A stretch of 64,000 nucleotides of DNA from Thermococcus sp. LS1 (GCF_012027395.1 NZ_SNUJ01000002.1:372001-436000); one strand, 5' to 3'; positions 1 through 64,000 are shown, counted from the stretch's first letter. Notes: generated from the letters alone by a model not told the origin. Translations and numbers: made by a program.

Positions 1-1
1 C

Positions 2-538
2 CGGACGATCAAGAAGAACCCCCGTCCCTACGCCAAGTACTTCAGGAGATTCCTTAAGCTCTTCGGCCTGGGCATGCTGATAACGGTCGTCACGTACCTT
101 TTCCTCGACGGCATGACAATTTACTTTGGGATTCTCCACTTCCTCGGCGTCGCAACGCTCTTAGCGATTCCCTTCTACCGCTTTGGGAAGCTTAATCTCT
201 TGTGGGCGGCCTTCTTCATCTTCGGCTCCCTCTGGGTGAGAAACCTAATCGGCCCTCCGTGGCTTCTTCCCCTCGGAATAACCTTCAAAGGATTTTCTTC
301 CCCGGACTATTTCCCGGTATTTCCCTGGTTTGGGGTTTACCTCCTCGGTCTCACAGCAGGCAGCGTCTTCTATCCGGAGGGAATGAGGAAAAAGGAGTTG
401 AGAATCCCCGCAAACCCTCTCGTTTTAGCCCTCTGCGTGGTCGGCAGGCACACTCTCGGCATATATCTCGTCCATCAGCCTCTGCTGGTTGGTCTCCTCA
501 TGCTGATTTACGGCCCTCTTCCCGGGATTTCCCTTTAG
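2..538 (+). CDS. DUF1624/HGSNAT-type membrane protein, C-terminal part
   Basis: An open frame runs in from the left edge and stops at 536-538, so only the C-terminal part of the protein is present. It is strongly hydrophobic, with several membrane segments separated by short basic loops. Near the end comes a GRHTLGIYLVHQP segment, which resembles the C-terminus of the DUF1624/heparan-alpha-glucosaminide N-acetyltransferase-like membrane acyltransferases. Acyl transfer is a family inference; the part that would carry catalytic residues is outside the window. Its last 41 bases overlap the end of the convergent ABC-ATPase gene. Confidence 0.7.
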   Translation, partial: RTIKKNPRPYAKYFRRFLKLFGLGMLITVVTYLFLDGMTIYFGILHFLGVATLLAIPFYRFGKLNLLWAAFFIFGSLWVRNLIGPPWLLPLGITFKGFSSPDYFPVFPWFGVYLLGLTAGSVFYPEGMRKKELRIPANPLVLALCVVGRHTLGIYLVHQPLLVGLLMLIYGPLPGISL

Positions 539-2423
539 CCTCAACCCTCGCCGTTCCGTAGCCGACGAAGAGCACCTTATCCGGGTCCAGAGCCCTCAGC
601 ACCTCTGGCCTGTGGGTGATTATGAGGGCGGTGATGCCGGCCTCCCTGATAATCTCGGCCACCTTTTTGGCCACTCTCATGGCCGTGAGCGTATCGAGAT
701 GAGCTGCAAACTCGTCCATGAGGAGGAGATTTGGCTTCTCAGCGAGGAGTGAAGCTATCTTTGCCCTTTCCTTCTGACCTGTAGAGAGCTCGCCGAACTT
801 TGCGCGGTAGAGAACTGCGTCGCTAAGTCCAGCCCTGTTGAGCACCTCCACAGCCGCGTTGAGGTCTCTAATCTTTCTGTAAACGTGCTCCAATATGCTC
901 TCTGAGCCAAAGGAAGGCTCGAATTCTCCGGGTATAAGCACGGAAACCTTGACGTTCTCCGGGACGCTGATTTCTCCTTCACTCGGTCTGTACTTCTCCT
1001 CCCAGTAGCCCTTCGCCGCTCCGAGGATGAGCCTCAGCAGGGTCGTCTTTCCAGCTCCGCTCGCACCGACTACCGCTATCAGCTCTCCAGGCTTTATCTC
1101 AAAGTTAAGGTTCCTCAAAACTGGACGCTGTATAACCCTGTGCCTGACTCCAAAGGCTTTCAGCAGCTCTTGAATCTCCTCAGGTAATCCTTTAACGTCG
1201 AGCTCGCTCTCGAAGACCTTGCTGACGTTCTTAAAGACTATCGGGCCGCTCAGAGGCTCGACCTTACCGTAGCTCGGCCTCCACAGGCGACCGTCCTCTG
1301 GCGCGTAGGGGTCTTCGCGAAGGAAGCGCTCGATGTATTCTTTGGCCTCCTCAGTGAGCGGATAGAAGAGGACAGGCCTTCCGCTTGCCGTCTCCCAGAG
1401 GAACTTGAAGCCGACCTTCTCGAAGAAGGGGTTATAGCGGGCCATCTGCGCTATGGTCTCTACTATGTGTTTCCTCTTTCTCATCTCCGGGACCCTGCGC
1501 TCAGCTATCCACTCAAGGGCAGCCCTAACACTCAGCTGACCCAAACCATCGGAACGGTAGTCCGGATGAACCACAACACGCGCAATTCTAGCGCCAGCGG
1601 TGTTGGTTTCTTTCAAAGCTCTCCACTTAGCCTCTTCCCATAGGAGGGAACGCGCTACCTTTCTTCCGTGATTCCTTTTGAGCTCCTCGTAGAGTTCTTT
1701 CATGATCTTCTCTGGCCAGAATGCCGGATGGAACCAGTCCTCGGGAAAGACTTTCTCACGGATGTTCCTTTCAATTTCACCGTTGGGCAACCGTCTGTGC
1801 ATCAGCGGAATCGGCGGATCAATTCTTACGTAGGCTAAAATCCTGGGCTCGTACTCCTCCCTCTCGACGAGTTCAAGGAGCAGGAAGCGAGAAGCTGGAG
1901 TAGAGCCCTTAATCTCGAGGATGTGGCTTTCAGCGCCGCAGACGGGGCAGTTCTGCTTGGTGTTTGCCTCGAAGATGTGGCCGTTCTCACAGCGCCACAA
2001 TGCCACCTTTTCCTTCTGGCTGGCGTAGTGATACTGCTCCAGCTCGGCTATAGCTTCGAAGTCGCTCTCGTATTTGGCCTCTCTTGCCCTCAGCTTGTAT
2101 GTGTAGAGGAGCTCTCCCGTGAGTGGGGAGAAGCGCTTGGCCTCTACCTCCTTCTCCCAGAGGGGCCAGACCTTTATCTTATCGCCAGAGTAGAACTTAT
2201 AGAGCTCATAGTCGTCGAAGTCAAGAACTTTGTAGTCCTCCTTTTCCTTCGGCGTTTCTCTAATCCTAATTTCCACTTCATCGCCTGTCAGAAACCACTG
2301 GGCAACGTTGCCCGTCATGTAGAGTCTGAACTTTCCTTCCTCAGTTTCAACCTCGAGAATCCCAAACCATCGATGCTTGAAGCGCGGGATTTCGCTCCCC
2401 ACAACCCGACCTCTAAGAATCAT
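498..2423 (-). CDS. ABC-type ATPase fused to GNAT-like acetyltransferase domain (COG2401-like)
   Basis: The 641-residue protein has an N-terminal region with a four-cysteine zinc-finger-like element (CENGHIF, then CPVCGAE, near residues 145-165). A GNAT-like middle follows, with VVVHPDYRSDGLGQLSVRAAL near residues 285-305. The last 260 residues are an ABC ATPase: Walker A GASGAGKTT, signature LSTGQKERAKIASLLAE, Walker B LLLMDEF and a switch histidine in ITHRPE. There is no membrane domain, so it is probably a soluble regulatory or RNA/ribosome-associated ATPase rather than a transporter. Acetylation is inferred from the fold only. The start at 2423 follows a GGTGATAG ribosome-binding site. 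The gene overlaps its convergent neighbour by 41 bp. Confidence 0.85.
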   Translation of the reverse strand: MILRGRVVGSEIPRFKHRWFGILEVETEEGKFRLYMTGNVAQWFLTGDEVEIRIRETPKEKEDYKVLDFDDYELYKFYSGDKIKVWPLWEKEVEAKRFSPLTGELLYTYKLRAREAKYESDFEAIAELEQYHYASQKEKVALWRCENGHIFEANTKQNCPVCGAESHILEIKGSTPASRFLLLELVEREEYEPRILAYVRIDPPIPLMHRRLPNGEIERNIREKVFPEDWFHPAFWPEKIMKELYEELKRNHGRKVARSLLWEEAKWRALKETNTAGARIARVVVHPDYRSDGLGQLSVRAALEWIAERRVPEMRKRKHIVETIAQMARYNPFFEKVGFKFLWETASGRPVLFYPLTEEAKEYIERFLREDPYAPEDGRLWRPSYGKVEPLSGPIVFKNVSKVFESELDVKGLPEEIQELLKAFGVRHRVIQRPVLRNLNFEIKPGELIAVVGASGAGKTTLLRLILGAAKGYWEEKYRPSEGEISVPENVKVSVLIPGEFEPSFGSESILEHVYRKIRDLNAAVEVLNRAGLSDAVLYRAKFGELSTGQKERAKIASLLAEKPNLLLMDEFAAHLDTLTAMRVAKKVAEIIREAGITALIITHRPEVLRALDPDKVLFVGYGTARVEAKGKSREEGRKSA

Positions 2424-2518
2424 CGGCTATCACCATCGGTAATTGGAGAGATGAAATTAATAACTGTTCTCTTCACGAATTAACTCCATTTATGGCGAGG
2501 CTGATTATCCCCTGATTA

Positions 2519-3346
2519 TTACCCCTCCACAACCGGAAACTCCCTTGTGAGAAGCTTCCACTCCCGATCCTTCCAGACTTCACGGGACGTTACCAGGAGT
2601 ATTATTGAATCGGTCACCGAGGCATAATCTTTGAGATTCAGGAGAAACTTGAAAACCTGCTGAAAGCCGTTCTCGATAGCGAGATATTCTATGCAGTCTA
2701 TCAGAACGACCTTGGGTGTTTCGTTTTCCTTGAAGAACTCGACCACCAGATGTCCCAAGTACTCAAGACGGGTGGGGGAGACGTGCGATTTCCCTTCTAC
2801 TCTCGTGATCCATATGACGGGCGTCCGCTTAAGCCCGAGTCTCCTCTTGATTTCCTCTGGGGGTGTTCTTGAAATCACTAGGCCAGGATATTCCTTCAAT
2901 AGGCTCAGGAAAAGCTCTTTCGCCTTTTCTGGGAAAACTATGTGTGTGCCAGGGGATAACATTAATGCCGATTCGTTCTCACCGCCTTTTGGAACCTCTT
3001 TAACGACCTCCACCCGATAGTTGTTTATAAGTGCTCCAAATAGTGACGCAAAGGCATAAAAAAACAGCAGCTGAAACACTATCCATATGTTATCGGCTAT
3101 CAATTCAGATTTTTCTATGAACTCTTCGCTGAAATAGTCAGAAAAATAGCCCGGGGCGTAGAAGCATTCTGCGATAAACCATACAATTGTGGCAAGGAGA
3201 AGTGCATCGTAGAACTTTCCTACGCCGGGATACGTGCTCCGGAAGGACTTTCTGAATTTAACTGCCAAGGCCACTGTGGCTATGTTGATTATCAAGGTAA
3301 CAGTTTCATTAAATTCAGCACTTAGGAGTATTTGAATTATACCCAT
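2519..3346 (-). CDS. DUF835 domain membrane protein
   Basis: I start this 275-residue protein at the ATG ending at 3346, because GGTGG lies 7-11 bases upstream and a TATA-like GTTTTAAATTAT lies at about 3379-3390. An open frame extends to 3442, but it passes through that promoter. The first ~120 residues hold three or four hydrophobic segments. The C-terminal half is a DUF835 domain, containing TPVIWITRVEG and a hydrophobic strand VVLIDCIEYLAIENG, which resembles a degenerate RecA/KaiC-like fold. DUF835 proteins are common in Thermococcales and have no established function; signalling at the membrane is a guess. The upstream DNA is markedly AT-rich. Confidence 0.75.
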   Translation of the reverse strand: MGIIQILLSAEFNETVTLIINIATVALAVKFRKSFRSTYPGVGKFYDALLLATIVWFIAECFYAPGYFSDYFSEEFIEKSELIADNIWIVFQLLFFYAFASLFGALINNYRVEVVKEVPKGGENESALMLSPGTHIVFPEKAKELFLSLLKEYPGLVISRTPPEEIKRRLGLKRTPVIWITRVEGKSHVSPTRLEYLGHLVVEFFKENETPKVVLIDCIEYLAIENGFQQVFKFLLNLKDYASVTDSIILLVTSREVWKDREWKLLTREFPVVEG

Positions 3347-3787
3347 GTAAATGCCACCACTTAGAAAGTTAGGGTTCGATAATTTAAAACTGTTGCTGTA
3401 TAGGCTGTGATTGTAGTTGCATAATTCAGCAGTCTTTAACAAAACTTTAGGGACTTTATGAGTCCTTATTTTCCGTTTAGACGATTTTAAACAATTATAA
3501 CTTTAAGCTATTTAACTCTCCTGCAGTTGTCAATGGAAGATCCATTACGTCTGTGTAAAGACACCAAAATAGAAGCTCACTTTGAAGCCCGTTAAGAGAA
3601 AGCGAGCATTTATGGGGTTCATAAGGAGATCCCGAAAGCGATTTGGCTTTACGACCTTAGCTTGCCCACTGAGAGAATTGATAAACCATTGGGGAGTGGG
3701 AAAAATAAAGGGGAGATCCGTTCGGGATGCCTCTACCGACTGTCGTGCCATCGGCCTGAGCTGGCTGAGGAATAACCCGGAAACACC
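3347..3787. other. 441-bp gap with AT-rich left part and GC-richer right part
   Basis: No convincing protein gene is seen. The left part (to about 3540) is AT-rich and holds the promoter of the DUF835 gene on the minus strand. From about 3545 to 3787 composition becomes more GC-rich, and both strands have short open frames (69 and 68 codons) that are low-complexity or basic and resemble no family I know. Local complementary segments such as CCTC/GAGG and CCGA/TCGG near 3727-3770 could fold. A non-coding RNA or a worn remnant of a mobile element are both possible; neither is shown. Confidence 0.4.
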
Positions 3788-5098
3788 TTAGGATTGTCCC
3801 CTTGGAACGTCTAAAAGCCCCTCGACTTTTTCAAGAACCTTCAAAGGATTCTCTCCAAATATAAGGACCATCGGCTCCTTGCCCCAGTCACCAAGGTGGT
3901 ATATGACATCGGGCCTCTCCCTGACCCTCCTTATCGCCGTCTCTATGCCCCACGGAATCGTTCCGCCCTCCTTAATCTTAACATCCTCTGGCTCCTCGCG
4001 CCTGTCGTAGAAGGAAACCGTGAGGCCCAACTTTTCTGCCCTCTCGATGAGCTCCCTTGAATAGCGGAGGTTGATAACGGCCCTTACCTCGGGGTAAAAC
4101 TCGCGGAACTTGAGGAGGGCTCGTTTTAGGTGGTCCGACGCGTTTAGCTCGACCGGTCCAACGGGTTTAATCGTTTTTCCGTAGCGCACTATCCTACCCT
4201 TCACCGCGAAGACCTCGCCTTGGGGAGTGGTGTAGGCGAAGTTCGTCCCAACCTCCGGAACGAAGGGATTCAAAAGCTCACCCATCTCCACCAGCCGTTT
4301 CACTGCATTTTTGAGCCCTGAATAGGTCCTCCAGCGCTCAACGTCGATTTCAAGCGGTGCAAGGGGGTTGATGCACTTGCCCTCGCTGGAAGAGAACCTT
4401 ATCGCAGTTTCAACGAAGCGCTTTGCCTCCTCCACAGCTTCTGGAAGCTCCATCCCCTTGGCGAGGAGGGAAGCCAAAGCCGAGGAAAATGCGCAGCCCG
4501 TTCCGTGGGTGAAGCCTTCAATCATTTCACCTCGGAACTCGTAGAACTCTCCATTCCAGTAAAGGACGTCGGTGTAGTCGAGGTGTCCCCCCTTAACGAC
4601 GGCCGCCTTGGCTCCGAACTCCTCAACGAGAATCCTGGCGGCCTTCTTCATGTCCTCAACGCTTGAAACCTTCATCCCCGTAAGCTTCTCGGCCTCTGGA
4701 ACGTTCGGCGTGACTATTGAACCCGGAATCAGGAGGTCCTTTAGCGTCTCGATGCCCTCCACATCTATCAGGGGATGACCGGTGGAGGAAGTCAAAACCG
4801 GGTCAAGAACCCTTAAAAGGCCCTCCGTTTCCTCAGCGACTATTTTTACAGCCTCTCCGTTACCGAGCATACCTATTTTTACCGCCTCAATCTCGAAGAA
4901 ATCCTTGACGGCCCTTATCTCCCCGCGGATGAGCTCTGGAGGAAGGACGTGGTAGCCCCTAACCTCGCCGGGGTTCTGGTATGTTATGGAAGAAACAACG
5001 GGGAGCGGGTGCTCCCCTAAAGCGGAGACAGTCTCTATGTCCGCCTTAATCCCTGCCCCTCCCCCGGTGTCGAGGCCCGCTATGATTAGGACGGCCAT
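3788..5098 (-). CDS. thiDN: Bifunctional HMP kinase/HMP-P kinase with C-terminal ThiN thiamine-phosphate synthase
   Basis: The first ~260 residues of this 436-residue protein are ThiD, a ribokinase-like kinase that phosphorylates hydroxymethylpyrimidine and its monophosphate. Visible marks are AGLDTGGGAGIKAD at the N-terminus, DPVLTSSTG and the anion-hole motif FTHGTGCAFSSALAS. The last ~170 residues are a ThiN domain (TNFAYTTPQGEVFAVKGRIVR, then YHLGDWGKEPM with the conserved His and nearby Arg), an archaeal enzyme joining HMP-PP and thiazole phosphate. There is no DNA-binding domain, so it is the enzyme type and not the ThiR repressor. It is the last gene of thi4-thiM-thiE-thiDN, one base after thiE. 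ThiE and ThiN both make thiamine phosphate, so the operon is redundant at that step. Confidence 0.93.
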   Translation of the reverse strand: MAVLIIAGLDTGGGAGIKADIETVSALGEHPLPVVSSITYQNPGEVRGYHVLPPELIRGEIRAVKDFFEIEAVKIGMLGNGEAVKIVAEETEGLLRVLDPVLTSSTGHPLIDVEGIETLKDLLIPGSIVTPNVPEAEKLTGMKVSSVEDMKKAARILVEEFGAKAAVVKGGHLDYTDVLYWNGEFYEFRGEMIEGFTHGTGCAFSSALASLLAKGMELPEAVEEAKRFVETAIRFSSSEGKCINPLAPLEIDVERWRTYSGLKNAVKRLVEMGELLNPFVPEVGTNFAYTTPQGEVFAVKGRIVRYGKTIKPVGPVELNASDHLKRALLKFREFYPEVRAVINLRYSRELIERAEKLGLTVSFYDRREEPEDVKIKEGGTIPWGIETAIRRVRERPDVIYHLGDWGKEPMVLIFGENPLKVLEKVEGLLDVPRGQS

Positions 5099-5099
5099 G

Positions 5100-5717
5100 T
5101 CAGACCCCCAGCACAGCTTTTTTCAGCTCCTGTGTGGCTTTTTTAACGTCAGGTGCATTCATGACGGCAGAAATCACCGCCACGCCGTCCACACCAGCTT
5201 TCATTACCTCCCCCGCGTTTTCAGCGGTTATTCCGCCTATCGCAACCACCGGGATGCTGACCCTTCTGACTATCTCCTTGAGGCCTTCCAGTCCAAGAAC
5301 CCTCGCCTCTGGCTTCGTAGGGGTTGAAAAGACGGCTCCAGCTCCGAGATAGTCAGCTCCGAGCTTTTCCGCCATTAGGGCTTCCTCAACGCTGTAAACG
5401 GAGGCGCCCACGATGAGGTTCGGCGCAATCTCTTTTGCCACCTCTATCGGTATGTCCTCCGGGCCGAGCTGGACCCCATCCGCGTCCAGAGCAAGGGCGA
5501 GGTCTATCCTGTCGTCAACGAAGAAGAGGGCCCCGTAGTCCCGGGTAAGCCTTCGAATCTCTTTACCTGCCAGGTAGGCCTCCCTCGCCGGGACGCTCTT
5601 AGCCCTCAGCTGGATTGATGTGGCACCGCCTTCGAGGGCCTCCCTGACCTTTTGAACTTCCCCACGGTCGCCGCGGGCGGTGATGACGTAAAGAAGAAGG
5701 GAATCGCGGAGGGACAC
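5100..5717 (-). CDS. thiE: Thiamine-phosphate synthase
   Basis: A 205-residue TIM-barrel enzyme of normal family length that couples HMP pyrophosphate with hydroxyethylthiazole phosphate. Recognisable family segments are TSIQLRAKS, FVDDRIDLALALDADGVQLG, GADYLGAGAVFSTPTKPEA and VVAIGGITAENAGEV, which together form the phosphate and pyrimidine sites. The start codon is GTG at 5717, with GAGGG seven bases upstream inside the end of thiM. It lies between thiM and thiDN with gaps of one base, so translation is probably coupled. A second thiamine-phosphate synthase domain (ThiN) is encoded by the next gene. Confidence 0.95.
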   Translation of the reverse strand: MSLRDSLLLYVITARGDRGEVQKVREALEGGATSIQLRAKSVPAREAYLAGKEIRRLTRDYGALFFVDDRIDLALALDADGVQLGPEDIPIEVAKEIAPNLIVGASVYSVEEALMAEKLGADYLGAGAVFSTPTKPEARVLGLEGLKEIVRRVSIPVVAIGGITAENAGEVMKAGVDGVAVISAVMNAPDVKKATQELKKAVLGV

Positions 5718-5718
5718 C

Positions 5719-6510
5719 TCAGACCCTCCTTACCTTTGCCCTCTCCGTTACCGTCTCGGGGGTTACGGCGTAGAGGTAGTCGTAGAGCTTCACGTGGAAA
5801 GTGCCGGGATATGGGACTTCACTCGCCAGCTCCGCCGCGACCTCGAAGGCCACCAGGGCCGAAACGGCCGCCTTCAAGGACTCTTCGACGGCAAGGAACG
5901 CCCCCGTTATCGCCGTCGCCATGCACCCAGTCCCCGTGACCCTTCCGAGGAGCTTGTGGCCGTTTTCAACGGCATAGGTAGTTTTTCCGTCGCTGACGAA
6001 GTCAACGGGTCCGGTAACGGCGACGGTGGCTCCAAACTCTAGGGCGGCCTTCTCTGCGAGCTCCCTGGCCGACTCATGGGAGTATTCCGCGGAATCAACG
6101 CCCCTCGTTTTCCCGTGCTCCCCGAGGAGCGCTGAAACCTCGCCGAAATTCCCCCTTACGACCGAGATATCCCCGATCTCAAGAAGCCTGAGGGCGGTTG
6201 AAGTTCTAAGCCTCGTTGCCCCAGCTCCAACCGGGTCAAGCACGACGGGCTTTCCGAGTTCGGAGGCCGCTTTAACCGCCTCCTCCATTGAGGCTATCCA
6301 GTGAGAGGAGAGGGTTCCTATGTTTATCACCAGGGAGTCGGCTATTGCCACCATCTCGCGCACTTCTTCAATGGCGTGGGCCATTACGGGTGAAGCACCT
6401 ACCGCGAGGAGGGCATTGGCAGTCTCGTTCATGACGACGTAGTTGGTGATGTTGTGCACGAGGGGCCTCCTTTCCCGCACCTTCCTGAGGGCCTCCCCAA
6501 TCCACTCCAT
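5719..6510 (-). CDS. thiM: Hydroxyethylthiazole kinase
   Basis: A 263-residue salvage kinase that phosphorylates 4-methyl-5-hydroxyethylthiazole. The family signatures are RPLVHNITNYVVMNETANALLAVGASPVM at the N-terminus (quoted only in part here as HNITNYVVMN), VLDPVGAGATRLRT, and the catalytic GTGCMATAITGAFLA anion hole. I place the start at 6510, one base after the thi4 stop, because GGAGGG precedes it; the open frame upstream only runs through the end of thi4. It is the second gene of the leftward thiamine operon and allows thiazole recycling beside de novo synthesis by Thi4. Confidence 0.93.
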   Translation of the reverse strand: MEWIGEALRKVRERRPLVHNITNYVVMNETANALLAVGASPVMAHAIEEVREMVAIADSLVINIGTLSSHWIASMEEAVKAASELGKPVVLDPVGAGATRLRTSTALRLLEIGDISVVRGNFGEVSALLGEHGKTRGVDSAEYSHESARELAEKAALEFGATVAVTGPVDFVSDGKTTYAVENGHKLLGRVTGTGCMATAITGAFLAVEESLKAAVSALVAFEVAAELASEVPYPGTFHVKLYDYLYAVTPETVTERAKVRRV

Positions 6511-6511
6511 C

Positions 6512-7273
6512 TCAGGCCCTCCCGAGCTTCTCGAGGATTTCAATGGCTGCTTTTCTCCCGCTCAGGAACATGCCGCCGAATATCGGCCCCATCCTCGGGG
6601 CACCGGCAACTGCGTTTGCCGCCATGCCCGTGACGTACAGTCCCGGGAAGACCTCCCCGGTATGCTCCACCGTGAGCCTCTCACCCATCTCGGCCCACAT
6701 GGGGCCCTCCCCGGGGAGCTTCTCTATCAGCCCTCTCTTCAGCAGGTGCTGGGTTATCTGAGCGCCATGGCCTGTTGAATCAATCACGAACCTTGCCTCT
6801 ACCGTTAGGGGATCCACGTGGAGGCCCGTCATCTTCACCGGCGTCCAGTTTATGACCACCCCAGCCACGCGGTCGTTTTTAACTACTAAGTCCTCGACCT
6901 CAACCATGTTGAATATCTTTACCCCAGCCTTCACCGTCCTGCTGGCTATCGTCGTGGCAACTTCAATCGCATCGGCTACGTAAAGACCCGGTCTGAACTC
7001 CCTGTAATCTATCCCAAACTCATCGAGTATCTCCCTGGCGCTCTCCTCCACGACGATCCTGTTGAAGCCCATCGCGCCGCCCCAGATTCCACCGCCCACG
7101 CTGAGCTTCTTCTCGAAGATTGCCACCTTTGCTCCGCCCTTGGCGAGATAGTAAGCCGCAACCATGCCCGATGGGCCAGCACCGATGATGGCAACATCAA
7201 GCGTGAGGTTGTCGAGCAGGTCTTTCATGTAAGCCTCGATTATCGCCCCACTTATCTCGAGGTCCTTCAGCAT
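6512..7273 (-). CDS. thi4: Sulfide-dependent ADP-thiazole synthase (archaeal Thi4)
   Basis: This 253-residue FAD/NAD-binding-fold protein makes adenylated thiazole carboxylate from NAD and glycine. The Rossmann motif DVAIIGAGPSGMVAAYYLA is near residue 25, with KKLSVGGGIWGGAMGFN following and a C-terminal GMAANAVAGAPRMGPIFGGM. At the position where yeast THI4 has the sacrificial cysteine, this protein has histidine (TGLHVDPLT), as in the catalytic methanogen enzymes that use free sulfide. That fits a sulfide-rich anaerobe. The ATG at 7273 is chosen because GGTGG lies just upstream and the longer frame crosses the divergent promoter region. It is the first gene of the operon. Confidence 0.93.
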   Translation of the reverse strand: MLKDLEISGAIIEAYMKDLLDNLTLDVAIIGAGPSGMVAAYYLAKGGAKVAIFEKKLSVGGGIWGGAMGFNRIVVEESAREILDEFGIDYREFRPGLYVADAIEVATTIASRTVKAGVKIFNMVEVEDLVVKNDRVAGVVINWTPVKMTGLHVDPLTVEARFVIDSTGHGAQITQHLLKRGLIEKLPGEGPMWAEMGERLTVEHTGEVFPGLYVTGMAANAVAGAPRMGPIFGGMFLSGRKAAIEILEKLGRA

Positions 7274-7353
7274 TCTGACCACCCCAAAGCTTATAAGCTG
7301 CGGTGAAAACTGAGTTTTGAAATTTAAAAACTTTGTTATACACGGTGGTGGCA
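7274..7353. promoter_or_regulatory. Divergent promoter region thi4 / thiC
   Basis: Eighty bases separate the thi4 and thiC starts. A perfect 12-bp palindrome AGCTTATAAGCT (7288-7299) and an A/T block AAATTTAAAAAC (7320-7331) are the two TATA-like elements. By the usual ~25-base spacing the first would serve thiC and the second would serve thi4, so the two promoters would overlap. GGTGGTGG (7343-7350) is the thiC ribosome-binding site. No TPP riboswitch core is visible. Confidence 0.6.
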
Positions 7354-8643
7354 ATGACCCAGCTGGAGGAAGCTAGGCGCGGAGTAGTTACGGAGGAAAT
7401 GAAGTTCATAGCGGAGCGCGAGGGGATAAGTGCTGAAAAGCTGAGGAGAAGCGTCGCCAAAGGCCACACCGTCATATTCCGCAACGTGAGGCACGATTGG
7501 GTCAAGCCCGTTGCAGTTGGTGAAGTCGTCCGCGTCAAGGTCAACGCCAACATAGGCACCTCGCGCGACATAGTAGACGTCGAGGCCGAGATAGAGAAGG
7601 CCAAAATCGCGGTCAAATATGGCGCCGATACCATAATGGATCTCTCAACTGGCGGCGACCTCGATGAAATAAGAAAGCGCATAATGAAGGCGGTGGACGT
7701 TCCCATTGGCACCGTTCCCATCTACCAGGCCGCCGAGGAGATGCTGGCCAAAGGAAAGGCCATCATCGAGATGACCGAGGACGACATGTGGAAGGCTGTG
7801 GAGAAGCACTTCAGGGACGGCGTTGACTACACGACGATACACGTTGGAGTTACGAAAGAGGTCGTCGAGAAGATGAAGAGAACCAAGAGGATCGTCGGCA
7901 TGGTCTCCCGCGGCGGAACGTTCCTGGCAGCGTGGATACTCCACTGGGGCGAGGAGAACCCCTTCTACAAGAACTACGACTATCTCCTTGAGCTCGCCAG
8001 GGAGTACGACGTCGTCCTAAGCCTCGGCGACGGGTTGAGGCCTGGTGGACTGCCCGATGCTGGCGACGAACTGCAGATAGCCGAGCTTTACACCCTCGGA
8101 AGGCTCGTTAGGAGAGCCAGAGAGGCAGGAGTTCAGACCATGGTTGAAGGGCCCGGCCACGTTCCGATAGACCAGATAGCAGCCCAGGTGAAGCTGGCCA
8201 AGATCGCCACGGATAACGCTCCTTTCTATGTGTTGGGTCCGATAGTTACCGACGTCTTCCCAGGCTATGACCACATCACGGCGGCCATAGGCGGAGCCAT
8301 AGCCGCTCTAAACGGGGCTGACTTCCTCTGCTACGTCACCCCAGCGGAGCACCTCGGCCTCCCGACTGTCGAGCACGTTAGAGAGGGGGTTATAGCTGCC
8401 AGGATAGCCGCTCACGCAGTCAATCTAACGCGCTTCGAGGCCGATTTTAAGAAGGATTACCTCATGAGCCTCGCGAGGGGAAGGCTGAACTGGGCGAAGC
8501 AGTTCGAGCTCAGCGAGGACAAGGAGATGTTCGTTGAGATAAGGAAGGAGAGACCGACAAAGACCGAGGCATGCTCTATGTGCGGCGATTTATGCGCGAT
8601 AAAGCTCATCAACGACATGCTGAGGAAGGGTGAGGCCGAGTGA
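7354..8643 (+). CDS. thiC: Phosphomethylpyrimidine synthase
   Basis: ThiC rearranges aminoimidazole ribotide (AIR) into hydroxymethylpyrimidine phosphate using a [4Fe-4S] cluster and SAM. The 429-residue protein has the conserved barrel segments (VKYGADTIMDLSTGGDLDE, VEGPGHVPIDQI, YVTPAEHLGLP) and the C-terminal cluster motif CSMCGDLC (CX2CX4C). The start at 7354 follows GGTGGTGG. The gene diverges from the thi4 operon and is followed, with a 4-bp overlap, by purC. Since ThiC consumes AIR, an intermediate of purine synthesis, the arrangement puts the enzyme at the branch point with the purine genes. Confidence 0.96.
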   Translation: MTQLEEARRGVVTEEMKFIAEREGISAEKLRRSVAKGHTVIFRNVRHDWVKPVAVGEVVRVKVNANIGTSRDIVDVEAEIEKAKIAVKYGADTIMDLSTGGDLDEIRKRIMKAVDVPIGTVPIYQAAEEMLAKGKAIIEMTEDDMWKAVEKHFRDGVDYTTIHVGVTKEVVEKMKRTKRIVGMVSRGGTFLAAWILHWGEENPFYKNYDYLLELAREYDVVLSLGDGLRPGGLPDAGDELQIAELYTLGRLVRRAREAGVQTMVEGPGHVPIDQIAAQVKLAKIATDNAPFYVLGPIVTDVFPGYDHITAAIGGAIAALNGADFLCYVTPAEHLGLPTVEHVREGVIAARIAAHAVNLTRFEADFKKDYLMSLARGRLNWAKQFELSEDKEMFVEIRKERPTKTEACSMCGDLCAIKLINDMLRKGEAE

Positions 8644-9299
8644 GGCTCATCTACCGCGGCAAAACGAAGGACGTTTACGAGGATGGCCCGTATCTAGTCT
8701 TTTACTTCAAGGACTCCCTGCTGGGCGAAGACGGCAGAGAGGACACGGGTGGCAACGAGGTGATAGGCGAGAGACCTGGCAAGGGGAGTGCAGTTCTCAA
8801 GCAGACGGAGTTCTTCTTCAGCCTGCTGGAAAGGAACGGGATAAGGACCCACTTCGTCGAGCGGATTGACGAGAGAAGGGCGCGCTTTCTGAATGCGGAG
8901 AGGATTCCGCTGGAGGCTATATACCGCTTCAAGGCTTATGGAAGCTTTCTCAGGAGATACAGCGGCTGGGTGGAGTCCCTCCAAGAGCTGGGAATAGTCG
9001 AGTTCACCCTCAAGGACGACTCGCTCGGCGACCCCCTCATAACCGAAGAAGCAATATTACGGCTCGGTATAGCGAGCGAAGGGGAGCTGGAGGAAATGAA
9101 GGAGGTAACGAAAAGGGTCGCCGAAGTCCTGGCGGAGTTCTTCTCTACAAAGGGGCTTGAGCTAATAGACTTCAAGCTGGAGTTCGGCAGGCTGAATGGA
9201 GAGCTTCTGGTGATAGACGAGCTCAGCGGCGACACGATGCGCGTTATGAAGGGTGGAAGGCTTTTGAGTCAGGAAGAGCTCCTGGAGGTGGTAGAATGA
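8640..9299 (+). CDS. purC: SAICAR synthetase
   Basis: The 219-residue enzyme ligates aspartate to CAIR with ATP. It begins MRLIYRGKTKDVYEDG, the typical nucleotide-binding start, and contains RFKAYGSFLRRYSG, an archaeal variant of the family's R-x-x-x-x-GS motif, and IDELSGDTMR near the end. The start is GTG at 8640 and overlaps the thiC stop as GTGA. It is followed by purP with an ATGA overlap. Tight overlaps indicate one transcript with thiC. Confidence 0.94.
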   Translation: MRLIYRGKTKDVYEDGPYLVFYFKDSLLGEDGREDTGGNEVIGERPGKGSAVLKQTEFFFSLLERNGIRTHFVERIDERRARFLNAERIPLEAIYRFKAYGSFLRRYSGWVESLQELGIVEFTLKDDSLGDPLITEEAILRLGIASEGELEEMKEVTKRVAEVLAEFFSTKGLELIDFKLEFGRLNGELLVIDELSGDTMRVMKGGRLLSQEELLEVVE

Positions 9300-10228
9300 T
9301 AATCTCCACCATAGCTTCCCACTCCTCCCTTCAGATACTCATGGGGGCAAAGAGAGAGGGCTTCAGAACGAGACTCTACGTCAAACCGAATAGAAAGGCC
9401 TTCTACTCCTCCATCCCGCTCGTCGATGAAATCGTCGTAACGGAAAACATGAGGGAAGTACTCGGTGATGACGGCATCGTCGTACCCCACGGCTCTTTCG
9501 TGGCCTACCTTGGCATAGAGGCCATCGAGAAAGCAAACACTAAGTTCTTCGGCAACAAGCGTTTCCTCAAGTGGGAAACCAGCTTTGAGCTCCAGGATAT
9601 GGCCCTTAAAAAGGCCGGCATTCCGATGGTTGAAGTCATCGAGCCCGAAGAGGCTAAGCCAGACGAGCTTTACTTTGTCCGCCTTGAGGGACCGAGGGGC
9701 GGAAGCGGGCACTTCTTGGCTTACGGCTATGAACTGGAGGAGAAGATCAAAGGCCTGAGCGAACCCTACAGGATTGAACGCTTCACAGACGGCGTTTACC
9801 TTTACGTCCACTTCTTCTATTCGCCGATTTTAAACCGTTTGGAGCTCTTTGGCGTTGATGAGCGCTTGGTCATCGCGGACGCAAACAAGAGGCGGCCCTT
9901 CAAGACCCTCCCCTACACCATAGCGGGAAACAAGGCCATAGCGCTGAGGGAGTCGCTCATTCCAATGCTCTACGATTACGGATTGGCTTTCGTCAAGGCC
10001 ATGGAAGAGCTTGAACCTCCCGGCATCATAGGTCCCTTCGCTCTCCACTTCGCCTACGATGGTGAATTCCGCTGCATAGGCTTCGCCTCGCGCATAGACG
10101 GCGGCAGCAATGCCAAACACTGGTACTCGGCCCTCTACTGGGAGAGGCCGATGCTCATGGGCGAGAGGATAGCGCGCGAGATTAAGCTCGCCCTCGAGGA
10201 GGACCACCTCGAGGAGGTGGTAACTTGA
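9296..10228 (+). CDS. purP: FAICAR synthetase (formate-dependent, archaeal)
   Basis: PurP is the archaeal ATP-grasp enzyme that formylates AICAR with free formate and ATP, replacing the first half of bacterial PurH. The 310-residue product begins with IISTIASHSSLQILMGAKREG and has the ATP-grasp segments RLEGPRGGSGHFLAYGYEL and the C-terminal FASRIDGGSNAKHWYS. Start ATG at 9296 overlaps purC by four bases. It acts between PurC/PurB and the IMP cyclohydrolase encoded next. Confidence 0.93.
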   Translation: MIISTIASHSSLQILMGAKREGFRTRLYVKPNRKAFYSSIPLVDEIVVTENMREVLGDDGIVVPHGSFVAYLGIEAIEKANTKFFGNKRFLKWETSFELQDMALKKAGIPMVEVIEPEEAKPDELYFVRLEGPRGGSGHFLAYGYELEEKIKGLSEPYRIERFTDGVYLYVHFFYSPILNRLELFGVDERLVIADANKRRPFKTLPYTIAGNKAIALRESLIPMLYDYGLAFVKAMEELEPPGIIGPFALHFAYDGEFRCIGFASRIDGGSNAKHWYSALYWERPMLMGERIAREIKLALEEDHLEEVVT

Positions 10229-10815
10229 GGTACGTCGGGAGAATGCTCGGCGTGGGCCTAAACAACGGGAGGCCCTTCGCCTTCTACCGCCTGAACTCCC
10301 GCTCCTTCCCTAACAGGAGGGCGGTTATTCGGGGAAACGAAATTTACATAGCCAACCAGACCGAGACTGACAACCCCTACGTGAGCTATTCCGTTGTGAA
10401 GCTGCTCGAAAACTACGCGGTCGTGAGCAACGGACTGCAGACTGTCTTTATAGCGCAGGCTCTCGAAGAGGAAAGCCCGAGAAAAGCGTTAATCCATGTC
10501 CTCGACGCCCTCGACTACGAGCGTGATGACTACAGCACACCGAGGATAGCTGCCATAGTGGAGTGCGGGAAAGCTAGGGGCTGGCTCGGCTTCGTTGGCA
10601 GAGAAGAGCTCTGGGTTAAAGCCATTAAGCTGGAGGAAGGGAAGGCATTCTTTACCGCGACGTACAACGTTGATGGCATTGAAGAGCTGGAGCTGAGCTT
10701 TTCGAATGCTGAAGAACTGGCCGAGAAAGTCTTAAGGCTGGAGTTCGCCCATCCGGTGCTGGCGATTGGGGTGGTTGAAAAAGAGAGTGGCTGGGAAGTG
10801 GCGGTCAGGCCTTGA
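10225..10815 (+). CDS. purO: IMP cyclohydrolase, archaeal PurO type
   Basis: A 196-residue protein of the PurO family, which closes the purine ring of FAICAR to IMP. It has the family's YVGRMLGVGLNNGRPFAFYRLNSRSFPNR start, of which GRPFAFYRLNSRSFPNR is most diagnostic, and ANQTETDNPYVSYSVVK. The start codon is TTG at 10225, supported by GGAGGTGG seven bases upstream, and overlaps the purP stop as TTGA. Thus the last two steps of IMP synthesis are encoded side by side. PurB is not in the window. Confidence 0.9.
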   Translation: MRYVGRMLGVGLNNGRPFAFYRLNSRSFPNRRAVIRGNEIYIANQTETDNPYVSYSVVKLLENYAVVSNGLQTVFIAQALEEESPRKALIHVLDALDYERDDYSTPRIAAIVECGKARGWLGFVGREELWVKAIKLEEGKAFFTATYNVDGIEELELSFSNAEELAEKVLRLEFAHPVLAIGVVEKESGWEVAVRP

Positions 10816-10898
10816 ACCTTCTCTTTTTAAGTCCATATCAACTCAACACCACGGAATCTTTTTATTGTCTCCTTCATAACGTTAAAGCGGTGATTTTC

Positions 10899-12749
10899 AT
10901 GGATGACCCCTACATCTGGATGGAGGATCTGAACAATAAGTGCGTTCTTAAACTGATTGAAGAGGAGAACAAACGCTTTAGGGAGTTTGTTGGAGAGCTC
11001 AGCGACGAGCTTTTTCCGGAGGTCAAGGAGCTCTACTTTCTGCCCATTATCAGAACGGCAAAGCTGACCGAACGGGGCACGCTCGTAATGGTCAATGAGG
11101 CCGGAAGGCAGGTCATTAAGTGGCTTGACGGTGATGTGATAGTCGATTCCAAAAAGCTTGAAGAAGAGCTCGGCGATGAAGTGCTTTTGCAGGGCTTCAC
11201 AGCAGATAGCGAAGGAAAGAGGCTCGCCTACAGCTTCTCCATTGGAGGGGCAGACGAGGGGATAACAAGGATAATCGACCTCGAGAGCGGGAAACTCATC
11301 GAAGAGATTAGGCCTTCAGTTTGGGGAATCATCTTCCTCGAGGACGGCTACTACTTCGCGCGCTTCTACAGAAAGGAGAAGACCCCCGATGGAATGGAGC
11401 CGCCGGCGGTGAGGCTCTTCTTCAAGGACGAGAGCGGTGAAAGGATGGTCTTCGGTGGGGGCCTCGGCTCTGGCTACTTCATCAACATGGGGAAGAGCAC
11501 CGACGGAAAATGGGCGATGGTAGTGGTGACCTTTGGCTGGAACAAGGCTGAGGTATACCTCGGCTCCATAAAGGAGCCCGAAAAGTGGGAGAAGGTTTAC
11601 TCAGCTGAGGTTCCGGCACAGCCGATAGACGTTATCGATGGAAAGATCTACATCCTCACGAAGGAAGGAAAGGGCCTCGGAAAGGTCATCGCAATCGAGG
11701 ACGGCAAAATCGAGGAGATAATCCCCGAGGGCGAGTTCCCGCTGGAGTGGGCAGTAGTAGTGGGCGACAGAATCCTCGCCGGCAGGCTCGTCCATGCCAG
11801 CCACAGGCTCGAGGTTTACTCACTTGATGGCAAGAAGCTCGACGAGATTATCTTCGACCTGCCCGGAAGCCTCTACCCACTCGACACCGATGGCAAGAAG
11901 GTTATCCTCCGATACGAGAGCTTCACCGTCCCCTACAGGCTCTACGAGTTTGACGGAGAGCTGAAGCTTCTCGACGAGAGGAAAGTTGAAGGTGACTTTC
12001 AGGTGAGCGAGGACTTTGCGATGTCGAGGGACGGCACGAGGATTCATTACTTCCTAGTCAAAGGCGAGAGGGACGAGAAGAAGGCCTGGGTCTTCGGCTA
12101 CGGCGGCTTCAACATTGCCTTAACTCCGAGATTCTTCCCGCAGGCGATTCCGTTCATACGGCGCGGCGGAACCTTTGTGATGGCCAACCTCAGGGGAGGT
12201 AGTGAATACGGCGAAGAGTGGCACCGCGCCGGAATGAGGGAAAACAAGCAGAACGTCTTCGACGACTTCATAGCCGTTCTCGGTAAGCTCAAGGCCGAGG
12301 GCTACAAGGTTGCCGCCTGGGGCAGGAGCAACGGCGGGCTGCTCGTCTCAGCGACGCTCGTCCAGCGGCCGGACGTCATGGACGCGGCGCTGATAGGCTA
12401 CCCCGTCATTGACATGCTCCGCTTCCACAAGCTCTACATCGGCAGCGTTTGGATCCCTGAGTACGGCAATCCCGACGACCCGAAGGACAGGGAGTTTCTG
12501 CTGAAGTACAGCCCCTACCACAACGTCAAAAGGCAGAAATATCCGCCAACGCTCCTCTACACTGGCTTATACGATGACAGGGTTCACCCAGCACATGCCA
12601 TCAAGTTCTCCATGAAGTTGAAGGAGGTCGGCGCGCCAGTTTATCTGCGCGTGGAAACTAAGAGCGGCCACATGGGCGCTTCGCCTGAGACGAGGGCAAG
12701 AGAATTGACTGACCTGCTGGCGTTTGTTGTTAAGACTCTCGAGGCTTAG
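10899..12749 (+). CDS. Prolyl oligopeptidase
   Basis: A cytosolic serine peptidase of family S9A, 616 residues, the same length as the Pyrococcus furiosus enzyme. The first ~350 residues form the beta-propeller region and the rest the alpha/beta-hydrolase domain. The nucleophile is Ser477 in WGRSNGG; the acid and histidine are in YDDRVHPAHA and SGHMGAS. RGGSEYGEEWH upstream matches the oxyanion region. I start at 10899 (MDDPYIWMEDL) because GGTGAT precedes it and a T-rich TATA-like stretch lies at about 10857-10866; the longer frame would run through that promoter. Confidence 0.95.
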   Translation: MDDPYIWMEDLNNKCVLKLIEEENKRFREFVGELSDELFPEVKELYFLPIIRTAKLTERGTLVMVNEAGRQVIKWLDGDVIVDSKKLEEELGDEVLLQGFTADSEGKRLAYSFSIGGADEGITRIIDLESGKLIEEIRPSVWGIIFLEDGYYFARFYRKEKTPDGMEPPAVRLFFKDESGERMVFGGGLGSGYFINMGKSTDGKWAMVVVTFGWNKAEVYLGSIKEPEKWEKVYSAEVPAQPIDVIDGKIYILTKEGKGLGKVIAIEDGKIEEIIPEGEFPLEWAVVVGDRILAGRLVHASHRLEVYSLDGKKLDEIIFDLPGSLYPLDTDGKKVILRYESFTVPYRLYEFDGELKLLDERKVEGDFQVSEDFAMSRDGTRIHYFLVKGERDEKKAWVFGYGGFNIALTPRFFPQAIPFIRRGGTFVMANLRGGSEYGEEWHRAGMRENKQNVFDDFIAVLGKLKAEGYKVAAWGRSNGGLLVSATLVQRPDVMDAALIGYPVIDMLRFHKLYIGSVWIPEYGNPDDPKDREFLLKYSPYHNVKRQKYPPTLLYTGLYDDRVHPAHAIKFSMKLKEVGAPVYLRVETKSGHMGASPETRARELTDLLAFVVKTLEA

Positions 12750-12825
12750 CCCTCTCCTCTAATTTTCAATATGTATAACTCTTAACTAATACTCCAAGCA
12801 GAAGCCAGAATCTGCCAGAGCTCGA

Positions 12826-12871
12826 AAAGTTCTTATATTTCCGGGGACGAGAATATACCCGGGGCAGGAAC
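12826..12871 (+). promoter_or_regulatory. Promoter of KaiC-like gene with 12-bp near repeat
   Basis: TTCTTATATTT (12830-12840) is a TATA-like element. ATATTTCCGGGG (12835-12846) recurs as ATATACCCGGGG (12853-12864) with a period of 18 bases, so the first copy overlaps the TATA box and the second would lie near the transcription start. This could be an operator, but it is only one pair of copies. Confidence 0.45.
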
Positions 12872-13576
12872 ATGGAGAGCGCAAGGATATCGACGGGCAT
12901 TCCTGGTCTCGATGCGATGCTCAACGGTGGCCTAATCCCAGGAAGGACTTATTTAGTCAAGGGAGCTCCCGGAACGGGAAAAACAACGCTCGCGATGCAC
13001 TTTGCCATGGCCGGCATTGCCAACGGAGAGAACGTTCTCTACGTGACCTTAGAAGAGCCGGCAGATAACCTCAGGGCGGACATGACCAAGCTGGGATTTA
13101 ACCTCCGCGATCCTAGGTTCACCCTGATAGACGCGACTCCAACGGCTGAGAGATACGTTCTCGTGGACGACTTCTTTGAGTCCTTCGCTAAGAACATAGA
13201 GAGGATGACGGAGGCCATAAAGCAGCAGCTCCGCACGAAGCACTACACCCGGATAATTCTCGATCCCATAACCATGCTCAAGCTGACAGCGACGAAGGAG
13301 ATAGAGTACAGGAGGGCCTTCCTGACCTTCATAAAGACGATGATGAGGATGAGGACGACCGTTCTGCTGACATCGGAGCTTCAGAGAACGGACATCGAGG
13401 AGTACCTTGTGAGCGGCGTGATAGAGCTGAAGGCCTTCGAAGTCGACGGGAGACTCTCCCGGGGCATCAAGATAACCAAATTTAGAGGGAGCGGCTTCGA
13501 CGGAACCATCAGGCCGTATGAAATTACTGACAGGGGGATAGTGGTCTATAACGATCGCGTGATTTCTTTACCCTGA
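12872..13576 (+). CDS. KaiC/RadA-like RecA-superfamily ATPase
   Basis: A single-domain, 234-residue ATPase of the archaeal KaiC-like group. Walker A is GAPGTGKTT near residue 30, EEP follows strand VLYVTLE, and Walker B is RIILDPITML near residue 130. The C-terminus has IKITKFRGSGFD, as in KaiC domains that couple ATP hydrolysis to signalling. There is no second KaiC domain and no DNA-binding domain. Such proteins are numerous in Thermococcales and mostly uncharacterised. Its last nine bases overlap the end of the convergent Lhr helicase gene. Confidence 0.85.
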   Translation: MESARISTGIPGLDAMLNGGLIPGRTYLVKGAPGTGKTTLAMHFAMAGIANGENVLYVTLEEPADNLRADMTKLGFNLRDPRFTLIDATPTAERYVLVDDFFESFAKNIERMTEAIKQQLRTKHYTRIILDPITMLKLTATKEIEYRRAFLTFIKTMMRMRTTVLLTSELQRTDIEEYLVSGVIELKAFEVDGRLSRGIKITKFRGSGFDGTIRPYEITDRGIVVYNDRVISLP

Positions 13577-16168
13577 TGCTTCTATCATCGCCATTATCTT
13601 TCTGTGCAGCTGCTTGATGAGCTCCCTTCTGTCTTCCATCAGAACGACGTCGCTGGAACCTATAACTTCGAGGTTGAAGGCGAATGGACTTGGCAGCTCG
13701 TTGTGCTCGATCACAACCTTAACTTTCTCGTCGCGAACCCACCTCAGGAACTGCTCCGCACTCTCGACGTCCATTTTGTCCTCCATTATCTCGCGGTAGA
13801 CCTCCTTCAGGAGCGGGAAGTCAGGGTAGTTCTCCTTGAGCACCTTGAGGAGAGCAACGGCCATCACCTGCTGCCTGCCGAGCCTCTTGCTCCTCCCGAC
13901 ATAGCGCCTTAAAATGAGCAGTCCACGGTTGGCCACGTGTCTGAACCTTCTCTTCAGCAGTTCGGTGTTGTCGAGGGCCTTTTTGAGAGTCTCCCTCAAA
14001 TCCCCAATCTCAAAGAGCGCCCGTATTTCCCCCTCGTCCAATCTCTTCTCTGGTGGGAGGAGAAGGGCAAAGCCGTTGTCGTTTATCGCTATTCCAACGT
14101 TGCAGTTCTTCCACTGGCTGACCATGTAGGCAAAGGCTCTGCTCAGGGCATCGTTTGCTCGCCTGCCGATGAGCGTGTGGAAGAAGTAGCGGTTCCTCTT
14201 CTCGCCAAGGACCTCCTCAACGAGAACCGTGCTGTTGTCCGGAATCACTGAATAGCGAGCCTGCTCGTGGAAGTAGGCTAAAATTGCTCTCGCGGCGCGC
14301 TCGTCTATGCCGTACCTCCTCATGAGGAGCGACTTTGCACCCCGCTTGTCTAGAAGGTTCTTAACTTCCCTCCTAAACTTCTGGACATCCAGGGCAAGGT
14401 CAAAGCTAAGCGGAAGCATCTCCGAGAACCAGGCAGGTATGGTTGGCTTCGCACCCTCGCGCGGGATAACGTAGATCTTGTTGCCCCTGCTCTTGATGAA
14501 CTCGTAGGTTCTTCCGGCGAGAACAAAGATATCTCCTGGCATGAGCCTCTCGGCGAACTCCTCTTCAACCGTTCCGATGAGCTTCTTGTCCATCGTGTAA
14601 ACCTTTATCTTCGCCTCGTCGGGAATTGTCCCGACGTTCATGTAGTAGATGGCCCTCGTCATCTTGCCGCGCCTGCCGAATTTTCCGTCCTCCAGCCATA
14701 TCTTGGCGTAGACCTTCCTCTCTTCGAGGCCGGCGTATTCTCCCGCCAGATACTTCAGCACGCTCATGAAGTCCTCGTAAGGCAGGTCGTGGAAGGGGTA
14801 AGCTCTCCTCACGAGCTTGTATGCCTCATCGACCTCCCAGACCTGATTCAGTGCCATACCAAGCAGGTGCTGAACCAGAACATCGAGAGGATTCTTCGGG
14901 ATTCTAATCCTGTCGAGCCTCCTGTTGCGGGCGTTGTGCGCCAAAACGGTAACCTCGACCAAATCGTCCCTGTCGAGGGCCAAAATGACGCCTTTGCTCA
15001 CGTCGTGCAGCCTGTGACCGGCCCTTCCAATCCTCTGCAATGCTCTATTGACGCTCTTTGGCGAACCGATGAGGACAACCAAATCTATTGTACCGATGTC
15101 AATGCCAAGCTCTAAGCTTGTCGAAGTGACGACGGCCTTCAGCTCACCCCTCTTTAGCTTCTCCTCGACGTCCAGGCGAACCTCTCGCGAAAGGCTTGAG
15201 TGATGAGCTTCGATCAGCCCCTCAAACTCCGGATAGCGCTTCTTCAGGTTGAAGGCTACTCTCTCAGCACCACTCCTCGTGTTGGTGAAGATTAGCGTCG
15301 TCCTGTGCTCCCTTATCAGCTCGGCCAGGCGCCTGTAGAGGGCGTCGCTCAGGGTTCCAGCGTCAGTGTAAATCAAATCCTCGACGACGCTCTCGACCCA
15401 TATTTTGGTCTCTTTGGCGAAGCTGACGTCAACTATTAGGCCTGGCCTCGGTTTGCCCTCATCGTCAAAACCGAAAACGAACTTGGCAACTTCCTCAAGC
15501 GGATGAATCGTTGCACTCAAGCCTATCCTGACGAATTCACTCTCGGCGAGATTTGCCAGGCGCTCGATGCTCAACGCCAGGTGGGAACCGCGCTTGTTCT
15601 CGGCCAAGGCGTGAACCTCATCGATGATGAGGTACTTTACAGTTCTCAGCCTCTCGCGGAACTTTGGCGCATTGAGCGCTATGGCGAGGCTTTCTGGAGT
15701 GGTTATGAGTATGTGGGGCGGCTTCCTCACCATCTTGCTCTTCTCGTAGCTCGAGGTGTCGCTCGTCCTTATGCCGACCCTTATCTCCGGCAGCTCGTAG
15801 CCAAGCTCCTTGGCGACCTCCTTTATCTCCGCCAATGGCCCCTCAAGATTGCGCTTTATGTCGTTGTTGAGTGCTCTCAACGGAGAGACGTAGAGAACGT
15901 AGATTTTATCATCCAGCTTCCCCTCCTTCCCCAAAAGAATAAGCTCGTTTATTGCCGCGAGAAAGGCAGAGAGAGTCTTTCCAGAACCGGTCGGCGATGA
16001 GATGAGAACATTCTCCCCCCTGTGGATCTCAATAACCGCATATCGCTGGGGCGGGGTGAAGGTGCCGAACTTCCGCTTAAACCACTCTCTAACCGGCTCG
16101 CTCAGTATCTCGAATATCTCCTCGTCCGCGTATTCCCTCTCAGCGTACCTTATCCTCTTCCCACTCAT
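13568..16168 (-). CDS. Lhr-family superfamily 2 helicase
   Basis: An 866-residue ATP-dependent helicase with an Lhr core. Motif I is SPTGSGKTLSAFLAA, motif II is DEVH (IIDEVHALAENKRG), motif III is SAT in GLSATIHPLEE, and motif VI is QRIGRAGHR. A long C-terminal region (about residues 450-866) contains the winged-helix and Lhr-specific domains. Archaeal Lhr proteins unwind RNA/DNA hybrids or anneal strands and are linked to repair or RNA metabolism. No extra iron-sulfur cluster cysteines are evident. It is transcribed singly, divergent from the small NFU-like gene. Confidence 0.92.
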   Translation of the reverse strand: MSGKRIRYAEREYADEEIFEILSEPVREWFKRKFGTFTPPQRYAVIEIHRGENVLISSPTGSGKTLSAFLAAINELILLGKEGKLDDKIYVLYVSPLRALNNDIKRNLEGPLAEIKEVAKELGYELPEIRVGIRTSDTSSYEKSKMVRKPPHILITTPESLAIALNAPKFRERLRTVKYLIIDEVHALAENKRGSHLALSIERLANLAESEFVRIGLSATIHPLEEVAKFVFGFDDEGKPRPGLIVDVSFAKETKIWVESVVEDLIYTDAGTLSDALYRRLAELIREHRTTLIFTNTRSGAERVAFNLKKRYPEFEGLIEAHHSSLSREVRLDVEEKLKRGELKAVVTSTSLELGIDIGTIDLVVLIGSPKSVNRALQRIGRAGHRLHDVSKGVILALDRDDLVEVTVLAHNARNRRLDRIRIPKNPLDVLVQHLLGMALNQVWEVDEAYKLVRRAYPFHDLPYEDFMSVLKYLAGEYAGLEERKVYAKIWLEDGKFGRRGKMTRAIYYMNVGTIPDEAKIKVYTMDKKLIGTVEEEFAERLMPGDIFVLAGRTYEFIKSRGNKIYVIPREGAKPTIPAWFSEMLPLSFDLALDVQKFRREVKNLLDKRGAKSLLMRRYGIDERAARAILAYFHEQARYSVIPDNSTVLVEEVLGEKRNRYFFHTLIGRRANDALSRAFAYMVSQWKNCNVGIAINDNGFALLLPPEKRLDEGEIRALFEIGDLRETLKKALDNTELLKRRFRHVANRGLLILRRYVGRSKRLGRQQVMAVALLKVLKENYPDFPLLKEVYREIMEDKMDVESAEQFLRWVRDEKVKVVIEHNELPSPFAFNLEVIGSSDVVLMEDRRELIKQLHRKIMAMIEASG

Positions 16169-16259
16169 CGGCCGACCATTTGCTTTTGGATTTTTAAACT
16201 ATTCGGTTGGCTTAACAAACTTTTTAAGTGCTTATGATGAACCCCAATTGGGTGAGAAG

Positions 16260-16535
16260 ATGGAGGTGCTCAAAAAGGTTCTTGAGGAGTTCAACCGGCT
16301 CCACGGCAGCGAAGCCCAGGCCAGGCTCGTGGGAGTCAATGGTGATGAGGTTGTCATTGAGTTCGAGGGCTCGTTCTGCGCAACCTGCGGGCTCTACGAC
16401 TACTTCGACGACATCAAGTGGGAGGCCCTGGAGTTCGGCCTGAGAGTTGAGCCCGTCGAGGTCTTGGAGGCCGAAGAAGATGAATTCGAGCACGGACGGT
16501 ACGTTGTAAAGTACAGGCTCGCAGGCAAAAGTTAA
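16260..16535 (+). CDS. Small CxxC protein resembling an NFU domain
   Basis: The product is 91 residues. I place the start at 16260, where GGTGA lies just upstream and ACTTTTTAAG provides a TATA box at about 16218-16227; the longer frame has no ribosome-binding site. The order helix, G-x-E-A-x-A-x-L-V-G-V-N-G-D-E-V-V-I-E-F-E-G, then CATC and a following helix, resembles the C-terminal NifU (NFU) domain, where the two cysteines carry a transferable [4Fe-4S] cluster. An acidic tail follows. The similarity is by eye and could be superficial, so a role in iron-sulfur delivery is a hypothesis. Confidence 0.65.
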   Translation: MEVLKKVLEEFNRLHGSEAQARLVGVNGDEVVIEFEGSFCATCGLYDYFDDIKWEALEFGLRVEPVEVLEAEEDEFEHGRYVVKYRLAGKS

Positions 16536-16559
16536 AAGCGCTCCCTCGATTCTTCCACC

Positions 16560-17609
16560 ATGGACTTCCTCCTCTTGGCCCTTACGGTAATCCTCGCTTG
16601 GGACGGCTACTTTTTCGTTAATTACCTAATTAGCCTTTTCCGTAATTACAGAATTCGGGAATGGACGCCGAAGGTTAGCCTAATAATCCCTGCCTATAAC
16701 GAGGGAGAAAGGGTCTTGAGGGCAATAAAATCGGCCCTTGCTCAGGATTATCCAGACTTTGAGGTCATAGTTGTCGATGATGGAAGCGAGGACAGCACCT
16801 TTGAGGTTGCCAATTCCGTCAACGATCCGAGGCTCAGAGTTTACAGAAACGAACACAGCGGAAAGGCCAGAGCATTGAACTTCGGTCTCTCAAAAGCTAG
16901 TGGGGAGATAATAGTCACCACAGATGCAGACAGCGAGCTTGATGAAAACGCCCTGAAGGAGCTGGTGAGACGCTTCTACTCCAATGAGGTACTCGGCGTG
17001 GGCGGCCAGGTACGGGTTATGGGCTCGTCCTTCCTCGAGAGGGCGCAGGACACCGAGCACCTGAGGATTGCAATGTTCCGGCGCGCTAAAGAGCTCAACG
17101 ACCTGAGCCTCGCCCCCGGGCCCATAGCGGCCTTCAGGAGGGAAGCGCTTGAGAGAATTGGCGGTTTTGTTGAGGACATAGTCGAGGACTATGCCACGAC
17201 CAAAGCGGTCAAGAAGTTAGGAAGGGTTGTCTACGCCCCAATGGCCAAGGTCTACACCGAGATGCCAAAGAGCCTCTCCGTGCTCTGGCGCCAGAGGAAG
17301 CGCTGGTTCCTCGGCGACCTGAAGAACCTCGGCGGCGGCTTCACCAAGGATTGGGCGTTCCTGCTGTTTTCCGACTTCGTGGCATTTCTTGATGTTGTCC
17401 TTCCCCCCCTCCTCTTGGTTCTTGGTCTCTTTGAGCTCTTTGCATTTTGGTATGGCTTCGAGGTCGTCACAATGCTCGTGCCAACGGTCGTTGAAGGAGG
17501 CTCACTCCTAAACGCGCTCCTGTTTCCTTTCATCGTGTGGTTCTGGGCGCTGTTCTACCTCACACTCCACCTTTACGGCTACGTTAGGCTACTCCTGGGC
17601 AGGCTTTGA
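16560..17609 (+). CDS. Family 2 glycosyltransferase, membrane-bound
   Basis: A 349-residue processive-type GT2. A short hydrophobic N-terminus is followed by the GT-A domain: VSLIIPAYNEGERV, IVVDDGSEDST (nucleotide Asp), TTDADSEL (DxD), VEDYATTKAV (base) and QRKRW, the Q-x-x-R-W-like motif of cellulose/hyaluronan synthase relatives. Three membrane segments close the protein. It probably polymerises or transfers a sugar at the membrane; the sugar is not determinable. The start is 25 bases after the NFU-like gene, which may be co-transcribed. Confidence 0.88.
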   Translation: MDFLLLALTVILAWDGYFFVNYLISLFRNYRIREWTPKVSLIIPAYNEGERVLRAIKSALAQDYPDFEVIVVDDGSEDSTFEVANSVNDPRLRVYRNEHSGKARALNFGLSKASGEIIVTTDADSELDENALKELVRRFYSNEVLGVGGQVRVMGSSFLERAQDTEHLRIAMFRRAKELNDLSLAPGPIAAFRREALERIGGFVEDIVEDYATTKAVKKLGRVVYAPMAKVYTEMPKSLSVLWRQRKRWFLGDLKNLGGGFTKDWAFLLFSDFVAFLDVVLPPLLLVLGLFELFAFWYGFEVVTMLVPTVVEGGSLLNALLFPFIVWFWALFYLTLHLYGYVRLLLGRL

Positions 17610-17638
17610 GAGTGCCTGCTCCCCATCTTCATTCGAAA

Positions 17639-17716
17639 CCTTTAAATGCCCATCCCTGTGCTACATAAACTATATAGACTATGTGTTAACCAATAGACTA
17701 AATAGGCGTGATGACG
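17639..17716 (+). promoter_or_regulatory. Promoter of phosphate permease with direct repeat
   Basis: CCTTTAAATG (17639-17648) is a TATA-like element. The octamer ATAGACTA occurs at 17674-17681 and again at 17693-17700, a spacing of 19 bases, in the presumed leader or start region. This could be a regulator site controlling phosphate uptake. Confidence 0.45.
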
Positions 17717-18634
17717 ATGATGCTCATAACCGCCGCCCTCTTCATGGCCTGGGCAATAGGCGCGAACGACAGCGCAAAGGCAGTTGGGACCGCTGTGGGG
17801 TCTGGAGTTATCGGATTCAAGCGGGCCGTGCTGCTCATTGGAATATTTACGACTCTGGGCGCCCTCCTCGGTGGTTCGGGCGTTTCAGGGACGGTGAGCG
17901 GGTTAGCCGAAGGCATGGAAGCCTCGACGCTCGGTTTAGTGCTCTTCAGCGCGGCGGTAGCAGTTACAATCGCAAGCCTCTGGGGAAAGCCCATCTCAAC
18001 CACTCAGTCCCTCATCGGAGCTTTAACCGGTGCATCCCTTGCGCTTGGTCTGTCTGTGGACTGGGGAACTCTTGGGAGGATAGCCCTTGCATGGGTTCTC
18101 TCCCCCATCCTGGCGGCCCTTGCGGCCATAGTCGTCTATCGTCTCTACTCTCCGGTGTTGAAGAGAATAAAGTGCCTCAGAAACTTGGAGCTGACCCAGA
18201 GGTGGCTGATATTCACGGCGGCTTCTTTCTCAGCTTTCAACCTCGGTGCAAACGAGCTCTCAAACGTAGCAGGTATATTAGAAAGCTTGGGCTTTAATGG
18301 GCCGTTCAAGGTCGTCCTTGCCCTCATGCTCGCCATTGGAGCGCTGACCTTCAGCTATGAGGTCATGATGACAGTTGGAAGGAACCTCTCTCCTCTGGGA
18401 CCAACTTCGGCCTTCTCATCGCAGTTAGGAGCTTCTTTAGCGGTCAGCTCCGCTAACCTGCTGGGCCTCCCAGTCAGCTCTGGCCAGGCGATAATAGGCG
18501 CCATAAGCGGGCTTAGTGCTTACAAGGGCGAGCGTGTAAACGTCAGGGTTCTCCTTGGAATAGTTCGGGGGTGGATTCTCGGTCCTCTGGCTGCAGGTGG
18601 GCTGGCATACCTGCTCGTCGGCCTCTTAGCTTAG
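17717..18634 (+). CDS. PiT-family inorganic phosphate permease
   Basis: A PHO4-family sodium- or proton-coupled phosphate transporter with about ten membrane segments. The duplicated signature is clear: GANDSAKAVGTAVGSG near the N-terminus and GANELSNVAG in the second half; PISTTQSLIGALTG and LPVSSGQAIIGAISG are the paired pore repeats. Starts at 17711, 17717 and 17720 are all possible; I chose 17717 because GTGAT lies just ahead. It is about 305 residues, normal for archaeal members. No PhoU gene is adjacent. Confidence 0.92.
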   Translation: MMLITAALFMAWAIGANDSAKAVGTAVGSGVIGFKRAVLLIGIFTTLGALLGGSGVSGTVSGLAEGMEASTLGLVLFSAAVAVTIASLWGKPISTTQSLIGALTGASLALGLSVDWGTLGRIALAWVLSPILAALAAIVVYRLYSPVLKRIKCLRNLELTQRWLIFTAASFSAFNLGANELSNVAGILESLGFNGPFKVVLALMLAIGALTFSYEVMMTVGRNLSPLGPTSAFSSQLGASLAVSSANLLGLPVSSGQAIIGAISGLSAYKGERVNVRVLLGIVRGWILGPLAAGGLAYLLVGLLA

Positions 18635-18675
18635 GCTTTTAAACCGACCGCCGAAGGTTCTTGAGGTGTTGCGAG

Positions 18676-20415
18676 ATGGTCGAGTTTAAGTTTGAGGTAA
18701 AGGCGAGAGACGCCGCTGGCAGGATTGGAAAGCTTGAAGTTAACGGGAAGAAGATAGAAACGCCTGCCATAATGCCAGTCATCAACCCGAAGCAGCTCAT
18801 AGTGACGCCGAAGGAACTGAAGGAGATGGGCTTCGGCATGGTAATCACCAACTCCTACATCATTTACAAGACACCCGAGCTTAGAGAGAAAGCCCTCGAG
18901 ATGGGCATCCACAGGCTCCTCGACTACGACGGCATTATCGAAGTCGATTCCGGCTCCTTCCAGCTCATGCGCTACGGCGGCGTTGACGTTACCAACAGGG
19001 AAATAGTCGAGTTCCAGGAGAAGATTGGCGTCGATATAGGTACGTTCCTCGATATACCAACGCCGCCAGACGCACTGAAGGAGAAGGCGGAGGAAGACCT
19101 TAGGATAACCCTCGAGCGCGCGAAGGAGGTCGAGGAGATAAAGGGGATAGCGATGAACGCGGCGGTTCAGGGCTCAACGTATCCGGACCTGAGGACATAT
19201 GCCGCCCAAAAGCTCAGCGAGATGAACTTTGAGATTCATCCCATCGGTGCCGTCGTGCCGCTGATGGAGAGCTACCGCTACAAAGATCTGGTTGATGTTG
19301 TCATAGCCTCCAAGCAGGGGCTGAGGCCCGACAGGCCGGTTCACCTCTTCGGCGCTGGCCACCCGATGATTTTTGCCCTCGCCGTTGCAATGGGGATAGA
19401 CCTCTTCGACTCTGCCAGCTACGCCCTCTACGCCAAGGACGACCGCTATCTAACGCCTGAAGGGACCAAACACCTGAGCGAGCTTGAGTACTTCCCGTGC
19501 TCCTGTCCAGTGTGTAGCCGCTACACCCCTCAGGAGCTCCGCGAGATGCCGAAGGAAGAGCGCACGAGGCTTCTGGCTTTGCACAACCTCTGGGTAATCC
19601 GGGAGGAGCTCAACCGCGTGAAGCAGGCCATCAAGGAGGGCGAACTCTGGAGGTTAGTTGACGAGAGGGCGCGCTCACATCCGAAGCTCTACGCGGCCTA
19701 CAGGAGACTGCTCGAATACCAAGATTACTTGGAGCGGAACGAGCCGATAACCAAGGCAAGCGCCTTCTTCAAGGTGAGCGAAGAATCTTTGAAGTGGCCA
19801 ATAGTCCAGAGGGCCAAAGCGAGGGCGGAGCGCGTTAAGGCGAAGTTCCCTGAAACCATCAACCACCCGATATTCGGGGAGATTCCCAAGTATTTAAGCC
19901 TCAGCTACCCCTTCGCCCAGAGTGAGGGCGAGGAGGACTTTACGATAGAGAAGCCAAGGAAGAGTGAGGTCAGGAACTACGTTATGGCCGTAGCGGAGTA
20001 CCAGTTCGGAGAGGGTGCTGGGGAGGCCTTTAAGGACGCCTTCGTCGAGCTGTCGAGGAAGACGGGGATGCCAAGGCAGATAAAAGCAAAGGGCAAGCAC
20101 CTCGCAACCTTCAGGGCCGAGGATGGGCTTTTAACGCTCGGTATCGAAGGTGCTAAGAGGCTCCACGAAATCCTGCCGTTCCCGAAGATGCGCGTGGTGG
20201 TCGATGAGGACGCCGAACCCTTCGCGAGGAAGGGCAAGAACGTCTTCGCGAAGTTCGTGATTGATGCTGACGAGAACATAAGGCCCTACGACGAGGTTCT
20301 GGTCGTGAACAGAAACGATGAGCTTTTGGCCACCGGGCAGAGCCTCCTCAGCGGAGAGGAGCTGAAGGTTTTCCAGAGCGGTCTGGCTGTGAAGGTCAGG
20401 CGTGGCATTGGCTGA
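18676..20415 (+). CDS. tgtA: tRNA-guanine(15) transglycosylase (archaeosine synthesis)
   Basis: ArcTGT replaces G15 in the D-loop of tRNA with preQ0, the first step of archaeosine formation. The 579-residue protein has the TIM barrel (TPAIMPVINPKQL, EVDSGSFQLMRYGG with the catalytic Asp region, GAGHPMIFALAVAMGIDLFDSASY) and a zinc site CSCPVC. C2, C3 and PUA domains fill the last ~250 residues, ending in VLVVNRNDELLATGQS. I choose ATG 18676 since GAGGTG lies upstream; an in-frame TTG at 18661 has no such site. It is followed by a tRNA gene. Confidence 0.95.
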   Translation: MVEFKFEVKARDAAGRIGKLEVNGKKIETPAIMPVINPKQLIVTPKELKEMGFGMVITNSYIIYKTPELREKALEMGIHRLLDYDGIIEVDSGSFQLMRYGGVDVTNREIVEFQEKIGVDIGTFLDIPTPPDALKEKAEEDLRITLERAKEVEEIKGIAMNAAVQGSTYPDLRTYAAQKLSEMNFEIHPIGAVVPLMESYRYKDLVDVVIASKQGLRPDRPVHLFGAGHPMIFALAVAMGIDLFDSASYALYAKDDRYLTPEGTKHLSELEYFPCSCPVCSRYTPQELREMPKEERTRLLALHNLWVIREELNRVKQAIKEGELWRLVDERARSHPKLYAAYRRLLEYQDYLERNEPITKASAFFKVSEESLKWPIVQRAKARAERVKAKFPETINHPIFGEIPKYLSLSYPFAQSEGEEDFTIEKPRKSEVRNYVMAVAEYQFGEGAGEAFKDAFVELSRKTGMPRQIKAKGKHLATFRAEDGLLTLGIEGAKRLHEILPFPKMRVVVDEDAEPFARKGKNVFAKFVIDADENIRPYDEVLVVNRNDELLATGQSLLSGEELKVFQSGLAVKVRRGIG

Positions 20416-20459
20416 GCCTCGAAAATTTTATAACCTCCCACTTTCCCTTTACTTCGGGC

Positions 20460-20536
20460 GGGCCCGTGGTCTAGATGGTTATGACGCCACCCTTACAAGG
20501 TGGAGGTCCGGGGTTCGAATCCCCGCGGGCCCACCA
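20460..20536 (+). tRNA. tRNA-Val (anticodon TAC)
   Basis: The acceptor stem GGGCCCG (20460-20466) pairs with CGGGCCC (20526-20532), and CCA is encoded at 20534-20536. The anticodon stem CCACC/GGTGG encloses loop CTTACAA, giving anticodon TAC at 20494-20496. The T-loop has GGTTCGAATCC. A TATA-like AATTTTATAA lies about 30 bases upstream (20424-20433). No intron. Confidence 0.97.
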
Positions 20537-20573
20537 GTTCTATAAAACTCAAATATTAGGGTCCTTCAAGAGA

Positions 20574-21197
20574 TCATCTCATTTTCTTTGACCTCTTTGC
20601 CACTACTGTTTGATTCTTGAAAAGCCGTTTTGCTTTTTTGGTGCCTAACGCATAGGTTAAGATTGATGTAGCAATGATTAAGCCCAAGATGTCGTTTTTT
20701 ACTTCAGGATTAGATAGATAAAAGAACAGGATTATTACCATAAAAAGGGTGGGGAGAAAAACGAATCCTTCAGAGATTGTTCCAGTTTTGACTTTCCATC
20801 TTACATGGGGCTTACCTTTAAACTTGGACCAAGTTATGCCGGATACTGTTAAACTATCAGCAAAAAGGTGAGATACATACCCTACAAAGAACCAAAAAAT
20901 TGCAATGTAACTCTCGACAATGTATCCTAAAATTCCCCCGACGATCAAAGAAACAACTACTCCTGCTTCAATTGTATGCATAGCTCCCCTATGTTCAACA
21001 TATCTCGAAACTACATTCCCTATTGGCAATTTCGTTGAAATATACGATTTTGGGTGATCAATGTCAGGAAAAAGTGCTCCAAATGCAGCCACTGCTACGA
21101 ACACTTCATTAAATTCCATGACTCCAAGAATCTTTCCTACAAATGCAAATATCAAATAGAATAATGCTCCAAAAACTGCATGTGTGTACCACATCAT
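20574..21197 (-). CDS. DUF457/YdjM-like membrane-bound metal-dependent hydrolase
   Basis: A 207-residue membrane protein with about five hydrophobic segments. It carries the family's spaced histidine/aspartate motifs: YTHAVFGA at the N-terminus, LFPDIDHPKS near residue 45, EHRGAMHTIEAG near residue 70 and GYVSHLFADSLTVSG near residue 110. These suggest a metal site at the membrane interface, as in the YdjM/DUF457 group related to phospholipase-like hydrolases; the substrate is unknown. The ATG at 21197 follows GGTGA by five bases. The gene is visibly richer in A/T than its neighbours and lies beside a tRNA gene, which hints at later acquisition. Confidence 0.8.
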   Translation of the reverse strand: MMWYTHAVFGALFYLIFAFVGKILGVMEFNEVFVAVAAFGALFPDIDHPKSYISTKLPIGNVVSRYVEHRGAMHTIEAGVVVSLIVGGILGYIVESYIAIFWFFVGYVSHLFADSLTVSGITWSKFKGKPHVRWKVKTGTISEGFVFLPTLFMVIILFFYLSNPEVKNDILGLIIATSILTYALGTKKAKRLFKNQTVVAKRSKKMR

Positions 21198-21260
21198 AGT
21201 AGTCACCAATAAAAATTTTAAAACCTAAAGATTTAACATTTTTGATTTGACACACTAATA

Positions 21261-22406
21261 TTATGTCGCCCTCTTCTCTTCCTCCGGAAACTTCCAATTC
21301 CGCGTTATTTTCGTCACGTTGCGGACAAGGGCCTTCTCCTGTGGATTCTTCTCGACGAACTTTTCGAGGAAGGAAATCAGCTCGTCGTAGGTGCCGCGCT
21401 CGACCGGGAACGGCACCCTGTCTTTGCCACCAACCGCGTAGGTGAACTTGAAGGGATCGGGCGGATGCGTTACCGGGTCCTTCCAAGACGGGTGAACGTC
21501 GTAGACAAGCTCAAGGACAAGTGATAGAGCCCTCAGCGTGCTCGGACCGAGGCCCTTCAGGAGGAGAAGCTCCTCGTAGTTATTCACGCTCAGCTCGCGG
21601 GCGAACTCAAGGGCTCTCTTGTTAAGCTCCAGCTTACCTAGGCTTTCGTACTTCTGAATAAGGGCCTTCTCATCCACATCGCGGGGCTTGTAATAAACCA
21701 GCGGGCGGTAGCCCTTCGCTATAGCCTTGAGGCTCTCAAGCTCGCGCTCTATCTTCACTGGCTTTTCCTGGATGATATCGAGAAGCGTCTTCTGATATTC
21801 CCTGGCTTCCTTCGAGACAGTGTTCAGCGCAAACTCCCTCTTTAAACCTGCAATCCCCTTGTGGGGGTCGAGGGTAAAGACCTCAGCGTCAAACCAGTGG
21901 AAGCGCCTCGCCATCCTCTCGGCCTCGTTCATACCCTGCTGTATCACTGCCCAGTTGCCCTCTTCATCCAGGAAGAAGACGTGGTGGTACAGCTGATAGC
22001 CAGTCTGGAGGGCAACGGTGTCGACCTTTGCCACAAGCCTGGACGTTCTGACGTATGGAGTCGGGTCGAGGTCGTAGATCTCGGCTATGGTTTTCAGTTC
22101 CTCCGGTGTTGCCCTGCTCTTCTTGCCCTTTCCGCCAGCGGCCTTAACGCCCAGCTCCTCCCGCCAGAGGGCGTCCTTTATCATCCCAGCCGTTACCGTC
22201 GTGCTCCCAGATGAGTCCCAGTCCATGCCGATGACGTTGTTAAAGGCCTGAAACCACACCGGGTCTGAGAGCCTCTCTAAGAGACCTTTAGTCCCGTACT
22301 CCTCGACGGCGAGAATCAGGACTAAGCGCGTCAGCTTCCTCATCCTCTGGGCGAGCCATGGCGGAACGTGGCCGCCGTGGAGGGGTAAATCAGCGACGTT
22401 CCTCAT
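21261..22406 (-). CDS. DUF763 protein
   Basis: A 381-residue protein starting MRNVADLPLHGGHVPPWL, the DUF763 hallmark. Other conserved parts are GMDWDSSGSTTV, the acidic-basic middle, and a helix-hairpin-helix-like LLLKGLGPSTLRALSLVLELVYD near residue 285. I start at ATG 22406, matching the family N-terminus; a TTG seven codons upstream is also open. The helix-hairpin-helix element suggests nucleic-acid binding, but the family has no agreed function. It diverges from serK. Confidence 0.82.
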   Translation of the reverse strand: MRNVADLPLHGGHVPPWLAQRMRKLTRLVLILAVEEYGTKGLLERLSDPVWFQAFNNVIGMDWDSSGSTTVTAGMIKDALWREELGVKAAGGKGKKSRATPEELKTIAEIYDLDPTPYVRTSRLVAKVDTVALQTGYQLYHHVFFLDEEGNWAVIQQGMNEAERMARRFHWFDAEVFTLDPHKGIAGLKREFALNTVSKEAREYQKTLLDIIQEKPVKIERELESLKAIAKGYRPLVYYKPRDVDEKALIQKYESLGKLELNKRALEFARELSVNNYEELLLLKGLGPSTLRALSLVLELVYDVHPSWKDPVTHPPDPFKFTYAVGGKDRVPFPVERGTYDELISFLEKFVEKNPQEKALVRNVTKITRNWKFPEEEKRAT

Positions 22407-22464
22407 CAGGGTTATATCATCACTCAAGGTTTTAACCCTTGTTCCGGAAAATCCTCATGTGAGG

Positions 22465-22500
22465 GCCAGGTGAGATGCATAATCATCGGTTTAACCTGGC
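22465..22500. repeat. Inverted repeat GCCAGGT/ACCTGGC between DUF763 and serK
   Basis: GCCAGGT (22465-22471) and ACCTGGC (22494-22500) are perfect inverted 7-mers separated by 22 bases in the divergent intergenic region. The repeat lies just upstream of the serK TATA-like CTTTTTATCC (22517-22526). It may be an operator or a transient hairpin. Confidence 0.45.
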
Positions 22501-22576
22501 AGTAAAACAAGGAAAGCCTTTTTATCCTCTACTTCGATTTTCGTCTGCAGGTTTAATACTGAAGGAGGTCGCGGTA

Positions 22577-23305
22577 ATGGGAGTTGAAAAGGTTCCGAAG
22601 TACGACATCCCCACGATTAAGGTCGATTACGTTTTTATTGAGCTCGACAAGATGAAGCCCCACGAGCAGCTCGTCCAGAAGGAGCTCGAGGCATTCATCG
22701 AGAGCGTTACCGGCTCTGGCCTCTTCTGGAAGCCGATGCTCCTCGCGAAGGTTCCGGGCGAGGATATGTACCTCATCGTTGACGGCCACCACCGCTGGGC
22801 CGGCCTTCAGAAGCTCGGCGCCAAGCGCGCCCCGTCGGTCATCCTCGACTACTTCAGCGATGATGTGAAGGTCTACACCTGGTATCCTGCCTTCAAGGGC
22901 AGTCTTGAGGATGTTCTCGAGAGGCTCAAGGCAGAGGGTCTCGAAGTCATCGAGGACCCGGAGGCCGAGGAGAAGGCCGAGAGGGGAGAGATAGCATTCG
23001 CCCTCGTCGGTGAGAAGAGCTTTGCCATCCCCGGCGGCCTTGATGAGCAGAAGAGGGTCAGCAAGGTTCTCGACGAGATGAGCGTTGAGGGCAAGATTGA
23101 GCTCATCTACTACGGTCTCAAGGAAGACGCCAGAGAGGACATGGCAAAGGGCGAGATTGACTACGTCTTCCTTAGGAAGGCTCCGAGCAAGGAAGAGGTC
23201 ATGGAGCTCGTCAAGCGCGGCGAGGTCTACTCCCCGAAGACCACCAGGCATGTCCTTCCGTTCAACCCGGACAAGATAGACGTCAAGCTCGAGGAGCTGT
23301 TCTGA
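22577..23305 (+). CDS. serK: ADP-dependent L-serine kinase
   Basis: SerK converts serine to O-phosphoserine with ADP as phosphate donor, supplying cysteine synthesis in Thermococcus kodakarensis. The 242-residue protein has a ParB/sulfiredoxin-like fold with DGHHRWAGLQKLGA, and with the start at 22577 the glutamate in KPHEQL is residue 30, the position of the known catalytic Glu of the Thermococcus enzyme. GGAGGT precedes this ATG. An in-frame ATG at 22475 also has a GGTGAG, but a TATA box lies between the two. It is often annotated as a ParB nuclease; the kinase assignment is more likely here. Confidence 0.9.
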   Translation: MGVEKVPKYDIPTIKVDYVFIELDKMKPHEQLVQKELEAFIESVTGSGLFWKPMLLAKVPGEDMYLIVDGHHRWAGLQKLGAKRAPSVILDYFSDDVKVYTWYPAFKGSLEDVLERLKAEGLEVIEDPEAEEKAERGEIAFALVGEKSFAIPGGLDEQKRVSKVLDEMSVEGKIELIYYGLKEDAREDMAKGEIDYVFLRKAPSKEEVMELVKRGEVYSPKTTRHVLPFNPDKIDVKLEELF

Positions 23306-23335
23306 AACCTTTTAACCTCTTTTTCCTACTCCCTT

Positions 23336-23412
23336 TGCCGATGAAGAAGGATCAACCGGCTGAAACCGCGCTTCACGCGGCGCCGTGATGAACAGTCCAG
23401 GAGGCTGAGGCA
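23336..23412 (+). ncRNA. Candidate C/D-box sRNA with 16S rRNA guide
   Basis: Boxes in order: C-like ATGAAGA (23341-23347, one mismatch to RUGAUGA), D' CTGA (23360-23363), C' GTGATGA (23385-23391, perfect), D CTGA (23405-23408). Flanking TGCC and GGCA can pair as a terminal stem. The 12-nt D' guide AGGATCAACCGG (23348-23359) is exactly complementary to CCGGTTGATCCT at the conserved 5' end of archaeal 16S rRNA; by the N+5 rule the first U after CCGG would be 2'-O-methylated. The D guide ACAGTCCAGGAGG has no target that I can name, and its AGGAGG also acts as the ribosome-binding site of the next gene. The D'-C' spacer is long (21 nt) and contains a CCGCG/CGCGG hairpin, which is atypical. Confidence 0.72.
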
Positions 23413-24065
23413 TGCTTAAGGGGATAATCTTCGACGTTGATGAGACGCTCGTTTACTATGAGGGCTACGATCACCGCGAATGGTACGAGAACTGGGTGAT
23501 GCCCGCTTTAAGAGAGCACGGCATCGAACTGGATTATGAGACTTACAAAAAGACCGTAACAGGTGAGCTGCCGAGGAGCTACGTCGAGCGCTTCGGCATC
23601 AACCACGTCGAGTTCTGGCGGATTGTTGACAAGGTGAACCTTGAATACCGCAAAAGAATGGCGGAACTCGGACGAATAAAGCCTTTCCCTGACGTTGATG
23701 CTCTGGGAGAGCTGAAGAAGATGGGTCTGAAGCTCGCCGCGGTGAGCAACGCCTCGCAGGAGTGCACCGAGTTCGTTCTGAACCTCTTCGACCTGAGGAA
23801 GTACTTCGACGTCGTCTACGGCAAGGACTACTCCAATCTCGATGGGGTTAAGCCGAATCCCTACCTCGTGGAGAAAGCCCTCAGGGCGCTCAGTCTCAAG
23901 CCAGAAGAGGCCCTAATGGTCGGCGACAGTGCTCATGATGTTCTGGCGGGCCACCGTGCGGGAATGAGGGTGGTCAACGTTACCCGTCTCGAAAAGGTTG
24001 ATGGGGCGGACTACTACGTGAAGGATCTCTGGGAGCTGGTCGAGCTTGTAAAAAAGCTTAGGTAA
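23412..24065 (+). CDS. HAD-superfamily phosphatase (subfamily IA)
   Basis: A 217-residue haloacid-dehalogenase-type hydrolase. Motif I is IFDVDETLVYY (nucleophile Asp plus general acid Asp), motif II is AAVSNAS, motif III is the Lys of GVKPNPYLVEKA, and motif IV is MVGDSAHDVLAG. A helical cap between residues ~15 and 85 fits type I. The substrate is unknown; glycolate phosphatase-like and pyrophosphatase-like members exist. The start ATG immediately follows the D box of the candidate sRNA, and AGGAGG in the sRNA guide is its ribosome-binding site. Confidence 0.85.
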   Translation: MLKGIIFDVDETLVYYEGYDHREWYENWVMPALREHGIELDYETYKKTVTGELPRSYVERFGINHVEFWRIVDKVNLEYRKRMAELGRIKPFPDVDALGELKKMGLKLAAVSNASQECTEFVLNLFDLRKYFDVVYGKDYSNLDGVKPNPYLVEKALRALSLKPEEALMVGDSAHDVLAGHRAGMRVVNVTRLEKVDGADYYVKDLWELVELVKKLR

Positions 24066-24229
24066 CCGTTGGTATATCGTGGTGGATAATTGCCCGTGAA
24101 ACACACGGCCATTAGGTTTACTACTTGGCGCATTTTTAGTTTTTGAAATCGTAACTGGAAACAGTTCAGAGTCTGGTTGCGGCATGCTTAAATACAAGGA
24201 AATCCATTTAATACAGAGAGTGGTGCACT
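24066..24229 (+). promoter_or_regulatory. Intergenic region before the SPFH cluster
   Basis: A short CCGTG/CACGG hairpin (about 24093-24107) followed by a T-rich run (TTTTTAGTTTTT, 24132-24143) may end the HAD transcript. TTAAATAC (24188-24195) is a TATA-like element about 35 bases before the next start codon. Nothing else is recognised. Confidence 0.45.
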
Positions 24230-25249
24230 ATGAACAGCTTCAAATGTGAGAGGTGCGGTGCGCCTCTCGAGGTCTCTCCCGAGACTATAGTTGCAATATG
24301 CCCCTACTGCGGCTATCCTAACCACATAAGCGGCAACCTGAAGACTGAGCACATCTACATCGTCCCTTCTCTGGACAAAAACGCCATAGCCAAGGCCTTC
24401 TGGGAGAGGGTTGAGAGAGATTTTGACCTGAAGAGAATAAAGGACCAGCTTCAAATAGTCGACATCGAAGGACACTACTCGCCCTACTGGAAGGGCTCGG
24501 TTCACGTTGAAGGTGAGGTGGAGTACACCGTCCGCGAGGAGGAATGCCGCACCTACACGGACTCCAGCGGCGAGGAACACACGGAATGTCACACCGTCGA
24601 GAAACACTACCACGACTTTGTCAATGAAGATATTCCGCTTATAGGTTCCGCCAGGAGGCAGGTCAAGAGCTTTGGTGTCGATGACATCATCGGGCACTAC
24701 TCACGGAGCAGGCCCAAAGGTAAGAGGCTTCTCGACCTTGACGAGGACCAATGGGGCAAGATAAAGCTCGAGATACTCAATACCGAGATAGATGAACTCC
24801 AGGCGAAGATGATGATGCGAGAGGATGCCATAGATGTGATAAGAAACCGCTATTCTGCGAAGGCCGACAGGATAGACCGCTTCGACATCAGGGCCGAAAT
24901 GCCGGAGAGCGTCTCCCTGGTTCTCTTACCGATGTGGACGGTCTACTACAAATACGGCAACTCAATTTACCACGTGGTTTTCGCCGGCTGGGACGGGAAG
25001 GACGTCGCAGCGACGGAGCCGATGACCATGCTTAGGAGGGCCCAGTACATCGGCGCCATTGGCCTTGGTTCGCTCATAGGTGCCTTCGGAGCGGCTTACG
25101 GGGGTGCAGTGGCTTCAGGGGCAGTAGTGATATTCGCGCTCATCTTCGGCTCTGTACTAGGCGGCTACGGTGGCTTCAAGGTCCTCGAGGGCCAGCGCGT
25201 CGAGAGGGGAGGTTCAATGAGCTCAGTGATGAGTGTATTTAGGAGGTGA
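24230..25249 (+). CDS. Zinc-ribbon membrane protein (YdjG-like), first of SPFH cluster
   Basis: The 339-residue product starts with a zinc ribbon, CERCGAP then CPYCGYP (residues ~6-28). A ~230-residue soluble domain follows, containing HYSPYWKGSVHVEGEVEY and a histidine/cysteine-rich stretch (EECRTYTD, HTECHTVEKHYHD). Two hydrophobic glycine-rich membrane segments lie at about residues 275-325 and a short basic tail ends the protein. The plan of N-terminal zinc ribbon and C-terminal membrane anchor resembles Bacillus YdjG, which helps recruit PspA to membranes. It starts a tightly spaced four-gene operon; the next start is four bases after its stop. Confidence 0.72.
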   Translation: MNSFKCERCGAPLEVSPETIVAICPYCGYPNHISGNLKTEHIYIVPSLDKNAIAKAFWERVERDFDLKRIKDQLQIVDIEGHYSPYWKGSVHVEGEVEYTVREEECRTYTDSSGEEHTECHTVEKHYHDFVNEDIPLIGSARRQVKSFGVDDIIGHYSRSRPKGKRLLDLDEDQWGKIKLEILNTEIDELQAKMMMREDAIDVIRNRYSAKADRIDRFDIRAEMPESVSLVLLPMWTVYYKYGNSIYHVVFAGWDGKDVAATEPMTMLRRAQYIGAIGLGSLIGAFGAAYGGAVASGAVVIFALIFGSVLGGYGGFKVLEGQRVERGGSMSSVMSVFRR

Positions 25250-25253
25250 GAGC

Positions 25254-26147
25254 ATGGAGGTCGAGTGTCCCACCTGCTCGGCAAAGTTTAAGGTTCCAGA
25301 CACGGTCAGTGTCGTCACCTGCCCATACTGCGGCACAACGTTCCAGCTCGAAACCAGGGAGGAAGTTGACGATCACTTCTTCTTCCCGCCGATGAAGAAA
25401 GACCCCGCTGGACTTCTCCTTAAGTTCCTCTCCAGACAGTACGGCGCTCCTGCAGACATCACCGGAGCGAAGGTCACCAAGAAGGAGCTCCACTGGGTGC
25501 CGGTTTATTTCTTCTACCTCCGCGGAAGGAGCAAAAGGTGGGAGACGATAGAGGAGATAAAGTTCATCGGAATCCCTGCTGGTTCGCCTCTTGCCCATCT
25601 GCTTCATGGCTACCCCTTCCCGATAAGGGGCAAGCGCTTCTTCGACGAAGCAGTCGTGAAGAAGGGCCGCTATTATGAGCCCAAGATATCAAAGGAAGAA
25701 GCGGAGGCCAAGGCCAGGGCAGAGCTCGAGAGTGCCCTGAGGAGCGAGGCGTCGCAGGAGGACAAATCCCTTGGGGGCTTCGAAATAGAAGTCAAGTATC
25801 AGGGTCTCGTTCACTATCCCGTCTGGGAGGTTCACTACGAGTATGGCGGTGAGAGATTCACCGGCTACGTGGACGGCTCGGACGGGAGAGTCATTCAGGG
25901 GGAGTATCCCCTCATGAGCGAAGCCCGGAAAAAGGCCACCATCCTCGGCGGCGCGGTGCTGGGAGGAGGCTTCCTCATTGGGCTGATAGCATCGGCAATA
26001 TACGGAAGCATCTGGGGAATCCTCGGTGGTCTGATACCCGCCGGCATAGGTGCGGCAGGGATATTCTCTAAAGGCTCCGTCAGGAAGAGAACCGTTAGCG
26101 AAGTTATGAAAGAGTATAAGGGCAACCTGTACTTCAAGCGGATGTGA
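25254..26147 (+). CDS. Second zinc-ribbon membrane protein of SPFH cluster
   Basis: 297 residues, a diverged relative of the preceding protein. A zinc ribbon (CPTCSAKF, CPYCGTTF) is at the N-terminus, a middle domain contains KKELHWVPVYFFYL and GLVHYPVWEVHYEYGG, and two membrane segments lie near residues 225-270 before a basic tail. I chose ATG 25254 with GGTGAG upstream; it makes the zinc ribbon start at residue 4. The HWVPVYFFYLRG and HYPVWEVHY motifs repeat the HYSPYWKG pattern of the first gene, so both probably share one beta-rich domain that occurs once in gene one and twice here. Confidence 0.7.
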   Translation: MEVECPTCSAKFKVPDTVSVVTCPYCGTTFQLETREEVDDHFFFPPMKKDPAGLLLKFLSRQYGAPADITGAKVTKKELHWVPVYFFYLRGRSKRWETIEEIKFIGIPAGSPLAHLLHGYPFPIRGKRFFDEAVVKKGRYYEPKISKEEAEAKARAELESALRSEASQEDKSLGGFEIEVKYQGLVHYPVWEVHYEYGGERFTGYVDGSDGRVIQGEYPLMSEARKKATILGGAVLGGGFLIGLIASAIYGSIWGILGGLIPAGIGAAGIFSKGSVRKRTVSEVMKEYKGNLYFKRM

Positions 26148-26156
26148 GGTGGGAAG

Positions 26157-26651
26157 ATGGGAAAGGAAACCTCGATAGTTGAAAAAATAGAGCTCTTGAT
26201 TCCAGGTTTTCACGGCTATAAGAAGAAGGAGCTCCTTAGGGAAGATGACAGGCTGATAAGGGGAAAGGTCGCGGAAATTCTTGGCCAGGCAAAAAGGGAA
26301 ATGGAAAGAGCCCTGCAGAGGTGCGCCATGGTGAACTGCCAGCAACTCATGGCAATTGAGAGCCTTCGCAAAAAGCTCATGATGCTGGAGAGCAGGATTC
26401 TCCATGCCGAAGCCGGCTACCGCGGCTACTTTGACCGGATTAAGTTCAGGGAGGATGAGCTGAAGAAGCTCATAGAGTACGACGCCCAAATGATAGGTCT
26501 GGCCGAAGAGATACTCAACGAGGCCAAAGCTCTGAACGGCCAGATAGCCAACCCGCAGGCCTTAGGCATGGCGGTTCTCAACCTCGAGGACAAGCTGACC
26601 AACTTTGAGGACGTCCTGAGCAAAAGAATGAGCTTTGTGGTGGGTGAGTGA
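26157..26651 (+). CDS. Coiled-coil protein of SPFH cluster
   Basis: A 164-residue, almost wholly helical protein. The start has IPGFHGYKKKELLREDDRLIR, whose G-x-x-G-Y-x-x-x-E-x-x-R-E-x-D-x-x-x-R pattern (quoted in part) looks conserved, followed by heptad-rich helices to the C-terminus and AGYRGYFDRI in the middle. No membrane segment or catalytic motif is visible. By position it replaces the PspA-like coiled-coil gene of the Bacillus ydjFGHI operon, but I see no clear PspA sequence similarity. It may scaffold or connect the membrane proteins to the SPFH protein. Confidence 0.65.
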   Translation: MGKETSIVEKIELLIPGFHGYKKKELLREDDRLIRGKVAEILGQAKREMERALQRCAMVNCQQLMAIESLRKKLMMLESRILHAEAGYRGYFDRIKFREDELKKLIEYDAQMIGLAEEILNEAKALNGQIANPQALGMAVLNLEDKLTNFEDVLSKRMSFVVGE

Positions 26652-26652
26652 A

Positions 26653-27636
26653 ATGGTAACCGTTATCGAGTGGGTCAACCCCGGAGAGGACGAAATAATC
26701 TGGCGCTATCCAAACGAGGTCATAACCTGGGGAAGCCAGCTGATAGTTCATGAGTATGAAGTGGCAGTCTTCATGCGCGATGGCAAAATCTACGATGTTC
26801 TCGGTCCTGGGAGGCACACCCTCACGACCCAGAACCTTCCGCTCCTCTACAAGCTCGTCGGCGGTTCAAACAGTCCGTTTAAGGCGACGATAATCTTCGT
26901 CAGCATGAAGCAGTTCCAGGGGCGCTATGGGGGAGAGACTCAGACGAGGGAGCTGGCTCCAATAAAGTACTATGGCGTCTACTGGTTTAAGGTGGCCGAT
27001 CCCGTGCTTTTCATCACCGAGGTCGTCGGCGGCCAAAGCCTATACGACGCTAATGATGTCACCAGGTTCATCAGGGCCTACTTCAACGAGGGCATGATGA
27101 AGCACCTCTCGACCTACTCCATCGTCGACCTCTTCCAGAACCTTGATATGGTCAGCACACAGGTCAAGGTCAAGCTCATAGAGGACTTCCGCAGGCTCGG
27201 CCTCGAGCTGGTTGACGTCAAGATCGAGGGTGTCAACACAACCGATGAGTGGCGCCAGAGGCTCTTCTGGATTATGCAGACCGGAAACGCTCAATACGTC
27301 ATGCAGATGGACACCACCAAGCAAGTTGCAGCGGAGCTCGGAAAGAGCTCTGGAGCGGCTATGGGCACAGGAATGGTGCTCATCCCGCAGTTGATGCAGC
27401 CTCCCGCGCAGCCGGCCCAACCCTACGCTGGAGCTGGAGTTCCGCCCGCTCAGCCGCAGCAGCCAGCTGCTCCAGCAGCACAGCAACAGGAGATATGTCC
27501 CTACTGCGGCAAGCCCCTCCCCCCAGGAGCACGCTTCTGCCCCTACTGCGGACACCAGATCCACCGCTGTCCAAATGGGCATGTAGTTCCTGAGGGAGCG
27601 AAGTTCTGCCCTATTTGTGGGGCTAAGTTAGAATGA
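26653..27636 (+). CDS. SPFH-domain protein with C-terminal zinc ribbons (YdjI-like)
   Basis: The 327-residue protein opens VTVIEWVNPGEDEIIWRYP, typical of the 'virion core-like' SPFH group (Bacillus YdjI type). The SPFH/band-7 part spans residues ~25-235, with LGPGRHTLTTQNLP near residue 55 and the DVKIEGVNTTDEWR segment at the end. A Pro/Ala/Gln-rich linker (residues ~245-285) leads to two zinc ribbons: CPYCGKP, CPYCGHQ, then CPNGHVV and CPICGAK. SPFH proteins oligomerise on membranes. The start at 26653 has GGTGAG upstream and lies one base after the preceding stop. It closes the cluster. Confidence 0.82.
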   Translation: MVTVIEWVNPGEDEIIWRYPNEVITWGSQLIVHEYEVAVFMRDGKIYDVLGPGRHTLTTQNLPLLYKLVGGSNSPFKATIIFVSMKQFQGRYGGETQTRELAPIKYYGVYWFKVADPVLFITEVVGGQSLYDANDVTRFIRAYFNEGMMKHLSTYSIVDLFQNLDMVSTQVKVKLIEDFRRLGLELVDVKIEGVNTTDEWRQRLFWIMQTGNAQYVMQMDTTKQVAAELGKSSGAAMGTGMVLIPQLMQPPAQPAQPYAGAGVPPAQPQQPAAPAAQQQEICPYCGKPLPPGARFCPYCGHQIHRCPNGHVVPEGAKFCPICGAKLE

Positions 27637-27748
27637 GGCTTCCTCTCAATTTTCTCTTTGATGGCGACACAATGAGAAGCTCCTCGCAAGAACGAGTCTG
27701 ATAGGAATTTCTATGGGTCAGCTTTCAGAAGGATAAAGAAGGAGATGT

Positions 27749-28769
27749 TCAAACCCCGAACTTCTCCTCAATGTATGCCCTCGCCAGATCCTTTGTTGCC
27801 TTAAGCCCCTTGACGTGCGTGCGCTCCATGCCGTGGCTCGCGTGGACGCCGGGCCCGATGAGTGCAACCCTGACGTCCCAGCCCGCCCTTAAGGCCGCTG
27901 AACCGTCGGAGCCGTAGTAGGGGAAGACGTCGATGACGTGGGGGATTTCATGCTTCTCGGCCAGCTCGATGAGCTTCGTCGTCATGCCGTAGTCGTAGGG
28001 GCCGCTTGAATCCTTAGCCGCTATTGAAACGGCAGTCTCTTTGCCAGCAACGCCCTCGCCAACGACGCCCATGTCCACGACTAAAAGCCCCTTCATGCTC
28101 GGCGGATAACCCGCCGAACCGCCGTGGCCGACCTCCTCGTAGGGCGAGAAGAAGAACGCCACGGGGAGCTTTTCGAGGGTTTCCGCTCCAAGGTCAAGCA
28201 TGAGGTCTATCATAACCGCAACGCTGGCCTTGTCGTCGAGGAAGTGAGCCTTAACGAAGCCGTTGACGTACTCGAACTTTGGATCGAAGGCTATGAAGTC
28301 CCCGGGCTTGATGCCAAGCTTTTCAGTGTCCTCTTTCTTCTCGACCTCTGCATCGAGCCTTATGTACATGTTCTCCTCTTTGCGCTCCTTCTTTCCTGCC
28401 TCCTTATTCACGTGAACACTTGGGTTCTTAAGGAGGAGCGCTCCGCGGTAGCGCTTGCCCGAGCGGGTGATTATTGTGCAGTACTCCCCTTCGAACGTCG
28501 GGAGGAGAAGGCCGCCGATTCTGGTGAAGCTCAGATGCCCGTCAGGAAGTATTCCCCTCACCATCGCCCCGAGGGTGTCAACATGGGCCCGCTATCACAA
28601 GCTCCGGCTCCTGGTGGTTGCCAGCCACCAGAGCCCCTTTGTTGGTGTAGTACGTCTTTACGCCGTTCTCGTTCAGAAGCTTCTCAATGTGGGCTAAAAC
28701 CTCCTGAGTGTATCCTGTCGGAGAGGGTATCTCCAGAATCTCCTTGAGTATCCTAACGACTCTCTCCAT
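27749..28769 (-). pseudogene. M42-family aminopeptidase, broken by one-base insertion
   Basis: An M42 (TET-type) metallopeptidase gene would read 339 residues from ATG 28769 (GGTGAT upstream) to the stop at 27749, but the frame is broken near 28585-28587. There the coding strand reads GCGGGCCCATGTTGA, which gives AGPC then stop. Removing one base restores AGHVDTLGAMVRG, the family's first zinc-ligand motif. The other ligands are intact: FLDDKASVAV, SPYEEVGHGG, FPYYGSDGSAAL and GVHASHGMERTH. Elsewhere the reading frame is undamaged, so this is either a very recent mutation, programmed or slippage recoding, or a base-call error in a G/C run. Confidence 0.85.
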
Positions 28770-28822
28770 ATTAATCACCGCCGGAGATTCATTGTTGAGA
28801 TTTAAAACCCCACCGGAAGTCC

Positions 28823-29707
28823 TCAAACCCCAAGTGCCCTAAGCACCATGAAGAGTCCGATAACTGTCAATGTCAGTACAAAAGTCACGCTTATGGCCTC
28901 CTCCGCTTTGAGCTTATACTGTGCCAGAATAGCGTTGGCCGCTATTGCTGGTGGCATAGATGCCTCGACGAGGACGGAGTAGAAGATGTCTTTACTGGCA
29001 AAGTGCAGGGTAAGGAACACGAACAGGAAGGGCACAACTATTCTGAACGTTCCAACTTCCAAGAGCTTCCTCACCTCAAAGCGGCTGAAGGTAATCCTCG
29101 ATCCGAAGTAGATGAGAAGCAATGGGATGCTCCACCAGCCGATGGTTTTTATCGGTTCAAGAATGACATCAGGAACCCTCACTCCTGCTATCACAAGCCC
29201 CAGGGCGAGCAGGTTTGCCATAGTAGGGGGAAACTTAAGGGCCTTGAGAAAGCTCTTCTTCACCGAGGCTCCGCCGCTGGAGTAGTGGGCGGCTATGAAG
29301 GTAACGATTGGAAGCACTATCATAGAGTTGGTGGTGGAGTATAGTATCGCCGGCGTTATGTCGTCAAGGAAAAGGCTCGCTATAGGGAAGCCAAGGGCAG
29401 CGGTGTTCGGATAGACGGAAAGCACCATCAGCGCACCTGCCCACAGCTTGTCGCTTTTCAAGAAGAGGCGGCCGTAGAGATAGGAGAGGCTCAGACTGAG
29501 ACCAATGATAATGAACACGTACATAAAAACTGTCTTTATGCTGAGGAGATAGGCTAGATCCTTGCTTGCCACGTTGCCGAAGATAAAGAGGGCCAGGAGA
29601 AAGTCGTTTACAAGGATTCTAAGGTAGTTGAAGGGCTTCTCATCCTTGAGGACGAGCTTAAGGACGTAGCCGATGATTATGAGCGCGAGCATCTGGACGA
29701 TGTTCAT
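28823..29707 (-). CDS. AEC-family transporter
   Basis: A 294-residue auxin-efflux-carrier-type membrane protein with about ten hydrophobic segments arranged as two five-helix halves. FGNVASKDLAYLLS, PNTAALGFPIASLFLDD and the second-half GSRITFSRFEVRKLL/ASMPPAIAANAILAQYK fit the family, including the helix-breaking Pro/Ala/Asn regions. Substrates of archaeal members are unknown (small organic acids are known for bacterial ones). It diverges from the ArsR-type regulator, so its promoter may fall within the regulator's operator region. Confidence 0.85.
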   Translation of the reverse strand: MNIVQMLALIIIGYVLKLVLKDEKPFNYLRILVNDFLLALFIFGNVASKDLAYLLSIKTVFMYVFIIIGLSLSLSYLYGRLFLKSDKLWAGALMVLSVYPNTAALGFPIASLFLDDITPAILYSTTNSMIVLPIVTFIAAHYSSGGASVKKSFLKALKFPPTMANLLALGLVIAGVRVPDVILEPIKTIGWWSIPLLLIYFGSRITFSRFEVRKLLEVGTFRIVVPFLFVFLTLHFASKDIFYSVLVEASMPPAIAANAILAQYKLKAEEAISVTFVLTLTVIGLFMVLRALGV

Positions 29708-29756
29708 GGAGACGATTTAGATTTGAGCGTTAAAACGTTTTTGGCATATTGAACCG

Positions 29757-29830
29757 ATAAATTTTTATATACCAAACGCACTAGCTAAGTACAGAAAATT
29801 GTACTACAAAAATCTGTACCTGGTGGTAGC
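29757..29830 (+). promoter_or_regulatory. ArsR-regulator promoter and operators (TACA-N6-TGTA)
   Basis: ATAAATTTTTATATA (29757-29771) is the TATA element. A perfect inverted repeat AGTACA-N6-TGTACT lies at 29788-29805, and a second, TACA-N6-TGTA, at 29805-29818, with centres 15 bases apart. They cover the expected transcription start and leader of the regulator gene, as expected of autorepression. GGTGGTAGC at 29822-29830 is the ribosome-binding site. The same motif precedes the MFS gene at 33018-33035. Confidence 0.7.
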
Positions 29831-30235
29831 ATGGAAGACCTGAGAACCCAGCTCGAGGAGCTGAAGAAGAGGTTGGAGGCGCTCGAGGAGAGCATCGACC
29901 CTGTGGACGAGGTCATGCTTTCCATCAAGATGCGCCTCAAAAAGAAGCTCGAGAGCCTTCCAGAGCTCGACGAGGAAAAGGCAGCGAGGACGCTGAAGGC
30001 TTTGGCAAACCCCGATAGGATTAGAATCCTCAAGATGCTCTCCGAGAAGCCGATGGGCTTCAAGGAGATAAAGGAAGCGCTGGGTGTGGAGAGCCCCACC
30101 GTTTCACACCACCTCAAGCTTCTCGTCAAAACGAGGATGGTTAGGAAAGGTGACAAGTACGAGATATCGCCCGACGGTCGTTTGTTTTTGCGTTTGCTCG
30201 AGATAATTACTGCCCTTGAGGAGGTGGAAGAATGA
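29831..30235 (+). CDS. ArsR-type winged-helix regulator
   Basis: A 134-residue regulator. An N-terminal coiled coil (residues ~1-50) precedes a winged helix: ARTLKALANPDRIRILKMLS, then the recognition helix ESPTVSHHLKLLVKTRMV and wing KGDKYEISPDGR. There are no cysteines, so it is not a thiol-based arsenic sensor; the ligand is unknown. The operator in its promoter argues for autoregulation. Its stop overlaps the start of the next gene as ATGA, so the membrane protein is its partner or co-regulated target. Confidence 0.88.
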   Translation: MEDLRTQLEELKKRLEALEESIDPVDEVMLSIKMRLKKKLESLPELDEEKAARTLKALANPDRIRILKMLSEKPMGFKEIKEALGVESPTVSHHLKLLVKTRMVRKGDKYEISPDGRLFLRLLEIITALEEVEE

Positions 30236-31536
30236 GTTTTGAGTGGAAGTACCATGTGGTGGCACACGAGAGTCCAAGGTTTAAGATCGCCGAGTATCTG
30301 AAGGGTTTTACAGCCGTTTTGCTGCTTCTCTGGCTGTTCAAGGGGCTATTGAGGCTTGAGGAGTACAACGACTACATGGTCTACGCGATAATAGGCCTGA
30401 TATTTGCCTTCGAGCTGCTGAGCGTGGGGAAGTGGTTCGGCGTAACGCTGAGCGGAATAATCTTTGCGCTGGCAAAAGGTGCCTTCTGGACGAGCGTCTT
30501 CCTGTTCTTCGGGAAGTGGCTCGGCATGTCGAAGGCCCTCAGTGGATACGCTGGAACGGCCTTTGCATACGCAGTTGTGCTGACCATCGCGGGTCTGCTG
30601 ATGGCCAAGTTCGACGAGAAAAAGCTCGACATAAAGGTCGAGAAAAGTGCCTACGAGTTCAACGGGGCAGACTTCGGCGACGTGAAGCTCAGGGGGAGCG
30701 GTAAAGCGTATCCGATCAGATTTGGCAGGAAAAAGGTTGGCTGGATCCTGGATGGAGAATTTACAGTCGAGGCAGAAACCCCACTTGGGGCTGTACGGAA
30801 GAAGCTGATTTCTCCAGTTGCTCTCTGGACGCCTGAGAACATAACCGGAAAGAAGACCTCCCCCGATCCATCCTTCGTGGAAAGGGTAAACGAGCTGATA
30901 AACCCGGACAGGCTCTACAAGAGGGGCAGAAGGGACACGGTGGTCGACCTTGGCTTCATCAAAGTCTATGAGGGGGATGGTTTTGAGTACGTTAAACTGC
31001 CCTTCATAGAGGTCATAGAAACTCCTAGCGGTCACGATGTCAAGATAGGCCCTATGAGGTTCCGCGAGGGACACCCAGAGAGACCGCCGAGTGAAATGCT
31101 GACAATCAGGGAGCTCACCAACGGCTTCCAGCTCACCAAGGTCGGCGACAGGCTGAGGATTCAGACGGACGAATACTCGATAGAGGTTGACGGCGAGAGA
31201 GTTCTCTACAAGAGCGGAAGCGAGAGCCTATCCCTCGGGAGGGATCACGTCTCACTCCGCTCCGGAGAGGTTTCGATAACGGTGGGCAGGGGAAGGGCAA
31301 AGATACGCATCGAGGACGTGGTGATCTCGGCCAAGGAAGGAAAGGTTCGCATAAGGGCCGGTGGAAAGAGCTACACGGTAGAGAACAAAGATGCCTACAG
31401 GCTCGTTATGGCAAAGGCCAAGGAAATCGTGGAGGAACAGAGCGCGGAGCTGATAGAGGGCCTTGGCATAGACAGGGCCAGACTAAACAGGCGCGTGAAG
31501 GAGCTCCTGGACGAGCTAATGGAGTACTTAGGGTGA
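30232..31536 (+). CDS. Membrane protein with long C-terminal beta-rich domain
   Basis: The 434-residue protein has four hydrophobic segments in the first ~125 residues. A soluble remainder follows, including LISPVALWTPENITG and a stretch rich in short alternating beta strands (residues ~290-395: YSIEVDGERVLY, SLSLGRDHVSLRSGEVSITVG, KVRIRAGGKSY), then a helical tail. This strand pattern recalls the DUF4097 proteins encoded downstream. I do not recognise a named family. The four-base overlap with the regulator gene shows co-transcription. Confidence 0.7.
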   Translation: MSFEWKYHVVAHESPRFKIAEYLKGFTAVLLLLWLFKGLLRLEEYNDYMVYAIIGLIFAFELLSVGKWFGVTLSGIIFALAKGAFWTSVFLFFGKWLGMSKALSGYAGTAFAYAVVLTIAGLLMAKFDEKKLDIKVEKSAYEFNGADFGDVKLRGSGKAYPIRFGRKKVGWILDGEFTVEAETPLGAVRKKLISPVALWTPENITGKKTSPDPSFVERVNELINPDRLYKRGRRDTVVDLGFIKVYEGDGFEYVKLPFIEVIETPSGHDVKIGPMRFREGHPERPPSEMLTIRELTNGFQLTKVGDRLRIQTDEYSIEVDGERVLYKSGSESLSLGRDHVSLRSGEVSITVGRGRAKIRIEDVVISAKEGKVRIRAGGKSYTVENKDAYRLVMAKAKEIVEEQSAELIEGLGIDRARLNRRVKELLDELMEYLG

Positions 31537-31541
31537 AGGGA

Positions 31542-31625
31542 ATGGAAACAGTTGCCGTGATAGTGGAGGTAAATACACCTGAGGAACGCGATAAAGAAAG
31601 ACGGCCACGAAAGGCCGCTTTTTGA
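31542..31625 (+). CDS. Possible 27-residue peptide
   Basis: An ATG at 31542 is preceded by GGGTGA five bases upstream and opens a 27-codon frame (METVAVIVEVNTPEERDKER...) ending with TGA inside the T-run of the following terminator-like hairpin. The hydrophobic start and charged tail could be a real small protein, but the ribosome-binding site is also the end of the upstream gene. There is no independent support. Confidence 0.35.
   Translation: METVAVIVEVNTPEERDKERRPRKAAF
31602..31623 (+). terminator. Hairpin plus T-run
   Basis: CGGCC (31602-31606) and GGCCG (31613-31617) enclose the loop ACGAAA and are followed by CTTTTT. This intrinsic-terminator-like structure ends the regulator/membrane-protein transcript before the DUF4097 genes. 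Confidence 0.6.
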
Positions 31626-31655
31626 TTTTATTCCCTGTCCACTGGAGGGATGTCT

Positions 31656-32342
31656 GTGAGGTTCGAAGGAGTACGAGAAGTTGAGATAGACATAACCAAG
31701 GGACACATCAAGCTTGAAGGGTGGGAAGAGGATTACGTGGAGTTGAACCACAGTTCAGAGGGAAAAGCTACTGTCAAAGCTGTTCAAAAGGGAGAAAAGC
31801 TCAAAATAGTCGGGGGAGTCAGAAGAAAAGCCTTCAACCTCCTCAGGAAGCTTGATGATGGCAGGGCCGAGCTGGAAATCAGGGTGCCTAGAGATACGCG
31901 GGTTCATCTCCAGGGTTTTAGGGGAGATATCGAGGCCTCGGAAGTGAACTTCGAGAACGTGGTATGTGGTGGGGGAACCCTTATTCTAAAGAACTGCACG
32001 GCTAAAACGCTAACACTGGCCCAATCAACGCTCAAGGCTTTGCTTTCAGTGGTGGGCTCTATGAGCATCAACATTGCGATGGGGGATGCGGAACTCAGGA
32101 TTACGGAGCTTGAGGGAAACGTCCGCGCGAATGTCGTCATAGGTGCCCTCAGGCTGTATCTTCCTGACACCTGCGACGCCAGGATTAACGTTGCATCCCG
32201 GAGAAAGGAAAGGGTATGGTTCGAGGGGATTGATCCACTGGATCCCGTTATCGGCACAGGGAAGTACGAAGTCACCATAACCTCGGAGATGGGCGATGTT
32301 ACCATCGGACTGCATGAGGAGGATGGTTGGGATGATGTTTGA
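31656..32342 (+). CDS. DUF4097-type beta-solenoid protein, first copy
   Basis: 228 residues if started at GTG 31656, which has GGAGG seven bases upstream and aligns with the start of the paralogue that follows (FEGVREVEI versus FENVREVQI). An ATG two codons earlier lies too close to GGAGG. The product lacks a signal peptide and consists of short beta-strand repeats, ending VWFEGIDPLDPVIGTGKYEVTITSEMGDV. DUF4097 proteins (Bacillus YvlB, LiaG) form beta-solenoids and are associated with PspA-type envelope stress. Function here is inferred only by family. Confidence 0.75.
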   Translation: MRFEGVREVEIDITKGHIKLEGWEEDYVELNHSSEGKATVKAVQKGEKLKIVGGVRRKAFNLLRKLDDGRAELEIRVPRDTRVHLQGFRGDIEASEVNFENVVCGGGTLILKNCTAKTLTLAQSTLKALLSVVGSMSINIAMGDAELRITELEGNVRANVVIGALRLYLPDTCDARINVASRRKERVWFEGIDPLDPVIGTGKYEVTITSEMGDVTIGLHEEDGWDDV

Positions 32343-32994
32343 AAACGTGAGGGAAGTTCAGATAAAGGCCGTGAACGGCCGTATCAATATCGAGGGCTGG
32401 GACAACGACTACGTGGAAGTCGATTATACTCTACACGGTGAGGTAGATGTTGAAGTAGAGCAGGAAGGGAAAAAGCTTGTCGTCAAAGAAAAGCCCCGGA
32501 CAAAAAAAGTCCTTGGCATCTTCCAGAAGTCTTCAGACGGCTGGGCGGAGATTGAGCTGAAAGTTCCGAGGAAAGTCGTTGTGAAGGCTAAGAGCGTCAA
32601 CGGGGAGCTTCACGCAAAGAACGTCCGCTTCACCGAAGCCATAACCGTTAACGGTGAGCTTGAGCTGGAGAACTGCGAGGCGGAGCTTATAAAGACGGTC
32701 AACGGCGAGGCGAAGGCGAGCCTCCCCACAGCCGGCCCGCTGAAGGCAACGACGGTGAACGGGGATATGGTGCTTGAGATTGAAGAGCTGGAGGACGACA
32801 TAGAGGTAACGAGCGTGAACGGGGACGTGGTGGTTCGTATCACCGACTTCTGCGACGCGCGCATAAAGGTCACCAAAGTCAACGGCGACGTTGAAATTGC
32901 CGGAATAGACCCCAACGACCCCGTTATCGGGGCTGGAACTTATGAGGTCAAAGTAAGCACCGTCAACGGTGACGTGAGGGTTGAGCTGATTTAA
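32332..32994 (+). CDS. DUF4097-type beta-solenoid protein, second copy
   Basis: A 220-residue paralogue of the preceding protein, overlapping its end by 11 bases with AGGAGG upstream. It has about eight VNG-centred repeats spaced roughly 16-22 residues apart (SVNGELHAKNV, TVNGELELENC, TVNGEAKASL, TVNGDMVLEI, SVNGDVVVRI, KVNGDVEIAG, TVNGDVRVEL), the classic DUF4097 solenoid turn. No signal peptide or membrane segment is evident, so it would be cytoplasmic, perhaps acting at the inner face of the membrane. Confidence 0.8.
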   Translation: MMFENVREVQIKAVNGRINIEGWDNDYVEVDYTLHGEVDVEVEQEGKKLVVKEKPRTKKVLGIFQKSSDGWAEIELKVPRKVVVKAKSVNGELHAKNVRFTEAITVNGELELENCEAELIKTVNGEAKASLPTAGPLKATTVNGDMVLEIEELEDDIEVTSVNGDVVVRITDFCDARIKVTKVNGDVEIAGIDPNDPVIGAGTYEVKVSTVNGDVRVELI

Positions 32995-33017
32995 CAATCT
33001 AATTCTCTACTTACTTA

Positions 33018-33035
33018 ATTACAGAATGGTGTAAT
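33018..33035 (+). promoter_or_regulatory. Operator-like ATTACA-N6-TGTAAT before MFS gene
   Basis: A perfect six-base inverted repeat, ATTACA GAATGG TGTAAT, overlaps the presumed TATA region (TTACTTAATTAC, 33011-33022). Its core TACA-N6-TGTA and its spacer length match the two operators at the ArsR-regulator promoter, so the same regulator may control the transporter. Confidence 0.65.
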
Positions 33036-33049
33036 ACGGAGGGTAGGGA

Positions 33050-34300
33050 ATGAGCCTCAGCAGGAACTTCTGGCTCTTCGCAGTCGGCCGCTTCATCTCG
33101 CAGCTCGGCTGGGCGGTGCAGGAAGTCGCTTTGCCGCTCTACGTGCTCGACCAGACCCACAGTGGGGGCATGATGACGCTATTCGTTTTAGCGGACATCA
33201 TTCCCTCTCTTATTATAATGCCGTTCGCGGGTGTGATAGGTGATCGCTACAACAGGAAGAAGCTCATGGTGAGCTTTGACCTCGCGAGGGGCCTCCTGCT
33301 CTTTGCGGTCATAGCGTTCAACTTCCTCGGCATCTACCAGCTACTCGCAATTCAGGTCGTCATGGCGGTCATGGGGACGTTCTTTGGGGCCGCCACGAGT
33401 GCGATGTTTCCGGACCTCGTTGAGCCTGAAGAGCTGGAGAAGGCAAACTCCACGGTGAGTTCGTTCTCAATAATAGCGAGGCTCGTTGGCCCGGCCTTGG
33501 GTGGCCTCATCTACGCCTTTGGCGGGATAAAGCTCGCCCTGCTCATAAACGCGGTGAGCTTCTTTGGCTCCGGACTGTTTGAAGCTCTAATACACTACGA
33601 GTGGAAGACGAGGGAACTTGAGAGCGCCAGACAGGTCATCGAGGACATAAAGGAGGGAATAGCGTTCCTGCGCTCCAGCCACTACCTCATGGTGCTCATG
33701 TTCTTCGCCCTCTTCATGAATGCACTCGGTCAGCCCTTCGGCGCGGTTATAATGCCCTACTCCTTCAGGGAGATCCTTAAGTTTTCCAGCCAGCAGTTTG
33801 GACTGCTCGAAAGCGCCTTCATGGGCGGCATGCTCCTCGGCAACCTGCTCATAGCTGTGAAGCTGAAGAAGCCGGGCAGGCTGTTCTTCAAGGCGCTTGC
33901 ATTCAACGGTGCCATGATGTTAGTCTTCATATGGGTGGTCTCGCCTTATACGGAGCTTGCCACGAGGGTTGCATTCTTTACCCTCGCTGGAGTGTCCATA
34001 CTGTGGGGCTTTAGCAACGCGCTGATTAACGTTCCCCTCAACGCCAAGATACAGCGCGCTATTCCCACAGAACTCCGCGGTAGGGTTTTCTCCGCCCTTG
34101 CCCTGCTCATAAATGTATCCGCGCCTCTCGGCCTTGTGGTTGTGGGGTCTCTGATGGACCGCTTCCCTGTCTGGCAAATAAGCGCCGTCCTTTGGATTAT
34201 GATGGGAGCCGTGATACTCTACTACTACATCAAGCACAGGGAGACCCTACTCAGGGAGCAAAAATACGGGGAGAGTGGAAGCAGAGAGAGAACTACTTGA
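33050..34300 (+). CDS. MFS exporter (EntS/MFS_3-like)
   Basis: A 416-residue major-facilitator protein with twelve predicted membrane segments. GDRYNRKKLMVSFD is the loop 2-3 signature motif, and SMFPDLVEPEELEKANS with IARLVGPALGGLIYA matches the MFS_3 (drug or siderophore exporter) branch. The start is preceded by GGAGGGTAGGGA. An operator related to that of the upstream ArsR-type regulator lies before it, so export of a toxic compound may be regulated together with the membrane-protein operon. Its stop overlaps the convergent adenosyltransferase gene by eight bases. Confidence 0.87.
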   Translation: MSLSRNFWLFAVGRFISQLGWAVQEVALPLYVLDQTHSGGMMTLFVLADIIPSLIIMPFAGVIGDRYNRKKLMVSFDLARGLLLFAVIAFNFLGIYQLLAIQVVMAVMGTFFGAATSAMFPDLVEPEELEKANSTVSSFSIIARLVGPALGGLIYAFGGIKLALLINAVSFFGSGLFEALIHYEWKTRELESARQVIEDIKEGIAFLRSSHYLMVLMFFALFMNALGQPFGAVIMPYSFREILKFSSQQFGLLESAFMGGMLLGNLLIAVKLKKPGRLFFKALAFNGAMMLVFIWVVSPYTELATRVAFFTLAGVSILWGFSNALINVPLNAKIQRAIPTELRGRVFSALALLINVSAPLGLVVVGSLMDRFPVWQISAVLWIMMGAVILYYYIKHRETLLREQKYGESGSRERTT

Positions 34301-34808
34301 CCTCTTTTATCTTTCCTTCCCTCTTTTCTATTGCGCGCGCCATTATGAAAAGCAAATCGCTGAGCCGGTTGAGGTAGACGAGAACGCTGCTTCCAAAGCC
34401 GTAGTCAAGAACGAGCCGTGCAACAGCCCTCTCGGCTCTCCTTGCCACTGTTCTGCACACATCGAGCTTGGCACTGGCGATGGTGGAGCCAGGAAGGACA
34501 AATGCGCGGAGCTGAACTTCTTCTTCATATTTATGAATAAGTTCTTCGAGCCACTTGACTTCCTCTTCTCCAACTTTCTTGTACTTTCCCTTGCTCGCTA
34601 TCTCAGCCATGAGCGAGTAAAGCTCAACCTGGATTTTTTCGAGTACCTCTGCCATCTCTTCGGGCACGTAGTGTTTGGCCTCGCCCAGAAAGCTGCTCAG
34701 CTCGTCTATGGTGCCGTTAGCTTCCATTATGGGCGAGTACTTCGCAATTCTGTCGCCTGTAAAGAGACCTGTTAAACCTTTATCACCGGTTTTGGTCGTT
34801 ATTGGCAT
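34293..34808 (-). CDS. Cob(I)alamin adenosyltransferase, PduO type
   Basis: A 171-residue trimeric ATP:corrinoid adenosyltransferase. Family signatures are TKTGDKGLTGLFTGDRIAKYS at the N-terminus (ATP site, partly quoted as TGDKGLTGLF) and the C-terminal VCRTVARRAERAV and LVYLNRLSDLLFIMAR helices. It loads the adenosyl ligand onto cobalamin, needed by B12-dependent ribonucleotide reductase or mutases. No cobalamin synthesis genes are adjacent, so it probably acts on salvaged corrinoid. Confidence 0.93.
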   Translation of the reverse strand: MPITTKTGDKGLTGLFTGDRIAKYSPIMEANGTIDELSSFLGEAKHYVPEEMAEVLEKIQVELYSLMAEIASKGKYKKVGEEEVKWLEELIHKYEEEVQLRAFVLPGSTIASAKLDVCRTVARRAERAVARLVLDYGFGSSVLVYLNRLSDLLFIMARAIEKREGKIKEVK

Positions 34809-34946
34809 GGGATCACCTCTTTAAATTTGCCCAGGCTGGTTTTATTGTTTGTGGAAGCCAATGAACACTGTCGGTGATGAAAGGCACCTGTACGGGAAAG
34901 GAAAACTTATTTATACACTAATGCCTTCCTTTTTTGGGTGGTCATC

Positions 34947-37049
34947 ATGAGGAAAGTCGGATTAATAGTAGCTTTGATTTTGATTCTGAGTATAGTGCCA
35001 ACGTGGGCGATAAAGCCAGTGCAGGCGGCCACTTATGTCCCGCTGGTAGAGTTGAATCAGAACTTCAATAGTTATCTCTACAGTGATGTCCTTACAAGCG
35101 GAATAGTAACATACCGCGATAACAACGGCTTCTTTATTCAGAACGGAACAGGGCCGTATACGGGAATTTATGTATACACAGGATACAAATCGTATCCGAA
35201 CGTAGAGCCTGGCCAGATAGTTGAGGTCTATGGCTATGCAAAGTACTACAACGGTCTCAAGGAGCTTTCAGTGAATCCCGCATACGGCGAATATTATACT
35301 GTGATAGGAAGCGGGACTGTCCCAGAACCGACGGTGGTATCTACCGGTGAAGTGAATCAGGAAAAGTGGCAGGGTGTCCTTGTAAAGTTCGTGGATGCCA
35401 AGATAACAGATAGATACGATAGCTGGTACACAAAAATATGGATTGACGACGGTAGTGGTGAGGCACTGGTATTCTTTTCAAGCAGTGCTTCTTCTGACCT
35501 CCAGCCGGGAGCCAAGTTCAAATACGTTACTGGAGTTGTCTACGTCTACTCCTATACCTACGAAATCCTCCCCATTAGCTACCAGCTCTACAATCCAGCC
35601 GTCAAAATAACCGACGTTGAATACTACGCATTTATCAAGGATGTTCCATCCAGAGTTAAGGCTACTGTCCTCAACAGTGGAGCGAATCCAAGCAATGTGA
35701 CTTTTGTTGTCAAATTTGATGATACCACTGTGTATTCCGAAGACTTCGACCTCCAGTCTGGGGAGACTAGGACTGTGGAGTTCTACGTAATTCCGACGAG
35801 CCTTGGAGAGCACACCCTCACGATCATCGCTGAAGAAAGTGAAAAAATCTTCGCCATCGAAGTCATTCCCAATCCCAATGTGGTTGCCTACGGCATTACT
35901 CCTTACTACGAGAGACTCTACTCCAGGGAGATAAGCAACCTCACAGAACTCTACGAGAACTTCACCTACACCGTTAACAAGCTCAGGCAGTATGGTGTCG
36001 ATTTCGGAGATCTTGAGCCTAAGATCCAGTGGATTAACGAAACCATGGCAGAGATACAGAGGGAATACATAATCTACGACAGCCTTAAGGGTCTTCTGAT
36101 CCAGCAGAACCCCTACAGAATGGCCTACTACTTCCCGGTGATGACTCATATCAGGAGGGCAGCACTCCTGAGCAGGGAGGTTGTGCAGGAGCTGGAGTTC
36201 GTCCTGCCGCACCTTCAGAGAGTCCTGAAGGAAGTTGAGGCCATCTACCAGCCACCAGCACCAAGAAACGAGACTAACGTGACTGAGAACCAGACCAGTA
36301 TCACTCCGTCCACCAACATAAGCATCACCATCACTAAGGTGCTCATCGACGCTTCCCATGGCCAGTACTTCAACCCGACCAAGACTGACACCAGTGGCAT
36401 GCAGACCCTCATAGAAAACATCCAGAACGAACTCGGCTGGATAGTTGATATTAACACCGAGCCGATAACTTACGAGAAGCTCAAAGAGTACGACATCTTC
36501 ATAATCACCAACCCCAGCCAGGACATAACCGATGAAGAAGCTCAGGCGATCCAGCAGTTTGTTGAGAACGGTGGCGGCCTCTTCATACTTGGTGAGAACT
36601 ACTACAATCACGTCTACTACAAGAGCCTTAACAAAGTTGTTAGCAAGTACGGAATCGAGTTCAACAACGACGAGCTCATGGACGATGACGTCAATACTGG
36701 CCGGAAGTGGTTCCCACTCGTAGGAATCTACAACCTCGACCACCCGGCTATGCAGTTCCTCACTGCGGACCACCAGATGTACTACAGCGGCGACACCCTC
36801 ACCGTGAGCGGCAACGTTGTCTGGCTCGTCAGGGGCTATGAGACATCCTATTCAGTGGACAAGGATGGAAACGTCATTTACGAGAAGGGATCCAAGCCAA
36901 TTATAGCAGCAGCTGTCGAGGTCGGAAGCGGCAGAATCGTCGCCTATGGCTCGAGCAAGGCCATTAGTGACTCCTACTACGGCAACTATATCAACACCAA
37001 CTGGCCGTTCGTCAAGGGCGTCCTTCTCTGGCTGGCCCACGAAATTTGA
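34947..37049 (+). CDS. Secreted multidomain protein: OB-fold, CARDB-like, helical and DUF4350 domains
   Basis: The 700-residue precursor starts at 34947 (GGTGG upstream; TATA-like CTTATTTATAC at 34906-34916) with a signal peptide cut near ...VQAA. An OB-fold-like segment covers residues ~45-190 (GIVTYRDNNGFFIQNG, GQIVEVYGYAKYYNG), a CARDB/Ig-like segment ~210-295 (VKATVLNSGANPSNV), a helical stalk ~310-430, a Thr/Asn-rich linker, and a C-terminal DUF4350 glutamine-amidotransferase-like domain (VLIDASHGQYF, FIITNPSQDITDEEAQ, FVENGGGLFILG). No C-terminal anchor is seen. It is probably extracellular or cell-wall-bound; ligands are unknown. Confidence 0.75.
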   Translation: MRKVGLIVALILILSIVPTWAIKPVQAATYVPLVELNQNFNSYLYSDVLTSGIVTYRDNNGFFIQNGTGPYTGIYVYTGYKSYPNVEPGQIVEVYGYAKYYNGLKELSVNPAYGEYYTVIGSGTVPEPTVVSTGEVNQEKWQGVLVKFVDAKITDRYDSWYTKIWIDDGSGEALVFFSSSASSDLQPGAKFKYVTGVVYVYSYTYEILPISYQLYNPAVKITDVEYYAFIKDVPSRVKATVLNSGANPSNVTFVVKFDDTTVYSEDFDLQSGETRTVEFYVIPTSLGEHTLTIIAEESEKIFAIEVIPNPNVVAYGITPYYERLYSREISNLTELYENFTYTVNKLRQYGVDFGDLEPKIQWINETMAEIQREYIIYDSLKGLLIQQNPYRMAYYFPVMTHIRRAALLSREVVQELEFVLPHLQRVLKEVEAIYQPPAPRNETNVTENQTSITPSTNISITITKVLIDASHGQYFNPTKTDTSGMQTLIENIQNELGWIVDINTEPITYEKLKEYDIFIITNPSQDITDEEAQAIQQFVENGGGLFILGENYYNHVYYKSLNKVVSKYGIEFNNDELMDDDVNTGRKWFPLVGIYNLDHPAMQFLTADHQMYYSGDTLTVSGNVVWLVRGYETSYSVDKDGNVIYEKGSKPIIAAAVEVGSGRIVAYGSSKAISDSYYGNYINTNWPFVKGVLLWLAHEI

Positions 37050-37078
37050 TTTCTTTTCTTTCCTTCTGTTCTTTCTAG
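37050..37078 (+). terminator. Pyrimidine-rich T-run after secreted protein gene
   Basis: A stretch of T-runs broken by C (TTTCTTTTCTTTCCTTCTG) directly follows the stop. Archaeal RNA polymerase ends transcription at such T-rich tracts without needing a hairpin. Confidence 0.5.
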
Positions 37079-37106
37079 ATTGCGAAGATGACAAGAAAAG
37101 AGGGCT

Positions 37107-37934
37107 TTAAATCTCCTTAGGGGGCACTAAAATTCCGAGTTCAGTTACTATCCCTCTAACGTATTTCCAGGGCGTGATGTCGAAGAGATAGTTCCTGACG
37201 CGGTAGCCCTGTCTCGCGTAGGGTCTCTCGACTATTTCAACCTCCTCGGAGTTCAGCTCGGGATGAAGTTTAAAGCTCTCCGCTGCGACGTAGAAAGGAA
37301 CGCCATTGTCATGACAGGCTAGGGCAAGGAGGTACGTGCCAGCCTTGTTGATAACCGCCCCATCACGCGTAACGTTGTCGGCACCGACAAAGGCCAGGGT
37401 AGCTTTTTTGGCAAAGATGCCTATCTGAGCGTCGGTGATAACTTCGAAGGGAATCTCTAGGGCCTCAAGCTCCCGGGCTAAGACCAGTCCCTCGTAGTCC
37501 GGTGCGCTCTCCGTTAGGATTACCTTGAAGTGCTTGCCCTTCTTCTTCGCGGCCTTAAAAATCTCCAGAACAGCCGAGGAGAAGGAGTGGGTTATTATTA
37601 CCTCGTTCTCGTCTATCAGCTCGCTCCCGATGTTGCCGATCTCCCTCTTGGCTTCCTCGCTCAGGCGAATGAACTCCTCGGCCTTTGATCTTACAAGGTC
37701 AGGATTATCCGTGATGGGTATGAATCTGGCCAGATTGTGGAGTGAAGCCATTGTTCTGTTCACGGCAGGAATCTCTTCTCTCATTTCCTTAAGGGCCTCT
37801 CTCAGTTCCTCGCCGCTTAAAAGCTCGGCGAGCTTTATGTATGCCTCGGCGCCTCTCCTAGCCAGGTAGCTCGCGCCCCTTATGCGCTCGGCGCGCATCT
37901 CTTCGAGGATGGAGCGAATTTCTGGGGGAAGCAT
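37107..37934 (-). CDS. IF-2B-family protein (eIF2B-alpha-like or sugar-phosphate isomerase)
   Basis: A 275-residue IF-2B/MtnA-superfamily protein with an N-terminal helical domain and a C-terminal Rossmann-like domain. Conserved parts are IITHSFSSAVLEIFKAA, VILTESAPDYEGLVLA and FVGADNVTRDGAVINKAGTYLLAL, where the Asp is the catalytic base in the isomerase members. It is shorter than the ~320-residue ribose-1,5-bisphosphate isomerase of Thermococcus. It may be a regulatory aIF2B-like protein or an isomerase of related substrate; I cannot choose between these. Confidence 0.8.
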   Translation of the reverse strand: MLPPEIRSILEEMRAERIRGASYLARRGAEAYIKLAELLSGEELREALKEMREEIPAVNRTMASLHNLARFIPITDNPDLVRSKAEEFIRLSEEAKREIGNIGSELIDENEVIITHSFSSAVLEIFKAAKKKGKHFKVILTESAPDYEGLVLARELEALEIPFEVITDAQIGIFAKKATLAFVGADNVTRDGAVINKAGTYLLALACHDNGVPFYVAAESFKLHPELNSEEVEIVERPYARQGYRVRNYLFDITPWKYVRGIVTELGILVPPKEI

Positions 37935-38017
37935 GGCTCACACCACGACAGCAGTTGATTCTTCTTCGGCTGGATTTGACCCGATGGAATTGCCCGTTTA
38001 TCCTTATCACCCTTTCG

Positions 38018-38776
38018 CTACCAGCCCTCCTCGAAGCGAATGCTTCTCTCCTCCATGAAGGCCTTGGCCTTTTCTATCTCTTCCTCGCTCTCTCCGAAGA
38101 TGATTATCCCAATGTATTTGCCGAAGCCCTTTGGCGAGGAGTGTATTCTGACCTTAAAGCGCTCCAGCGTCTCGATGAGGATCGGAGCCAGCTTTGACTC
38201 GTCGGTTATTTCTGCCAGAAGCTTTCTCTGGATGAACTTTCTCTCCCCAAGCCTCGGAAGAACCTCCTTTTCCAGCATCGCCTTCATCTCGCGCGGCATC
38301 CCCGGGAGGACGAAAATCTTAACGCCCCCGTGCTCTATGAACGCCCCAGGTGCGGCTCCCTCAATGTTCTCCAGGGGAACGGCCCCTTCCGGAAGGTAAG
38401 CCATCTTTTTCCTTCCCTCATTTAGCTCGGGATCGTCTATGTAGCCTTCCTTATAAAGGCGCTCATAGAAGGCTTTAATCCTTTCAAGGCAGGACTCACA
38501 AAGGGTTAGCTTCTTCCCGAGGGCCTTGGCAACAGCAAGCATAGTCACGTCGTCGTGGGTTGGTCCCAAGCCTCCAGAGATGATGAGAACCTCTGGTTTC
38601 CTATCTAGGATCTCACGGATAACCTTCCTTATCTCCTCAACGTCATCGCCGACGGTGGTTTTTCTCCTCACCCAGTAGCCCCTCTCGGTAAGCTTCTGGG
38701 CGATAAAGGCCGAGTTGCTGTCCACGGTGTTTCCGGTGAGGAGCTCGTCTCCTATAGTCAGGATTTCGGCGAACAT
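38018..38776 (-). CDS. CinA/MoaB-type molybdopterin-binding-fold protein
   Basis: A 252-residue protein with the CinA N-terminal (COG1058) domain: AEILTIGDELLTGNTVDSNS at the start, SGGLGPTHDDVT in the centre and FVLPGMPREMKAML near residue 155. The family is annotated as competence/damage-inducible CinA-like or nicotinamide-nucleotide-linked, with no C-terminal deamidase domain here. It may act on ADP-ribose or NMN-type compounds. The gene is alone between convergent and divergent neighbours. Confidence 0.83.
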   Translation of the reverse strand: MFAEILTIGDELLTGNTVDSNSAFIAQKLTERGYWVRRKTTVGDDVEEIRKVIREILDRKPEVLIISGGLGPTHDDVTMLAVAKALGKKLTLCESCLERIKAFYERLYKEGYIDDPELNEGRKKMAYLPEGAVPLENIEGAAPGAFIEHGGVKIFVLPGMPREMKAMLEKEVLPRLGERKFIQRKLLAEITDESKLAPILIETLERFKVRIHSSPKGFGKYIGIIIFGESEEEIEKAKAFMEERSIRFEEGW

Positions 38777-38868
38777 GCCACCACCGCTGGATATTTTGAA
38801 GTCCCCCTTATAATCCCAGCGGGGGAAGTTTTTTATTTATATGTCAAAAATTTCTTTCTCGACGTTGT

Positions 38869-38887
38869 TTTTCACCACGGGTGAAAA
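38869..38887 (+). promoter_or_regulatory. Palindrome upstream of gap resembling the Thermococcales glycolytic motif
   Basis: TTTTCACC ACG GGTGAAAA is a perfect 8-base inverted repeat. Written as TTTCAC-N5-GTGAAA it fits TATCAC-N5-GTGATA, the Thermococcales glycolytic motif bound by Tgr/TrmBL1. It lies upstream of the TATA-like CTTAAGTATT (38893-38902), the arrangement expected for activation of gluconeogenic genes. Confidence 0.65.
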
Positions 38888-38930
38888 CAAGGCTTAAGTA
38901 TTTCACAGCTATAAAATTCTTGGTGGTATC

Positions 38931-39935
38931 ATGAAGGTTAAGGTGGGAATTAACGGCTACGGAACCATAGGAAAGCGTGTCGCTTACGCTGTCACTAAGC
39001 AGGACGATATGGAGCTTATCGGAGTTACCAAGACGAAGCCAGATTTCGAGGCTTACCGGGCTAAGGAGCTCGGTATTCCTGTCTACGCTGCGAGTGAGGA
39101 GTTTCTGCCGAGGTTTGAGAGTGCTGGCTTTGAGGTCGCCGGAACGCTCAGCGACCTGCTGGAAAAGGTCGATGTCATAGTCGACGCCACCCCTAGCGGC
39201 ATGGGAGCAAGGAACAAGGCAGTTTATGAAAAGGCCGGCGTCAAGGCCATCTTCCAGGGCGGCGAGAAGGCGAGCACCGCGGAGGTTTCCTTCGTAGCCC
39301 AGGCCAACTACGAGAAGGCCCTCGGCAAGGACTACGTTAGAGTCGTCTCCTGCAACACCACCGGCCTCACAAGAACCCTCAGCGCAATTCAGGAGTACAT
39401 CGACTACGTCTACGCCGTGATGATCCGCCGTGCCGCCGACCCGAACGATATCAAGCGCGGACCGATAAACGCCATAAAGCCGAGCGTTACGGTTCCGTCT
39501 CACCACGGGCCGGACGTCCAGACGGTAATCCCGATAAACATCGAGACTTCAGCTTTCGCTGTGCCAACCACAATAATGCACGTTCACAGCATAATGGTCG
39601 AGCTGAAGAAGCCGCTCGAAGCAAAGGACGTCATAGACATTTTCGAGAACACCACGCGCGTTCTGCTCTTCGAGAAGGAAAAGGGCTTCGAGAGCACGGC
39701 CCAGCTCATAGAGTTCGCCCGCGACCTGCACAGGGAGTGGAACAACCTCTACGAGATAGCCGTGTGGAAGGAGAGCATAAGCGTCCGCGGAAACAGGCTC
39801 TTCTACATCCAGGCGGTCCATCAGGAGAGCGATGTAGTGCCTGAGAACATCGACGCTATAAGGGCCATGTTCGAGATGGCCGACAAGTGGGAGAGCATAA
39901 AGAAGACCAACAAGAGCCTTGGGATTTTGAAGTGA
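38931..39935 (+). CDS. gap: Glyceraldehyde-3-phosphate dehydrogenase, phosphorylating, archaeal
   Basis: The 334-residue archaeal type II GAPDH interconverts glyceraldehyde-3-phosphate and 1,3-bisphosphoglycerate. Rossmann motif [13 protein letters not shown] opens the protein; the catalytic cysteine is Cys141 in [17 protein letters not shown] is the archaeal histidine region. In Thermococcus this enzyme works in gluconeogenesis, the glycolytic direction being served by GAPOR and GAPN. The glycolytic-regulator-type palindrome upstream fits that role. GGTGGTATC precedes the start. Confidence 0.96.
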
Positions 39936-39982
39936 CACCGCAAGCCTTTTACATTTCTTCTCCAACTCTTCCGGTGAACGCT

Positions 39983-40803
39983 GTGGAATGCAGGGCGTTT
40001 AAGGTGGATGCTTTTACCAACCGACCGTTTAAGGGGAACCCCGCGGCTGTTGTTCTCGACTGCCCGGAGCTCGACAGAGAGACCATGCTGGCAATCGCCG
40101 GGGAGCTGAACCTCTCGGAGACTGCCTTCGTTTGGCCGGAGAAGGACGGCTTCCGAGTGAGGTTTTTCACCCCGGGGGATGAGATTCCCCTCTGCGGCCA
40201 TGCCACGGTTGCGACGTTCTACCTGCTCTGGCGCCTGGGTCTGGCGACTGAAGGCATCAACAGGATGTTCTCCAGGGCGGGGGGATTGACGTTCTCATCA
40301 AGGACGGAAAGGTATGGCTCAAGCAGCTGAAGCCGGAAGTCATTGGAGAGCTCGAGGTTGAGGCACTGAAGGAAATTCTCGGCACGGAAAACTTGGTCGG
40401 TCCAGCATTGGCAATGACGACGGGAACGCCGGAAGGCGTCGTTGGGGTTCCAACGTTCGAGGAGCTGATGAATCTTGAGCCGGACATGGCGAAGCTCGCG
40501 AAGTTCTCCAGGGAAAACAGAGTGATAGGGGTCTACGTTTACACCCTTGATTCCCAGTTCGACGCCGCGGGAAGGTTCTTCGCTCCAGCCGTCGGAGTTC
40601 CTTAAGACCCCGTTACCGGAACGGCCAGTGGGATCCTCGCGGGTTATCTAAGGCTCACGGACAAGCTGGTGAAGGATAGGTACGTCTTCGAACAGGGGCA
40701 CGCCCTAAGGAGGGAAGGCAGGGTCTATGTTGAGTTCGAGGAGGAAAGACCTTGGGTCGGTGGAGAGGCAAGGATAAGCCTTGAGGGCAGGCTTAAGCTC
40801 TGA
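39983..40803 (+). pseudogene. PhzF-family isomerase pseudogene
   Basis: Reading from GTG 39983 (GGTGA five bases upstream), the first ~95 codons match PhzF (FKVDAFTNRPFKGNPAAVVL, FFTPGDEIPLCGHATVATFYLL, quoted in part). A G-run at 40275-40284 is then one base short; restoring it joins AGG to IDVLIKDGKVWLKQL. About 100 codons later the motif VPEDPVTGTASG is interrupted by TAA at 40603-40605 where GAA would encode the Glu. The frame then continues to the stop at 40801. Two independent lesions make a true pseudogene likely. The gene lies between gap and an amino-acid permease. Confidence 0.88.
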
Positions 40804-40863
40804 TGCAGGCTGGTTTCCCTCTTTTCTCCCAGTTTGTGGATATCATGCAGAAAAAAGAAAGGT

Positions 40864-41970
40864 TCAGACCAGCGACGCCACCGAATAGATGAGGACGAGG
40901 AAGAAAATCACACCGACAAAGTAAGCAACACCGTGTGGAATCCTCACACACTTCGGTGGGCAGACCTTTCTCGTTTTGACGTACATCGCCACCGGCAGGA
41001 TTCCCGCGTAGAGAAGGCCGCCGAATGTTCCAGCGAGCCAGAGGGCGCTGACAAAGCTCTTCAGACCGGCAAAGTATATGATGAGCGGTGGAACCACCGT
41101 CAGGAGCCATGCGCTTCTCTTGTCAAGCTTGAAGGCCTCGCGGAGGTTGTCCATCTGGGCAAAGCCTATGCCGATGTAGCTCGTGCTTATGGCCGCGAGC
41201 GGAAGGATAAGACCGAGCACCTTGCCTAAGCCACCATAGTATTCCTCGAGAGCCGATGTGGCCAGCTGAGGGGTGTTCCCTCCGAGCGCACCAACGAAGG
41301 CAAAGACGAAGAGAGCGTAGAATGCCATCGGTACAAGGTAGCCAATGAGGACGGCCTTTTTGGTCTTCTCCGCGCTTCCAAGTCCCTTATACATCTCGGG
41401 AACAACCATGTGGCTAACGTAGGCGAAGATGGCGACGCCTATCCCGGAGACCAGGGCGGAGGTATCTACCGTTGCCATGTTCTCAACGTTCACCCTCGGC
41501 AGCATCAAAGCCACTGCAACTGCCAGTGCACCAAGCAGGAGGAAGTTGAGCATCAGCTCTGCCTCGCCCGATGCTTTGAGGCCCATGAGCACGATTCCGC
41601 TCATGACCAGCCAGAAAACTACAGCGCAGATGGATCCGTTAATTCCAAGCAGAGACGAAAGTATATCGCCGCTTCCAGCGATGTAGGCTATGAGAGATCC
41701 ATAGCTGAGAACGGATATGCTCGCGAGCATGAGCCAGCCGCCCGCCTTTCCAAGCGTCTCGCGCGCAAGTGAGGTGAGCGTTCCTCCCTGCTGGACGGCC
41801 AGCTCAAGCACGAAAAGGGCTGTGAGGAGTGTGAGAATGCCAACGGCGACAATAATTGCTATCCCTGCAAGGCCAGCATCCTTAAGCGCGTACGGCAGGC
41901 CCAAAACGCCCGCTCCTATTTGAGTCCCAATGAGTATAGCACTTGCCTCTGCCAGCGTGAGCTTCTTCAT
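40864..41970 (-). CDS. Aromatic/neutral amino-acid permease (HAAAP-like)
   Basis: A 368-residue permease with eleven predicted membrane segments. The N-terminal IGTQIGAGVLGLPYALKDAG is the hydroxy/aromatic amino-acid permease signature, and GVAIFAYVSHMVVPEMYKGLG in the middle matches the same family. The ATG at 41970 is preceded by GGTGGTGG; the longer frame adds only three residues. Proton- or sodium-coupled uptake of an amino acid such as tyrosine, tryptophan or serine is likely. Confidence 0.87.
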   Translation of the reverse strand: MKKLTLAEASAILIGTQIGAGVLGLPYALKDAGLAGIAIIVAVGILTLLTALFVLELAVQQGGTLTSLARETLGKAGGWLMLASISVLSYGSLIAYIAGSGDILSSLLGINGSICAVVFWLVMSGIVLMGLKASGEAELMLNFLLLGALAVAVALMLPRVNVENMATVDTSALVSGIGVAIFAYVSHMVVPEMYKGLGSAEKTKKAVLIGYLVPMAFYALFVFAFVGALGGNTPQLATSALEEYYGGLGKVLGLILPLAAISTSYIGIGFAQMDNLREAFKLDKRSAWLLTVVPPLIIYFAGLKSFVSALWLAGTFGGLLYAGILPVAMYVKTRKVCPPKCVRIPHGVAYFVGVIFFLVLIYSVASLV

Positions 41971-42074
41971 GACCACCACCTAGGGGTGAAGAAAAGTTCA
42001 TGAATTTAAGCGTTGCTCCGAAAAAAGGTGTTCGTCACTGATACAAGAAAAAGAGCAGAGAACAGACTTGGACG

Positions 42075-42359
42075 TTAGAGCCCAAGTTTTTTAAGAACTT
42101 CTTTGCCGGAAAGACCCTTAACCAGGAGGTCTTTCTCACGAGAAGTTTCGCCCCGAATTATGTCGACCTCAGCCCCAAGCAGCTTGGAGAAGAACTTGAC
42201 TACCTCTTTATTCGCCTTTCCTTCCACTGGTGGGGCTTTGATTTTGACTTTAAGCCTCCCGCGCCACTCGTCAACGCCTTCAATCTCGTTCTTCTTCGCC
42301 TTCGGCTGGACGTAAAGCAGGATTACAACGCCGTCCTTGGTTTCCCTAATGGACTTCAT
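42075..42359 (-). CDS. DUF167 (YggU-family) protein
   Basis: 94 residues, the full length of the DUF167 fold: VVILLYVQPKAKKNEIEG at the start, RLKVKIKAPPVEGKANKEVVKFFSK in the middle and IIRGETSREKDLLVKGLS towards the end. The family is widespread and uncharacterised. Its start overlaps the DUF402 stop as ATGA, so the two are co-translated. Confidence 0.88.
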   Translation of the reverse strand: MKSIRETKDGVVILLYVQPKAKKNEIEGVDEWRGRLKVKIKAPPVEGKANKEVVKFFSKLLGAEVDIIRGETSREKDLLVKGLSGKEVLKKLGL

Positions 42360-42862
42360 TCCCGACCCTCCAGCTCATACTCCCACACGATTTCCGGAGG
42401 GAACTCACCGCGTTTAAGCTTTTCGAGTATCTCCCCCGCCACGGAGTAGGCGAAGTCAAAGGTCTTCCTATCAATCAGGCCGTAGTTGAGGGCCATCTCA
42501 AGCTCGTCCTCGTCGAGAAGAAAAGCCTCGCCGCCGGGAAAGACAAAGATGTCGAGAAACAGGTCAAGCATCTCTATCGTGTTCCCTTCGCGCTTCGTGT
42601 AGGCCAGAACGTCGATGTAGAGGCCTTTGAACTTACCGTTTTCGTCATAGACCTTCAGGATGTCGTAGTTCTCACCAACGAAGGCGAAGTAGACCATCGT
42701 GTAGCCGTTCTTGATGACCTCAACACCGTTCACCCTGAGAGGAGCGAGCATACCCTCAAAGCGGGATTTGGCCACGATGACGTCCCCTAAGTCAGCCACG
42801 ACATCATCATACCTCTCAAGAACCCTGTTCGGATGGCGACGGTAAATGAGGTGGATCTTCAT
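42356..42862 (-). CDS. DUF402 protein
   Basis: A 168-residue protein of the DUF402 family, seen as a domain of archaeal FAU-1 RNA-binding proteins and of bacterial nucleoside di/triphosphatases. DILKVYDENGKFKGLYIDV, DLFLDIFVFPGGEAFLLDEDELE and ALNYGLIDRKT are its conserved acidic segments. I start at ATG 42862, preceded by GGTGTC; the upstream hydrophobic frame is the end of the glyS region. Hydrolysis of phosphodiesters is a family inference. Confidence 0.82.
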   Translation of the reverse strand: MKIHLIYRRHPNRVLERYDDVVADLGDVIVAKSRFEGMLAPLRVNGVEVIKNGYTMVYFAFVGENYDILKVYDENGKFKGLYIDVLAYTKREGNTIEMLDLFLDIFVFPGGEAFLLDEDELEMALNYGLIDRKTFDFAYSVAGEILEKLKRGEFPPEIVWEYELEGRE

Positions 42863-42899
42863 GAGAGACACCAGAAAGGGTATTAGAAAAAAGAAGAAC

Positions 42900-44603
42900 T
42901 CACTCCCCAAAAATCAGTTCTCTCAGCTTCTCCGGGAGCTCATCTATCTTCACCCTCACCTGCTCCCTCGTGTCGCGGTCCCTGATCGTTACCGTGCCAT
43001 CCTCAGGCGTCTGGTTGTCTATCGTGACGCAGTAGGGCGTTCCAATCTCATCGTACCTAATGTAGCGCCTCCCTATCGTGTCCTTCTCGTCGTACACCGC
43101 TATGAAGCCCGCCTTCTGAAGCTTTCTGAACACCTCGTAGGCTATACTCTTGAGCGGTTCCTTCGCAACGAGTGGAAGGACTGCAACCTCAATAGGTGCC
43201 ATGTCCTTCTTGAGCCTGAGGTAGGTTCTATCCTCCTCTATGACGAGGGAGTTCTCGAGGAGCAGGTAGAACGGCCTGTCTATTCCAAAGCTCGGCTCAA
43301 GGACGTGGGGCACTATCTTCTCGCCCGTTATCTTCTCCTCGACCTCTCTGATGATGAAGTCGTCCTTCTCCAGCTCGTAGCCCTCGATGGTTATCCTGCC
43401 GTCCCTCTCCAGCACATCCACCAGGTTCCTGAGCTTCTCCTCGTCCCAGCTCTGGATCAGCTCGTTTATCCTCTTAGCGTCCTTCTTCAGCTTCGGTCCG
43501 ACGCGCTTCATGTTGAGGCTGACAACTAGGCGTTTGACTATCTTCGGTTCGTCGTAGTGGATGAGGACGGTTAAATCTGCCCCGCTCATCTTCATGTGCT
43601 TGCTGAGGTCATAATCTCCACGGTATGCTATGCCGACGCACTCCACCCAGCCGAAGCGCTCGCTGTGTATCTCCACATCCCACGTGTCGCTGGAGTAGTG
43701 GGCCCTCTCCTCGGGCAGCTGCTGGCGGAAGCGTATGGCACTTTCAGGAATGCCTATATCGAGGAGAACGCGCTTGACCATAACCATGTAGTATGCGAAG
43801 AATGTGTTCATGATGTAGCCCTTCTTGACGGCCTCTTCAGCCGTCATCTCGATTTCCCCGAGGTTCTTGAGCTGGTTCTCTATCGGATAGAGCCTCAGAA
43901 CCTCATCCTTGACCTCGTCGAAGTGCGGATGTTCAGTCTCCTTCGGGTTGAAGAATATCTCCGCCTCGGCCTGCGTGAACTCCCTCAGGCGGAGCATTCC
44001 CTGTCTCGGTGAGATCTCATTACGGTAGGCCTTGCCTATCTGGAAAACGCCGAAGGGAAGTTTGTTCCTTGCGAAAGCGTTTAAGCGCCTGAAGTTCACG
44101 AAGATGCCCTGGGCCGTTTCAGGCCTCAGGTAGCCCTTCTGGTCGCCGTAGGGGCCAATCTTGGTCTCGAACATGAGGTTGAAGTACCAGACATCGGAAA
44201 GCTCACCGCCGCACTCGGGGCATTTTATGTCGTGCTCTCTTATGAGCCGGGTCAAATGGTCGGCACTCATACCCTCGGTGTCTATGCCGAGGGCCTCCTC
44301 AACGAGGTGGTCGGCCCTAAACCTGGCGCCGCACTTCCTGCACTCAACAAGCGGGTCAACGAACTTCTCGACGTGACCGCTCGCTATGAAGACCTTTTCA
44401 GGAGTTATGTCGGGTGTTTCAAGCTCGAAGAAGCCCTCCCTCTGAAAGGCTTCCCTTATCTTCTGTTCGATTTTGCGCTTTATTGTAGCTCCCAGAGGAC
44501 CGTAATCATAAAAACCTCTCGCGCCACCGTAGATTTCAAAGCTGCCCCAGGCGAAGCCTCTCCTCCTCATGAGGTCCTGAAGAATCTCGTACTTATCGGC
44601 CAT
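42900..44603 (-). CDS. glyS: Glycyl-tRNA synthetase
   Basis: A class II, homodimeric-type GlyRS of 567 residues. Motif 1 lies near FEIYGGARGFYDYGPLGA, motif 2 near IGKAYRNEISPRQGMLRLREFTQAE (quoted in part: RNEISPRQG) and motif 3 at PSFGIDRPFYLLL. A zinc site uses CRKCGAR and CPECGGE. A C-terminal anticodon-binding domain has VAVLPLVAKEPLKSIA. Start at 44603 with GGTGAG upstream. Confidence 0.97.
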   Translation of the reverse strand: MADKYEILQDLMRRRGFAWGSFEIYGGARGFYDYGPLGATIKRKIEQKIREAFQREGFFELETPDITPEKVFIASGHVEKFVDPLVECRKCGARFRADHLVEEALGIDTEGMSADHLTRLIREHDIKCPECGGELSDVWYFNLMFETKIGPYGDQKGYLRPETAQGIFVNFRRLNAFARNKLPFGVFQIGKAYRNEISPRQGMLRLREFTQAEAEIFFNPKETEHPHFDEVKDEVLRLYPIENQLKNLGEIEMTAEEAVKKGYIMNTFFAYYMVMVKRVLLDIGIPESAIRFRQQLPEERAHYSSDTWDVEIHSERFGWVECVGIAYRGDYDLSKHMKMSGADLTVLIHYDEPKIVKRLVVSLNMKRVGPKLKKDAKRINELIQSWDEEKLRNLVDVLERDGRITIEGYELEKDDFIIREVEEKITGEKIVPHVLEPSFGIDRPFYLLLENSLVIEEDRTYLRLKKDMAPIEVAVLPLVAKEPLKSIAYEVFRKLQKAGFIAVYDEKDTIGRRYIRYDEIGTPYCVTIDNQTPEDGTVTIRDRDTREQVRVKIDELPEKLRELIFGE

Positions 44604-44752
44604 GCTCACCACCTGAAAGTCAAGTAAGGGATTTTCATAAAAACCTTTTGGGCGTTCCTTCGTCTAATCGTCAAGATAGGCAGAGGGAAAGAGTTATAAA
44701 CCGATTGCCTCGTTATGGCTATGAGCTTTGATTATTTGGGAGGTGCGTGAAA

Positions 44753-44989
44753 ATGGCGGAAAGACCACTTGACGTTATCCACAGGTCCCTCGATAAGGAC
44801 GTGCTCGTCATCCTGAAGAAGGGGTTCGAGTTCAGGGGCAAGCTCATCGGTTACGACATTCACCTGAACATCGTCCTCGCCGGTGCCGAGATGATCCAGG
44901 ACGGCGAGGTCGTTAAGAAGTACGGTAAAATCGTTATCAGGGGAGACAACGTCCTGGCGATTTCCCCGGTTGATGTTGGTGTCGAGTGA
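44753..44989 (+). CDS. Archaeal Sm-like (LSm) protein
   Basis: A 78-residue LSm protein that forms a heptameric RNA-binding ring. The Sm1 motif is VLVILKKGFEFRGKLIGYDIHLNIVLAGAE (visible as GFEFRGKLIGYDIHLNIVL) and Sm2 is IVIRGDNVLAISP. The ATG at 44753 follows GGGAGGTG; a TATA-like AGTTATAAA lies at about 44692-44700. It precedes rpl37e by 25 bases, a gene order conserved in archaea. Confidence 0.95.
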   Translation: MAERPLDVIHRSLDKDVLVILKKGFEFRGKLIGYDIHLNIVLAGAEMIQDGEVVKKYGKIVIRGDNVLAISPVDVGVE

Positions 44990-45014
44990 GCTTAGAGTTT
45001 AGCGGGGTGATACC

Positions 45015-45203
45015 ATGGGAAGCGGAACCGCGCCGAAGGGCAGGAGGAACCATACTCCCACTCACATCAAGTGCCGCAGATGCGGTAAGAGGTCATACAA
45101 CATAAAGAAGGGCTACTGCGCCTCGTGCGGCTTCGGCAGGAGCAGGCGCATGAGGAAGTACAGCTGGTCCCACAAGTGGAAGAAGAAGAGGAACCTCCTC
45201 TGA
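45015..45203 (+). CDS. rpl37e: Ribosomal protein L37e
   Basis: A 62-residue zinc-binding protein of the large subunit. [17 protein letters not shown] is the start, CRRCG and CASCG form the zinc ribbon, and a basic tail rich in Arg/Lys ends the protein. GGGGTGATACC precedes the ATG. It is co-transcribed with the LSm gene, and a T-rich tract (45204-45222) follows the stop. Confidence 0.97.
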
Positions 45204-45318
45204 ACTTTTTTCTCTTTCCTTTAGTTCGGTCTCTTCTCAGTGCGTATAACGAATCACACCATAGACCACAACCCTTTTAAGTTCCTATATTGGTTTTACC
45301 GTTTAGAGGGACGTCTTA

Positions 45319-46689
45319 ATGCTGCACCTCAACGAGGATCAGCGAAGGCTATGGAAGCTTGCCTGGCCGGCCATCATGGGCAACATATCCCAGACCCTCC
45401 TCAACTTAGTTGACATGATGATGGTCGGCCAGCTCGGGGCGCTCGCCCTGGCCGCGGTCGGCCTCGGTGGGCAGGTCAGCTGGTTCATGATGCCCATCAT
45501 GGCAGCTGTTGCGACAGGAACTCTTGCCCTCGTAGCGCGTTTCGTTGGGGCAAGGGACGCGGAGAAGGCGACTTTAGCTCTGGAGCAGAGCATTTACCTG
45601 TCTTTTCTCCTTGGAATTCCTGTGATGCTCTTCGGCTGGTTCTTCGGCGATGACATACTCAGGATAATGGGCGCGAGCGATAATGTCGTTGAGCTCGGCT
45701 ACGAGTACATAAAGGTGCTCTTTGCCTTCTACCCCCTAAGGTTCGCGGGATTCACGGCATTTTCGGCTCTGAGGGGCGCTGGCGACACAAAAACACCTAT
45801 GAAGCTCGGAATACTCATGAACATTGTCAACGCGGTCCTCGATTACCTGCTCATCTTCGGAAAGTTCGGCTTTCCAAAGCTCGGTCCGGTTGGAGCGGCG
45901 TGGGCTTCCGGAATCGGCATAACGACGTCTTTCCTCATCGGACTCTACCTCCTCTGGAGCGGAAAGCTGGTGCTTCGGTTCAGGCCGAGCTGGTCGTTCC
46001 ATGTAGACATGGCAAGGAGAATCCTCCGCATAGGCATCCCCACGATGGTGGAGCGCGGCCTATTTAGCTTCTACAACTTCCTCTACATGAGCATAGTGAC
46101 GCGCTTTGGAACCATCGCTTTGGCCGCACACCAGGTCGGCCTCAGGGTGGAGAGCATAGCCTACATGCCGGCCTTTGGCTTCAACGTGGCCACGGCCGCT
46201 TTAGTTGGTCAGAGCCTCGGTGAAGGAGAACCAGATAAAGCTGAAAAGACAGTCTACGAGGCAATTAAGATGGTCAGCCTCTTCATGACGACGATGGCGG
46301 TAATCCTCATAGTCTTCCCGCGCTACCTGGTTATGCCCTTCATAAGCGCGAGCGACCCGAACTACGAGGAAGTCCTCCGCCTCGCGGCGATATATCTCAT
46401 AATCGTCGGTATAAGTGAGATACCCCTCGGCTGGCTCTTCGTCCTCGGAGGTGCCCTGAGGGGAGCAGGCGACACCAAGAGTCCGATGTACATAACCGCG
46501 GTGAGCAAGCTGCTCTTCAGGATAGTCCCGGCCTATCTGCTCGGTTTTGGCTTCACAATAGGTTCGTTCCACTTTGAAGGCCTCGGCGTTATAGCGGCGT
46601 GGATAGCCATGAGCCTTGAGACCTTCACAACAGCGGCGCTCTTCTGGTGGGTGTTCAAGCGCGGAAAGTGGAAGTACGTGAAGGTGTGA
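45319..46689 (+). CDS. MATE-family efflux transporter
   Basis: A 456-residue multidrug and toxic compound extrusion protein with twelve membrane segments. PAIMGNISQTLLNLVDMMMVG is the N-lobe signature (partly quoted: QTLLNLVDMMMVG), and SALRGAGDTKTPM in the N-lobe has its mate GALRGAGDTKSPM in the C-lobe. It expels cations or lipids at the expense of H+ or Na+. It stands alone between rpl37e and the rubrerythrin-VIT1 gene. Confidence 0.92.
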   Translation: MLHLNEDQRRLWKLAWPAIMGNISQTLLNLVDMMMVGQLGALALAAVGLGGQVSWFMMPIMAAVATGTLALVARFVGARDAEKATLALEQSIYLSFLLGIPVMLFGWFFGDDILRIMGASDNVVELGYEYIKVLFAFYPLRFAGFTAFSALRGAGDTKTPMKLGILMNIVNAVLDYLLIFGKFGFPKLGPVGAAWASGIGITTSFLIGLYLLWSGKLVLRFRPSWSFHVDMARRILRIGIPTMVERGLFSFYNFLYMSIVTRFGTIALAAHQVGLRVESIAYMPAFGFNVATAALVGQSLGEGEPDKAEKTVYEAIKMVSLFMTTMAVILIVFPRYLVMPFISASDPNYEEVLRLAAIYLIIVGISEIPLGWLFVLGGALRGAGDTKSPMYITAVSKLLFRIVPAYLLGFGFTIGSFHFEGLGVIAAWIAMSLETFTTAALFWWVFKRGKWKYVKV

Positions 46690-46720
46690 TTGTCTGAGAA
46701 AATCCAAAGAAAAGGGAAGT

Positions 46721-47815
46721 TTAAAGCGCCGAAACGTGGAACACTGCCTCCATCAGCCTTCCGAAGAGGTAGCTCAGGAACGCTGCACCGAGACCCGTTG
46801 CAACCATCTCGGCGACCTTCTTCCTTATCGAGATTCCCGAGAGCAAGGAAATCAGAGTTGCAACGACGGCCAAAGCAGAGCCCGCGAACAGTATCGAGAA
46901 AGGCAGCGCCGTTAGGGAGCTTGAAGCCAGGAAGTATGGCGTAACTGGGAATGCGACGCCGAGCAGGTAGGCGAAGCCCGTGTACAGTGCCGCCCTCACT
47001 TCGTTTTCATCGGCCTCTGGAATGAGGAGCTTCATTATGGCGTCGCTGTTGTTCGCGAGTTCTTCGGCCACCTCCCTTGCGACTTCTTCAGGCATTCCTC
47101 CTTCGATGAGCTTATCCATGAGTTCCTCCTTTGCCCTCTCAGGGGAAACACGGAAGAGAACCTCCATTCTATCCCTGATGCTCTCGTTCACCTGCCTCTG
47201 AGAGCGGACAGAAATGAAACTACCTATCGCCATCGAGAGCGCTCCAGCGACGCCAACGATGAGACCGCTTATTCCAACGAGCTGGGGGTTGTTCGGGTAA
47301 ACGGCAGAGAGACCCGTAACCGCACCAAGGATTTCAACAAGGCCATCGTTCATACCGAGAACCAGATCGCGGATGTTCTCAACGTGGAAGCGTTGCTTGC
47401 TCTCATAGAAGAACCTCTCGTGCTCCAGCTCGTCGAGGATGACCTCCCTTATTTCCCTCATTTCTTCCTCGGAAAAGCGGTCGGCGTAGGTCGTGAGGTA
47501 CCTGAAGTACTTCTGAATTGCACTATTCTCGCCCATCTCAAGGAGCGAAGCCACTGAACCTGGGCCGAGGAACTTCCTTAGGAGTTTGGTGCTCCAAACC
47601 GTGAACCTCTTAACGCTTGGCTTCGGAACTTCTCCGCCGTGTCGGATTATGAAGTCGTGCCAGAACTTAGCGTGCTTTGATTCTATATTGGAAAGCCTCA
47701 GAAACTCCCTCTTGATTTCTTCATCCTTCTCGATTTTGGCCAGCTGGGCATAAAGCACCGAATCCGCGTACTCGTCCTTGTAGAACTCCCTAGCGAGTTT
47801 GAGCATCTCGTCCAT
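46721..47815 (-). CDS. Rubrerythrin-like domain fused to VIT1/CCC1-type transporter
   Basis: The 364-residue protein has an N-terminal ferritin-like domain (residues ~1-145) with Glu-x-x-His ligand patterns, NIESKHAKFWHDF and LDELEHERFFYES. From residue ~150 it is a VIT1/CCC1 membrane domain: VLGMNDGLVEILGAVTGLSAVY, GALSMAIGSFISVRSQ and four further hydrophobic segments. VIT1 proteins move Fe2+ or Mn2+, and the diiron domain would bind and perhaps oxidise the metal before transport. Such fusions (membrane-bound ferritin) protect anaerobes from iron and peroxide. Confidence 0.9.
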   Translation of the reverse strand: MDEMLKLAREFYKDEYADSVLYAQLAKIEKDEEIKREFLRLSNIESKHAKFWHDFIIRHGGEVPKPSVKRFTVWSTKLLRKFLGPGSVASLLEMGENSAIQKYFRYLTTYADRFSEEEMREIREVILDELEHERFFYESKQRFHVENIRDLVLGMNDGLVEILGAVTGLSAVYPNNPQLVGISGLIVGVAGALSMAIGSFISVRSQRQVNESIRDRMEVLFRVSPERAKEELMDKLIEGGMPEEVAREVAEELANNSDAIMKLLIPEADENEVRAALYTGFAYLLGVAFPVTPYFLASSSLTALPFSILFAGSALAVVATLISLLSGISIRKKVAEMVATGLGAAFLSYLFGRLMEAVFHVSAL

Positions 47816-47888
47816 CTGCCCACCCCCATAAGAAATCCGAAGAAAGGTTAAAATGCCTATCGGAAGGTTAAGGAATTCCGATATGAAA

Positions 47889-49025
47889 TCACTGAAGCTC
47901 CCTTAAAGCCTCGAGCACTTCCTCAAAGGGTGCGTCAGTTTTAAGAGCCGTCGGCGAGAAGTGCGTCCTCGTTGCCTTGTAGCCATTCTCGTGGAGTATC
48001 TCAATGACTCTAGCCAGCTTCCTGACCTCAAGGCCGTGCCTTCTGGCTAATGCGTGGGTGTCGTAGTGGAACGGAACGTCCAGCTCGTCTCTGAGTAGCT
48101 CCAGGAACTCGGGGGTTTTCTTTGCGTTACCGAGCGGGGAGTCTCTGCTCAGCTTATAGAGCTCTTCGACGAACTCCTGGGTCTTCAGCGGGCCGAGCCA
48201 CAGCGGGCCATGGGCGGTGGCTTTCGATGGGAGGAAGGCGTTTTCAAACTCGAACTTTCCGCTCTCGTCTTGGTAAAGGTAGCCAAGCTGTTTCATGCTT
48301 TTATCTGCCCTCTTTGCTCCGTTTCTCAGCTGGAGGAAGGCCCTGAAGTAGTGGTCACGGTAGTAGGCCAGAAGAACCTCAACGCCGAGGTCGTATTTGG
48401 CAGCGTACCTGACGAGGGTCCCAATGAGGATCCTAAGGCCCGCCTCATGGCAGAGCTCGCCCCTTATGGGCTCTGCAAGATATTTACGCAGGCAGGCATT
48501 CCTGTAGGCGCCGCAGAGGACGCCGGTGTCCGTGGCTGTAACCGCTAAAATACCTCTCCTCCTAACGCTCCTCAGGGCTGAATCAAGGAACTCCATCGGC
48601 GAGCCAAAGGGGTCTAAGTCGACGAAGTCGAAGTATCTAAACTGCTCATTCATCAGCCTGTTAGCGTCGGCGTTGGTTACAACCAACGTTTTTTCTCCCT
48701 CGAGAACGGCCATCTTCCCTTCGATTTTGAGCTCTCCGGAGAAGTTCAGCTTCACGTTATCGACTATAAGCCTGAACGCATTGGGATTTATGTCGTTGAG
48801 CCATATCTCCCCAGCAGGGGTTTCGAGGGCGTAGCGGATGCCCCTTATCCCCGTTGCCGAGAGGGCATCGAGAACGCGCCTGGAGCCGAGAACATTCAGA
48901 GCAAGAACGCTTATGTCTCTGTTCAGCGCCATAACGGGGTTGTAGAAGACGGGGGCATCGTAAATGCGCTCGGCCTTTGGAACGAGAATCCTCGCGAGAC
49001 CTTCGTGAACTTCAACCAGCTCCAT
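47889..49025 (-). CDS. trm1: tRNA (guanine26-N2)-dimethyltransferase
   Basis: Trm1 dimethylates G26 at the junction of the D and anticodon stems. The 378-residue protein has the SAM-binding segments [15 protein letters not shown] and [19 protein letters not shown] (the D-P-F-G catalytic motif), [18 protein letters not shown] and a C-terminal [13 protein letters not shown] winged-helix region. GGTGAGAG precedes the start. Confidence 0.96.
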
Positions 49026-49057
49026 TCTCTCACCGAGGAAAGAAAAGGTTGGGAAGT

Positions 49058-49324
49058 TTAAAGGATTTCGACGTAGTCACCGAGGGCCTGTCCGGGGAGG
49101 CCTGGCTTGAAGTAGGCCTTGACCTCGCCGCGGTTGCCGTGAGGTTTGAGAATCTTTCCAACCATCTTCTTTCCGGTCGGCGTCCTCCAGACGACCTTCC
49201 TGCCGACGAGCCTGGCAGCCTGCTCCCTTCCGTCAACACCGAGTGGCTTGAGAATCATGTGGTGGTTGTCCTGGTGTTCGTGGGTACCGGCGTAGGCAAG
49301 GACGATGGCCTTTCCACGTGGCAT
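49058..49324 (-). CDS. rpl35ae: Ribosomal protein L35Ae
   Basis: An 88-residue SH3-like large-subunit protein. It starts [20 protein letters not shown] and contains [26 protein letters not shown] (partly quoted: [13 protein letters not shown]), both diagnostic. The ATG at 49324 is preceded by GGAGGTGAG; five codons upstream lie in the leader. It is close to trm1 and may share its transcript. Confidence 0.96.
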
Positions 49325-49372
49325 CGCCCTCACCTCCACCGAAGGGGGTTCACTGGAGGGAACTTTTAAGCT

Positions 49373-50029
49373 TTATCCCTCAAACCCGGCGAGCCCCTCA
49401 TCTATATCAAGGATTTCCCTAATGTCCTTGATTTTGAGGAAGTTCTGCCTCTCGAAGAGCAGAGCCACGTCGCTCTTGTAGGGAGAGGCCTTCTGGACGA
49501 GGAGTGTGTTATCATCGAGGATGTAGGTGAACCTTCCCGGGCTGTCATCAACCCACACGAATGGCTCATCGGGATAGAGCGCCCTGAGGGTCTCGAACTT
49601 CTGGAGCATGTCCTTCGTGCCCTTAAATGTTATAACCTCATCGAACTCGTCGTACCAGTTCGTCTTCTTCATGAAGATGACCTTTCCGCCTGGATAAGTG
49701 TGCTCGCCAGAGAAGCTTATAACGCGCCTTCCGCGCTTTCTCAGCGTTCTAATTACCTCCTTCGCGAAGGGGAAGTCCTTAATGTACTTCGGCATCAGCT
49801 TGTAGTACTCGTGTATCGTTCCCTGGGCCACCAGCTCGTGGATGACGCCAAGGTACTGGTAGGTCAGCTTGCCCTTGATGAAAAGGAAAAGTGCCTTGTA
49901 GTACTCGTCATAGAGGTCGCTCTCTATCACGGCGGGAATGGTTTTCTCTATGGCTATCGTGAGGGCCCTCTCAACGGCACCCGTGCTGTCAACGAGCGTC
50001 CCATCAAAGTCAAAGAGGTAGACTACCAT
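49373..50029 (-). CDS. HAD-superfamily hydrolase
   Basis: A 218-residue HAD-type hydrolase with motif I VYLFDFDGTLVDSTG, motif II VISFSGEHTYPGG, and a motif IV-like acidic WVDDSPGRFTYI. The cap is helical (about residues 15-95). The late VDD pattern and the lack of an obvious motif III lysine before it make substrate prediction unreliable. GTG and ATG starts are both open; ATG 50029 gives the standard N-terminus. Confidence 0.8.
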   Translation of the reverse strand: MVVYLFDFDGTLVDSTGAVERALTIAIEKTIPAVIESDLYDEYYKALFLFIKGKLTYQYLGVIHELVAQGTIHEYYKLMPKYIKDFPFAKEVIRTLRKRGRRVISFSGEHTYPGGKVIFMKKTNWYDEFDEVITFKGTKDMLQKFETLRALYPDEPFVWVDDSPGRFTYILDDNTLLVQKASPYKSDVALLFERQNFLKIKDIREILDIDEGLAGFEG

Positions 50030-50116
50030 GATTGAGGGTATCACCTGCGGAGTTATAACGCTTTCTTCCCGAAAGGATTTTATTAATGAAGCCCATCATC
50101 ACGTCTGGTGGTTGTG

Positions 50117-51163
50117 ATGAGAATCGAGAGACTCCAGGAGCACATCTCAGAGAAGGGTCTTGACGCCGCTCTAATAACGAGAAGGGAGAACCTCTTCTAC
50201 TTTACCGGAAGCTCACCCGTCCTTGGTGGCTATCTCGTTGTTACCCCAGACGAGAGCGTGTTTCTCGTTCCAGAGCTCGAGTATGAGGAGGCGAAGGAGA
50301 CTTCAAAGGTCCCCGTTGAAAAGTTCAAGGCTGGAAAGGAGCTGTACAAGAGGCTGAAAAGCTTCAAACTAAGAAAGCTCGGCATTGAAGGCAGAACGAG
50401 CTTTTCAATGGTTCAGGCCCTCAGGGAAAAGGCCGGTGTTGAGGACTTCGACGTTCTCGATGAGGTCATCAAGGAGCTCAGAATCATTAAGACAAAGGAA
50501 GAGATAGAGGTCATCGAAGCTGCCTGCAAGATAGCCGATATGGCCATGATGGCGGCGCTGGAAGAGATAAGTGAGGGCAAGCGTGAAAGGGAAATAGCCG
50601 CGAAGATGGAGTACGTCATGAAGATGAACGGCGCGGAAAAGCCAGCCTTCGACACGATAATAGCCAGCGGCTGGCGTTCTGCTCTGCCTCACGGCGTTGC
50701 CAGCGACAAAAGGATAGAGCGCGGCGAGCTGGTCGTTATCGACGAGGGTGCCCTTTACAGACACTACCATTCCGATATGACCAGAACCATCGTTGTTGGC
50801 TCCCCGAACGAGAAGCAGAAGGAGATCTACGAAATAGTCCTCGAGGCCCAGAAGAAGGGTGTGGAGGCAGCAAGGCCTGGAATAACGGCCAAAGAGCTTG
50901 ACACCATTGTCAGGGACGTCATAGCCGAGTACGGCTACGGCAACAACTTCATCCACTCCACCGGCCACGGCGTAGGCCTTGAAATCCACGAGTGGCCTCG
51001 TGTGAGCCAGCAGGACGACACAGAGCTCAAGCCGGGCATGGTAATAACTATCGAGCCCGGTATATACATTCCTAAGTTCGGCGGAGTTCGCATAGAGGAT
51101 ACCGTTCTCATAACCGAGAACGGCGCAAAGAGGCTTACCAAGACTGAGAGGGAGCTCATCTGA
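50117..51163 (+). CDS. pepQ: Xaa-Pro dipeptidase (prolidase)
   Basis: A 348-residue M24B metallopeptidase, the same length as the Pyrococcus furiosus prolidase. It cleaves Xaa-Pro dipeptides with a two-metal centre whose ligands are visible: Asp in VVIDEGALY, Asp in HYHSDMTRT, His in STGHGVGLEIHE, Glu in TIEPGIYIP and Glu in RIEDTVL. The ATG at 50117 follows GGTGG; the upstream three codons are leader. It complements the prolyl oligopeptidase in proline-peptide turnover. Confidence 0.96.
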   Translation: MRIERLQEHISEKGLDAALITRRENLFYFTGSSPVLGGYLVVTPDESVFLVPELEYEEAKETSKVPVEKFKAGKELYKRLKSFKLRKLGIEGRTSFSMVQALREKAGVEDFDVLDEVIKELRIIKTKEEIEVIEAACKIADMAMMAALEEISEGKREREIAAKMEYVMKMNGAEKPAFDTIIASGWRSALPHGVASDKRIERGELVVIDEGALYRHYHSDMTRTIVVGSPNEKQKEIYEIVLEAQKKGVEAARPGITAKELDTIVRDVIAEYGYGNNFIHSTGHGVGLEIHEWPRVSQQDDTELKPGMVITIEPGIYIPKFGGVRIEDTVLITENGAKRLTKTERELI

Positions 51164-51227
51164 CCCCTTCCCCATTTCTCTCACAACTTTTTAAAGCCCG
51201 ATACCTATTTTCTCAGGGGGTGAGAAG

Positions 51228-52301
51228 GTGCAGATAATCCACGAGGATCCCAAGGAGGGCAAGGTGAAGGTCAAGGCAGAGACTCTCGATGACCTCTGGT
51301 ACCTCTACCACATCATCGACGAGGGAGACGTCGTTTATGCCAAAACGCTCAGAAAGCAGAGCCAGAGGAGCGACTCCCTGAGAGCGGAGAAGGTCGAGGT
51401 TATCCCAGTCTTCCTTGGAGTCAGGGCGGAGAAGATAAACTTCCACAAGTTCGCCAACCAGGTACGCGTTACCGGGCCGATAGTCTACGCGAGCAGGGAG
51501 GACGTTCCCCTCGGGAAGTACCACACCATAGCCATCGAGGAGGGCACGGTAGTCACAATCCAGAAGCCCCGCTGGAAGGAGCACCACGTCGAGCGCTTGA
51601 GGGAAGCGGTCAGCGCCTCCAAGCGCGCCAGGGTCATGATAGTCGTTATCGATGATGGCGAGGCCGACATGGCGCTGGTAAGGGAATACGGCGTGGAAAT
51701 ACTCACGAGCATAAGGCACAACCTCGGCGGAAAGCGTTACAACACTGACAGGGAGGCCGAGGAGAAGAGGTTCTTCCATGATGTGGCGAAGACCATGGAG
51801 GAGATAATGAACCGTGAGAAGGTCGAGAAAGCCATAGTTGCCGGCCCCGGTTTTGTCAAGGAAGACTTCTACAAGTTCCTCCGAGAGAACTATCCAGAGC
51901 TGGCCAAGAAGGTCGTCATCGAAGACACGAGCGTGACCGGCAGAACGGGCATCTACGAAGTTATCAAACGTGGGACTGTCGATAGGGTCTACCACGAGAA
52001 CCGCGTTGCGAAAGAAGTCCAGCTCGTCGAGAAGGTGCTCGAGAACATAGCGAAGAACAACGGCCTAGTTGCCTACGGCCTCAGGGAAGTCGAGGAAGCG
52101 GTGAACTACGGTGCGGTGGAGACGCTTTTGGTTCTCGACGAACTGCTCAAGGGTGAGATGAGAGAGAAGATCGAGGAACTCATGGACACCGTTAGATACT
52201 CTCGCGGTGAGGTCGTCATCGTCAGCTCAGAGCATGAAGGAGGGGAGAAGCTGAAAGCCCTCGGAGGCCTGGCGGCTCTGCTGAGGTTTAGAGTGAAATG
52301 A
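51228..52301 (+). CDS. pelA: Pelota homologue (mRNA surveillance, ribosome rescue)
   Basis: A 357-residue aPelota with three domains: an N-terminal Sm-like domain (GKVKVKAETLDDLWYLYHII), a central eRF1-like domain 2 without the GGQ motif, and the C-terminal L7Ae-like domain ending in VVIVSSEHEGGEKLKALGG. With an aEF1A-type GTPase it releases stalled ribosomes in no-go decay. The GTG start (51228) has GGTGAG upstream and a TATA-like ACTTTTTAAAG at 51186-51196. Confidence 0.95.
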   Translation: MQIIHEDPKEGKVKVKAETLDDLWYLYHIIDEGDVVYAKTLRKQSQRSDSLRAEKVEVIPVFLGVRAEKINFHKFANQVRVTGPIVYASREDVPLGKYHTIAIEEGTVVTIQKPRWKEHHVERLREAVSASKRARVMIVVIDDGEADMALVREYGVEILTSIRHNLGGKRYNTDREAEEKRFFHDVAKTMEEIMNREKVEKAIVAGPGFVKEDFYKFLRENYPELAKKVVIEDTSVTGRTGIYEVIKRGTVDRVYHENRVAKEVQLVEKVLENIAKNNGLVAYGLREVEEAVNYGAVETLLVLDELLKGEMREKIEELMDTVRYSRGEVVIVSSEHEGGEKLKALGGLAALLRFRVK

Positions 52302-52304
52302 GCT

Positions 52305-53303
52305 CTATCCCTCTCCATACAGCTCTGTGTAGGGGTCCCTTTCAAAAGTCGGGAAGGTCTTTTCTTTCCCTCCTTTCACAAGAACCCGTTCTTTTTCCTC
52401 GGTGAACTCTCCGAGCTCGAATGCCATAATTCCATTTTTATGTAATTCTTTAATTAAAGCATCAGCTTTCTCGGGCGGCGTTATGGCTATCAGCGTTCCC
52501 GTCGAGGAAACGCTCCACGGCTCAAGGCCGTAGAACTCAAGCACCTTCCTTACCAGAGGGTCGAGGTAGAGTCTATCCGCATAGACCCTGAACCCCACCC
52601 CCGAATTCTCAGCTATCTCGTGGAGCGCGGTTAGGCCGCCTTCGGTGGCATCGTGCATGCCCCTGACGAACGACCTCGCAATCAGGGCGTCAGGAAGGGC
52701 GGTCTCAAATGTGAAAAGCCTCTTAAGCCTCTCAATCTCCTTGAAGGCCAGGAACTTCCTCAGCTCTTCCTCCCGGAAATACGCGGCAGAAACAGCAAAC
52801 TCAAGGCCGATCTTGGCGGTAACGATTATTTTATCTCCCGGTTCCGCCAGCGGGAGCTTTAGTTCGTCTTTTCTCACCAGGCCCATCGCGGTGGTCGTTG
52901 AGGTGGGCTCTGCTATAGTTGGGTAAACCCCAGTGTGGCCACCAATTAGGGAGCTTCCATACTTGCGGCATTCGGTGTTTAGACTTCTCATGACGTTTTC
53001 CAGGAAACTTCTCTCGGTCCCAGGGGGAAAGAGCAGATCAACTATCAGCCACCTCGGTCTGGCACCAAAAACGGCAACGTCACTCGCTGCAAAGTGGTAG
53101 GTGAAGAATCCGAAGGTTTCTTCAGGCACGCCAAGTGCCGGGTCTGTGGCGACGATTAAGTAATGCTCGTGGTCGTATTCGAGGACGGCCGAGTCGAACC
53201 CTTCCTTTGGGCCGTAAATAACCCGAACATCCTCAATTCCAATGTTTGGAAAGACGACCTCCCTCAAAACGTCATTCCTGAGCTTTCCGAGTGGGAGTTT
53301 CAC
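52305..53303 (-). CDS. AIR-synthase-related (HypE/PurM-like) protein
   Basis: A 332-residue protein with the PurM/SelD/HypE two-domain ATP-binding fold: an N-terminal GFDSAVLEYDHEHYLIVATDPAL, SDVAVFGARPRWLIVDLLFPPG in the first half and a C-terminal HDATEGGLTALHEIAENSGVG glycine-rich motif. These enzymes activate amides or selenide with ATP. Hydrogenase genes are absent nearby and the sequence lacks HypE's C-terminal cysteine tail, so it is a paralogue. It overlaps the PP-loop gene by four bases and may work with it. Confidence 0.82.
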   Translation of the reverse strand: MKLPLGKLRNDVLREVVFPNIGIEDVRVIYGPKEGFDSAVLEYDHEHYLIVATDPALGVPEETFGFFTYHFAASDVAVFGARPRWLIVDLLFPPGTERSFLENVMRSLNTECRKYGSSLIGGHTGVYPTIAEPTSTTTAMGLVRKDELKLPLAEPGDKIIVTAKIGLEFAVSAAYFREEELRKFLAFKEIERLKRLFTFETALPDALIARSFVRGMHDATEGGLTALHEIAENSGVGFRVYADRLYLDPLVRKVLEFYGLEPWSVSSTGTLIAITPPEKADALIKELHKNGIMAFELGEFTEEKERVLVKGGKEKTFPTFERDPYTELYGEG

Positions 53304-54094
53304 TCCTCAACCCTCCGGAACTCCGCGATTATTTCCTGCGCCTCCCTTAGGGTTTCTTCATCACAGTTCCAGCACATAATTTCGAAGCTCGGGACGCGGA
53401 CGCTCATGCGGACCTTTTTCCTCCTCGCGAGCTTACTTATCTCGTAGTTTACTCTGTAAGCCAAATCCATGAGCTTGGGAGTTACAATCTCCTCACGGTC
53501 TATGTACTGCAACGGACAGCCCTCGCGCCACTGCCTTCTGCGGGCGTGCTCATACATGCGGTAGGGCCTTATTCCGGCCTCTTCCGCAAGAGCTTCGACC
53601 TCCTCGGCAGTGTACTTAATCAACGGCCTGAAAAATGGGATGCCAATTCTCGGGAGGTCGCAGAGCCGTATATCCGTCCTGCACTGGTCGAGCAGGGCGC
53701 CAATTATCTTGTCGTTGGCGTTGTCACCTTTGGCTAAAACATCAAAGCCGTTGTTGATGGCAAACCACTTGGCGTTCCAGAGCATCACCTTCTTGCAGTT
53801 GATACATATGGGGCCCTTTCTGCCAGCTGCCTCACGGAGAAGACCGTCAGTTACGTCCACGAGATAGTGTTCAACACCGAGCTTTTTCGTGAATTTTATG
53901 GCCCAGTTGAGCGTTTCCCTCCAGCTCCAGCGGTGGAAGAATGTAAGGGCTGAAACGTTGAGACCGGCTTCATTAAGCAGGTGGAGGGCCAGGCTACTGT
54001 CCTTTCCTCCGGAGAATAGGACGAGAATTCGTTTTTCATAAAGCCCGCTTCGCTCAGAGAACTCCCGTATTTCATTAACGACACTCTCAATCAT
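53300..54094 (-). CDS. PP-loop superfamily ATPase
   Basis: A 264-residue ATP pyrophosphatase-type enzyme. The PP-loop is LFSGGKDSSLALHLL near residue 30, and conserved metal-site-like cysteines are CINCKK near residue 120 and CWNCDEE near residue 245. Adjacent GDNANDKIIGALLDQ fits enzymes that adenylate a tRNA base or carboxylate before thiolation. Its substrate is unknown. A TATA-less short gap precedes the start at 54094. It is fused by a four-base overlap to the AIR-synthase-like gene. Confidence 0.85.
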   Translation of the reverse strand: MIESVVNEIREFSERSGLYEKRILVLFSGGKDSSLALHLLNEAGLNVSALTFFHRWSWRETLNWAIKFTKKLGVEHYLVDVTDGLLREAAGRKGPICINCKKVMLWNAKWFAINNGFDVLAKGDNANDKIIGALLDQCRTDIRLCDLPRIGIPFFRPLIKYTAEEVEALAEEAGIRPYRMYEHARRRQWREGCPLQYIDREEIVTPKLMDLAYRVNYEISKLARRKKVRMSVRVPSFEIMCWNCDEETLREAQEIIAEFRRVEE

Positions 54095-54131
54095 GGGAAA
54101 AAATACTGAAGGAGGCTTAAAAATCTAAGCC

Positions 54132-54530
54132 TCAGACGTTGACCTTGCCGACCCACTTCTCGGCGAGGTTGCCAAAGATCGGGAACTTGTAGTACTCACC
54201 CTGGTAGGCCTTGAGCATTCCGAGTATCCAGAAAATCAGACCTGCAAGGTTCACGAGCATGGCAAAGAGTCCAACGAGAGCCGCCAGTGGGCCGAAGATC
54301 GCCCCAAGGATCACACCTAATATCCATAGAACTACCCAGAGAATGGTGAGACCAATGAACGTAATCGTTGACTGCATAGCATGGAAACGGACGAAATCAC
54401 TTTCCTTCTCGAGCACCAGAAAGATTATGCCAGTGAGCCATCCGAGCACATACGCCAGCAAAGCCTCAACGTTCTCCTCCATGCCCAGAGAGGTCTTCTT
54501 TTTGGGTTCTTCGGGTGGAATCTCCTCCAT
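54132..54530 (-). CDS. DUF4870 membrane protein
   Basis: A 132-residue protein with an acidic/proline N-terminus (EEIPPEEPKKKTSLG) and three hydrophobic segments. LLAYVLGWLTGIIFLVLEKE and FVRFHAMQSTITF are the DUF4870 hallmarks. The family is uncharacterised; a role in membrane organisation is a guess. I choose ATG 54530 because GGAGGTGTG precedes it. Confidence 0.88.
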   Translation of the reverse strand: MEEIPPEEPKKKTSLGMEENVEALLAYVLGWLTGIIFLVLEKESDFVRFHAMQSTITFIGLTILWVVLWILGVILGAIFGPLAALVGLFAMLVNLAGLIFWILGMLKAYQGEYYKFPIFGNLAEKWVGKVNV

Positions 54531-54679
54531 AAACAACACACCTCCGAAATTCAATTAATTGTATTATCTTCAATCCCTTAAATACCTTTCCAAAGTTTTA
54601 ACACGAGTTTCAAAGGAGAAACCTTACATATGCCTACATCAAAACCGGCAGTTTTCTGATTTCGAACCATTGAGCTTTG

Positions 54680-54693
54680 TTAGGCTCACCAAA
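54680..54693. promoter_or_regulatory. DtxR-like operator, upstream copy (feoA promoter)
   Basis: TTAGG CTCA CCAAA is one mismatch from the palindrome TTAGG-N4-CCTAA, the core recognised by iron-dependent DtxR-family repressors. It lies just before the TATA-like GCTTTTTAAG (54694-54703). Confidence 0.6.
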
Positions 54694-54728
54694 GCTTTTT
54701 AAGTCTCTCTATGTATTCGAATGTAGAA

Positions 54729-54742
54729 TTAGGAAAACCTAA
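54729..54742. promoter_or_regulatory. DtxR-like operator, perfect copy (feoA start region)
   Basis: TTAGG AAAA CCTAA is a perfect TTAGG-N4-CCTAA palindrome about 30 bases downstream of the feoA TATA box, where the transcription start should be. Repressor bound here would block initiation when iron is plentiful. It ends two bases before the GGTGAT ribosome-binding site. Confidence 0.7.
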
Positions 54743-54753
54743 CGGTGATGCTC

Positions 54754-54981
54754 ATGGTTGTACCTTTAAACACCCTAAGACCCGGGGAGAGAGGAATCGT
54801 AGTTAACATAGTGGGCGGGTCTTATGCAAGGCAGAGACTGGTTTCTATGGGGCTTACACCCGGAGCTACGGTTCAAATCCTTGAATCACATTCACTGGGT
54901 CCGATAATAATCTCCGTCGGAGGAGTGAGGTTCGCTATAGGTAGAGGACTGGCTGCCAAAGTCATGGTTAGAAAGCTCTGA
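54754..54981 (+). CDS. feoA: FeoA ferrous-iron transport accessory protein
   Basis: A 75-residue SH3-like protein: [56 protein letters not shown]. It assists FeoB in Fe2+ uptake. The ATG at 54754 follows GGTGAT. Two DtxR-like sites in the promoter predict repression by iron. It begins the feoABC operon, with feoB eleven bases downstream. Confidence 0.95.
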
Positions 54982-54992
54982 GGTGGCTCTCA

Positions 54993-56969
54993 ATGATGAA
55001 GGTCATTGCTCTGGCCGGAAATCCGAACGTCGGGAAAACCACTATTTTCAATGCCCTGACCGGTATGCGCCAGCACGTCGGCAACTGGCCAGGAGTTACC
55101 GTCGAAAAGAAGGAGGGAATCCTGGAGTACAAAGGCCAGAAGTTTCTCGTGGTTGACCTTCCGGGAACTTATTCTCTTACCGCTCATTCTGTTGACGAGC
55201 TCGTGGCGAGGGATTTTCTCCTCAAGGGGAGCGCGGATGTTGTTGTGAACGTCGTGGATGCGACGGCCCTAATGAGAAACCTCTTCCTTACAATGGAGAT
55301 ACTCGAGATGGGCCTTGACAACGTGGTCATAGCACTCAATAAGATAGACCTCGCCGAGAAGAGGGGCATTGAGATAAACGTTAAGAGGATGGAGGAAGTC
55401 CTTGGCGTTCCTGTCGTTCCGCTCAACGCGAAGGAGGGCATCGGCCTTGAGGAGCTCAAGGAAAGGATATATCAGGTGGCGAACGGCAAGCTGAAGGTTC
55501 ACCCCATCATCCCGACCTATGACCCAGAAGTAGAGAGGGAAATCGAACACATAACCGCGGCCCTTAAAAACACCGCCCTGGCGGAGAAGTACAACCTTCG
55601 CTGGCTAGCTATAAAGCTCCTCCAGAGGGACGACGGGGTAATAAAGCTCGTCCTCAGGCACCTTGGAACGGAGAAGCTCGACGAGATAATGACGCACATA
55701 GGGGAAGTTGAAGAGAGATACAAGCGCGCGATGGATCTCATAATAGCCAGCCAGAAGTATGAGTTCATAGATGGGCTCATGCACAAGTTCGTGAAGTATT
55801 CTCACGAGCAGGGTGAGACCCTCAGCGACCAGCTCGACAGGATTCTAACGCATCCAGTTTACGGCCTCCTGGCACTCTTTGGAGTGTTCTACCTTGTCTT
55901 TAAGTTCGTCTTCACATTTGGAATGCCCCTTCAAGAACTGCTCGATGAGGCTTTCTCAAGCTTTGGAGAGTGGCTCGCTCCCCAAATAGCGAACGAGACC
56001 CTCCGCGGTCTGGTTGTTGATGGAATCATTGCCGGAGTCGGCTCGGTTCTAAGCTTCTTCCCGCTGGTGTTCCTCCTGTTCCTTGCTATGTCCCTGCTCG
56101 AGGACATCGGCTACATGGCCAGGGCCGCCGTCGTGATGGAAAGAATAATGCGCAAGTTCGGCCTCCCGGGGAAGAGCTTCATACCCCTAGTCCTTGCCTT
56201 CGGCTGTAACGTTCCCGCGGTGATGGCCACCAGAACCCTTGACGAGGAGAGGGACAGGCTCGTTACGATGCTTGTGAACCCATTAATTCCGTGCAGCGCG
56301 AGGCTTAGCGTCATAAGCTTCCTCGCAGGGGCATTCTTTGTCGAGAGACAGGCCCTCGTGGCGGTCAGCATCTACGCCACTGCCATACTCCTCGCACTCC
56401 TCATGGCGTGGGTCATCAGCAGGTTCATAATTAAAGGCGAAGAAAGCCCCTTCATCATCGAGCTACCAGAATATCTTGTGCCCTCATGGAAGACGATACT
56501 GCTCCACTCCTGGGAGAGGAGCAAGGAGTTCGTCAAGAAGGCAGGGACGATAATACTCCTCGGATCGATAGCAATATGGTACCTCAGCAGCTACCCCGTC
56601 GAGATAGGTACCGGCCAGAGCTACGCTGAGAGGCTCGGAATGTTTTTCGAGCCCTACATGAAGCTCATGGGCCTTGACTGGAAGGCTGCGGTAAGCCTGC
56701 TCTTCGGCATAATCGCCAAGGAGAACGTCATCTCGACCTACGGCATAATCTACGGAAACGAAGAGGTAATAGCGAGCGTCATGACACCCCTCCAGGCGTA
56801 CGTGCTGGCTCTCGTTACGACCCTCTACGTCCCGTGCATAGCCACAATCGGTGCGATACGGGCCGAGAGCAACTGGAAGTGGGCGGCATTTACGGTCTTT
56901 TACATGATAGCGCTGGCTTCCATAGTCGGAATAATAGCCTGGCAAATCGGCACGGCTCTGGGTCTTTGA
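54993..56969 (+). CDS. feoB: Ferrous-iron transporter FeoB
   Basis: The 658-residue protein has an N-terminal G domain: [16 protein letters not shown] (P-loop), [13 protein letters not shown] (switch I), DLPGTYSL (G3), NKIDLAEK (G4). A helical regulator follows to residue ~275, then a membrane domain with about ten segments carrying the conserved [16 protein letters not shown] and IPCSARLSV gates, and a second [10 protein letters not shown]. It takes up Fe2+, the main iron form in anaerobes. Confidence 0.96.
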
Positions 56970-56978
56970 GGTGAAAAG

Positions 56979-57233
56979 ATGCTTGAGCAAATCCTTGAGC
57001 TGATCAAGGAAGGGAAAAGCCTCGATGAGATAGTCGAGAGGCTCTCGCTCCCGCGGGAAGAAGTTGAGGGGGCGCTGAAGATCCTGGAAAGTATGGGCTA
57101 CATTGAACGGGTAGAACTCGGAAGCTCAGCCTGTGAAACATGTCCCCTCAAAAGCGTCTGCCCTGGCTCCTGCTTCCGCTTTAAGGGGAGGATATACACC
57201 GTCCCAGAGTTCGATCTCAATGGACAGAAATGA
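56979..57233 (+). CDS. feoC: FeoC-like winged-helix protein with cysteine cluster
   Basis: 84 residues. The first ~60 form a winged helix (LIKEGKSLDEIVERLSL, VEGALKILESMGYIERV). Four cysteines follow in CETCPLKSVCPGSC, the FeoC pattern that can hold an oxygen-sensitive [4Fe-4S] cluster and govern FeoB stability. Next to feoB, nine bases after its stop, so I infer the FeoC role. Confidence 0.88.
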   Translation: MLEQILELIKEGKSLDEIVERLSLPREEVEGALKILESMGYIERVELGSSACETCPLKSVCPGSCFRFKGRIYTVPEFDLNGQK

Positions 57234-57280
57234 ACCTCTCCTCCTTCCAGTTCATTGTGGGACATATTTAATGGCCGTAA

Positions 57281-57290
57281 AATATATAAG
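57281..57290 (+). promoter_or_regulatory. TATA box of nucleotidyltransferase gene
   Basis: AATATATAAG lies 31-40 bases ahead of the start at 57321, the usual spacing for a Thermococcales promoter with a short leader. Confidence 0.65.
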
Positions 57291-57320
57291 TTTCCCGCCC
57301 AAGTGTTAAATGGTGATACT

Positions 57321-58562
57321 ATGAAAGCCGTTATTCTTGCTGGCGGTTTTGGAACTAGGTTAAGGCCGCTTTCATCGACCAGACCGAAGCCGATGGTTCC
57401 AGTTCTCGGCAAGCCGAACCTTCAGTACCTTCTGGAGAGCCTTGAGAAGATACCCGAAATCGACGAGGTCGTTCTTTCGGTTCACTATATGAAGGGAGAG
57501 ATAAGAGAGTTCATCGACGAAAAGATGAGCGATTACCCCAAAGACATTCGCTTCGTTAACGACCCCATGCCGCTCGAAACCGGCGGTGCGCTCAAGAACG
57601 TTGAGGACTACGTGAGCGAGGACTTCCTCGTTATCTACGGTGATGTCTTCACGAACTTCGACTTCAAAGAGCTTATAGAGGCTCACAGAAAGAACGATGG
57701 CCTCATCACCGTTGCCGTCACTAAGGTCTATGACCCCGAGAAGTACGGTGTCGTTGAGGTTGATGAGGAAGGCAAGATTGTTCACTTCGAAGAGAAGCCA
57801 AAGAGACCAAAGACTAACCTCGTCGATGCCGGAATATACATGGTGAACAAAAAGGTTCTTGATACAATTCCAAAGAACAAGGAAGTCTACTTTGAGAGGG
57901 AGGTTCTCCCGAAGTTCGTCGCCCAGGGAGAAGTTTACGCCTATCAGATACCACGCGGGCACTACTGGATCGACCTCGGAACGCCAGACGATCTTTTCTA
58001 CGCCCACCAAATAGCGATGGACGAGATAACCAAGCAGAATGGGTACTACACCATCAAAGAGGGTGCAGAGGTTCCGGAGGACGTTGAGATTCAGGGGCCT
58101 GTCTACATCGACGAGGGGGTCAAGATAGGCCACGGCGTCAAGATAAAGGCCTACACTTACATCGGTCCGAACAGCATCATCGAGGACAAGGCATACCTCA
58201 AGAGGGCCATCCTGATAGGAAGCGACATAGTCAAGGAGAGGGCGGAGATAAAGGACTCCATACTCGGAGAAGGCGTCGTTATTGGCAAGAACGTCCTCCT
58301 CAAAGAGAACGCCGTCGTCGGCGACTACGCCAAGATATACGACAACCTCGTCATCTACGGTGCGAAGGTACTTCCGTGGAAGAAGGTCGAGGAGTACGAA
58401 GCCTACATCAAGATAAAGCTTGATCCAACCAAGGTCAGACCCGGTGTTACGCCGGAGCGCTGCCCGCTCGGACTGCCTGAGTGCATCTACACCAAATTCA
58501 AGGCAATAGCAGGAGAAAAGCCGCCCTGTGACGAGTGTATCGAGAACCAGTGGCTCTTCTGA
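57321..58562 (+). CDS. Sugar-1-phosphate nucleotidylyltransferase with LbH domain and Cys-rich tail
   Basis: A 413-residue enzyme that makes NDP-sugars. The nucleotidyltransferase domain has VILAGGFGTRLRPLSSTRPKPM at the start (partly quoted: AGGFGTRLRP), VYGDVF-like VIYGDVFTNFD and HFEEKPKRPKTNLVDAGIYM. The last ~150 residues are a left-handed beta-helix (GVKIGHGVKIKAYTYIGPN). A further C-terminal extension holds four cysteines (CPLGLPEC and CDEC), unusual for the family. GDP-mannose or UDP-/dTDP-sugar formation cannot be resolved. GGTGAT precedes ATG 57321. Confidence 0.88.
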   Translation: MKAVILAGGFGTRLRPLSSTRPKPMVPVLGKPNLQYLLESLEKIPEIDEVVLSVHYMKGEIREFIDEKMSDYPKDIRFVNDPMPLETGGALKNVEDYVSEDFLVIYGDVFTNFDFKELIEAHRKNDGLITVAVTKVYDPEKYGVVEVDEEGKIVHFEEKPKRPKTNLVDAGIYMVNKKVLDTIPKNKEVYFEREVLPKFVAQGEVYAYQIPRGHYWIDLGTPDDLFYAHQIAMDEITKQNGYYTIKEGAEVPEDVEIQGPVYIDEGVKIGHGVKIKAYTYIGPNSIIEDKAYLKRAILIGSDIVKERAEIKDSILGEGVVIGKNVLLKENAVVGDYAKIYDNLVIYGAKVLPWKKVEEYEAYIKIKLDPTKVRPGVTPERCPLGLPECIYTKFKAIAGEKPPCDECIENQWLF

Positions 58563-58693
58563 GCCTCTTCTCTTTTTGAGCCGTTAGGACAAGCTTTAAA
58601 GGCTCGCGAAAGAATGAAACCCTTATGGGAGCCACCTAACAGGGCATCCCCAGTAAGATAACAGATTGAACTCAACCCAAAATTTAGCTCGTT

Positions 58694-58735
58694 AAAAGTC
58701 AAAAACTTTTGATGGAACTTTGCGCCAGCAAAGTT
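58694..58735. repeat. Two tandem perfect hairpins between convergent genes
   Basis: AAAAGT CAAAA ACTTTT (58694-58710) and AACTTTGC GCCA GCAAAGTT (58716-58735) are perfect inverted repeats six bases apart, followed by TCC. Their place between the ends of two convergent genes suggests bidirectional termination or RNA stability structures. Confidence 0.6.
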
Positions 58736-58739
58736 TCCT

Positions 58740-59543
58740 TCAGTACCTAATTCTTGGGTTGTACTCGAGGAGCATCAGGCCGTTCTTGAAGATTCTTATC
58801 GTGCCGCTCTCGGAGAGGCTTATGGAGATGGCTTTAGTCAGCTTCGTTATTCCAGCAGCTGCTATGTGCCTGCTGCCGAGTCCCGGCGGGAGCATCAGGT
58901 CTATGGCCCTGGGATCAACCTCTATGTACCTTCCAGCCGCTATAATCCTTCCAGTATTGCTTATGACGAACGCCCCGTCAAGCTGGGCGAATTCCTTGAT
59001 GATCTCCTTGCTGTTCCTGTCGAGGACGTTTATCTTGTGGCCTTTGAAGGGGTTGGGTATCATCTGGTGGGAGTGCTTCAGCACGTTCCTCGTGTCGCCG
59101 ATGATGAAGAGCGTTCCTACGGGAGTGCCCTCTCTTCCTTCTATGCTCAGCTCGATGGTTATCTCGAGGAGCCGCTGAAGGACGTTCTGGTTCTGGGCAA
59201 AGAAGCCCCTCATGGCGGAGATGCTTTTCTTGACCGTTTTGATTCCGATCAGCTCACTGGTAACGTAAACGAAAGAATCCCCCTCCTTAACTATATCGTG
59301 CTCAAGGAGAAATGCCGAGATTAAGTTGAGAATGTTGTTCAGATCAAGATTCTGGGGAATTGAAACCCTTTTGATTTTCTCGTTCTCGACGTCGAAGGAA
59401 GAGCTCACTATCACAATAGTAACCCCTATGTCTGGAATTCTCTCCGGCTCAATGTCCTCGAGTATGACCAGCGATTTCCCGTCGAGTTCTTTTACGATAT
59501 CAATGGCGCTTTTTATCAGTATCTTGGGGATTCTCTTGCCCAT
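58740..59543 (-). CDS. dacZ: Diadenylate cyclase (c-di-AMP synthase), DacZ-like
   Basis: A 267-residue protein whose C-terminal half is a DAC domain. The DGA motif is in FAQLDGAFVISNTG and the R-H-x-x-A motif is in GLGSRHIAAAGITK. The enzyme condenses two ATP into c-di-AMP, an essential osmotic and potassium messenger in Euryarchaeota. The N-terminal half lacks the membrane segments of bacterial CdaA, as in archaeal DacZ. Its neighbours give no hint of the effector. Confidence 0.92.
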   Translation of the reverse strand: MGKRIPKILIKSAIDIVKELDGKSLVILEDIEPERIPDIGVTIVIVSSSFDVENEKIKRVSIPQNLDLNNILNLISAFLLEHDIVKEGDSFVYVTSELIGIKTVKKSISAMRGFFAQNQNVLQRLLEITIELSIEGREGTPVGTLFIIGDTRNVLKHSHQMIPNPFKGHKINVLDRNSKEIIKEFAQLDGAFVISNTGRIIAAGRYIEVDPRAIDLMLPPGLGSRHIAAAGITKLTKAISISLSESGTIRIFKNGLMLLEYNPRIRY

Positions 59544-59643
59544 ATTAACCAGCCATTAATGAAGTGACTTCGGGTAGTATAAAAACCTACCGTCCTCAGA
59601 AAACGTTAAAACTAAGCGTGCTATATGGCATTTGGTGTGAAAC

Positions 59644-60177
59644 ATGAGGATCGTGGTTGCAATAACAGGGGCAAGTGGTGTAATCTATGGCGTGAGATTG
59701 ATCGAGGTTCTGCGCGAACTGGGGCATGAGGTGGTGACGGTAGCTTCTAAAACCGGTTTGGCGGTGATAAGACACGAGCTTGGAATAGATTTCAAGCCGG
59801 ATTACCGAGAGGAGGATCTCTTCGCGCCGATAGCTTCAGGTTCCCACCGCTTCGATGCCATGGTAATAGTCCCCTGCTCGATGAAGACCCTCTCCGCAAT
59901 AGCCAACGGCTACGCCGACAACCTGATAACAAGGGCGGCTGATGTTGCTTTAAAAGAACGCAGGAAACTTATCCTCCTCGTCAGGGAAACGCCTTTAAAC
60001 TTGATACATCTACAAAATATGGTACGGGTTACCCAAGCTGGTGCAGTTGTCATGCCAGCTTCCCCAGGATTTTACACAAAACCCAAAACTTTGGACGAAA
60101 TGGTAAACTTTATAATTGGAAAAACCTTAGACCTTCTTGGGATCGAGAACAATATATACCCTCGGTGGAGGAGTTGA
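59644..60177 (+). CDS. ubiX: Flavin prenyltransferase (UbiX/PAD1 family)
   Basis: A 177-residue flavoprotein that attaches a prenyl group to FMN, making the cofactor of UbiD decarboxylases. [23 protein letters not shown] is the FMN-binding start (partly quoted: [15 protein letters not shown]), [17 protein letters not shown] and [21 protein letters not shown] are conserved, and [13 protein letters not shown] ends the site. The next gene starts one base after its stop, so it shares a transcript with an Lrp-type regulator. Confidence 0.94.
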
Positions 60178-60178
60178 T

Positions 60179-60661
60179 ATGGTCCAGCTTGATGACCTTG
60201 ATAGGGCAATCCTCCGCATTCTGAAGGAGGATGCAAGGTTAACAATATCCGAGATAGCCGAGAGACTTAATAGGCCGGAATCCACGATTCATTTTAGGAT
60301 TAAAAAGCTACAAGAGCGAAACATCATTGATAAATACACTATAATTCTCGGCGAAGAGCTCCGGCCGAAGAGTCTTGCCATAGTTTACATTCAGGCCGAG
60401 ACCCCCATCATAGAAGACTTCCTCGAGCGGTATATCCGTCACATCATGAAAACTCTCTCCCTGCTCCCCAATGTGTTGGCCGTTGCCAGAAGCGGAAGGG
60501 ATGGTGTGATTGCGTTGATAGGGGAAGAAAGTCACGAGAAGCTCAACCGCTTCGTGGACGAGACTATAAGAGTCCTCCCGACCCTCAAGCGGGTCGAAGT
60601 GTTCATGCTGGACGAGTTCAGCAAGGGCGAGGGACTCGTTGGATTCCTAGTGGGGGTTTAA
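60179..60661 (+). CDS. Lrp/AsnC-family regulator
   Basis: A 160-residue regulator with an N-terminal helix-turn-helix (DLDRAILRILKEDARLTISEIAERL, then RPESTIHFRIKKLQERNII) and a C-terminal RAM-type alpha/beta effector domain. Amino acids or other small molecules usually bind there. I start at 60179 with GGTGGAGGAG upstream, one base after the ubiX stop. Its stop directly abuts the next start. Confidence 0.9.
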   Translation: MVQLDDLDRAILRILKEDARLTISEIAERLNRPESTIHFRIKKLQERNIIDKYTIILGEELRPKSLAIVYIQAETPIIEDFLERYIRHIMKTLSLLPNVLAVARSGRDGVIALIGEESHEKLNRFVDETIRVLPTLKRVEVFMLDEFSKGEGLVGFLVGV

Positions 60662-61183
60662 ATGGAAGTAGAGGTTAAGTTCCGCGTTGAATTCAAGGAG
60701 ATCAAAGACGCAATAGAATCCCTCGGTGCCATATTCATTAGAGAGGAGCTTCAGGAAGACCTCTACTTTTCTCTTTCCCTTCCAGAGCTTCTTAGGCTTA
60801 GGCGGATAACCAACCTTGGAAAGTCGTTCCTCACGTACAAGAGGATAGAGGATCCCGGAAAGAACGAGGAGTTCGACGAAATAGAAGTTGAAGTTTCGGA
60901 TTTTGAAAAAACTCGGGAGATTCTAAAACGTCTCGGCTTCAAAGAGGACGTATGGGTTATAAAAAGGCGTCTGGTTTATAAGCTCGATGATGTGACGTTT
61001 GAGCTGAGCGAAGTTGAGGGACTGGGGGCTTTTCTTGATATAGAGGTCATGAGCAACGACGTTGAAGGCGCGAAAAAGCGGATATGGAAAATTGCAGAAA
61101 AGCTCGGATTGACGGAAAAAGACGTTGAGCCAAGGCTGTATCAGGAGCTCCTTCGCGAAGTTGATAGCAGGGGCAAAATGTAA
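60662..61183 (+). CDS. CYTH-superfamily protein (class IV adenylate cyclase-like)
   Basis: A 173-residue CYTH-fold protein. EVEVKFRV at the start is the E-x-E-x-K metal/triphosphate motif, and Arg/Lys-lined strands (LRLRRI, FLTYKRIE, WVIKRRLVY) and E-rich YKLDDVTFELSEVEGLG follow, as in CyaB and thiamine-triphosphatase relatives. Archaeal members may hydrolyse triphosphate rather than cyclise ATP. Start immediately follows the Lrp stop with GGGGGT overlapping it. Confidence 0.88.
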   Translation: MEVEVKFRVEFKEIKDAIESLGAIFIREELQEDLYFSLSLPELLRLRRITNLGKSFLTYKRIEDPGKNEEFDEIEVEVSDFEKTREILKRLGFKEDVWVIKRRLVYKLDDVTFELSEVEGLGAFLDIEVMSNDVEGAKKRIWKIAEKLGLTEKDVEPRLYQELLREVDSRGKM

Positions 61184-61212
61184 ATACTTCAAAAAGATTA
61201 TCTGGGGATACC

Positions 61213-61650
61213 ATGAGGGTTAATAGGGGCCAAGGTTCCCTCGAGTACCTTTTCATGATAGCGGCCGCGCTGGTGATAATCCTGGTCGTGGTACGCGCGA
61301 TAAGCGGCATATCCGCACCGTACTCAACCGCACTTACAGTGGATCCTGAAAGCCTGACCAGCCAAGTTGAGGACCAGGGGAGCTTTAAGGTTGAAGCATG
61401 GGTTGAGGACAACGGCGATGGCACATACAAGGTTTACTACCGCATATGGGCCCTTGAGAAACCCCTTACGGGCGCAGAGGTTCAGCTGGTGTGTTTCGGC
61501 CCCACCAACAACGTTGGTGGCCTTGACCCAATTAAACACGAAGGTATCCTGGAGCCGGTCAATTACTGGGCGAACTACTGGACACCAGTTCCGAGGGAAG
61601 CGTTTCCATGCCAGGTGCAGTTCACACTCTGGAAGAGGGGACTGGGATGA
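61213..61650 (+). CDS. Class III signal peptide pilin-like protein
   Basis: A 145-residue protein with a short basic leader (MRVNRG), then QGSLEYLFM and a hydrophobic helix AALVIILVVVRAI. The Q-x-S-x-E-Y pattern right after the leader is the class III signal peptide recognised by the archaeal prepilin peptidase EppA. The mature domain is small and beta-rich. It is joined by an ATGA overlap to a CGP-CTERM glycosidase-like gene, so the two are co-translated and both exported. Confidence 0.85.
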   Translation: MRVNRGQGSLEYLFMIAAALVIILVVVRAISGISAPYSTALTVDPESLTSQVEDQGSFKVEAWVEDNGDGTYKVYYRIWALEKPLTGAEVQLVCFGPTNNVGGLDPIKHEGILEPVNYWANYWTPVPREAFPCQVQFTLWKRGLG

Positions 61651-62600
61651 AGTGGGCCAAGTTTTTCGTTTTGCTGGCTTTAATCTGCTTTTCAATCTTT
61701 ACAACACGCGTCTCAGCAAGCTTCGCGGTCTACTACGGCCAGATAGGCCCCTCAGAGTTCCCTGAGCTTGATAGCTTCGACATAATAATCCTCTCACCTA
61801 CCGTAAACTCGACCTACGTTTCGAAGCTATCGGCTAACCACACCGTTGTCGGCTACGTCAGCCTCGCGACAATCGGTGGCTGGGAACCATGGGCAAAGAA
61901 TGTCCCGGAGGGCCTGCTAATAGGAGAAAACCAGAACTGGGATGAAGGAGTAGTGGACTTTTCGTCGCCCGAATGGGAGCGCATAATTTTGGAAGAGGCG
62001 GTTCCATATATCCTTTCCCAGGGCTTTGATGGAGTCTTCCTCGACAACCTCGATTATGTGGATCTATATCCCGAGAAAAAGGACGCAATGGTCAATCTCG
62101 TGAGGGCCATTAGGGAGCGCTATCCCAACATTACAATAATCGCCAACAGAGGCTTCTCGATAGCCGAGGAAATAGCTCCCTACGTTGACTATGTCCTCCT
62201 TGAGGACTTCGTGACATACTACAACTTATCAAGCGATCGCTACGAGGTTTTTGATGAAAGCGAACTTCAATGGGAGTTCGACCAGATTCAAAAGCTTAAG
62301 TCCCTCAACATCTCAATACTCGCCCTGAGCTACGCTGACCTAACCAACGAATCGCAGGTGAGGGAGTTCTCCGCATTAATCTGCATGTACGCGGAAGAAT
62401 ACAATATCTCCGAGGTCTATCTCGCCGACCTGAGCCTCCAGAGGATAGGTTTTGACCCGTGTGAGCGTCAGAGGGAGGGCACAAGGACTACCTGGGAAGG
62501 CACACCTCAAGAAACGTCCAATGAAGAAAATGAAGAGGCCGTCTGTGGGCCAGTGATTTTCCTCCCGCTGATTCTCCTCGGCCGCTTCATCTTGCGGTAG
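61647..62600 (+). CDS. Surface TIM-barrel glycoside-hydrolase-like protein (TM1410/GH114 group) with CGP-CTERM tail
   Basis: A 317-residue precursor with a signal peptide (KWAKFFVLLALICFSIF). The barrel fits the TM1410/GH114-like group: VVGYVSLATIGGWE, GFDGVFLDNLDYVDLYPEK (partly quoted: DGVFLDNLDYVD), IANRGFS and VDYVLLEDFVTYY. Acidic residues in these loops are the likely catalytic pair. The tail [18 protein letters not shown] is a Thermococcaceae CGP-CTERM sorting signal, so the protein is probably anchored to the cell surface. ATG 61647 overlaps the pilin stop. Its end overlaps the YchF gene by 14 bases. Confidence 0.87.
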   Translation: MKWAKFFVLLALICFSIFTTRVSASFAVYYGQIGPSEFPELDSFDIIILSPTVNSTYVSKLSANHTVVGYVSLATIGGWEPWAKNVPEGLLIGENQNWDEGVVDFSSPEWERIILEEAVPYILSQGFDGVFLDNLDYVDLYPEKKDAMVNLVRAIRERYPNITIIANRGFSIAEEIAPYVDYVLLEDFVTYYNLSSDRYEVFDESELQWEFDQIQKLKSLNISILALSYADLTNESQVREFSALICMYAEEYNISEVYLADLSLQRIGFDPCERQREGTRTTWEGTPQETSNEENEEAVCGPVIFLPLILLGRFILR

Positions 62601-63780
62601 CGACAATCTTGATGATGTCGTTGAACCCGAGCTCGTAGTCCTCTCCAACACGCCTGTGGGTTCTGGCGTTGACGGCGTAGAGGAAGGTCTTTCCGAGGTC
62701 TGTGTGGACTTTGTAGGCTAAGTCCCTCGGCGTTGAGCCCTTGGGGAGTAAGTGGACGTGCGGCAGAACGTTGCCGAACTGGTCTGTGAGCTTGTGCTCG
62801 TCCTCGACTGGATAAACCGGAACGAGCTGGAGTAGCTCGAAGACGGCCCTGTTTATGACCTCCTGCACGCCGGTAGAGCCAAACCTGTCGAGAACTTTCT
62901 CCTTGATGAGTTGGAGAGCCTTTTCCTGCTTGGCGCTCATTGGCTTCAGGATCTTGAAGTCGCTCGAGCCGGGAACGTAGTCTATGAAGCCAGCCTTTGC
63001 GGCTTTTCTGAGGGTGAGCTCAGCCGCCGCTGAAGTCGGAACAACTATGTATCCCCTCTTCTCGCCCTCTTTCTTGAGTTTCTCTATCTGCTCGTCGCTG
63101 GCGGCGTCAGCCTTGTTGGCAGCGATGATAATCGGCTTGTTCACCTTCCTTAGTTCCCTTACGAAGGCCAAAAGATCCTTATCGCTCCATTTCGTGGGGT
63201 CGTTGTCCAGACCGAGCCTGTGGATTGCCTCAAAGGCATCTTCCTCGCTGACGCCTATTCCCGTCAGCTGGTCGGCTATAGCCTGCGCCAATTTGAGGTG
63301 CTGGAGCTTTATCCTCTTGGCGAACTTCTCCCAGTTCTTCCTAAGAATGCCGTATATCCAGTAGTCTATCTCCTTCTCCAGGAACTCTATATCCTCGACC
63401 GGGTCGTGGTAGTCAGTCGGCTGTCCCTCGGCGTCGGTCTTGCCCGTAACGTCAACGACGTGGATGAGTGCGGAGGCCATCCTGAGGTCGTCGAGGAACT
63501 TGTTGCCCAGACCGCGACCCTCGTGGGCGCCGGGGACGAGACCGGCGACGTCGATCATTTTTATTGGGATGAGTGCGAGGCCATCCTTGTATTCGTAGTT
63601 CTGCGGGTTTGGCTTACAGCCGAGCTCCTTGCAGGGGTGCTCCGCTACCGCGTAAGTGACGCCGACGTTGGCATCTATCGTCGTGAAAGGGTAATTGGCA
63701 ATTTGAACGTCAACGAGGGTTGCCGCCGAGAAGAAGGTCGATTTTCCAACGTTTGGCTTGCCAACGACACCTATCTCCAT
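62587..63780 (-). CDS. ychF: OLA1/YchF-type GTPase or ATPase with TGS domain
   Basis: A 397-residue translation-associated P-loop NTPase. G1 is [15 protein letters not shown], switch/G3 is [19 protein letters not shown]4 is NKADAAS-like in [10 protein letters not shown], a coiled-coil insertion spans about residues 125-210, and a C-terminal TGS domain has [22 protein letters not shown]1/YchF members prefer ATP and bind ribosomes. The ATG at 63780 follows GGTGGTGAG. Confidence 0.95.
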
Positions 63781-63886
63781 GCTCACCACCGAGGTAAATT
63801 GGTCAGGGGGTTTTAAAGGGCTATGGTCTGCTACAACTCCGAAAACTATAACTCTCCAAGCATCCTAATCTTTTTGGTGAATCCCT

Positions 63887-64000
63887 ATGAAAATCTACAC
63901 CCTCGTCGAGGACTACTCCGGCTACGAGAGCCCCTTCCTGGCGCAGCACGGTGTGAGCTTTCTCATCGAAAAAAACGGGAAAAGAATCCTCTTCGACGTC
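63887..64000 (+). CDS. Metallo-beta-lactamase-fold hydrolase, N-terminal part
   Basis: The gene runs off the right edge. The 38 visible residues (MKIYTLVEDYSGYESPFL, HGVSFLIEKNGKRILFDV) resemble the first strands of the MBL-fold family annotated as 7,8-dihydropterin-6-methyl-4-(ribofuranosyl)aminobenzene-5'-phosphate synthase, but the metal motif HxHxDH is not yet reached. GGTGAATCCCT precedes the start. Confidence 0.7.
   Translation, partial: MKIYTLVEDYSGYESPFLAQHGVSFLIEKNGKRILFDV

Follow-up and report, generated by a model that had tools for sequence, protein, structure and literature searches.

In bacteria, SPFH scaffolds are tied to PspA, and they are also present in some archaeal ESCRT loci. 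The Bacillus subtilis SPFH protein YdjI is not itself anchored in the membrane and reaches it only together with YdjG and YdjH; YdjI, in turn, is required for PspA to reach the membrane (PMC8581546). YdjG combines zinc ribbons with a YpeB-related domain and a membrane segment (PMC11237479). Here we describe a four-gene locus of Thermococcus sp. LS1 and its relatives, from which it emerges that a member of an undescribed family partners an SPFH protein in archaea with no detectable PspA, among them close relatives of the eukaryote host lineage.

The window analysed, a stretch of 64,000 nucleotides of LS1 DNA (NZ_SNUJ01000002.1:372001-436000), contains four adjacent genes, here termed A, B, C and D, all on the plus strand. 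ORF calling places them 4, 9 and 1 bases apart, as a preliminary description of this DNA had stated, and their features are collected in Table 1. Hydropathy analysis reveals no hydrophobic segment in C or D, and a search for structured RNA within the locus found none. Pfam searches of the four products and of the flanking genes tested returned no Vps4 or ESCRT-III match; the TPM (YdjH) family is likewise without a match among the four products, and those flanking genes that have Pfam matches belong to other families. A reading as anti-phage defence was considered and dropped, since PADLOC matches none of A, B, C and D.

Table 1. Genes and predicted features of the Thermococcus sp. LS1 locus (24230-27636), numbered from the first base of the window
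Feature	Coordinates	Strand	Description or evidence
Gene A	24230..25249	+	ORF, 339 aa; zinc ribbon, conserved domain, predicted two-helix membrane anchor; YdjG-like
A zinc ribbon (CxxC...CxxC)	24245..24310	+	Pfam search and alignment
A predicted membrane segment(s), residues about 271-320	25040..25189	+	Hydropathy
Gene B	25254..26147	+	ORF, 297 aa, ATG start; zinc ribbon, weak PepSY/YPEB-like domain, two-helix anchor
B zinc ribbon	25266..25331	+	Pfam search and alignment
B two-helix membrane hairpin (predicted)	25917..26075	+	Hydropathy and predicted helices
Gene C	26157..26651	+	ORF, 164 aa; predicted four-helix bundle, undescribed family
C signature 1, PGxxGYKxKE, after short predicted helix (residues 7-14)	26202..26231	+	Alignment
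C signature 2, HAxxGYxGYFD, loop joining helices 2 and 3	26403..26435	+	Alignment and model
Gene D	26653..27636	+	ORF, 327 aa, ATG start; SPFH (Band_7_1), C-terminal double zinc ribbon; YdjI-like
D SPFH domain	26698..27273	+	PF13421 1e-30, PF01145 1.5e-21
D double zinc ribbon	27496..27633	+	PF12773, PF13240

A and B are paralogues (BLASTP of A against B, 2e-7), and in both the ribbon cysteines (C6/C9-C24/C27 in A, C5/C8-C23/C26 in B) are invariant in the alignment. In A, these four cysteines together with W87, P234 and W236 are invariant across Thermococcales, the A' paralogue and Asgard archaea. The membrane anchors named in the preliminary description are supported by hydropathy maxima at residues 283-319 of A and 227-271 of B, the latter coinciding with helices 222-250 and 254-274 of a predicted model of modest quality (pLDDT 74), whose fold has no match in the PDB. 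Pfam matches B to PF13717 (1e-6) and PF03413 (7e-4), both below the gathering score, and the PepSY/YPEB match of an Asgard B (0.0024) is likewise sub-threshold; such a domain agrees with the published description of YdjG (PMC11237479). Profiles of A and B, built from Thermococcales and Asgard members, align over nearly their full length with a zinc-ribbon membrane protein of a Vibrio plasmid (52 and 59 bits, with E-values from a very small search set), and this protein is encoded directly 3' of an SPFH gene. Likened by way of the published YdjG description and the Vibrio SPFH-partner protein, A and B appear to be of the YdjG kind.

The SPFH domain reported earlier for D is secure (Table 1), and the C-terminal double zinc ribbon (PF12773, 4e-10; PF13240, 1e-14) makes D, after A and B, the third of the three ribbon-bearing products that had been noticed. 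A profile of D reaches prohibitin and stomatin structures and scores 256-313 bits against SPFH proteins from four bacterial phyla, including a full-length match to a Butyrivibrio SPFH and zinc-ribbon protein at 313 bits. With an SPFH domain, a C-terminal zinc ribbon and no membrane segment, D is, to judge from its sequence, of the YdjI kind.

For C, Pfam contains no family above cut-off. Membership of C in a known family would have spoken against the proposed module; none was found, with the reservation of the LIMLP_15305 family (NCBIfam NF047596, named after a Leptospira gene), to which LS1 C aligns with 26 bits (9e-6) and the best of its relatives with 52 bits (9.5e-14) and much of the model covered, scores that lie far under the family cut-off of 210 bits. 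C is remotely similar to an uncharacterised family, hence not wholly an orphan; the one paper located on LIMLP_15305 names neither a function nor a connection to SPFH proteins. From an alignment of 16 sequences, LS1 C and its relatives from other loci, AlphaFold2 predicts a compact four-helix bundle (pLDDT 86, pTM 0.84) with helices at residues 24-58, 64-82, 99-128 and 133-162 and a short additional helix at 7-14. The product had been called a coiled-coil protein; it is indeed helical, and the predicted bundle is not a simple coiled coil. Sequence comparison with the PDB, using either the single sequence or an 11-row profile, gave only weak helical matches (best E 0.02).

Two motifs are hallmarks of the C family, an N-terminal PGxxGYKxKExxRxxD and a central HAxxGYxGxFD...E..L......D, and P16, G20, Y21, K24, E25, R28, D31 and R35 are invariant in the combined alignment of class and Asgard members. 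The N-terminal segment has a mean moment of 0.47 compared with 0.37 in control stretches (spread 0.17), which hints weakly at an N-terminal helix mildly more amphipathic than the controls. No plasmid homologue of C was found, and of 35 pattern matches in viral contigs none was confirmed. Because A, B and D have profile matches to bacterial proteins and no C-like plasmid gene was found, three of the four parts look like archaeal versions of kinds already familiar from bacteria; the new part, at the level of sequence, is C.

Co-conservation had been set beforehand as a test of the proposed module, and within the order it is strict: A, B, C and D are present in the identical 49 of 94 genomes, and in 16 of 16 neighbourhoods read from genomes with the full set the genes are contiguous and in the order A-B-C-D, with differing flanking genes. 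In one additional draft genome only A and B are present, where the contig breaks off within B. The distribution is patchy (1 of 3 genomes in one neighbouring genus, 2 of 7 in another) and the set is always whole. A-B-C-D is a real set inherited as a block. One Thermococcus-group genome has a broken copy and so can dispense with the module. A variant locus is present in two draft genomes: C (25-30% identical) is followed by an SPFH protein that bears SHOCT where the zinc ribbons would be, then by a TPR-like protein and a zinc-ribbon protein. Thermococcales also have stand-alone A-B pairs (30-35% identical); in several genomes these adjoin queE, and neither C nor D lies near them. Toastrack genes, which were considered as a further part, lie in only 3 of the 16 neighbourhoods (each up to 19.5 kb) and were therefore left out of the module.

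Beyond the order, profile searches identified members of C in other families of the class. In four genomes from two of these families (loci L065, L067, L068, L069), C lies directly upstream of an SPFH/zinc-ribbon gene, and no A or B was seen in the stretches read. A scan of genome contigs with a narrow C pattern returned 15 loci, one of them in Sigynarchaeota, where C bears a zinc ribbon of its own; it was this locus that opened the search of Asgard archaea. C is found in 100 of 227 Asgard genomes, in many of which it is directly followed by D across gaps of 6 to 46 bases (L096-L101, L105-L109, L114, L115, L126-L131, L135). The whole set occurs as A-B-C-transporter-D in one Asgard lineage (L132-L134) and as C-D-A-B in a second (L141). 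In yet other lineages a distance of 4-35 kb separates C from A-B, and D is at times at most a few kilobases away (L155, L164); in several, C stands some kilobases from D or A-B, or has no D in the stretch read.

A/B genes accompany C in 84 of the 100 C-positive Asgard genomes compared with 23 of the 127 C-negative ones, an odds ratio of 24 that was computed from manually transcribed lists, ignores relatedness, includes drafts and is to be taken as supporting evidence, not as a probability. Where both are on one contig, C and A/B are at most 40 kb apart in 43 of 44 genomes. Overall, since C recurs immediately 5' of D both in Asgard lineages and in further families of the class, C-D is the core pair, and A-B is a separable pair of paralogues that also occurs alone; the module is thus no speciality of Thermococcales. 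Its recurrence in Asgard archaea makes the module better supported than it was at first reading.

A maximum-likelihood tree built from the SPFH region of D nests the Thermococcales proteins in a group with Asgard D, where they join two SHOCT-type sequences of the class (97/98), and D from two other families of the same class falls outside (branch 95/96); branches are long and the deeper forks unsure. LS1 D shares 50% identity with an Asgard D and 37% with D of those two families. An old duplication would account for the placement and the identities, and so would exchange between Thermococcales and Asgard-related archaea.

PspA itself was searched for with PF04012. No match over the cut-off was found in the 94 order genomes, where the weak signals are mostly segments of much longer open frames, and none at E<=1e-5 across 227 Asgard genomes; in the positive controls, the same search found PspA in 9 of 14 named genomes. 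Since C is not PspA and PspA was not found in Thermococcales, C stands at the place of PspA, as had been proposed.

In our preferred reading, in which we place about balanced confidence, the locus encodes an archaeal SPFH-scaffold module that would work like PspA-YdjGHI of Bacillus with a different soluble component. A and B would insert their C-terminal hairpins into the membrane and keep their ribbons in the cytoplasm, where these recruit D, and D would oligomerise into an SPFH ring or dome. C, the soluble partner in the position that PspA holds in Bacillus, would bind D and serve at the membrane as an effector or adaptor, perhaps by means of the PGxxGYKxKE segment and the short helix that precedes it. 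In PspA-less archaea, the module would probably stabilise or repair the membrane or organise its microdomains. By analogy with Bacillus, we infer that the module may serve in membrane stress, or that C may functionally replace PspA. The exchange of ribbons among C, D and the anchors, together with the swap of ribbon for SHOCT, suggests that the zinc ribbons are protein contacts.

It is important to point out that other explanations accommodate part of these observations. C might be dedicated to assembling the SPFH ring, or be a partner within it, such as a cap, plug or cargo adaptor, in a module devoted to membrane-protein organisation or protein quality control and not to repair. No unit is better conserved across distant archaea than C-D, which often has no A/B beside it, the predicted C is compact, unlike the long hairpin of PspA, and other SPFH proteins assemble into cages, with implied roles that range from organising membranes to controlling protein quality (PMC12624060, PMC11260169). 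However, the A-B anchors and zinc ribbons bring the locus closer to the Psp-linked ydj operon than to the protease-linked SPFH operons, and the conserved set comes without a protease gene; we consider this explanation somewhat unlikely. That the ribbons bind nucleic acid or the transcription machinery, the module being a membrane-tethered device for signalling or gene regulation, is improbable: zinc ribbons are able to bind nucleic acids, and Popp et al. proposed that the YdjG ribbon may act in regulation (PMC9239133), but the ribbons here are short and generic, the set has no DNA-binding domain, and the change from ribbon to SHOCT in some relatives of D and the extra ribbon of C in others fit protein-protein contact better.

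C is a small helical protein whose gene has SPFH and YdjG-like genes as neighbours, like that of PspA in Bacillus (PMC11237479), which also invites the idea that C is an extremely diverged PspA or ESCRT-III protein and the module an ordinary Psp system. This is very improbable, as the PspA_IM30 profile PF04012 does not match C at E up to 1, the four short predicted helices do not include a long helix 1-2 hairpin, and a Foldseek search of the C model against the PDB gave nothing at E<=0.001, with PspA, Vipp1 and ESCRT-III entries absent among the 50 best matches; the assignment was rejected on these grounds, and the earlier statement that C is not PspA is upheld. Barely conceivable, finally, is that the genes cluster by chance or by synteny alone and share no function. 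Local synteny in Thermococcales does keep some flanking genes as well, but the all-or-none presence, the tight gaps, the differing flanks and the reassembly of the same genes in other orders in Asgard archaea largely refute it.

A bolder extension of the preferred PspA-YdjGHI-like reading is that C founds a new class of membrane-remodelling or repair effectors that replace PspA/ESCRT-III on SPFH scaffolds, widespread in PspA-less archaea including Asgard, and that the module entered Thermococcales by exchange with Asgard-related archaea; we consider this unlikely as it stands. In any case, Asgard biology gains a candidate SPFH partner in C, and the locus offers a four-gene target, in the genetically tractable Thermococcus, for studying how archaea organise or repair their membranes.

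The locus compares with several described systems. Archaeal Meth_adaptin ESCRT loci encode an SPFH/coiled-coil/zinc-ribbon protein and share with A-D the combination of SPFH and zinc ribbon, there in a membrane-remodelling context (PMC10936438); they carry Vps4 and adaptin-appendage genes, whereas the annotated flanks of A-D are not of this type. Bacterial plasmid pairs of the Vibrio coralliilyticus type have a D-like SPFH gene with an A/B-like zinc-ribbon gene directly after it, and no C-like gene on the four records tested. In B. subtilis, YdjI shares with D an SPFH domain, a C-terminal zinc finger and the lack of an anchor of its own (PMC8581546, PMC11237479), YdjG resembles A and B as a zinc-ribbon membrane protein whose YpeB-related domain has a sub-threshold counterpart in B (PMC11237479), and pspA-ydjGHI is a single transcription unit, as A-D putatively is (PMC8581546, PMC11237479). 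The proposal of an archaeal version of the ydj genes appears to hold for the anchors, holds for the scaffold and falls short at YdjH, whose TPM family has no equivalent here. The archaeal set further differs in having two paralogous anchors instead of one, and C, an unrelated protein with a predicted four-helix bundle. With PspA and YdjH missing, the module is by membership not a Psp operon; by analogy, it plausibly works like one.

The paralogous zinc-ribbon genes A and B also form an extra pair, 30-35% identical, that lies without C, the predicted four-helix bundle, or D, the SPFH protein with a double zinc ribbon. This shows that A-B is a unit separable from C and D. About 16 other Thermococcales genomes also carry such a C- and D-less pair, which is flanked by queE-type genes on one side and, on the other, by a gene assigned by eye as a RuvB-like/TIP49-type ATPase.

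Locations of module-related features
Feature	Location	Strand
Extra A-B pair	G000:C2:238094-239994 (= L054:8077-10052)	
Variant operon	L051:9787-13932; L052:5397-9473	
Disrupted module copy	L048 (= G069:C1:159620-164454)	
ArsR-type HTH gene, membrane protein, Toastrack (DUF4097) protein, second similar protein	window 29831-32994	+

In the Asgard stretches L156-L158 and L145, where no D was seen, a diverged C-like gene adjoins an ATP-dependent DNA-ligase-type gene (called by eye), and a divergently transcribed A-B pair lies 4-5 kb away; similar spacing occurs in about 17 genomes. In the D tree, Thermococcales D clusters with Asgard D and not with the D sequences from two further families of the Thermococcales' own class; exchange between Asgard-related archaea and Thermococcales is possible.

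The variant operon combines a divergent C with an SPFH protein that carries a C-terminal SHOCT domain; it also encodes a TPR/zinc-finger protein and a zinc-ribbon protein that is large and matches no known family. In the disrupted copy, an insertion of roughly 1.4 kb interrupts A, and two in-frame TAG codons occur in D; the module is thus dispensable in that genome.

The Toastrack gene group of the window, whose membrane protein has no Pfam family, lies close to the module in only three of 16 fetched neighbourhoods; the Toastrack domain is Psp/Lia-linked.
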